NCBI GenBank assembly: GCA_903925205.1
Contig: CAIYEN010000279.1
Span: 1 to 32,236 of the forward strand
Direction: 5' to 3'
DNA from: an uncultured Opitutia bacterium
GTDB taxonomy: Bacteria; Verrucomicrobiota; Verrucomicrobiia; Opitutales; UBA953
DNA length: 32,236 nucleotides
Shown here: positions 1 to 32,236 of the stretch, one piece after another
How positions within the stretch are numbered: position 1 is the stretch's first letter
How the letters are laid out: each line of letters starts with the position of its first letter
Notes under the pieces: model-generated
What the model was told of the DNA's origin: nothing
Database searches by the model: none
Seen by the model: the letters and a program-made list of their open reading frames with translations, nothing else
Program-made: the position numbers and the translations under genes

Positions 1-1202
1 CCAGACTTCGTCTTAATGGCCTTACCGTCCTCGCCGAGGATGGTGCCGAACCAGACGTGGCGGAGGCGCGGGAGTTTACGATCCGTCGCGCGGAACCACT
101 TGGCGCCGTTCAGGAACAGCTGCTGGAAGTGATCCTGCTGGCGACCGTCCGTGACATAAACGATCTCGTCCGCCTTGAAGTGTTCGGTGCGGTAAAGGAG
201 CGTCGCCAAGTCGGTCGAAGCGTAGTTCGAAGAGCCGTCCTTCTTCCGGACGATAAAGGGCATCTTCGTTTCGGCGTGGCGGGAGAAGCGGGGCTCCTCG
301 TCACACCACATCACCAGCGCGCCTTCGCTCTCTTCCGCAAGCCCAGCCGACTGGAGCTCCGTGTAAACCTGGTCGACCTTGTCGCGGTAGAATGATTCTC
401 CGAGGATGACGTCGGTCTTGAGCCCGAATTGATCGTAAATCCGCTGGCAGGCCGCATTGGAGACCGCGACAATCTCCGTCCACAGCGCCAGGCTAGCGGC
501 ATCGCCCTGTTGCAAGCGGGCGAGTTCGGCACGGGCGGCATCTAACTGTGCGGGGTCGGCCTTGGTCAGGACGCTGCCTTCTTTGTAAAGACGTTCGAGG
601 TCTTCTAGGGCCGTCGGGCTCTTGGCATCGAGCTGGAAGCCTGCGCGCTTGATGGCGAGGATCAGGATGCCGAAGTTCGTGCCCCAGTCACCGATATGGT
701 TATCGCGGACGAGCTCGGCGCCGCAGAACTCGATGAGCCGGGCGACCGCCTCGCCGATGACAATCGGACGGAGGTGGCCAACGTGCATCTGCTTCGCGGT
801 GTTCGGCGACGGGTAGTCGATGACGACCTTGCGGCCACCCATGATGCGGGAAGCACCGGCGCGCCACTTGGATTCATCCCGGTACTCGCGCAACCAGGAA
901 CCAAGGGCCTTGGGCGTGAGCTTGAAATTGATGAAGCCCGGACCAGCGACCTCGACCTGAATCAAGGACTCATCGAGCTCGCCCGTCGCCTTGACGGCGT
1001 CCACCAAGGCGGTCGCCAAGGCACGCGGGTTGGCCTTGGCCTTCTTGGCCGCAGCGATGGCCCCGTTGGACTGGAAGTCGGCGTGACGCGGGTCGGACGG
1101 ACGCAGCTCCGGCTGGAAGGCGGCGTCGAGGCCCGCGACGGAAGGGGCGACCTTCCTCAGCAGCGCATCAAGTTCTCGGGCAGGATTGAACCAAACGGAC
1201 AT
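1..1202 (-). CDS. argS: Arginyl-tRNA synthetase (5' part, runs off the window)
   Basis: Class I aminoacyl-tRNA synthetase that charges tRNA-Arg with arginine in the cytoplasm. About 400 N-terminal residues are visible; the gene continues past base 1, so the rest of the catalytic and anticodon-binding domains is missing. The start at 1202 gives MSVWFNPAREL. The N-terminal Add-1-like region is followed by a HIGH motif in the form HVGH, within a PSPNTAKQMHVGHLR context typical of ArgS. The last visible residues, GEDGKAIKTKSG, match the degenerate KMSKS-equivalent loop of ArgS. A GAGG lies just before the ATG, so this is one of the few genes here with a plausible Shine-Dalgarno. It lies 65 bases downstream of the large cytochrome protein gene on the same strand. 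The family call is secure. Confidence 0.95.
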   Translation of the reverse strand, partial: MSVWFNPARELDALLRKVAPSVAGLDAAFQPELRPSDPRHADFQSNGAIAAAKKAKANPRALATALVDAVKATGELDESLIQVEVAGPGFINFKLTPKALGSWLREYRDESKWRAGASRIMGGRKVVIDYPSPNTAKQMHVGHLRPIVIGEAVARLIEFCGAELVRDNHIGDWGTNFGILILAIKRAGFQLDAKSPTALEDLERLYKEGSVLTKADPAQLDAARAELARLQQGDAASLALWTEIVAVSNAACQRIYDQFGLKTDVILGESFYRDKVDQVYTELQSAGLAEESEGALVMWCDEEPRFSRHAETKMPFIVRKKDGSSNYASTDLATLLYRTEHFKADEIVYVTDGRQQDHFQQLFLNGAKWFRATDRKLPRLRHVWFGTILGEDGKAIKTKS

Positions 1203-1267
1203 GCCTCAAGCCGTAAGCCCCTCCGCCCCCTCGGCAAGCGAAGAAGGCGAAGGGTGGCTCAGCGGGC

Positions 1268-4200
1268 TTATTTCAGCGTCATCAGGTAGGCCAGCAGGTC
1301 GGAAACTTGCTCGTCACCCAAAGCGTCCAACAGGCCCTCGGGCATGAGCGAGCGGCGGAGGTAGCGCGCCGAACGAACATTAGACTTGGGCGTGCGGATC
1401 TCCTCCCCGCCCGGCTGGCGGAGCACGTAGGCCTTGGCGTCCTCGGTGACATAGAAACCTTCCAGGACTTCGCCACTGATGAGTTCGAGTCGGAAGACAC
1501 GGTAGGCCGCCTCCATCGCGGCGTTCGGGTCCATAATATTACGAACCACCCCCTCGAGGCCCATGGCACCGGCCCCGCTGAGGTTGGGGCCAATCTGGCC
1601 ACCTTGGCCGTTGATGGTGTGGCAAGTCTGGCACATTGCGGCCAGGGCCTTCCCGCGCGCGGCGTTGCCGCCCTTGCGGCCCAGTTCCATGTAATGCTCC
1701 TGCTTACGTGCGAGCACTTCGAACTGAGCCTTCGTCAGGAGCGGCGGCACATCCGTCGTACGGACTACTTTGGCACCCTTGTGCAGTTTACCCCACGAGG
1801 CATCGCCGCCCGCATTAAAGAAGGCGAGCGCGGCTGGACGCTCCTCCCCCGCGAAGGTCCGCGTGAAGTTATCACGGATTTCTTTAGCAGAACGGGCCAC
1901 ATTCCAGACGCGGTATTCAGCGAGGGCTCCTTTCGTGCCCAGCTTCGGCACTGTCCATGCCACATTGCAGCCCAAGAAATCCTTGGTGAGCGGCACCCGG
2001 CCGACGGACTCCAGCTCGCCATTACCGTAGAGGCGGATTTCGCCCTGGGCGTCGCGCGTGATCGCGTAGTGCGTCCAGAGTTCAGGCGTGATTGGCTTCT
2101 TCGCGATGACAACGTCGTTCAAGGGAGCGAAAGCATACAGGCGCAGCAGCGAACCCGCGAAGTTGATATCCAACTGCCCCGGGGCACCCAAGACGCCGTC
2201 GTTATTATCAATACCCGGGGCGAGACGTACCCAGAACTCCAGGGTGAACGGGCCCTTGAGGTCGAGCTTGGTCTCAGCGACGGCTTCGTCACTGCCATCC
2301 AACGCGAGCACCGGACGGAAGACCGCGCCCAGCTCGGCCATCAGCGACTTCAATTCCGGGCTTTCGCCTAAGGTGAGTGCCAGCTTTTCAGCGATGGGCC
2401 CATCGATCTCTTCCTTGGCCAACGTCTTGGCCTGTAAAGCCGTCGCGATGGCGCGCGCACCCTCCTTCGAGGAACTCAGACCGCCCAAGACGGCGCGACG
2501 GCGCAGCACATCCAGTTTAGGCAGCAGCGAAAGGGCTGCCGCCGGGGCCTGCGGCGCGCGCGAAGCCGTCAAGGCAGCGAGGGCGCGGTCCACCACCGTG
2601 GCGTCGGCATGCGCGGTCAAGCCCACGAAGAGGTCAACCTCCGCACTCCGCAAGTCGCGTAGCGCTTGGAGGGCGGTGCTGAGGACGGCAACATCCTTGG
2701 CCTGCGGCGTGAACTTAACGAGGTCGGCCTCAAGCGCGGCCAACTGGAATCCACCGATGAGCGCAATGCCGAGGCTCTGCGATTTAACATCTCCCGACAA
2801 CAGTTCCTTGGCGGCTTCCGTCAGCAACGGGCCGACCTTCGCGGGGTCGAGCTTGGTGCGCGCCGCTAGGAGGCCTTCGGCAACCTCGGCCCGCACGGAT
2901 GGCTTGCGGAGCAAGGCGCGGAGGGCGTCGGCACAGGCCGGGACTTCGGCGGACTGGGCCAGACTCAGGAGCTCTTCGCTCGTGGGCGCGCGCTCCAGCG
3001 AAGGCAGGATGGCCGCGAGGACCGTTGCGCCCGCTTTCGGCTCCAACGCTAAGGTGGCGAACAGACGTTGCTCGGCCGTCAGGCCGCTCTGGGGGCGCTG
3101 CAGGAAGCCCGCCACCGCGGCGGGCTGACGCTCGAGGTACATGCGCACGAGGAAACGCTCAAACTCACGGAAGTAAGCTTCGCCCACCTTGATCGGCTTA
3201 CGGTTTCGATCCGAGGCGACTGGCTCCGCCAAGGCTGGTTGCGCAAAGGAAAGAAGCGCCGGCAACGCCCCCTCCGTTTGGATGGCTTCCCCCAACGTCT
3301 TGATGGCGGCCTGACGCACCTCGGCATCTCCATCGTTGCGCAGACTAGCGAGGATGGAAATCTGCGCGGCATCTAAGATGGCAGCGTACCGCAGGACGCT
3401 CACGGCTTCCCGGCGCACGTTGCGATTCGGAGACTTCAGCAGGCCAGCAACGAGGTCGACCGGATACTGCTTCTGCCAACCCAAGACCCAAAGGGCTTGG
3501 ATTCGTCGGGCCGCTGGTGCGGCCTCCTCCGCGGTGAGCTCGCGTAAGGCCTTCGTCGTCGCGGGCTCAGGAGCACGGTCGGCCAACGTCTGCCAGGACA
3601 GGTGTGCATCACCCGTGATCGGACCACCGAGGCGCGCGATGAGTTCCGCCGAAGGCAGCTTCGCGTAATCGGGTACCACCGGCGGGACGAAGCCCTTGGG
3701 CTTGATACGCCAGATGCGGCCCGACTGCTTATCGCGGTCTGGGTGGTTACGCGCGACTTCGTTGTGGCTGATGATCTTGTTGTACCAGTCAATGACGTAC
3801 AGACAGCCGTCCGGCCCCATGGTCATGGCGATGGGGCGGAAGAAGGGGTCATCGCACGACACGAAGTCGGCGAGTTTCTCCAGTTGGAAGCCGGCGCCGT
3901 CACGTTCCATCTTGATGGCGTTTACCTTCGAGGTGATCGGGTTTGCGACGTACATGACGTCCGCATAACCCTTCGGCCAGATGCCATGGTCGCTGAGAGC
4001 CAGACCGCTAAGGCCGGTCCCGCCCATCTTGAACTGGGGTGCTTGGATTGGGAAGGGGGGCTGATACGATTTCGCCAAGCGGTCGGCGCAACCGGGATAC
4101 CAAGCATACTCATGAAACGGCATCACGGGATAGCCATAGTCGTTGGCCTCTTGGATAAACGCCTCGCCCTGCCCCGTCAGTACGAGGCCCCAAATATTGC

Positions 4201-5542
4201 ACGGGCCCGTGCTAGTCGGCTCGAAGTAACTGCCATCGGGACGGAAACGGGCCATGCGCGTCGACGGGAAGTCGACGATATCGCCCTTCGTCGTAGTGAC
4301 CTTACCAGAGTTGAACGCACCCTGCGCCAACCAGAACCAGCCGCCCGGCGCTCGCGTGAATTGGTGCGGGAAGAGGTGGGAATCCTGGACGCCAAAGCCG
4401 GTCAGGAGGACTTCGCGCTTATCGGCCTTTCCGTCGCCATCCGTATCACGTAAGAAGACGATGTCATGGCCATGCTGAATGATGGCGCCATTTTGGTAAG
4501 GCAGCACGCCCTCGGGAATAGCGAGGCCATCGGCGAACACGCGGGGCTGCTGGACGCCGCCCGCAAACGGATGGTCAAAAACGACGACCTTATCACGCGC
4601 CTTGGACTTATAAAGGGCATCGGCAGCGGCGGGGTTTTCATTCGCATCGACGGGGTATTCTAAGGCGGTGCTAGACCAAGCCCGCCCCTGCTGATCGAAG
4701 ATCAGCATGATGAACTTGCCCATCTCTGGGCCTTCCTTGGCGAAGAGTTCGATTTCAAAGCCCTCGGGCAGACGGAAGAGCTTTTGCTGCTCCTCGGCCG
4801 AACGGCGCACGCCCTGCACATCGTTATACCCAGTGTCCTTTTTCTTCTTCGGGGCGGCCTCGGCCTTGGTCGGCGTCGCGGGCTTCAGCTTTTCCCAAGT
4901 CATGTCGGTGGGCGTCGCCGGCAACTCCTCGATGACAATGTCCTTCACCTGTACCTCGGCCTTACCGCCGGAGTGAATCTGGAGGCCGATTTTTCCGTCG
5001 GTCGCAATGTTCAGGTCAGCCTCGGTGTAATCGAGTGCGGGCACGCCATTGACCCAGCTACGGATACGGCGGCCCTCGGCGAGAATCCGGTATTCGTTCC
5101 ACTCGCCTTCCTTAACGGCGGCGAGCACGGCCTTGGGGTCGGCCGAATCCGCGATGACTTTATTGCGGCGGCTTTCATCATAGATTTTCCCGTACCAGCC
5201 AGCACCGTAATCCACTTGGTAGCCGCTCATCTCCGTGCTGTTCGGCACGCGGAGGCTGCGGATTTGGACGCCGCTGTTCACGAAGCCCGTGCCCGTGAGG
5301 CGCAACTTTACCCGTAGGTCAAAGTTCTGATAAGTCTTCTCGGTCGCAAGGAACTGGTTCTTCGTCACCGTGCGCTCGAACGACCCTCCACGAATCTCGC
5401 CGTCTTGGACGCGCCACCAGGTCAGGTCGCCTTCCCAACCCGTGAGGGATTTACCGTCGAAGATCGACGCAGGACCGGCCCAGGCGGCGACGGAGGCCAG
5501 GCAAGCAAGGAGGACGGTCAGGCAGAACTTGAACGGTTTCAT
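1268..5542 (-). CDS. Giant secreted PVC-type heme-binding dehydrogenase-like protein (DUF1080, propeller, HEAT, LamG, cytochrome c)
   Basis: A 1,424-residue protein, probably exported and involved in carbohydrate or alcohol oxidation; the substrate is unknown. A signal peptide covers residues 1-22 (hydrophobic core ending AWA, then GP), which is why I start at 5542 rather than at an in-frame start about 34 codons upstream. Domains in order: DUF1080 (3-keto-disaccharide hydrolase / LamG-like fold) about 25-207, starting at IFDGKSLTGW; a PVC dehydrogenase-like beta-propeller about 250-650; an alanine/leucine-rich HEAT-like solenoid about 660-1060; a LamG/concanavalin-like domain about 1075-1235; and a C-terminal heme-binding domain with CQTCH near 1304 and a likely axial Met in SLMPEG near 1400. 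Such fusions are characteristic of Planctomycetes and Verrucomicrobia. Having both DUF1080 and an inserted LamG domain in one chain is elaborate. No clear Shine-Dalgarno is seen. The architecture is sure; the reaction is not. Confidence 0.9.
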   Translation of the reverse strand: MKPFKFCLTVLLACLASVAAWAGPASIFDGKSLTGWEGDLTWWRVQDGEIRGGSFERTVTKNQFLATEKTYQNFDLRVKLRLTGTGFVNSGVQIRSLRVPNSTEMSGYQVDYGAGWYGKIYDESRRNKVIADSADPKAVLAAVKEGEWNEYRILAEGRRIRSWVNGVPALDYTEADLNIATDGKIGLQIHSGGKAEVQVKDIVIEELPATPTDMTWEKLKPATPTKAEAAPKKKKDTGYNDVQGVRRSAEEQQKLFRLPEGFEIELFAKEGPEMGKFIMLIFDQQGRAWSSTALEYPVDANENPAAADALYKSKARDKVVVFDHPFAGGVQQPRVFADGLAIPEGVLPYQNGAIIQHGHDIVFLRDTDGDGKADKREVLLTGFGVQDSHLFPHQFTRAPGGWFWLAQGAFNSGKVTTTKGDIVDFPSTRMARFRPDGSYFEPTSTGPCNIWGLVLTGQGEAFIQEANDYGYPVMPFHEYAWYPGCADRLAKSYQPPFPIQAPQFKMGGTGLSGLALSDHGIWPKGYADVMYVANPITSKVNAIKMERDGAGFQLEKLADFVSCDDPFFRPIAMTMGPDGCLYVIDWYNKIISHNEVARNHPDRDKQSGRIWRIKPKGFVPPVVPDYAKLPSAELIARLGGPITGDAHLSWQTLADRAPEPATTKALRELTAEEAAPAARRIQALWVLGWQKQYPVDLVAGLLKSPNRNVRREAVSVLRYAAILDAAQISILASLRNDGDAEVRQAAIKTLGEAIQTEGALPALLSFAQPALAEPVASDRNRKPIKVGEAYFREFERFLVRMYLERQPAAVAGFLQRPQSGLTAEQRLFATLALEPKAGATVLAAILPSLERAPTSEELLSLAQSAEVPACADALRALLRKPSVRAEVAEGLLAARTKLDPAKVGPLLTEAAKELLSGDVKSQSLGIALIGGFQLAALEADLVKFTPQAKDVAVLSTALQALRDLRSAEVDLFVGLTAHADATVVDRALAALTASRAPQAPAAALSLLPKLDVLRRRAVLGGLSSSKEGARAIATALQAKTLAKEEIDGPIAEKLALTLGESPELKSLMAELGAVFRPVLALDGSDEAVAETKLDLKGPFTLEFWVRLAPGIDNNDGVLGAPGQLDINFAGSLLRLYAFAPLNDVVIAKKPITPELWTHYAITRDAQGEIRLYGNGELESVGRVPLTKDFLGCNVAWTVPKLGTKGALAEYRVWNVARSAKEIRDNFTRTFAGEERPAALAFFNAGGDASWGKLHKGAKVVRTTDVPPLLTKAQFEVLARKQEHYMELGRKGGNAARGKALAAMCQTCHTINGQGGQIGPNLSGAGAMGLEGVVRNIMDPNAAMEAAYRVFRLELISGEVLEGFYVTEDAKAYVLRQPGGEEIRTPKSNVRSARYLRRSLMPEGLLDALGDEQVSDLLAYLMTLK

Positions 5543-5685
5543 AAGAAGGGGTTCCCCGCACGCTACCCGGCTGCCGACAGACCTCAACCCTCGGTGCGGG
5601 CTAGGCACGCAACTTTTACACCGCCAAACGCACATCAGGAGCACCCCACGCTTGCCACGGAGCCGTTAAACGACTGTTTCAAGGC

Positions 5686-6231
5686 ATGTCCTCCGTCCAT
5701 AAACTCAACCGCGACTGTGCTGCCACGCTGATCCCTGCGGGGGACATCGTCGTGCTCGAGTCGGGCAGCGAAGTCACCGTGACCCAAGCCCTCGGCGGCT
5801 CGGTCACCGTGCGCACGGGTATGGGCCTATTCCGCATCGCGCCCGCCGACCTCGATGCCTTGGGTCAGGAGGCCACTGGACTCTATGGCGAACAGCCCAA
5901 GCATGAGGCCAGCGGCCCGCTGAACCAAGACATGCTCTGGGAAGCGCTCAAAGGCTGTTTCGACCCGGAGATTCCCGTGAACATCGTCGACCTCGGCCTA
6001 ATCTACCACCTCGAGCTCTCCCCAGGAGAACGCGGGGGCCAGAAAGTCGCCGCCAAGATGACCCTCACGGCGCAGGGTTGCGGCATGGGACCCGTCATTG
6101 CGGCGGACGCCAAGTCCAAGCTCGAAGCCCTCCCTGGCGTCGAGTCCGCCGCGGTCGAAATCGTCTGGGACCCCATTTGGAATCCCCGCATGATTTCGGA
6201 AGCCGGTCGCAAGCAGCTCGGTCTCGAGTGA
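5686..6231 (+). CDS. sufT: SufT-like Fe-S cluster assembly protein (MIP18/DUF59 family)
   Basis: A 181-residue cytoplasmic protein of the SufT type, which helps mature iron-sulfur proteins. The N-terminal 70 residues form a small beta-rich region (VVLESGSEVTVTQALGGSVTVRT) seen in long SufT proteins. The DUF59/MIP18 domain spans about 80-181, with DPEIPVNIVDLGLIY (93-107) and the cysteine-bearing QGCGMG near Cys132; DUF59 proteins usually have a conserved Cys there. The stop codon overlaps the next start (TGATG at 6229-6233), so the gene is probably translationally coupled to hemW, whose product needs a [4Fe-4S] cluster. No other suf gene is in the window. The start is preceded by only a weak CAAGG. 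Confidence 0.85.
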   Translation: MSSVHKLNRDCAATLIPAGDIVVLESGSEVTVTQALGGSVTVRTGMGLFRIAPADLDALGQEATGLYGEQPKHEASGPLNQDMLWEALKGCFDPEIPVNIVDLGLIYHLELSPGERGGQKVAAKMTLTAQGCGMGPVIAADAKSKLEALPGVESAAVEIVWDPIWNPRMISEAGRKQLGLE

Positions 6232-7370
6232 TGACCGCTTCCGTCCAGCCTGCGACGGCTCTCTACCTGCACGTCCCGTTCTGCGCGTCGTCCTGCGACT
6301 TCTGCTCCTTTTATCAGGAGCAACCGAAGCGCGGGGAAATCGACCGCTACCTCGGGGCCATCGAACGCGAACTGGAACTCCATCCTCCTGGCCGCGTCGA
6401 AACCGCCTTCTGGGGCGGCGGCACGCCTGGCCTCTTGCCGGCGGATGACCTGCGTCGACTCGGCCACGCAATGACCCGGGCAGCCGGGCAGCCAAGCGAA
6501 TGGTCCGTCGAGCTGGCACCGTCATCCGTCCGCGCCGACAAGCTCGCCGCCCTCAAGGAAATCGGTGTCACCCGCGTCTCCATGGGCGTGCAGAGCTTTG
6601 ACGACCTCACGCTCGATGCACTGGGCCGTCGGCACTCACCCAAACAAATCATGGAGGCCTGGGCGCTCATCGAGGCGGCAGGCTTTGCCTCGCGTAACCT
6701 CGACCTCATCTTCGCGATTCCCGGCCAGGACGAACAACGCTGGCACGAAGACCTTCGCCGGGCGATTGAGCTACAGCCTGATCATCTTTCCACGTATTGC
6801 CTGACGTTTGAAGAAGACACGGCGATGTTCGTAAAGCTCTCGCAGGGCAAGGTGAAGATCGACCGCGAACTGGAAGCGCGGCTCTACCGCCAAACGTGGG
6901 AACAGCTCGAGGCGAATGGCTACGCGCAGTACGAAACGTCTAATTTCGCCCGGCCAGGCCATGCCTGCCGGCACAACCTGATCACCTGGGAGATGGGGGC
7001 GTGGATTGGCTACGGCCCCTCCGCCGCCTCGCAATGGGGGCGCCGCCGTTGGACGAATCCTGCGAACCTCGACCAGTGGATTCAGGGTATCGAGGCGGGC
7101 ACACCGGTGCTCGAACAGGTCAAGGACCTCAACGCCACTGACCTACTGTGCGACGCCCTCGTCTTTGGTCTGCGCCTTAACGCCGGGGTCGATCCAGCCG
7201 CACTGGCTTCGCGTTTTGCCACGCCGTTGCCGGGACGCGTGACCCACCTCTTCGAGTCCCTCCACGAAGAAGGCCTCATGGAAACCGTCGGCACACACGT
7301 GCGCCTCACCGGTGAAGGCCGGATGCGCGCCGACGCCGTCGGGGTCGCCATCATCGAGCGCTTCGACTGA
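6231..7370 (+). CDS. hemW: Radical SAM heme chaperone HemW-like / coproporphyrinogen oxidase-like protein
   Basis: A 379-residue radical SAM protein. HemW binds heme and a [4Fe-4S] cluster and is thought to deliver heme to membrane targets. Cysteines C18, C22 and C25 form the CX3CX2C motif, followed by S-F rather than the fourth cysteine (CX3CX2CXC) of true HemN, which favours HemW. WGGGTPGLL is the glycine-rich SAM segment, and a HemN_C-like domain fills the last 80 residues. After HNLITWEMGAWIGYGPSAAS, the usual GAHS-like His of many HemW proteins is replaced by alanine. The start at 6231 overlaps the sufT stop by one base; an upstream in-frame extension into sufT is rejected. The stop at 7370 overlaps the next start in the same way. 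The length matches the family (about 380). The biochemical role is inferred from homology only. Confidence 0.88.
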   Translation: MTASVQPATALYLHVPFCASSCDFCSFYQEQPKRGEIDRYLGAIERELELHPPGRVETAFWGGGTPGLLPADDLRRLGHAMTRAAGQPSEWSVELAPSSVRADKLAALKEIGVTRVSMGVQSFDDLTLDALGRRHSPKQIMEAWALIEAAGFASRNLDLIFAIPGQDEQRWHEDLRRAIELQPDHLSTYCLTFEEDTAMFVKLSQGKVKIDRELEARLYRQTWEQLEANGYAQYETSNFARPGHACRHNLITWEMGAWIGYGPSAASQWGRRRWTNPANLDQWIQGIEAGTPVLEQVKDLNATDLLCDALVFGLRLNAGVDPAALASRFATPLPGRVTHLFESLHEEGLMETVGTHVRLTGEGRMRADAVGVAIIERFD

Positions 7371-8260
7371 TGGAATTCGCCTTCCTCGCCTCCTTCTTCT
7401 TTGCCTGGTCCATCACCTGTGCGCGGCGGAGTTCTTATTACCACGGAGCCGACCTTGCTAACCTCGGTCGCATCACGGTCGCCTTCTGCGCGATTGGCGC
7501 CTACGTCCTGCTCTCCGGCCGCGGGCTGCTCTTTCCCGGCTGGCCTTGGCTCATCCTCGGCGGCGCGATTGGACTCGGGGTCGGCGACATCGCTAGTTTC
7601 CATTCGCTAACTCGTATCGGGGCGGGCTTGGCGCTGCTCATCATGCAGACCTTGGCGGCGCCCTTCGCACTCATCCTCGAGTACTTTATTCTTGGGCATG
7701 CTCCCTCCCAGCTTCAGATGGGGGCAGCGGCGGTCATTCTGGTCGGAGTAGCCATCGCGTTGGGCCGCCCGCCGGAAGGAGACCGCCGCCACTGGCGCCT
7801 CGGGGTCGCACTCTCGGTACTCGCAGCCTTGGGCCAAGCCTGCGGGGCCGTCAGCACACCGATGGCGAAGGCCGCCTGTCTTGCCGCCAACCAGCCCTTG
7901 CCCGATGGCCTCTCCCAAGGCTTCCTGCGTCTCATCGGCGGCCTACCAGTTGTCCTTGGCTTCGTCCTCTGGAATACGCGGACCCACGGCCTGTTCGCCC
8001 AGATTCGCCAGCCGTACGCTAGCCTCAAGGCCCGCGGGTGGATGTTGATGAATGGCCTCGCCGGACCCGGCATCGGCGTCGCCTGCTACCAATGGGCACT
8101 GAGTACGAGTTCCTCGGCCATCGTGCTCAGCATCGTCGCGCTCTCCCCGCTCTTCGCCCTCCTCTTCCAATGGCTCGTCGAAGGTAATCGACCCGGTCCA
8201 CGCGTCTGGATTGGTGGCGCCGTGGCGATTGGTGGAGTCATCCTGCTGCGGAACGCCTGA
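7370..8260 (+). CDS. EamA/DMT-family inner-membrane transporter
   Basis: A 296-residue, very hydrophobic protein with about ten predicted membrane segments arranged as two repeats, as in the drug/metabolite transporter (EamA) superfamily. Supporting stretches include the N-terminal hydrophobic helix, the glycine-rich LGGAIGLGVGDIASF loop, and the C-terminal repeat ending in a VWIGGAVAIGGVILL helix. These carriers export or import small metabolites such as amino acids, but the substrate cannot be read from sequence. The start codon shares one base with the hemW stop (TGATG), so expression is probably coupled to sufT and hemW. The functional link to Fe-S or heme biology is not evident. The gene converges on trmL across a palindrome-rich gap. 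Confidence 0.85.
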   Translation: MEFAFLASFFFAWSITCARRSSYYHGADLANLGRITVAFCAIGAYVLLSGRGLLFPGWPWLILGGAIGLGVGDIASFHSLTRIGAGLALLIMQTLAAPFALILEYFILGHAPSQLQMGAAAVILVGVAIALGRPPEGDRRHWRLGVALSVLAALGQACGAVSTPMAKAACLAANQPLPDGLSQGFLRLIGGLPVVLGFVLWNTRTHGLFAQIRQPYASLKARGWMLMNGLAGPGIGVACYQWALSTSSSAIVLSIVALSPLFALLFQWLVEGNRPGPRVWIGGAVAIGGVILLRNA

Positions 8261-8438
8261 CACCCCGGTGGCCGGCCACTTGGCCTTCGCCGGCGCCGGC
8301 GGCCCAATGGGCGAACGGCCGAGGGCGAGGTCGCCGAGGGGCTGCCGATCGACGAACGGACGCGACGCAGTCGCGCCCCTACCTGGTAATCGATTCGGCA
8401 CTCCGTACTCGATCCAGCACTCGACGCTGCACTCGATC
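8261..8438. repeat. Palindrome-rich convergent intergenic region (REP-like)
   Basis: A 178-base gap between the 3' ends of the EamA gene and trmL with no credible gene. It holds the perfect palindrome GTGGCCGGCCAC at 8268-8279, CCGGCGCCGG at 8290-8299, and a hairpin CGCGAC-GCA-GTCGCG at 8361-8375 followed by CCCCTACC. The 39-base degenerate repeat lies at 8386-8424. The composition resembles REP/BIME clusters that sit between convergent genes. No T-run follows any hairpin, so a classical intrinsic terminator is not evident. The REP assignment is inference. Confidence 0.5.
8386..8424 (-). repeat. Degenerate 39-base dispersed repeat, copy A
   Basis: Read on the minus strand, these 39 bases align without gaps to 15065-15103 on the plus strand at 31 of 39 positions by my count. 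Both copies carry spaced TCGAG cores followed by a GGAG(T/G)GC block and an AATCGA block. The repeat appears to continue with another TCGAGTGC unit toward 8438, suggesting an array with a period near 11-12 bases. Confidence 0.6.
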
Positions 8439-8909
8439 TTACGACCCCTTCACTTGGCGCAGCGCCTCATAGGTCGCGATGCCGCAGGCCGTCGAGAGGT
8501 TAAGCGAGCGGGTGAGCTCATTGAAATGCGGGATTTTTACGGTGTGGGCGGCGCCGACGAAAGCGTGCACCGCCTCGGGCGCCCCCGAGCTCTCGCTACC
8601 GAAGACCAACCCGTCCCCCTCCTCGTAACGGGCGTCCCAAAAACCCTGCGTCGTCTTGGTCGAAAAGAGCCAAAGCTTTTGCGGCCGCCCGGGTGAAGCC
8701 AAGAAGGCCTCCCAGTTATCGTGGTGCCGAACGTCCAACTGATGCCAGTAATCCATGCCCGCGCGGCGCAACTTGGCGTCGTCGATCTTGAAACCAAGGG
8801 GGTGGACCAAATGGAGCACGCAGCCCGTGACCGCGCACATCCGGCCGATGTTGCCCGTGTTCGGGGCAATCTCCGGGTGGAGCAAGATGAGATGAAGCGG
8901 CGGTTTCAC
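8439..8909 (-). CDS. trmL: tRNA (cytidine/uridine-34-2'-O)-methyltransferase TrmL (SpoU family)
   Basis: A 156-residue SPOUT methyltransferase that 2'-O-methylates the wobble base of tRNA-Leu isoacceptors using S-adenosylmethionine. The three SpoU motifs are present: NTGNIGR (17-23), FGSE followed by SSG (103-109), and RSLNLSTA (134-141), which form the trefoil-knot SAM site. The length equals the usual stand-alone TrmL (about 155). Translation starts at a GTG (8909) that overlaps the smpB stop as GTGA, so the two are translationally coupled with smpB upstream. TrmJ is much longer, so TrmL is the better call. Confidence 0.93.
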   Translation of the reverse strand: MKPPLHLILLHPEIAPNTGNIGRMCAVTGCVLHLVHPLGFKIDDAKLRRAGMDYWHQLDVRHHDNWEAFLASPGRPQKLWLFSTKTTQGFWDARYEEGDGLVFGSESSGAPEAVHAFVGAAHTVKIPHFNELTRSLNLSTACGIATYEALRQVKGS

Positions 8910-9373
8910 CGACGACGACTCATGGCCCGCGAGATCTCCCGCTTGGCGTCACGCTCCTTGATGTCCTGACGGCGGTCGTGCTGCTTCTTGCCCTTGCCCA
9001 CAGCAATCAGGCACTTGGCCAAGCCATGCTTAAAGTAGATCTTGAGCGGGATGACCGTGGCACCGCCGGAACGGACCTCCTCGGTGAGCTTAGCCACCTC
9101 GGCCGCATGGAGCAGCAACTTGCGCGTGCGGTAAGGGTCGTGGTTGTTGTGATTACCGAAATCGTATTCCGCGATGTGGGCGTGGAAAAGCACCGGCCCC
9201 TTCGGCGTCAGGCGCACGAAAGAATCCGCAATGTTCGCTCGCCCGAGGCGCAGGGACTTCACCTCGGTACCTAACAACATCAGGCCAGCCTCATAGGTCT
9301 GACCGATGAAGTAATCCCGTCCGGCCTTGGGATTGCCGACCTCTGGAAGGGAATGCTCTTTACGTGCGGCCAT
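8906..9373 (-). CDS. smpB: SsrA-binding protein SmpB
   Basis: A 155-residue partner of tmRNA in trans-translation, the rescue of ribosomes stalled on mRNAs lacking a stop codon. Family hallmarks include GTEVKSLRLGRANI (RNA-binding OB fold), the HNNHDPYRTRKLLLH segment, and a lysine/arginine-rich C-terminal tail (GKGKKQHDRRQDIKERD) that folds into the mRNA channel. The length is standard. The start at 9373 gives MAARKEHSLPEVGN; no Shine-Dalgarno is visible before it. It is followed directly by trmL with a 4-base overlap and preceded by rpoZ 53 bases upstream on the same strand. I do not see the tmRNA gene ssrA in the window. Confidence 0.96.
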   Translation of the reverse strand: MAARKEHSLPEVGNPKAGRDYFIGQTYEAGLMLLGTEVKSLRLGRANIADSFVRLTPKGPVLFHAHIAEYDFGNHNNHDPYRTRKLLLHAAEVAKLTEEVRSGGATVIPLKIYFKHGLAKCLIAVGKGKKQHDRRQDIKERDAKREISRAMSRRR

Positions 9374-9426
9374 GATGGTGCGTCGGGGCTACCCGCCGAT
9401 GGCCGGAAACCTCAGCGCGGAACCGC

Positions 9427-9678
9427 TTAGGCCTTACCCTGGTCTTCCTCGGCAAACGCCCAGGAGATGCGACCTTCGATGATTTCGCGGAGGGCGATAT
9501 CTTCAGGGGAAAGGGTCTCGTAGAGGTCACCGCCCAAGAGGTGCTTGTACTTGGGAGGGGAGCCCTGCGGGCGTTCAGCCGTCGCGCGGAGCTGCTTCAC
9601 ACGCTTGGAGACAACATTGATGAGAATGTTGGCGTCAGGAATGATCTTTCGGGCATCTTGCAGGTAGTCGTCGCGCAT
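9427..9678 (-). CDS. rpoZ: RNA polymerase omega subunit
   Basis: An 83-residue small protein matching the omega subunit, which assists folding and assembly of the beta' subunit. Omega-like features are the N-terminal helix LQDARKIIPDANILINVVSKRVKQL-type pattern (aliphatic core followed by a basic V-S-K-R-V-K-Q-L stretch) and the later LREIIEGRI segment that corresponds to the conserved AL-EI-G region. I chose the ATG at 9678; an in-frame GTG five codons upstream (9693) would lie inside a perfect hairpin. That hairpin ends four bases before the ATG and covers the place where a Shine-Dalgarno should be. The gene lies upstream of smpB on the same strand and is divergent from dgkA. Omega proteins are short and divergent, so this is less certain than its neighbours. 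Confidence 0.8.
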   Translation of the reverse strand: MRDDYLQDARKIIPDANILINVVSKRVKQLRATAERPQGSPPKYKHLLGGDLYETLSPEDIALREIIEGRISWAFAEEDQGKA

Positions 9679-9682
9679 GGTG

Positions 9683-9701
9683 GGTTCCCGCACAGGGAAC
9701 C
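9683..9701 (-). promoter_or_regulatory. Perfect hairpin in the rpoZ leader, abutting the start codon
   Basis: On the minus strand GGTTCCC and GGGAACC form a 7-bp perfect stem with a 5-base loop (TGTGC). Its 3' edge is four bases from the rpoZ ATG at 9678. It would fold over the ribosome entry site in the mRNA. There is no T-run, so it is not a terminator. A regulatory role is inference. Confidence 0.5.
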
Positions 9702-9802
9702 ACGAAACCTAGGGCAGCACCCCCCTCTGGCAAGCGTTTTCAAAAGGGGGCAAAAATGCCTTTGCCCTCCCCCTTTCGGGGGTAATAACCTGCCGACCTG
9801 CC

Positions 9803-10207
9803 ATGTCTGACCCTGAATCCTACGGCCAACAGATGAAATCCAAGGGGGGTATCTCCCGTGTTTTCAAGGCCTTGGGGTACACCTGGGACGGGCTCAAAGC
9901 CGCGGCCCAGCACGAAGAAGCCTTCAAACAGGAGCTTTATATCATCGTCCCGCTCTCCGTCGCGGCCTGGTTAATGCCCGTCTCGATGATCGAGCGCGCC
10001 CTCTTGTTCTCCGTCCTGCAGCTCATCCTGATCGTGGAACTGCTCAATTCGGCCATCGAGGCTAATACGGACCATATCTCCTTGGAACGTCACCCCTTAG
10101 CCAAGCGGGCCAAGGACATGGGCAGTGCGGCGGTCTTCCTAGCGATTGTCATCGCCGTCGCCTGCTGGGTCTGCGTCCTCTGGCAGCACTTCCAAAAAGC
10201 CGCCTAA
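9803..10207 (+). CDS. dgkA: Diacylglycerol kinase, integral membrane type (DgkA)
   Basis: A 134-residue inner-membrane kinase that phosphorylates diacylglycerol or undecaprenol with ATP, recycling lipid by-products of envelope synthesis. Three membrane helices lie at about 45-60, 64-82 and 107-128, after an amphipathic N-terminal helix. The catalytic signature VELLNSAIEANTD carries the glutamates equivalent to E. coli Glu69 and Glu76 (here Glu79 and Glu86), and the family block AKDMGSAAV is intact. The start at 9803 has no clear Shine-Dalgarno. It is divergent from rpoZ and convergent with the PTS-like gene, whose stop lies four bases beyond its own. In the upstream 109 bases there is a stem GGGCAAA/TTTGCCC (9748-9754 with 9761-9767) and a C5/G5 hairpin (9769-9782), with no convincing promoter. 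Confidence 0.94.
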   Translation: MSDPESYGQQMKSKGGISRVFKALGYTWDGLKAAAQHEEAFKQELYIIVPLSVAAWLMPVSMIERALLFSVLQLILIVELLNSAIEANTDHISLERHPLAKRAKDMGSAAVFLAIVIAVACWVCVLWQHFQKAA

Positions 10208-10222
10208 GGCCTCAGAGGCCTT
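10206..10222. terminator. Palindrome spanning both stop codons of dgkA and the IIA-like gene
   Basis: AAGGCCTC-A-GAGGCCTT is a perfect 8+8 inverted repeat covering the 4-base gap between two convergent stop codons (TAA at 10205-10207, minus-strand TGA at 10214-10212). On the minus strand it is followed nine bases later by five Ts. It may act as a weak bidirectional terminator. The T-run is poor, so confidence is limited. Confidence 0.4.
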
Positions 10223-10775
10223 CGCGGGGCTCGCTGGCTGGACCCGACTCACAAGGCGGCTTGACCGTGAGGCGGAGCATGCGGGCACGGACATCGGGAA
10301 GTTCCGCCGACTGCACGAGGGATACCCAATCGAGCAGGCCGTGTCGCACTTCCCCCAACGTGTCGCATTGACGCAGAGTCTCGATGCCACCGGTCAGCGT
10401 GATGGCTTTGGCTAGGCCGGACATTTCCTTCAGAAAGCCCACCCGCTGGCAGTCGGGAATCCAATAGGCAATCACGAGATGGACCGGCTTGCCGTCGCCC
10501 GCCTCGTAATCGAGGCCAGTCGCGGACCAGCCCAGCGCACAGTAGATATCTGCGGTAATGCCGTCGACGCGGGCATGGGGGCAAGCGACCCCTTCGGCGA
10601 TGGCGGTATTGCCTAAGCCTTCGCGAGCGAGCATGGCCTCGACAACGCCCGAGTCGTCCGGAATCTCCGGAATCGCCTCCAAGACACGGCCCAAGAATTC
10701 AAACGCACCCTTCTTGGACGTCTCGGTGAGTTCGAAGAGGCGGCCAGCCTGCAAGGCTTCGAGAAGGATGCGCAT
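10212..10775 (-). CDS. PTS EIIA type-2 / PtsN-like phosphocarrier domain protein
   Basis: A 187-residue cytoplasmic protein with one EIIA domain of the fructose/nitrogen (PtsN) class. The phospho-accepting histidine is His67 in GLGNTAIAEGVACPHAR, matching the usual G-x-G-x-A-x-PH pattern. The fold otherwise follows type-2 IIA: an N-terminal amphipathic region, VHLVIAYWIPD as the central strand, and a long C-terminal helix region. No IIB or IIC permease gene is nearby, which argues for a regulatory rather than sugar-transporting role. It lies 12 bases downstream of the Mg2+ ATPase gene on the same strand, so the two probably form an operon. It is a little longer than E. coli PtsN (163). It may be a PtsN orthologue, but without HPr or NPr genes here the name is not assigned. 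Confidence 0.82.
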   Translation of the reverse strand: MRILLEALQAGRLFELTETSKKGAFEFLGRVLEAIPEIPDDSGVVEAMLAREGLGNTAIAEGVACPHARVDGITADIYCALGWSATGLDYEAGDGKPVHLVIAYWIPDCQRVGFLKEMSGLAKAITLTGGIETLRQCDTLGEVRHGLLDWVSLVQSAELPDVRARMLRLTVKPPCESGPASEPREGL

Positions 10776-10787
10776 GGAAGTAAAAGG

Positions 10788-13412
10788 TCAGGCCGCGCGC
10801 AGGCGCGGACGGGCAATTAAGTGGGCGATGGTGACGTAGGCAACCGTCATCAATAGGAGCGCAGACCAGTAGACCGGACCGAGCCCAGCCCCATTCAGAC
10901 CAAGCCCCGTGACCCATGGAGAGAACGTCAACCAGATGGCAAAGCTGATGGCGGCAAGCGTCGTCAGGGTGAGTTGCCACGAGGCCCGTGAACCGATGAA
11001 CGGAATCTTCGGGGAGCGGATGACATGGACGACCAAGGTCTGGGTGACGATGGACTCGATGAACCAGCCGGTCTGGAAGAGGATGACGAACTGCACCTGG
11101 CCGGCCGCATCCAGCGTCGACCAAGACCCGTGGCAGACCGCGGGGCAGACGATGAACCACATGAGCGCAAACGTCAGGTAATCGAAGAGCGAAGACACCG
11201 GCCCTAACCAGACCATGAAGCCCTTGATGCCGGAAATATCCCACTGCCGGGGCTTGGAAATCTGGTCCTTCTCGACGCGGTCAAAGGGAATGGCCGTCTG
11301 CGAGAAGTCGTAGGCGAAGTTGTTCAAGAGGATCAGCACCGGGGTCAACGGCTGGAACGGCAGGAGCAACGCGGCCCCGAGCACCGAGAACATGTTCCCG
11401 AAATTCGAGGAAGCGCCCATCCGGATGTACTTCTCAATATTACAGAAAATGCGGCGGCCTTCATCGATGCCGTCAACCAAGACGAGCAGCGACTTCTCCA
11501 GCAGAACCGCGTCGGCCGATTCCTTGGCGACGTCGACCGCGGTGTCGACGGAGATGCCGACGTCGGCGGCCTTAAGGGCGAGGACGTCGTTAATACCGTC
11601 GCCCATGAAACCGACGGTGTGCCCTTGGGCCTTGAGTGAGCGAATGACCTGCTCCTTCTGCGCTGGCGTTAACCGGGCCAAGATGTCGGCCGCGAGGACC
11701 GCGGCGTCGAAAGTTACCTGATCCATGGCCGCTAACTGCGCCCCCGTAAGAACGCGGCCAACGGGCATGCCGACATCCGCACAGACCTTGCGTGAAACCA
11801 GCTCGTTATCGCCCGTGAGAATCTTCGCACGAACGCCGCGCTCGCGCAGGCCGGCCAAGGCCGTGGCCGCGGTTTCCTTCGGGGGGTCAAAGAAAGCGAG
11901 GTACCCCAACAAGACGAGGTTGGCCTCATCGGCCGTACCGAAGACTTCCTTGCTCCGATCGAACTCACGGTAGGCCAACGCGATGACGCGGAAGCCTTGG
12001 GCGGACAGCGCGCGGTACTCCTCCATAACCTCGTCCTTAATCAACGGGATCATGGTGTGGATTTCATCGTCAATCTGATACTGACCGCAGACGGCCAAGA
12101 TCTCCTCCACGGCGCCCTTACAGATCAGCAGGTGGTCCCCTTCGTGGTCGACGACGACCGACATGCGGCGGCGCTGGAAGTCGAAGGGGATTTCGTCGAC
12201 CTTGCGGCAGCTCCGTTCGACGTCGAGGTCCGTGCGGGAAAGAATCGCCCGATCGAGCAAGTTGCGTAGGCCCGTCTGGTAATAGGCGTTCATCCACGCG
12301 TAACGCAGCACATCTTCGGAATCGCGGCCAATGACGTCGACATGGCGCTGGAGCACGATGTGGTCCTGCGTGAGCGTCCCCGTCTTGTCCGTACAGAAGA
12401 TATCCATCGCCCCGAGGTTCTGGATCGCGTCGAGGCGCTTCATCACGACTTTCAGGCGCGCGAGCGAGCGCGCCCCCTTGGACAAGCAAGCCGCCAAAAT
12501 CATTGGCAGCATTTCCGGCGTCAGGCCCACCGCGACCGTGAGTGCAAAGAGGAAGGCGTCCTGCACGTTACCCGTGCGCCAGGCGCTGAAGCCGAAGGTC
12601 AACGTTACCATGATCAGCATCATGCGGATCATCATCCACACGAAGCTCTTGGTGCCGCGCTCGAAAGCGGTGGCGTCCTTGCGCTCCACGAGCCGAGCAG
12701 ACATCGCCCCGAACTGCGTCGCGCGACCGGTGGCGAGCACCAGCGCGCGGGCCGACCCACTCTGAACGTTGGCCCCCATGAGGCAGCCATTCGGGCATTC
12801 CTGGGCCGAAACGTCGCCAGGCACGGTGGCCATGACGACACGCTCGACGGGCATCGACTCCCCAGTCAGCGCAGATTGCGACAAGAAGAAATCCTTGGCC
12901 TGTAACAAGCGACAATCGGCCGGAATGATCGAGCCAGCGGCGAGCACCACGACGTCGCCAGGGACAATCTGGTCAATCGGCACGGTGACTTCGACGCCAT
13001 CGCGCATGACATCGCAAGTGGTCTTCACCATCGCCTGCAGCTTAGCGATGGTCTGCGCCGAGCGACTCTCCTGGAAATAGGAAAGGAAGACCGAGAAGAA
13101 TACCATCCCACCCACCAAGGAGGTGCTCAGGATCTTTTTCGTCTCATCGTCCTCAAAGAAGAAGGAGAGGATACAAATCACCATCAACTGCACCACGAGC
13201 GGTTCCTTAAACTTGCGGAGCAGTTCAACCAATGCACTTGGGCGCGGGGCCGAGACGGAGTTCGGACCGAACTCCTCCAGCCGCGCGGCGGCCTCGGCAG
13301 CGGTCAGGCCTTCCTTCCGCGCCTGCACGGCGGCGAAGGCGGCCTCCTCTGGGCCACGGAGCCACTGGCCAGTTTGGGCATTCTCTTCGGTGGCGGGCTT
13401 CTTCTCGGACAT
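10788..13412 (-). CDS. mgtA: Magnesium-translocating P-type ATPase (MgtA/MgtB family)
   Basis: An 874-residue inner-membrane P-type ATPase that uses ATP to import Mg2+. It has the TGES actuator loop (183-186), the phosphorylated Asp342 in CTDKTGTLT, TGDNELV and GDGIND in the P and N domains, and about ten membrane helices. The transmembrane motif VAVGLTPEMLPMI is characteristic of the MgtA/MgtB group rather than of Ca2+ or heavy-metal pumps. The length (874) and the N-terminal cation-ATPase segment agree with the family (about 900). The region upstream (13413-13516) contains no recognisable Mg2+-sensing leader, although a proline-rich leader peptide could be missed by eye. The gene is followed after 12 bases by the PTS IIA-like gene. 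No good Shine-Dalgarno precedes the ATG. Confidence 0.93.
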   Translation of the reverse strand: MSEKKPATEENAQTGQWLRGPEEAAFAAVQARKEGLTAAEAAARLEEFGPNSVSAPRPSALVELLRKFKEPLVVQLMVICILSFFFEDDETKKILSTSLVGGMVFFSVFLSYFQESRSAQTIAKLQAMVKTTCDVMRDGVEVTVPIDQIVPGDVVVLAAGSIIPADCRLLQAKDFFLSQSALTGESMPVERVVMATVPGDVSAQECPNGCLMGANVQSGSARALVLATGRATQFGAMSARLVERKDATAFERGTKSFVWMMIRMMLIMVTLTFGFSAWRTGNVQDAFLFALTVAVGLTPEMLPMILAACLSKGARSLARLKVVMKRLDAIQNLGAMDIFCTDKTGTLTQDHIVLQRHVDVIGRDSEDVLRYAWMNAYYQTGLRNLLDRAILSRTDLDVERSCRKVDEIPFDFQRRRMSVVVDHEGDHLLICKGAVEEILAVCGQYQIDDEIHTMIPLIKDEVMEEYRALSAQGFRVIALAYREFDRSKEVFGTADEANLVLLGYLAFFDPPKETAATALAGLRERGVRAKILTGDNELVSRKVCADVGMPVGRVLTGAQLAAMDQVTFDAAVLAADILARLTPAQKEQVIRSLKAQGHTVGFMGDGINDVLALKAADVGISVDTAVDVAKESADAVLLEKSLLVLVDGIDEGRRIFCNIEKYIRMGASSNFGNMFSVLGAALLLPFQPLTPVLILLNNFAYDFSQTAIPFDRVEKDQISKPRQWDISGIKGFMVWLGPVSSLFDYLTFALMWFIVCPAVCHGSWSTLDAAGQVQFVILFQTGWFIESIVTQTLVVHVIRSPKIPFIGSRASWQLTLTTLAAISFAIWLTFSPWVTGLGLNGAGLGPVYWSALLLMTVAYVTIAHLIARPRLRAA

Positions 13413-13516
13413 GGGACGAAAGGGTCTATCACTCTAGACTTCGGGACGAGTCCAGCCAGCCCAGAGTCCCACCTCGCTTGGTAAGTCGGCAGCAGTTCTG
13501 CGCAGGGGCCAAAGCC

Positions 13517-13549
13517 TAAAACGAAAGAACCCGCCGAGGGGCGGGTTCT
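13517..13549 (-). terminator. Intrinsic terminator after rpmB
   Basis: On the minus strand a perfect 10-bp stem, AGAACCCGCC with GGCGGGTTCT (13540-13549 with 13526-13535), has a four-base CCTC loop and is followed by TTCGTTTT. It lies about 20 bases past the rpmB stop. This is the clearest Rho-independent terminator on the minus strand in the window. It separates rpmB from mgtA. Confidence 0.88.
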
Positions 13550-13570
13550 GTTTCGATCTCGAAGGGGCGC

Positions 13571-13801
13571 TTAGGCCTTGGTGACGAGACCGGCCTTGAT
13601 GGCCTTGACGGACACCCACTGGCGCTTGACCGAGCCGTTAGGCTGGAGGACGCGGATGCGTTGGACGTTCGGACGGAAAACGCGCTTGGTCTGCTTCACA
13701 AGCTGGAAGCCGATACCGCCGCTCTTCTTGGACTGACCGCGGTGAATGATTCGGCGGCCCTTGACGGGGCGCTTGCCGGTGACGCTGCAGATACGGGACA
13801 T
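13571..13801 (-). CDS. rpmB: 50S ribosomal protein L28
   Basis: A 76-residue ribosomal protein of the large subunit. The start MSRICSVTGKRPVKG is the canonical L28 N-terminus, and the protein is rich in Lys and Arg throughout (RVFRPNVQRIRV, VSVKAIKAG). I use the ATG at 13801 because it follows AAAGGAG, the best Shine-Dalgarno in the window, twelve bases away; an in-frame start eleven codons upstream is unlikely. A strong intrinsic terminator follows. The gene sits alone rather than beside rpmG, its frequent neighbour. The C-terminus is not extended. Confidence 0.96.
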   Translation of the reverse strand: MSRICSVTGKRPVKGRRIIHRGQSKKSGGIGFQLVKQTKRVFRPNVQRIRVLQPNGSVKRQWVSVKAIKAGLVTKA

Positions 13802-13874
13802 AGTAGTTCGAGCTCCTTTGGAAGGTCGGAGCAAAGGGGTGGTGAGCCGATTGGCAAGCGGTAAGTGGACGAGG

Positions 13875-15044
13875 TTAGCTCCGACGCAAAGCGCGATCCA
13901 ACCCCTTTAAACCCTCAGAAAACTGGGCTGGATCGAGTAAAAGGCTCAAAATCAGGTACCCGGTCGTCGCCGGCATACCGTAGAAATAACCTGGGTGAGC
14001 CCAAATCCCCTCATCCAAAGCATTAAAGGTCAGGCGCTCCTCCGAGACCCCCGTCGGCAGGGCTAGGATACCCATCCAACCCGCTGGACGAGGCAAAACG
14101 GAACAGGGGTGGCCCGAAGCGACCACCCAAGCCTTGAGTGCGGCCTCATTCTGAGCCACCCGGGCTCGGAGGGAGGCCCGGAGCGGTTCGGCCCGGCGGA
14201 TAAGGTCGGGTAATGCTAACTGCGCCGCCGTGCTTACCGAAAGGAAGGCGTCGGCAATATGCTCCAAACGGCGACAGGACTCAGCGGCATGGTTCGCGGG
14301 GCCTGCCACGACAATCCAACCGGCCTTCAGTTGCGGGGCGACCGCGACCTTGGAGAGTCCGCTGAGGACATAAAGGGCCACCTGCGTTTCATCCACCCAC
14401 GTACCGGGAGACACCGTGCCCTCGGCCGGGTAATCCAGGAAGACCTCATCGCAGATGATGCCGAGGCTGTGCTTCAGCGCAAAGTTACGGAGTAAGTCGC
14501 GATCACGGCGCCCCACGAACGCACCCGTGGGGTTGGAAGGGTTGATGCAGACGATGGCCTTCGTCCGGCCGCCTACCTTCAGCTGCCCGGGGTCGATGAC
14601 CCATTCGCCGGCCAGCTGCGTCAGCTTGTATGGACGCAGCGTGACGCCTTCCAACGCGGCGAGGACTTCGAGCAATGGATAAGCGGGTTCGGGGACGAGC
14701 ACCTCGTCGCCGGGATTACAGAGTAACTTAAAGAGCCAACTGTAACCTTCGCTCGTGCTGGCGGATAAGAAGAGGCGGTCGGCGGATACGCGGACACCGC
14801 GGGCCGAATAATAATCCGCGATGGCAGCGCGCGTCGCGGCAAGACCGCGCGGGTCGGGCTCCTGCCGCTGCAGGCCTTCCTTGCGGATGAAGGAGCCGAG
14901 TTCGGCGACGGACCAACCGAACCCGGCGCTGGCCGGATTCGCATCCGACATATCGAGGAGCGGCAGATTGGCCGAGAGACGCTTAGCCTTAGCCTTGCTG
15001 AGGGCATTAGGGACATCGGCAAAAGCAAGTCTCGTACTGAACAT
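13875..15044 (-). CDS. PLP-dependent aminotransferase, class I/II (aspartate aminotransferase fold)
   Basis: A 389-residue fold-type I aminotransferase that uses pyridoxal phosphate to move amino groups between an amino acid and a 2-oxo acid; the substrate cannot be told. Key residues: the NPTG motif (171-174), Asp199 in ICDEVF that holds the pyridine nitrogen, and the Schiff-base Lys232 in LSGLSK. A few residues later, where most relatives have an arginine that contacts the cofactor phosphate (G-x-R-x-G), this protein has PQLKAGW, with Lys240 in that place. I start at 15044; an ATG three codons upstream (15053) is equally possible, and neither has a clear Shine-Dalgarno. It is divergent from fabV. 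The longer in-frame extension to 15284 runs antisense into fabV and is rejected. Confidence 0.87.
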   Translation of the reverse strand: MFSTRLAFADVPNALSKAKAKRLSANLPLLDMSDANPASAGFGWSVAELGSFIRKEGLQRQEPDPRGLAATRAAIADYYSARGVRVSADRLFLSASTSEGYSWLFKLLCNPGDEVLVPEPAYPLLEVLAALEGVTLRPYKLTQLAGEWVIDPGQLKVGGRTKAIVCINPSNPTGAFVGRRDRDLLRNFALKHSLGIICDEVFLDYPAEGTVSPGTWVDETQVALYVLSGLSKVAVAPQLKAGWIVVAGPANHAAESCRRLEHIADAFLSVSTAAQLALPDLIRRAEPLRASLRARVAQNEAALKAWVVASGHPCSVLPRPAGWMGILALPTGVSEERLTFNALDEGIWAHPGYFYGMPATTGYLILSLLLDPAQFSEGLKGLDRALRRS

Positions 15045-15064
15045 AGGAGCCATAGATGACTGAA

Positions 15065-15103
15065 TCGAGGGCTGAGTCGAGGACGGAGGGCAGAATCGAG
15101 GAC
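15065..15103 (+). repeat. Degenerate 39-base dispersed repeat, copy B
   Basis: Gapless match to copy A (8386-8424, opposite strand) at 31 of 39 positions by my count. It lies in the 141-base gap between the divergent aminotransferase and fabV genes. Four TCGAG-type or GGAG-type units recur at short intervals from about 15061, giving an imperfect tandem appearance. The gap also contains a pyrimidine-rich leader before fabV and no recognisable promoter. Confidence 0.6.
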
Positions 15104-15185
15104 AGCGGTAGGCTGACGCAACGGAGGGGGCGTCAGCACCACTTCCAGGATTGAACTCAATCCCCGCCCCTCCAAAAGTCCCCCC

Positions 15186-16388
15186 ATGACCCTTCAAGTC
15201 CTGAAACCCCGCGTGCGTGGCTTCATCTGCATCACTTCCCACCCCGAAGGTTGCGCCGCCCATGTCCGTGAGCAGATCGCCCACGTGAAGTCCCGCCCCG
15301 CACTCAAGGATGGCCCAAAGTCCGTCTTAGTCATCGGTGCGTCCACGGGCTACGGGCTCTCGTCGCGCATCGCCGCGGCCTTCGGCTCCGGCGCGGCCAC
15401 CCTCGGCGTCTTCTTTGAGCGTAACGGTGAAGGCGACAAGCCGGGTAGCCCTGGCTGGTACAACACGACCGGTTTTCACGCCGAAGCCAAGAAGGCTGGC
15501 CTCACTGCCCTCTCGCTGAACGGCGATGCCTTTTCCGCCGAGCTCAAGGCTCAGGTCATCGAGGCCATCAAGTCCAAGATGCCCGGCGGCAAGGTCGACC
15601 TCATCGTCTACTCCCTCGCCTCCCCGCGCCGCACCGCCCCGGACGGCGTCACCTACAAGTCGACGCTTAAGCCCACCGGCGCGCCTTTCCACGCCAAGAA
15701 CCTCGACACCGACCGCAAGGTCGTGAACGACGTCACCCTCGACACCGCCAACGCCGAAGAAATCGCCCACACCGTCAAGGTCATGGGCGGTGAAGACTGG
15801 GAACTCTGGATGAACGCCCTCGATGGCGCGGGCGTCCTCAAGGAAGGCTGCCAGACGGTCGCTTATTCCTACATCGGACCGCAAGTCACCTGGCCCATCT
15901 ACAAGGATGGCACCATCGGCAAGGCCAAGGAAGACCTCGAACGCGCGGGCCGCAAAATCGACGACCTCATGAAGTTGCACCGCGGTCGGGCCTTCGTGTC
16001 GGTCAATAAGGCTGTCGTGACACAGGCTAGCTCCGCGATTCCCGTGGTCCCCCTCTACGTCTCCCTACTCTTCAAAATCATGAAGGCCAAGGGGAACCAC
16101 GAAGGCTGCATCGAGCAGATTCAGCGCCTCTTCGAGAAGCAGATGTATAACGGCAACGCCCTCGACTTCGACGCGAACGGCCGCGTCCGCATCGATGACT
16201 GGGAAATGCTCCCTGAAATCCAGAAGGCCGTCTTCGATATTTGGCCGCTGGTGACCACCGAGACCCTCGACCAATACGGCGACTTCGCTGGCTACCAGAC
16301 GGACTTCCTCAAGAACTTCGGTTTCGGCCTCGCGGGCGTCGATTACGACGCGCCGACCGAAGTCGAACGCCCCATCGAGAACGTCTAA
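15186..16388 (+). CDS. fabV: Trans-2-enoyl-ACP/CoA reductase FabV
   Basis: A 400-residue NAD(P)H-dependent enoyl reductase catalysing the last step of each fatty-acid elongation cycle. Features typical of FabV rather than FabI: a long chain, GASTGYGLSSR (51-61) as the Rossmann nucleotide loop, VYSLASPRRT near 141-150, and the catalytic Tyr-x8-Lys pair at Tyr239 and Lys248 in YKDGTIGKAK. FabV enzymes are intrinsically tolerant of triclosan. The start at 15186 has a C-rich leader with no Shine-Dalgarno. parA begins two bases after the stop, so both probably share a transcript. The gene is divergent from the aminotransferase. Confidence 0.96.
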   Translation: MTLQVLKPRVRGFICITSHPEGCAAHVREQIAHVKSRPALKDGPKSVLVIGASTGYGLSSRIAAAFGSGAATLGVFFERNGEGDKPGSPGWYNTTGFHAEAKKAGLTALSLNGDAFSAELKAQVIEAIKSKMPGGKVDLIVYSLASPRRTAPDGVTYKSTLKPTGAPFHAKNLDTDRKVVNDVTLDTANAEEIAHTVKVMGGEDWELWMNALDGAGVLKEGCQTVAYSYIGPQVTWPIYKDGTIGKAKEDLERAGRKIDDLMKLHRGRAFVSVNKAVVTQASSAIPVVPLYVSLLFKIMKAKGNHEGCIEQIQRLFEKQMYNGNALDFDANGRVRIDDWEMLPEIQKAVFDIWPLVTTETLDQYGDFAGYQTDFLKNFGFGLAGVDYDAPTEVERPIENV

Positions 16389-16389
16389 A

Positions 16390-18139
<1,750 letters not shown>

Positions 18140-18144
18140 ACGGA

Positions 18145-18837
18145 ATGACGGTGCCAGCTCAGCGCGTTCGCCACGTCACGTCGTTCGAGGCGCTTCGGAC
18201 GACGCCATTCGCCGGCGACGTGAATGCGCTCTGCTGGGAACGCACGCTGCCGGGCGACTACGCCGAGGTCATCGCCCAGTTGGGCCCAGGCAGCGGCATC
18301 GTGGCAATTGAAGATGCGCGCCTCCAGGCGCTCCCCCTCAGCCTTGATGGCCAGCGCGCGGCCGAGGCCATGCTCGCCGACCAAGCCTTACTGCGGGCCC
18401 ATGAACTCGCGCCTGCACTCAACTGTATCTATGACTGCGTCCGGGGACCAGACGCGGGCCTCGTCCCGACCGACGTGCTGTCGTTCCACGTCGACAGCGC
18501 CCCGGTCGAGGTCGACACCTGGCTGTGCACCTACCACGGCGCCGGCAGCGAAGGCCTCGCCAACGAGGCGGCCCTCCGCAAGGTGGACCAACCCGAAATC
18601 CGCGCGGCGCTGCTCACGGAATACGGCGGGGCCGACGACGCTGGCTTCGCCGAGTTTCTATCTGACTGTTCCTACGATCTCCATTACGCGCCGGTGCCGA
18701 CTGCGCACCCCTACCCGTTCGGAAAGTTTTCCCTTTGGCGCATCGCCACGCAGTGGCCCGGCAGCCCTGTTCTGCCATGCATCCATCGGGCGCCCGAAAA
18801 CACCCCCGATTCACCGCGACTGCTACTGATCAGCTGA
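18145..18837 (+). CDS. DUF1826-like protein, possible cupin/oxygenase fold
   Basis: A 230-residue protein of unknown function. From memory its layout resembles DUF1826: an N-terminal N-A-L-C-W-E-R segment (27-33), a central FHVDSAPVEV block (114-123), LCTYHGAGSEGL (127-138) and a C-terminal IHRAP...PRLLL ending (213-228). His115, Asp117, His214 and Arg225 are spaced like the metal-binding HxD...H and the 2-oxoglutarate-binding Arg of double-stranded beta-helix dioxygenases. That reading is inference and untested. No signal peptide or membrane segment is seen. It starts five bases after the esterase stop, probably in the same transcript, and 33 bases before mfd. The family name should be confirmed with a profile search. 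Confidence 0.6.
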   Translation: MTVPAQRVRHVTSFEALRTTPFAGDVNALCWERTLPGDYAEVIAQLGPGSGIVAIEDARLQALPLSLDGQRAAEAMLADQALLRAHELAPALNCIYDCVRGPDAGLVPTDVLSFHVDSAPVEVDTWLCTYHGAGSEGLANEAALRKVDQPEIRAALLTEYGGADDAGFAEFLSDCSYDLHYAPVPTAHPYPFGKFSLWRIATQWPGSPVLPCIHRAPENTPDSPRLLLIS

Positions 18838-18870
18838 AAGCGGCGCTTTTCCTCGTTGTGCGTTTGACGA

Positions 18871-21800
18871 ATGAACACGTCCCCGCTGGATAGCGGGATG
18901 TCTGTTCAGCCACGCCGTGCCCTGACCGGCGTGCCCGCGCACGCTTGGGCGCCCGTGGCTTGTTCGGAAGGTGCGGCCCACGGCGTCATCGTCTTGCTGG
19001 CTTCCAACCTCGGGGCGGCCGAAACACTTGCGGAAGAGACCGCTCAACTCTTGACGCTGCTCAACGGTGCGCAGCCCGTCGCCCGCACCTTAACCGAGGC
19101 CGACGCCGCGGTACCCGCCTTCGAAGCGGACTGCGACTTACTGGGCGTGCTCTCCCTGCTGCGCCATGGAAGCCACGATGTCCAACGGCCGTTACTCATC
19201 GCCTGCACGCCAGGCTCCTTGGGACGTCGGTCCCCCGCCCCAGAAACCGCGGCCCGGGCGGAGATGGTCATCCGCAAAGGCGACACGCTCGAGCTGAAGG
19301 CCTTCGCCCAACGCCTCGCCGTGGATTTTGGCTATGACCATGAGGCACTCTGCGAACAACCCGGTGAATACGCCCTCCGCGGTGGCATCCTCGACGTCTA
19401 CCCGCTGAACGCCCAAATGCCCGTGCGCATCGACCTCTTCGGCGACAAGGTCGAATCGTTGCGGCCATTCGACCCCGCGACGCAACGGAGCGAAGGGGAA
19501 GTCGATGGCCTCGTGATTTGCGCCCCACGCGATGATTCTGGCCGCGGCGCCGAGGCCCCCTTCTTTAAGCACCTCCCGGCCGGCTCCTTGATTATAGCGG
19601 TCGACCGCTCACACGAAGACGTGCTGTGCGCCGAACTGCACACCACGAAACTCCCCCAGCTCATCCTGGAAGAATCCGATGAAGCCCCGACCGGCTACGA
19701 CAGTCAGGTACTCGAATGCCAACCCGCGGAGTCGCTGCTCATTGGCTCAGCCACCGAGGGCATCGAACATCGCCCCGCCCTCCTCCGCGCCGCCGCGGCC
19801 CTCGCCAAGGACGGCCGGCCTTGCCTGCTCACCGGAGACACAGATGGCTCAGTCGATCGCCTGAACACCGAAGTGAAAGCGTCCGCCATCCGCGGATTCA
19901 AACCGCGCGTCTGTGCGGGACGCTTCGGGGGCGGCCTCTTGCTGGCACCCGGAAAACTGGGCGGCCTACTGAAGGACGGCCTCGTCCTGCTCACGGAGCG
20001 GGAACTCTTCGGTCGGCGCAAGCGGCCGCTGGCCTCTTTGCCCCGTCGCCGGACCGCGGTCCGTGCTGCCATTGGGCGGGCGCTCGACTTCGGCGAACTC
20101 GCCGACGGCGACGCTTTGGTGCACGTCACCCAAGGCATTTGCCTCTTCCGTGGCATCAAAGCCCACGAACATAACGGACGCACCGAAGACTTCATCGGTT
20201 TGGAGTTTGCCGAGAAGTCGATGCTGCACCTCCCCGTCCGGGAGTCGCACCTGCTCTCCCGCTACATCGGCATCGGCCGAGCCACGCCCAAACTTTCCAA
20301 GCTCGGGGGCGGCGGCTGGGAACGCTCGCGGAAAGCCGCCGAGAAAGCCACTGCGGACCTCGCCGCGCAGTTGCTCGCAATGCAAGCGACGCGCTCCACC
20401 AAGCCCGGCATCGCCCACCCGAAAGACGCCGACCATGCTTGGATGGGCGAGTTTGAGCGCTCCTTCCCGCACCGCGAAACCCCCGACCAGACCCGCGCCA
20501 TTGCGGACGTGAAAGCGGACATGGAACGCCCCGCCCCGATGGATCGTCTCGTCAGTGGCGACGTCGGCTTCGGCAAAACCGAAGTCGCCCTCCGGGCGGC
20601 GTTCAAATGCGTGCTCGGTGGGCGCCAGGTCGCGATCCTCGCGCCCACCACCGTGCTCGCGCAGCAGCACTTCGAAAGTTTTCGGGAACGCCTCGCACGC
20701 TGGCCCATCTCCGTCGAACTCCTCAGCGGCTTCCGCACCGCCAAACAGAAGGCCACCGTGCGCGCCCGCGCCGCCGCGGGCACGGTCGACGTCGTGGTCG
20801 GCACCCACGCCCTCCTCTCCGACGGCACGTCCTTCGGCAAACTCGGCCTCGTGATCATCGACGAAGAACATCGCTTTGGCGTTCGGCACAAGGAACGCCT
20901 CAAAGAGATGCGGACGGAGGTCGATGTCCTCGCGATGAGCGCGACGCCGATTCCACGGACCCTCTACCTTGCGCTGGTAGGAGCCCGCGACCTAAGCGTC
21001 ATCGAGACGCCGCCCCGCGAACGCCTGCCCATCCGCACCATCGTCCGCAGCTACGATGAGAAACTGGTCCGCGATGCGGTGAAGGCCGAACTGGCCCGCG
21101 GTGGCCAAGTCTTCTACCTGCACAACCGGGTGGAAACTATCCGGGCCGTCGCCGAACGCCTCGCCGCCCTGGTCCCCAAAGCGCGCATCATCGTGGGCCA
21201 CGGCCAGATGGGTGCCGGTGAACTGGAGGAAACCATGTCCGCGTTCGTCGCCGGGGAGTACGACATCCTTGTCTGCACGACCATCATCGAGACCGGCCTC
21301 GATATCCCCAACTGCAATACGCTTATCATTGAAGGGGCCGACCGCTTTGGCCTCGCCCAGCTTTACCAGCTCCGTGGGCGCGTCGGCCGCTTCAATCGCC
21401 AAGCCTACGCCTACCTCTTCCTACATCGCCATGCGGCCTTGGTTGGCACCGCCCATCGCCGCCTCTCGGCCATCCGCCAATACAACCAGCTGGGCGCGGG
21501 CTTCCGCATCGCCATGCGCGACCTCGAGTTACGTGGGGCGGGTAACATCCTAGGCGCGGCCCAGAGTGGCCATGTCGCGAACGTCGGCTTCGACCTCTAT
21601 TGTCAATTACTTCGCCGCAGCGTCGCCAAGCTCCGCGGCGACCGCGGCGCGGGCGTCGACCGTTGCGAGGTGAACCTCGACTTCATCGACCACACCCAAG
21701 CGACCCTTGGCGTCGAGCAGGCCAACTCCAGCGCCGGCGAGGGCCCGTTGCTCACGGCGACGCTTCCGTCGGACTGGATTCCCGAAACCCGCTTACGCAT

Positions 21801-22131
21801 CGAAGCCTTCCGCAAGGTTGCACTGGCGACCGATGCAGCGGAGGTGGCCGAACTCCGGGCCAACCTCACGGACCGCTACGGTCGCCTGCCACCAGAAGCA
21901 GCGGCTTTTATCCAATTAGCGGAAATACGCTGCTTGGGCGAAGCCAAGGGTGTCACCTCCATCTCCACCGATGGGTCGACCCTCCGCTGTCTGCAAATCA
22001 GCCCCGGCCGTCCCCCGGAGCCCATCTTGGTCGGAAATCGCTTTCCCCGCTTGACCGTGAAGGACCCCCTGCGGAAACTCACGGAAATCCGTGGCTTCCT
22101 GTCGCGGCTGTCCGCACCTTCTGGCTCATGA
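18871..22131 (+). CDS. mfd: Transcription-repair coupling factor Mfd
   Basis: A 1,086-residue DNA translocase that removes RNA polymerase stalled at lesions and recruits UvrA for excision repair. From the N-terminus: a UvrB-homology region about 20-330; the RNA-polymerase-interacting CarD-like (RID) domain about 405-470, where the usual VH-x2-HGIG core reads VHVTQGICLF; the RecG-type helicase with Walker A GDVGFGKT at 563-570 and DEEH at 664-667; and the C-terminal TRCF domain. It is slightly shorter than E. coli Mfd (1,148). I use the ATG at 18871; a second ATG at 18898 follows a small perfect hairpin (18882-18897) and is possible. The stop overlaps the next start as ATGA. Confidence 0.94.
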   Translation: MNTSPLDSGMSVQPRRALTGVPAHAWAPVACSEGAAHGVIVLLASNLGAAETLAEETAQLLTLLNGAQPVARTLTEADAAVPAFEADCDLLGVLSLLRHGSHDVQRPLLIACTPGSLGRRSPAPETAARAEMVIRKGDTLELKAFAQRLAVDFGYDHEALCEQPGEYALRGGILDVYPLNAQMPVRIDLFGDKVESLRPFDPATQRSEGEVDGLVICAPRDDSGRGAEAPFFKHLPAGSLIIAVDRSHEDVLCAELHTTKLPQLILEESDEAPTGYDSQVLECQPAESLLIGSATEGIEHRPALLRAAAALAKDGRPCLLTGDTDGSVDRLNTEVKASAIRGFKPRVCAGRFGGGLLLAPGKLGGLLKDGLVLLTERELFGRRKRPLASLPRRRTAVRAAIGRALDFGELADGDALVHVTQGICLFRGIKAHEHNGRTEDFIGLEFAEKSMLHLPVRESHLLSRYIGIGRATPKLSKLGGGGWERSRKAAEKATADLAAQLLAMQATRSTKPGIAHPKDADHAWMGEFERSFPHRETPDQTRAIADVKADMERPAPMDRLVSGDVGFGKTEVALRAAFKCVLGGRQVAILAPTTVLAQQHFESFRERLARWPISVELLSGFRTAKQKATVRARAAAGTVDVVVGTHALLSDGTSFGKLGLVIIDEEHRFGVRHKERLKEMRTEVDVLAMSATPIPRTLYLALVGARDLSVIETPPRERLPIRTIVRSYDEKLVRDAVKAELARGGQVFYLHNRVETIRAVAERLAALVPKARIIVGHGQMGAGELEETMSAFVAGEYDILVCTTIIETGLDIPNCNTLIIEGADRFGLAQLYQLRGRVGRFNRQAYAYLFLHRHAALVGTAHRRLSAIRQYNQLGAGFRIAMRDLELRGAGNILGAAQSGHVANVGFDLYCQLLRRSVAKLRGDRGAGVDRCEVNLDFIDHTQATLGVEQANSSAGEGPLLTATLPSDWIPETRLRIEAFRKVALATDAAEVAELRANLTDRYGRLPPEAAAFIQLAEIRCLGEAKGVTSISTDGSTLRCLQISPGRPPEPILVGNRFPRLTVKDPLRKLTEIRGFLSRLSAPSGS

Positions 22132-23213
22132 ACGCACTTTCTCTCTCCTGCCTCCTGCTCGGTGCCGCCACCGTGGGCTTCGCGCAAGCCCTGCCGAAGA
22201 CGCCAGAGGAACTCGCGGCCGCCAAGCGCTGGACCGAACTCAACGTTGACCGTATCACCGGCAACGCCAACGGCCAGCCGATCACTCTTTCGGACTTACG
22301 CCGGCAGCTCGAACCCTTCGTGAATGAAATCCGGCGCGAGAACAAGTCCGACGCTGAATTCAACAAGGTGATTGAAGCCTACAGCAATGAAACGCTGAAA
22401 CAGACTACCGACCGTCAGTTGGTCATCGCCGAATTTAAGACCAGCACCGGCAAGGTCCCCACCTCGTATATCGATGGGGACATCGAGGAGACCATTCGCC
22501 GCGACTACGGCGGCGATCGCAACCGCTTCGTTGCCTCTCTACGGGGACAAGGACTCACGCCCCTCTCCTACCGTAAGCTGATCGAGGACCGTATTATCTT
22601 CGAATACATGGTGGCACAGGTTCGCCGCACGGCCCTCGAAGTCGGCCCGGGCAAGCTCTACGCATACTACGATACGCATAAAGAGGAGTTCACGCGCAAG
22701 GAGAGCATCAACTTGCGACAGATCACGCTCATCCAAGGCGCCAGTGAGACCACCGCAGAAGCCAAGGCTCGGGCCGAGGCCTGGGCGGCCGCGCTCCGCG
22801 ACCCAGCGCAGATCCCCGCGACCCTGACACGCTTCAAAGTCACCGCCCGCAAGCCGCTAACCGCCCCCGGCTTCGCCGAGGTCGCCGAAGCTATCAGCAC
22901 CGACGACTTCGCCAAGCAAGGCGGCGACACGGGCTGGAAGCCGCTCGAGGAAATAAACGAACGCGTGGTCTCCGTGGTCCGCAAACTGCGCGACGGCGAG
23001 GTCTCCGAAGCCCTCCAATTCGATATCCCAGGCAGCGCGACGATGTGGTTCATCCTCAAGCGCGAGGGCTTCAAGACCGCTGGCACCGATACGCTCGACG
23101 ACCCCAAGGTCCGCCAATTCGTGGAAGATCGTGTGCGGGCGCTGGCGATGAAAGAAGCCACCGAAAAGTGGTTGGCCGAGCTCCGCGCTAAGCACTACGT
23201 GGAATACCGCTGA
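22128..23213 (+). CDS. Periplasmic SurA/PpiC-like peptidyl-prolyl isomerase
   Basis: A 361-residue exported protein with a signal peptide at 1-20 (hydrophobic core ending G-F-A-Q-A), then a SurA-N-like chaperone region about 28-180 and a parvulin-type region about 185-340. It would assist folding of outer-membrane or periplasmic proteins. The recognisable segments are LNVDRITGNANGQPITLSDL at the mature N-terminus, typical of SurA proteins, and LRQITLI near the parvulin start; the parvulin core is divergent, so catalytic activity is uncertain. I start at 22128, which overlaps the mfd stop by four bases (ATGA); a longer in-frame extension upstream lies inside mfd and is rejected. malQ follows after one base. 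Confidence 0.78.
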   Translation: MNALSLSCLLLGAATVGFAQALPKTPEELAAAKRWTELNVDRITGNANGQPITLSDLRRQLEPFVNEIRRENKSDAEFNKVIEAYSNETLKQTTDRQLVIAEFKTSTGKVPTSYIDGDIEETIRRDYGGDRNRFVASLRGQGLTPLSYRKLIEDRIIFEYMVAQVRRTALEVGPGKLYAYYDTHKEEFTRKESINLRQITLIQGASETTAEAKARAEAWAAALRDPAQIPATLTRFKVTARKPLTAPGFAEVAEAISTDDFAKQGGDTGWKPLEEINERVVSVVRKLRDGEVSEALQFDIPGSATMWFILKREGFKTAGTDTLDDPKVRQFVEDRVRALAMKEATEKWLAELRAKHYVEYR

Positions 23214-23214
23214 G

Positions 23215-24690
23215 ATGCCCGCAGCACCCTCCGCCTTCCGTTGCCGCGCCTTTCCGCAACGGTCTGCCGGCGTGCTGTTGCACCCGACCGCCCTACCGGG
23301 CCCAGGCCCCATTGGGACGCTCGGCGCGGAAGCCCATCGCTTCATTGAAGCTTTAGCCGCGGGCGGTTTCACCTGGTGGCAAGTCTGCCCGCTCGGGCCC
23401 ACTGGTTACGGCGACTCGCCCTACCAAGCCTTATCCATCTTCGCGGGAAACCCCTACCTCCTTGACCTCCGTGACCTCGAGCGCCGCGGCTTCCTGACGA
23501 AGGCGGAAGTCGCCAGTGTCCAACGCGGAACCGACCACCACACGGATTATGGCCGCCTCTGGCATGAACTCCGCCCCCTGCTCAAGCTGGCCGGCAGCCG
23601 GGCCGCGCAGGCCCTCGCTCCGGCGGCGAACTTCCAGCAATTCCAAATCGGGCATGCCGCTTGGCTTACGGCTTGGTGTCAATTCTCCGCACTCCGCGAG
23701 CAGAATGGTTTCACGGCACCCTCGACTTGGACCACCACAGTGGCCGATGCGACCCTCTGCGCCGAAGCGGCGGCGCTACAGTTCCTCTTCGCCGAACAAT
23801 GGCAGGCCTTACGTGCGCAAGCACAGCGCCACGGCATCCGCCTCATGGGCGATGAACCCATCTATGTCTCGGCGGATGGGTGCGACGTACGGGCCCACCC
23901 GCAACTCTTCCAGCTCGATGCTCTGGGCCGACCCACGGCGGTCGCCGGCGTACCTCCAGACTACTTTGCGGAAGACGGCCAGCTTTGGGGCAATCCGCTC
24001 TACGATTGGACCGCCCATGCGGCCGACGGCTTCGCTTGGTGGCAGGCACGCGTGCACCACGACCTGCAGCTTTTTGATGCCGTCCGCATCGACCACTTTC
24101 GTGGCCTCTGCGACTACTGGAGCGTCCCCGCTGGCGCGCCCAACGCCCGCGGGGGCACTTGGCACGATGGTCCGGGGCTAGCGTTCACAGTGGCCATGGG
24201 CGACTTGCCGCTGGTGGCCGAAGACCTCGGGCTGCTCTCACCGGGCGTGGACCTCCTCCGGAAGGCCTCCGGCCTGCCAGGAATGGCGGTACTGCAGTTT
24301 GGCTTCGGCGGATCGGCCGATAACCCGCATCACCCGGATAACGTCACGGCCGACCGCGTCGTCTATACGGGCACGCACGACAATGATACCCTCCGAGGTT
24401 GGCTCGCGACCGCTTCCCCGGAGGAACAAGCCAACTTGCAGGAGTTCCTCGGGGCCGTGGACGACGTACCCAGCGCCTTGACTGACGCGGTCCTCGCCAC
24501 GCCAGCCATTTGCGCCATCCTACCCATTCAGGACCTCCTAGGCCTAGGCACGACGGCCCGCTTTAATACTCCCGGTAACCCGCAAGGTAACTGGACTTGG
24601 CGCCTGACCGATAGCGAATTCGCGGCGCTCACCCGCACCCTGCCTGCTTGGCGTCCGCGCTTGGCGCAGTGCCAGCGGCTCAACGCGTAA
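23215..24690 (+). CDS. malQ: 4-alpha-glucanotransferase (amylomaltase)
   Basis: A 491-residue glycoside hydrolase family 77 enzyme that transfers maltooligosaccharide segments in glycogen or maltose metabolism in the cytoplasm. The N-terminus RSAGVLLHPTALPGP and the block PTGYGDSPYQALSIFAGNP are strongly conserved in the family. Catalytic residues are Asp293 in RIDHFRG (nucleophile), Glu336 in VAEDLG (acid/base) and Asp389 in GTHDND (transition-state stabiliser). The length matches short bacterial MalQ. It starts one base after the preceding stop. Its last 11 bases overlap the 3' end of ettA on the opposite strand, and no intrinsic terminator is visible there. Confidence 0.96.
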   Translation: MPAAPSAFRCRAFPQRSAGVLLHPTALPGPGPIGTLGAEAHRFIEALAAGGFTWWQVCPLGPTGYGDSPYQALSIFAGNPYLLDLRDLERRGFLTKAEVASVQRGTDHHTDYGRLWHELRPLLKLAGSRAAQALAPAANFQQFQIGHAAWLTAWCQFSALREQNGFTAPSTWTTTVADATLCAEAAALQFLFAEQWQALRAQAQRHGIRLMGDEPIYVSADGCDVRAHPQLFQLDALGRPTAVAGVPPDYFAEDGQLWGNPLYDWTAHAADGFAWWQARVHHDLQLFDAVRIDHFRGLCDYWSVPAGAPNARGGTWHDGPGLAFTVAMGDLPLVAEDLGLLSPGVDLLRKASGLPGMAVLQFGFGGSADNPHHPDNVTADRVVYTGTHDNDTLRGWLATASPEEQANLQEFLGAVDDVPSALTDAVLATPAICAILPIQDLLGLGTTARFNTPGNPQGNWTWRLTDSEFAALTRTLPAWRPRLAQCQRLNA

Positions 24691-26356
24691 GCCGGCGGTA
24701 CTTGGGACGGCGGGGGGTATCGGAGTCCTCGCCTAAGCGACGGCGCCGCGACTCTAGGTAGTCGCCGTAGTTACCTTCGTGCCAAACGAGTTTACCGTCA
24801 TCCTCAAAGGCCAAGATATGCGTCGCCACGCGATCCAAGAACCAGCGATCGTGTGAAATCACCACCGCGCAACCAGCGAAAGACTCTAACGCATCTTCCA
24901 ACGCGCGAATGGTGTTCACATCCAAGTCATTGGTCGGTTCGTCAAGGAGCAGTACGTTGGCGCCGGCCTTAATCAACCGGGCGAGGTGAATGCGATTGCG
25001 TTCACCGCCCGACATCAGCCCGACCTTGCGCTGTTGCACGTCGCCCGTGAAACCAAAGCGAGCCGCGTAAGCGCGGGCGGGGACAATGACCTTACCGAGG
25101 TGCACCATGTCCTGGCCATCTGAGATGGCTTCCCAGAGGGCCTTGTCCGCGGGCAAGGAATCACGCGATTGATCAACGTGCGCAATCTTGACCGTGTCCC
25201 CTAAAGTCAGCGTGCCCTTATCGGGCTTCTCTTGGCCGGTGATCAGGCGAAAGAGGGTCGTCTTACCCGCGCCGTTCGGGCCGATAATACCGACGATACC
25301 GCCCGCCGGCAGCGAGAAGTTGACGTCCTCCATCAGCACGCGGTCGCCATAAGCTTTCATCAAACCCTTGGCCTCAATCACGGCGCCCCCGAGGCGCGGG
25401 CCGGGCGGAATCCAAATCTCCGCCTTACTCTCGGTCTGCGCCTGATCCTGCGTGAGCATCTGCTCATAGGCACGCAAGCGGGCCTTGTTCTTCGCCACGC
25501 GGGCCTTGGGCGAAGAGCCCGCCCATTCGCGCTCGCGTTCCATCGAGCGCGAGCGGGCGATGGACTGCTTTTCTTCCATCTCAATCCGCTTCTGCTTTTG
25601 CTCGAGCCAAGAGGAGTAATTGCCCTTCCAGGGCACCCCGCGACCACGGTCGAGTTCCAGGATCCAGCCCGCCACGTTGTCGAGGAAGTAACGGTCGTGC
25701 GTAATTGCAATGACCGTCCCCTTGTAATTTTGTAGGTGGCGCTCCAACCAGGCCACGGTATCGGCATCGAGGTGATTGGTCGGTTCGTCGAGGAGGAGGA
25801 TGTCTGGCTCCATCAGCAACAAGCGGCATAAGGCCACGCGGCGCTTTTCCCCGCCGGACAAAGAAGCCACCACCGCGTCAGGGGCGGGGCAGCGCAGGGC
25901 TTCAAGGGCCATCTCAATACGCGCGTCTAGGTCCCAGCCGCCCCGGGCGTCGAGGATGGCTTGAATTTCCCCTTGGCGGGCCAGAATCCGCTCCTGCTCC
26001 TTGGCGTCATCGGTTTCCGAGACCTTCACAAAAGTATCATCATACTCCTCCAGCAGCGCCTTCATCTCCGACACGGCTTCCTTGACGCATTCAGCGACCG
26101 TCTTGGTTTCATCAAGGCGCGGCTCTTGGGCGAGGTAGCCCAACGTGTAGCCCGGGACCGCACTGATTTCACCGTCAAACTCCTTGTCCTCACCCGCCAT
26201 GATTTTGAGCAAGGTCGACTTACCCGAACCGTTGAGGCCGAGGACGCCGATCTTAGCGCCAAAGAAGTACGATAGGGAGATATCCCGGAAGACCGGCTTC
26301 TTCTCGAAGTGCTTGGTCACACCCGTCATGGTAAAAATCACCTTTTCGTCAGCCAT
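24680..26356 (-). CDS. ettA: Energy-dependent translational throttle protein EttA (ABC-F ATPase)
   Basis: A 558-residue soluble ABC-F protein with two nucleotide-binding domains and no membrane part. EttA binds the ribosomal E site and gates entry into elongation according to the ADP/ATP ratio. Walker A motifs are GLNGSGKS (40-47) and GPNGAGKTT near residue 360; signatures LSGGEKRR and MSGGERNR are each followed by LLLDEPTN. The interdomain linker (about 240-330) is highly charged, as in the P-site tRNA-interaction motif. Length agrees with E. coli EttA (555). A strong GC-rich pairing potential (26357-26364 with 26400-26407) lies directly upstream of the ATG. The 3' end overlaps malQ. Confidence 0.95.
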   Translation of the reverse strand: MADEKVIFTMTGVTKHFEKKPVFRDISLSYFFGAKIGVLGLNGSGKSTLLKIMAGEDKEFDGEISAVPGYTLGYLAQEPRLDETKTVAECVKEAVSEMKALLEEYDDTFVKVSETDDAKEQERILARQGEIQAILDARGGWDLDARIEMALEALRCPAPDAVVASLSGGEKRRVALCRLLLMEPDILLLDEPTNHLDADTVAWLERHLQNYKGTVIAITHDRYFLDNVAGWILELDRGRGVPWKGNYSSWLEQKQKRIEMEEKQSIARSRSMEREREWAGSSPKARVAKNKARLRAYEQMLTQDQAQTESKAEIWIPPGPRLGGAVIEAKGLMKAYGDRVLMEDVNFSLPAGGIVGIIGPNGAGKTTLFRLITGQEKPDKGTLTLGDTVKIAHVDQSRDSLPADKALWEAISDGQDMVHLGKVIVPARAYAARFGFTGDVQQRKVGLMSGGERNRIHLARLIKAGANVLLLDEPTNDLDVNTIRALEDALESFAGCAVVISHDRWFLDRVATHILAFEDDGKLVWHEGNYGDYLESRRRRLGEDSDTPRRPKYRRLTR

Positions 26357-26407
26357 GGGGGTGGAGGTTTACCGAAGAACCCCCGGGGGCAAGCGGAACC
26401 CACCCCC
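26357..26407 (-). promoter_or_regulatory. GC-rich stem directly upstream of the ettA start codon
   Basis: In the ettA leader the eight bases next to the ATG (plus strand GGGGGTGG, 26357-26364) are complementary to CCACCCCC at 26400-26407. The loop between them holds the palindrome CCCCCGGGGG (26380-26389). In mRNA these would fold the initiation region into a stable structure. A regulatory role is inference. Confidence 0.4.
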
Positions 26408-26429
26408 TCCCCCGCTTAGGGGTCCCGCC

Positions 26430-26459
26430 TTGACAGGCTCTGCTCCAAGGGGCATATCC
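26430..26459 (+). promoter_or_regulatory. Putative nusA operon promoter
   Basis: A perfect TTGACA -35 box at 26430-26435, with a weak -10 candidate around 26453-26459 (CATATC or ATATCC, spacer 17-18). Transcription would start near 26465, just before the leader hairpins. The -10 matches only about half the consensus, so this is a moderate call. Confidence 0.45.
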
Positions 26460-26470
26460 CAAGTCCTAGT

Positions 26471-26487
26471 CACCTTTCCATAAGGTG
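26471..26487 (+). promoter_or_regulatory. Antiterminator-like hairpin in the nusA leader
   Basis: CACCTT (26471-26476) pairs perfectly with AAGGTG (26482-26487) across a five-base loop. Its 3' arm shares bases 26484-26487 with the 5' arm of the following terminator, so the two hairpins cannot form together. This is the arrangement expected of an attenuator. Confidence 0.55.
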
Positions 26488-26512
26488 GGTCCAGTCCGGA
26501 CCCGCCTTTTTT
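26484..26512 (+). terminator. Intrinsic terminator in the nusA leader
   Basis: GGTGGGTCC (26484-26492) pairs with GGACCCGCC (26498-26506) over nine base pairs including one G-T wobble, with a five-base loop. The stem can extend by two A-T pairs. Six Ts follow (26507-26512). It lies 35 bases before the nusA start and about 20-50 bases after the putative promoter. It could be a leader attenuator or could stop read-through from malQ antisense to ettA. Confidence 0.8.
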
Positions 26513-26547
26513 GTCGCCCATTTTCTCACCACACCACCCGTATACCC

Positions 26548-27804
26548 ATGAGCGTAGACATTAAGCCCTACCTGCAATACCTCGAAAAGGAAAAGAATAT
26601 CCCCAAGGATGAAGCCTGCGCGCTCATCGCCGAAGCCATCAAGTCTTCCGTCGAGAAGTCCGTCCTCGCGGGCCAAAACATCGAGGTCATCGCCGACCCC
26701 GCCACCGGCAAACTCGATGCCTTTGCGGTCTATATCGTCAGCGACTCCCCGTCCGACCCCTTAAAGGAAATCAACCCCGTCGCCGCCACCGCCCTCAAGG
26801 CCGACGCCAAGATCGGCGAAGAAGTCCGCCGCCCGATTGCCGTGTCCGACCTCGGTCGCATCGCGGCCATGAGCACCAAGCAGCTCCTCAACCAGCGCTT
26901 CCGTAAGATCGAGAAGGACCAAGTCTTCAAGGAGTATAAGGATAAGATCGGCGATATCGTCACTGGCACGGTGCGCCGTAACGACCGCGGCAACGTCGTC
27001 GTCGAGCTCGGCTCCGCTGAAGCCGTCCTGACCCGCGCCGAAAGTTGCCAAGGCGAAATCTTCCGCACGGGCGACCGTATCCGCTGCCTCCTCCTCGAAA
27101 TCCGCGAAGACACCCAGCGTGGCCGGGAATTCGTCCTTTCCCGCGCCCACCCGAATTTCGTCCGCCGCCTCCTCGAGCTAGAAGTCGCTGAAATCGCTGA
27201 TAAAACGGTCAAAATCGCGGCAATGGCGCGCGACCCCGGCTACCGCACCAAGATTGCGGTCGACTCCTCCGACCCCAAGGTAGACCCCGTCGGCGCCTGC
27301 GTTGGTGCTCGTGGCGCTCGCGTCCGCAACATCGTGAAGGAACTCAACGGCGAAAAGATCGACATCATCCGCTGGCGCCCCGAGCCCCTGCAGTTGCTTG
27401 AAGAAGCCATCCGCCCGGCCAAGCCTCGCAACGTGCACGTCGACGAGCGTAACCGCCTCATCCACTTCGAAGTCGATGAAGACGACATGCGCATCGCCAT
27501 CGGCTCCAAGGGTCGCAACGCCCGCCTGACGTCCAAGCTCATGGGCTGGCGCCTCGACATCACGAAGTCGACACGCGCTCCCGAAAGCGTGGACGCCCAG
27601 CTCGGCGAAAAGGCCCTGCGCCTCGCCGCTCAATTGCAACTATCGCCTGACCTCATCGCTAAGTTCGTCGGCCTCGGCATCGCCGAACTCGCCGCCTTCA
27701 GCGATGTGACTGCCGAAGACTTGGTTGGAACCTCGATCACCGAGGATGAATTCAACACCGTCCTCGCTGCCGTCGCCAAGGCCAAGACCGCTGGCCAGGC
27801 CTAA
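26548..27804 (+). CDS. nusA: Transcription termination/antitermination factor NusA
   Basis: A 418-residue RNA-polymerase-associated factor that modulates pausing, termination and antitermination. The N-terminal polymerase-binding domain covers about 1-130, S1 about 133-200 (GDIVTGTVRRNDRGNVVVEL), KH1 about 230-290 with GARG (253-256), and KH2 about 300-345 with GSKG (319-322). A C-terminal tail of about 65 residues (355-418) contains a helix-hairpin-helix-like segment LIAKFVGLGIAELAAF. The start at 26548 (MSVDIKPYL) is taken because the upstream frame overlaps the leader terminator; no Shine-Dalgarno precedes it. Unlike in many bacteria, rimP does not lie upstream. infB follows after 47 bases, with a small GTCTG/CAGAC hairpin right after the stop. 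Confidence 0.95.
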   Translation: MSVDIKPYLQYLEKEKNIPKDEACALIAEAIKSSVEKSVLAGQNIEVIADPATGKLDAFAVYIVSDSPSDPLKEINPVAATALKADAKIGEEVRRPIAVSDLGRIAAMSTKQLLNQRFRKIEKDQVFKEYKDKIGDIVTGTVRRNDRGNVVVELGSAEAVLTRAESCQGEIFRTGDRIRCLLLEIREDTQRGREFVLSRAHPNFVRRLLELEVAEIADKTVKIAAMARDPGYRTKIAVDSSDPKVDPVGACVGARGARVRNIVKELNGEKIDIIRWRPEPLQLLEEAIRPAKPRNVHVDERNRLIHFEVDEDDMRIAIGSKGRNARLTSKLMGWRLDITKSTRAPESVDAQLGEKALRLAAQLQLSPDLIAKFVGLGIAELAAFSDVTAEDLVGTSITEDEFNTVLAAVAKAKTAGQA

Positions 27805-27851
27805 GTCTGGCGCAGACTCCGCTCCCTCTACCGTCCACCCAGTACCTGCAC

Positions 27852-30299
27852 ATGACCGAGAAGAAGAAGAAACCCGAAGCAAAGAAGGCCTCGACCACCC
27901 AGCGTTACAGCGACGTGGCCAAGGAACTCGGCCTCGAGGTCAAGGCATTGCTCGCCTTGGCGGACCAGTTCGTAGAGGCCCATCCGGACTTCAAGGACCT
28001 CGTCTACGCCGAAGGCAAGAAGCCGGCCGCCTCCAGCAATTTCAGCAAGTTCTACCGCGATGACTTCATGAAGTTTGCGGCGGACAAGTTGCCCAAAAAG
28101 GAAGAGCCCGCCCCCGTGGTCGCTCCGGTGGTCGCTCCCGTGGCCGCCCCCATTAAGCCCGTGATCGAAGCCGCTAAGCCCACCGCACCGGCAGCTCCGA
28201 CTGCTCCGGCCGCCGCTAAGCCTAACGTCCCGCCAGCCGTCCTGCCTCCGCGCCCCGCCCCCTTAGCTCCGCCGCGGCCGACCGCGGGCCCCGCTCCGGT
28301 CGTCCCGCCGCGTCCCGTCGCCCCGCCGACGACTCCGCGCAACGAACTGCCTCCCATTGTCATCACGCCTTCGCAGCCCCCAGCTGCGCCGAGCCGCCCC
28401 AGCCCCCTCCCTCCGATCGTCCGCCCGCCGGCTGCACCGGTGGTCACGCGTACCGTAGGTGGTGCCGGGCAAGTCGCCCCAGGCAGTAAGGGTGCCGTCA
28501 CGGTCCGTCCGCCCATCGTGGTGCGCGACTTCGCCATCGCCCTCAACCTCAAGCCCTTCCAAGTCATCGGCAGCCTGATGGAGTTAAACAAGGTCGTCAG
28601 CGTCGCTTCAGTCATTGAAGAAGCCGACGCACGGAAGGTCGCCGAGAAGCATGGCTACGTCCTCGAGATTCGCCACCGCGGCGAAGGCGCTCAGCCCGTC
28701 AAGAAGGTCGAAAAGAACACCGACGACGATCCCGCCCTGCTTGCGGTCCGTCCGCCGGTCGTCTGCGTGCTCGGCCACGTCGACCACGGCAAGACCACGC
28801 TCCTCGACTACTTCCGCAAGACCAACGTGGTGTCCGGCGAAGCCGGCGGCATCACCCAGCACATCGGTGCTTACTCCGTCAAGTACCAGGGCGAGAAGCC
28901 CGAGTACAAGGGGCGCACCGTCACCTTCCTCGACACGCCAGGTCACGCCGCCTTCGCCAAGATGCGCGAACGTGGCGCCTCCGTTACGGATATCGCCGTC
29001 CTCGTGGTGGCGGCCGACGACGGCTTCATGCCGCAGACCGAAGAAGCCCTCAAGTTCGCCCAGAAGCATGCCAGCGCCATCGTTTGCGCCGTGAACAAGG
29101 TGGACGCCAAGGGCGCCAACATTGATCGCGTGAAGCAGCAGATGCAGCAGCGCGGCATCACCCCGGAAGACTGGGGTGGCGAAACCATTACCAACGCTGT
29201 CTCCGCGCTCAAGGGCACGGGCATGAACGAGCTCCTCGAGTCGATCCTCCTGCAGGCCGAAATCCTCGACCTCAAGGCGAACCCCAAGTGCGCCGCCCAA
29301 GGCGTCGTCATCGAATCCCAGATGGAGACCGGCCGTGGCCCAACCGCGACCGTCATCGTCCAGAAGGGCACCCTCAAAGCTGGTGACTCCTTCGTCTGCG
29401 GCGAAACGTGGTGTAAGGTCCGCGCGCTCATGGATGAACGCGGTGGCCGCATCCAGAATTCCGCTCCAGGCACCCCGGCCCTCGTGCTCGGCTGGGACGC
29501 CGTCCCGGCTCCAGGCACGAAGTTCCAGACCTTAAAGAACGACCGCGAAGCCCGCGAACTGGCCGAAGAAGCCGCCCTCGCTGGCCGCAAGGCCGCCGAA
29601 GCCCAACAGCAGGCGCCGAACACCGGCGCTCGCCCTGGCATGACGGACCTCGAACGCCTCATGGCCGCCCTCGCACAGGATAAGGAGAAGATTCTCCGCG
29701 TCCTGCTTAAGGCTGACGTCAACGGCACGCTCGAAGCCCTCGAAGGTTGCCTCCGCGAAATCAAGTCCACCAAGGTCCGCCTCGACATCGTCGGCGGCTC
29801 CGTCGGCCCGATTACGCAGAGTGACGTCCAGTTGGCCGAAGCGGCCCGCTCCATCATCGTCGGTTTCGACACCAAGATTGAGAACGGCGTCCAAGCCCAC
29901 CTCAAGCGCACGGGTGTCCGCATCGTGACGCATGACATCATCTACGAACTCATCACCTTGGTGAAGGAAGCCATGTCGGAGCTCCTCGACCCCGAAGTGC
30001 GCGAGAACAAACTCGGTGGCGCCGAGGTCCGTGCGGTCTTCCCGCTGGGCAAGGAACACAAGGTGGCTGGTTGTATGGTCACCGAAGGCCTCGTCCGTCG
30101 CCAAGCCAAGGCTCGGCTCGTCCGCAAGGGCCAGATTATCCACCAGGGCCCCGTCGAGACGCTCCGGCGCTTCAAGGACGATGCTTCCGAGGTCAAGGCC
30201 GGCTTCGAGTGCGGTATCAAACTGGGTGGCTACGATGAGTACCTGCCAGGCGACATCATCGAAGTGGTCGAGATGCTCCAGGTCCGCCCCAGCCTCTAA
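27852..30299 (+). CDS. infB: Translation initiation factor IF-2
   Basis: An 815-residue GTPase that brings initiator fMet-tRNA to the 30S subunit and promotes subunit joining. The N-terminus has a short IF-2 N domain and then a long proline/alanine/valine-rich linker at about 80-220, low in complexity. A second IF-2 N-like domain precedes the G domain: GHVDHGKTT (308-316), DTPGHAAF and NKVDA are the G1, G3 and G4 motifs. Domains II-IV follow, with an alanine/glutamine-rich insertion near 570-595 (EEAALAGRKAAEAQQQ). It sits between nusA and rbfA as in most bacteria. No Shine-Dalgarno is visible. The repetitive linker makes the extreme N-terminus less conserved but not doubtful. Confidence 0.97.
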   Translation: MTEKKKKPEAKKASTTQRYSDVAKELGLEVKALLALADQFVEAHPDFKDLVYAEGKKPAASSNFSKFYRDDFMKFAADKLPKKEEPAPVVAPVVAPVAAPIKPVIEAAKPTAPAAPTAPAAAKPNVPPAVLPPRPAPLAPPRPTAGPAPVVPPRPVAPPTTPRNELPPIVITPSQPPAAPSRPSPLPPIVRPPAAPVVTRTVGGAGQVAPGSKGAVTVRPPIVVRDFAIALNLKPFQVIGSLMELNKVVSVASVIEEADARKVAEKHGYVLEIRHRGEGAQPVKKVEKNTDDDPALLAVRPPVVCVLGHVDHGKTTLLDYFRKTNVVSGEAGGITQHIGAYSVKYQGEKPEYKGRTVTFLDTPGHAAFAKMRERGASVTDIAVLVVAADDGFMPQTEEALKFAQKHASAIVCAVNKVDAKGANIDRVKQQMQQRGITPEDWGGETITNAVSALKGTGMNELLESILLQAEILDLKANPKCAAQGVVIESQMETGRGPTATVIVQKGTLKAGDSFVCGETWCKVRALMDERGGRIQNSAPGTPALVLGWDAVPAPGTKFQTLKNDREARELAEEAALAGRKAAEAQQQAPNTGARPGMTDLERLMAALAQDKEKILRVLLKADVNGTLEALEGCLREIKSTKVRLDIVGGSVGPITQSDVQLAEAARSIIVGFDTKIENGVQAHLKRTGVRIVTHDIIYELITLVKEAMSELLDPEVRENKLGGAEVRAVFPLGKEHKVAGCMVTEGLVRRQAKARLVRKGQIIHQGPVETLRRFKDDASEVKAGFECGIKLGGYDEYLPGDIIEVVEMLQVRPSL

Positions 30300-30302
30300 G
30301 TC

Positions 30303-30674
30303 ATGTCGCAGCGCCAGCTCCGGGTAGCCGAATTGATCCAGCGCGAAGTGTCCGTCGCGCTCCGGCGCAATTGGATTACCGAATCGGCGTTGATCACGAT
30401 TACCCGCGCGACCGTTTCGCCCGACCTCCGCCAAGTGCGGGTGGGCTACGCGGTCTCGGGCGGTGACCCTGAAAAGAAGGCGGCGCGTATTTTCTTGAAG
30501 CGTATCCGGCGCGAACTGCGTGCCGCGGTCAGTGGCATCTTACAGATGAAGAATGCCCCTGAGCTCATCCTCGCGGAGGATGACGTCACGGGCGGCGTCG
30601 CGCGCGTCCAGGCCCTGCTCGACGAGATGTCACGCAAGGATAAGCCGGCCACGCCCGCGGATGCCGACGAGTAA
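30303..30674 (+). CDS. rbfA: 30S ribosome-binding factor A
   Basis: A 123-residue KH-fold protein that helps mature the 5' end of 16S rRNA in the small subunit. It begins MSQRQLRVAELIQREVSVALR, the typical amphipathic start of RbfA, followed by ITITRATVSPDLRQVRVGYAV, which contains the conserved V-S-D/P-D-L-x-x-A/V core. The tail is acidic and low in complexity. It starts three bases after the infB stop, so it is probably coupled. truB, often next, is absent; the gene converges on mcsB with a 12-base gap. Confidence 0.94.
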   Translation: MSQRQLRVAELIQREVSVALRRNWITESALITITRATVSPDLRQVRVGYAVSGGDPEKKAARIFLKRIRRELRAAVSGILQMKNAPELILAEDDVTGGVARVQALLDEMSRKDKPATPADADE

Positions 30675-30686
30675 GCCGCGGCGGCC

Positions 30687-31760
30687 TTAAGCCGTCGGCG
30701 CGCCGACTTCCGGAAAATCACGGAGCGCTTCGCGCACCGCGGTGGCACGACGGCTATCCCGGCCATCGCTATCGAGCTCCGCGCCTTGGCGGGCTTGCAC
30801 ATGCGCCGGCTGCCCTTCGATCATCAGCCGGTCGACGACATGGCGCCGTTCCTCGGGCAAGCAACCCATGTCGCAGGCTAAGCGGAGATGCGAAAGCATA
30901 TTCATCGACTCCGCGCTGCTCAGCAGGCGCGCGTGGCGGAGCAGCCCGAGCGAACGCGCGAGACGGTCAACAAAGCGCTCCCCTTCTTCCTGGGCCAGCT
31001 TACGCCGGGCGTTCCATTCTTGCTCAACTAAGGTTTTCACCCAACCGCCGAGGTGACGAAGGATTGCGTCCTCCGACAACCCGAGGGTCTGCTGATTCGA
31101 AATCTGGAAGATATTACCGGCCGCTTCGGTGCCTTCGCCCAACCAGCCGCGCACCGCCAAGCCATCTTGGCTGAGGGCACGCGTAACCTTCTCGATATGT
31201 CCTGCGAGGCAGAGCCCGGGCAGGTGCACCATGGCCGAAGCACGCAGGCCCGTGCCGACGTTCGTGGGACAAGCGGTTAGAAAGCCTAGCTGATCCGAGA
31301 AAGCGATCCCCAGCGACGCGCCAATCGCGTCGTCGAGTTGTTCGGCAATATTCCAAGTACCGCGCAGGTGCCAGCCCGCCTTGACGACTTGGATGCGGAG
31401 GTGATCCTCTTCGTTCACCATGACCGAACAGGTCTGGTCGCGGCTAATGACGGCGGCGCCGCTCTTACCTGAGGCGAGTTCCTTGGATACTAAGTGACGC
31501 TCCACCAACACGGCCCGGTCGAGGTCCGGCAGGTCGCCCATCTTGAAGACATGCGACTTCCGGAAGCGGGGCAACTTAGTCAGGGCCTCGAGGCAACGCT
31601 CGGCAATTTCCTTCCGGTGGGCAGGCTTAGCCCAACCCGGAAAGGGAAACCCTTCGAGATTGCGGGCGAGGCGCACGCGGGTGCTGAGCACCACGGCCTG
31701 CTGGGCACCCAGCAAGTGGGTGAGCTCATTCTCGTCGGCGAGGATTTCCTGAACAGACAT
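30687..31760 (-). CDS. mcsB: Protein arginine kinase McsB
   Basis: A 357-residue kinase of the phosphagen (guanidino) kinase fold. McsB phosphorylates arginines on proteins and marks them for ClpC-ClpP degradation. ATP-binding arginines are visible in STRVRLARN (26-34), the catalytic acidic block is NEED (116-119), and CPTNVGTG (164-171) carries the loop cysteine Cys164. Near the C-terminus RDSRRA (334-339) matches the RDxxRA phosphoarginine-sensing motif of McsB. I use the ATG at 31760; an in-frame start fifteen codons upstream lies inside mcsA. mcsA ends four bases before it on the same strand, so the two are coupled. clpC is not in the window. Confidence 0.93.
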   Translation of the reverse strand: MSVQEILADENELTHLLGAQQAVVLSTRVRLARNLEGFPFPGWAKPAHRKEIAERCLEALTKLPRFRKSHVFKMGDLPDLDRAVLVERHLVSKELASGKSGAAVISRDQTCSVMVNEEDHLRIQVVKAGWHLRGTWNIAEQLDDAIGASLGIAFSDQLGFLTACPTNVGTGLRASAMVHLPGLCLAGHIEKVTRALSQDGLAVRGWLGEGTEAAGNIFQISNQQTLGLSEDAILRHLGGWVKTLVEQEWNARRKLAQEEGERFVDRLARSLGLLRHARLLSSAESMNMLSHLRLACDMGCLPEERRHVVDRLMIEGQPAHVQARQGAELDSDGRDSRRATAVREALRDFPEVGAPTA

Positions 31761-31764
31761 GGGT

Positions 31765-32236
31765 TTAAAGGGTAGCAAGTTGGGCGGCGATGCGGGCAAC
31801 CTCATCGCGAAGCTTCGCGGCGGCCTCGTAATCTTCCGCCGCGATGGCAGCGGTCATTTCCTGCTGCGCTTCGAGGAGGCGATGGCGGAGTTGTCCTAGT
31901 GGAACCGTTCCGGCGGGGGCCCGACCGACGTGCTGGGTCTCATGCTGCACCTTGGAAAGAAGGCCACCGAGGGCCACCCCGAAGACCTGCCAGCAGGACG
32001 GACAGCCCAAGCGGCCGCGGCGCCGAAACTCGACGTCGGTGAACCCACATTCGGGGCAAGTGATGGCTGGAGCAGGTGTCGCGGCATTGACCGCATCGGC
32101 GAGTTTAAAAACCGCCGCATCCCCCGCCCCGCCCTTGGCGGCACAGGCCTCGCAAAAATCCACCTTCGTCACCTTACCCTGGACGATTTGGGTCAGGTGG
32201 ACGGTCGCGACGGCGTCGCAGACGGAGCACTTGAGC
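31765..32236 (-). CDS. mcsA: McsA-like zinc-binding activator of the arginine kinase (5' end cut by the window)
   Basis: At least 156 residues; the reading frame continues past base 32236, and the true start is probably a codon or two beyond it, because a CSVC zinc pair is already visible at the edge. McsA activates McsB. There are four CxxC pairs (CSVC, CEAC, CPEC and CPSC), consistent with two zinc fingers, and a C-terminal UVR-type helical motif (LLEAQQEMTAAIAAEDYEAA) with a basic/acidic heptad-like pattern. A GTG at 32172 gives a shorter reading frame that would remove the first zinc pair and is rejected. It is followed by mcsB after four bases. Confidence 0.88.
   Translation of the reverse strand, partial: LKCSVCDAVATVHLTQIVQGKVTKVDFCEACAAKGGAGDAAVFKLADAVNAATPAPAITCPECGFTDVEFRRRGRLGCPSCWQVFGVALGGLLSKVQHETQHVGRAPAGTVPLGQLRHRLLEAQQEMTAAIAAEDYEAAAKLRDEVARIAAQLATL

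Follow-up and report, generated by a model that had tools for sequence, protein, structure and literature searches.

A candidate promoter-proximal attenuator with two competing stems in front of the nusA-infB-rbfA operon of an Opitutales bacterium, and its counterparts across Verrucomicrobiota

Why should an intrinsic terminator stand between a promoter and the first gene of an operon for transcription and translation factors? The window, the whole 32,236-nt stretch of DNA that was analyzed, raises this question at positions 26430-26547, directly in front of nusA (26548-27804, forward strand; 418 aa; Pfam NusA_N and NusA-like KH, TIGR01953). The gene opens an operon that continues with infB for translation initiation factor 2 (27852-30299, forward strand) and rbfA (30303-30674, forward strand), both assigned by Pfam. 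On the other side lies a divergent ettA-like ABC-F gene (24680-26356, reverse strand; Pfam ABC_tran and ABC_tran_Xtn; the name ettA is putative). The stretch from its start codon to the nusA -35 box contains a block similar to CCCCCGGGGGCAAGCGGAACCC (26380-26402), kept in most relatives of the genus and probably the promoter or leader of the ABC-F gene. We read the nusA leader as a promoter-proximal attenuator acting by strand exchange, most likely under negative feedback by NusA, and give this reading a probability of roughly 0.6. The evidence is wholly comparative, and the related genomes are mostly metagenome-assembled.

The -35 box proposed in a preliminary description of this DNA (26430-26435, forward strand) indeed reads TTGACA, and TTGAC recurs at a like distance across the phylum. 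The -10 element, CATATC (26453-26458, forward strand), is weak, with three of six consensus bases, and lies behind a 17-nt spacer; an alignment of 83 promoters of the phylum shows a -10 signal of the form T-A-A-n-n-T (TAnnnT) at the same 17-nt spacing, and this comparison lends support to the promoter. From the -10 position, transcription is predicted to start at approximately 26465-26468 on the forward strand. A leader-peptide attenuator, which would use a short translated ORF, was considered and set aside, as ATG is absent from 26465-26547 and the ORF start listed at 26485, a GTG, shares the reading frame of nusA. No Shine-Dalgarno-like sequence was seen before the nusA ATG (26513-26547), and the same holds in close relatives.

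Downstream of this promoter, the forward strand can form two mutually exclusive stems, one of them an intrinsic terminator, which is the general plan of a terminator/antiterminator pair. Hairpin 1 joins arm A, CACCTT (26471-26476), to arm B, AAGGTG (26482-26487), by 6 bp around the loop TCCAT. The terminator has a 9-bp core, GGTGGGTCC/GGACCCGCC (26484-26506), followed by a U-tract of six T (26507-26512) and GTC. Its upper stem-loop, GGTCC/AGTCC/GGACC (26488-26502), is compatible with hairpin 1 by energy evaluation, and AA at 26482-26483 can pair with TT at 26507-26508, extending the stem to 11 bp with one U.G pair (26482-26508); written out in full, the structure is AAGGTGGGTCC/AGTCC/GGACCCGCCTT followed by TTTT (26482-26512). 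Arm B is shared, serving as the 3' arm of hairpin 1 and as the base of the terminator's 5' arm. The preliminary description had located both hairpins correctly (26471-26487 and 26484-26512) and had rightly seen that they overlap; the shared stretch it gave, 26484-26487, is too short, since counting the basal A-U pairs makes it six bases (26482-26487) rather than four.

The terminator segment has a folding energy of -20.5 kcal/mol (z = -4.15, none of the shuffles being equally good) and is the strongest of 12 terminator-like sites in 24000-32236. Hairpin 1 alone is within chance here (p about 0.15 by dinucleotide shuffle of the 5' segment; z = -1.35), a per-sequence test that is weak on so short and pyrimidine-rich a segment and was replaced by the swap test described below; its significance comes from comparison with relatives, not from the single sequence. 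The chance-level score in the window would suit a simpler account, in which the terminator is a plain one that halts transcripts entering from upstream, with hairpin 1 incidental. Conservation and covariation of arm A, presented below, speak against that account. The Rfam search of the window leader and ten related loci returned no match at gathering score, only chance matches, and no second copy of CACCTTN3-8AGGTGGG occurs elsewhere in the genome. A similar GCGGG...CCCGC terminator, found as a model match in the same genome (L267 1501-1545; G000:C96:2589-2633), was rejected as a regulon member: it lies just past a stop codon, between co-directional genes predicted, and named by inspection, as a secreted-protein gene and a symporter-like gene, and is most likely an ordinary gene end, so we see no evidence for a regulon.

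The computed energies are what a strand-exchange switch would look like. In the window leader, hairpin 1 reaches -7.3 kcal/mol, hairpin 1 with the upper stem (the read-through state) -15.3 kcal/mol and the full terminator -20.5 kcal/mol, with a barrier of 3.8 kcal/mol. Across the 15 leaders computed (the combined state of G082 was left out, as its stems as written clash), the terminator is in most cases favored by about 1-7 kcal/mol, with an exchange barrier of 2-5 kcal/mol; in G079 and G141, hairpin 1 with the upper stem is slightly favored over the full terminator. With the terminator ahead by about 5 kcal/mol in the window genome, hairpin 1 may do no more there than slow its formation.

A NusA protein scan of genome contigs yielded 46 loci with enough upstream DNA, from the genus and its nearest relatives (NusA 68-99% identical), and both stems are present directly upstream of nusA in every one. 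Counting loci beyond these 46, there are 23 distinct leader variants. Arm A is CACCTT in all genus variants, with varying loop length and spacer, and arm B is [AG]AGGTG except in two loci: L028, where it is one base shorter and five arm A pairs are used, and L009, a close relative whose AAGGCGTGTCC costs each stem a pair. The genus alignment shows hardly any change in the terminator stem, the T-tract or the GTC behind it, and free variation from the -35 box to arm A, the -10 position excepted. In one same-genus genome, the nusA match (L151; G021:C2:258427-259574) is broken by several stops and frame changes, reflecting either an assembly error or a decayed copy.

CACCTT...AAGGTG is also a perfect palindrome in DNA with arms conserved in the genus, as an operator for a repressor binding just downstream of the start site would be. 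We consider such an operator very improbable. The spacing between its half-sites varies by 1-3 nt in close relatives, which would rotate them relative to each other; the right arm always doubles as the terminator base; and the arm letters differ between families, with complementarity kept.

This last property became visible in a sample of the order drawn from more than 20 families. All three arms change together, the A/B/C sets including CACCTT/AAGGTG/CGCCTT, CACTTT/AAAGTG/CGCTTT, GCTTTC/GAAAGC/CCGCTTT and CTCTTA/TAAGAG/CGCTCT, among others. Of 61 order-level leaders with the motif, genus variants included, 51 have a competing stem of 5 bp or more, a count that takes the best stem per leader and hence is no test by itself; no competing arm of this length was detected in the other 10, nor in most leaders outside the order. 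The swap test sets the base pairing of each leader's 5' segment to its own shared arm against its pairing to the shared arms of other genomes. In the order, own arms scored 11.4 against 8.5 for swapped arms (z = 4.2), a value reached by none of 20,000 permutations; reversed segments gave z = 2.2 and shuffled segments about 0.3 on average. Because the reversed control is nonzero, base composition accounts for part of the signal, though not for the greater part. The test gave z = 4.4 outside the order, against 1.8 for the reversed control, with visible competing arms in some lineages only. Applied within one family, to 15 further order genomes, it was powerless (p = 0.14), the arms there being almost the same.

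The base next to GGG is informative in its own right. Arm C, the far arm of the terminator, has G there in 59 of 61 leaders, and the pair formed by arms A and B is either A-U or G-C. As this G pairs with both U and C, the variation is explained by hairpin 1 and not by the terminator. A competing arm accompanies a U.G or C-G pair at that position in 32 of 65 leaders, as against 7 of 49 with U-A (Fisher p = 0.0001, related genomes being non-independent). Competing arms are likewise commoner at nusA leaders than at other terminators of the same loci, 59% vs 13%, a difference inflated by related sequences. The overlapping arms, whose lack of conservation in relatives the preliminary description had named as grounds for giving up its attenuator, are thus retained in the genus and change in concert across the order, and its reading of the stems as mutually exclusive parts of an attenuator gains support. 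The switch anatomy, with both stems and the shared arm, appears well supported on these comparisons. A branch of another family of the class (L206, L207 and L208, from G223, G194 and G141) carries a longer, unrelated competing arm, GTTCCGGTCT/AGATTGGGGC, which also overlaps the nusA terminator.

The terminator itself reaches much further. Of 142 Verrucomicrobiota leaders, 115 have the plan GYGGG...CCCRC with a T-tract ahead of nusA, and among these the match in G057 is probably spurious. In 83 of 116 leaders, TTGAC precedes GYGGG by 55-69 nt; it is seldom met at other distances, and this nearly fixed spacing implies a promoter that fires into a terminator about 26-50 nt past the start, at a nearly constant position. 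The gene upstream of the leader varies: the genus and G058 have a divergent ABC-F gene there, G094 and genomes like it a co-directional DUF2851 gene. Where DUF2851 ends shortly upstream, in the Opitutaceae-type genomes, the stop could end its transcript, as the plain-terminator account supposes. However, the upstream gene is separated from the terminator by the promoter, whose distance to the terminator is nearly fixed across the phylum, and the upstream gene is divergent in the window's own genus; together with the behavior of arm A, this leaves the plain terminator quite unlikely. The alternative named in the preliminary description, a stop for transcripts running antisense to ettA, loses ground for a related reason, the promoter distance being kept where the upstream gene is the co-directional DUF2851.

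In our preferred reading, the attenuator by strand exchange, RNA polymerase would start near 26465-26468, and arm A (CACCUU) would pair first with arm B (AAGGUG), forming hairpin 1 in the presumed co-transcriptional order. With the GGG...CCC upper stem in place, arm C (CGCCUU) could capture arm B, complete the terminator at the U-tract and so release a transcript of about 45-48 nt. If instead hairpin 1 held arm B, the base of the stem would stay open beside the U-tract and polymerase would presumably read through into nusA-infB-rbfA. Any factor that speeds completion of the stem would favor the stop, so that high NusA would be expected to favor termination and low NusA read-through.

By analogy, NusA is a plausible sensed factor. 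Three points put it first among the candidates: it helps terminator hairpins to complete elsewhere (PMC8060035), it is the product of the first gene, and there is a direct precedent for NusA-controlled leader termination. In B. subtilis, according to a review (PMC12288461), NusA feedback through intrinsic termination in the 5' leader controls nusA transcription (Mondal et al. 2016). The attenuator could also be real and answer to something else, such as temperature acting on stems that are close to balance, NusG-dependent pausing, IF2, RbfA, or a cold-shock protein melting the hairpins. Only a few kcal/mol and low barriers separate the two states in those species whose leaders were computed, the operon also encodes IF2 and RbfA, and E. 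coli infB is cold-induced, with operon terminators upstream of rimP (PMC6511841). Set against this are the B. subtilis precedent and the description of the GGG...CCC terminator as specific to nusA-containing operons (PMC2965389), together with its persistence in a phylum without detectable RimP. We regard a different effector as a real, if doubtful, possibility. More tentative still is the idea that the terminator end at about +50, phylum-wide and with or without a competing arm, marks a start-proximal NusA-loading check that sets the output of nusA, infB and rbfA and is refined in Opitutales and some other lineages by the strand-exchange hairpin. The near-constant position of the terminator end prompts the question behind this idea, namely whether NusA is already on the polymerase just after promoter escape.

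The closest known relative in design is the rimP-leader of Naville and Gautheret (2010), a short conserved GGG...CCC intrinsic terminator of the nusA/infB operon, 4-130 nt before the first gene (PMC2965389). The gene for RimP begins this operon in most other bacteria, and of the two effectors considered for that leader, RimP and NusA, the latter was named the best candidate (PMC2965389). The leader described here shares the conserved GGG...CCC intrinsic terminator 5' of a nusA-infB operon. It differs in lying upstream of nusA rather than rimP, RimP being absent from the phylum sample: RimP_N was detected in none of 29 relatives and none of 96 phylum genomes, and the RimP C-terminal family in none of 39, with positive controls. 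The sampled Verrucomicrobiota are without detectable RimP, yet nusA persists; infB and rbfA were seen in the window only. By comparison alone, a phylum that keeps the GGG...CCC terminator without detectable RimP argues against RimP as the general effector. Further differences are the near-fixed promoter-terminator distance and the conserved, covarying arm A, whereas the rimP-leader in its general form was described with no visible antiterminator; where it occurs in tandem, in Gammaproteobacteria, the antiterminator is that of a second terminator lying upstream. We suggest that the leader would work as the rimP-leader does, in a variant form that lacks rimP and has a competing arm, a likeness in plan.

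Termination in a 5' leader before nusA is also shared with NusA autoregulation in B. subtilis, the NusA dependence being putative here. The B. subtilis leader measures 180 nt, as cited by Naville and Gautheret (PMC2965389), and the terminator here ends about 50 nt past the predicted start. In E. coli, the metY-rimP-nusA-infB leader likewise has terminators, t1 and t2, upstream of the nusA operon, and NusA has a role in its own expression (PMC6511841). That leader contains several promoters, a tRNA gene and RNase III sites, in contrast to the single compact promoter-hairpin-terminator unit found here. A literature search on Verrucomicrobiota leaders or 3'-end maps returned nothing usable.

That most of the phylum keeps this stop, and keeps it about equally far from the promoter, suggests that NusA or another factor tunes its own supply. 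The fixed promoter-terminator distance and the three-arm covariation together make the leader a compact system of about 50 nt whose arms can be mutated separately. It could offer a way to test NusA-dependent termination in a phylum in which the control of transcription has received little study.
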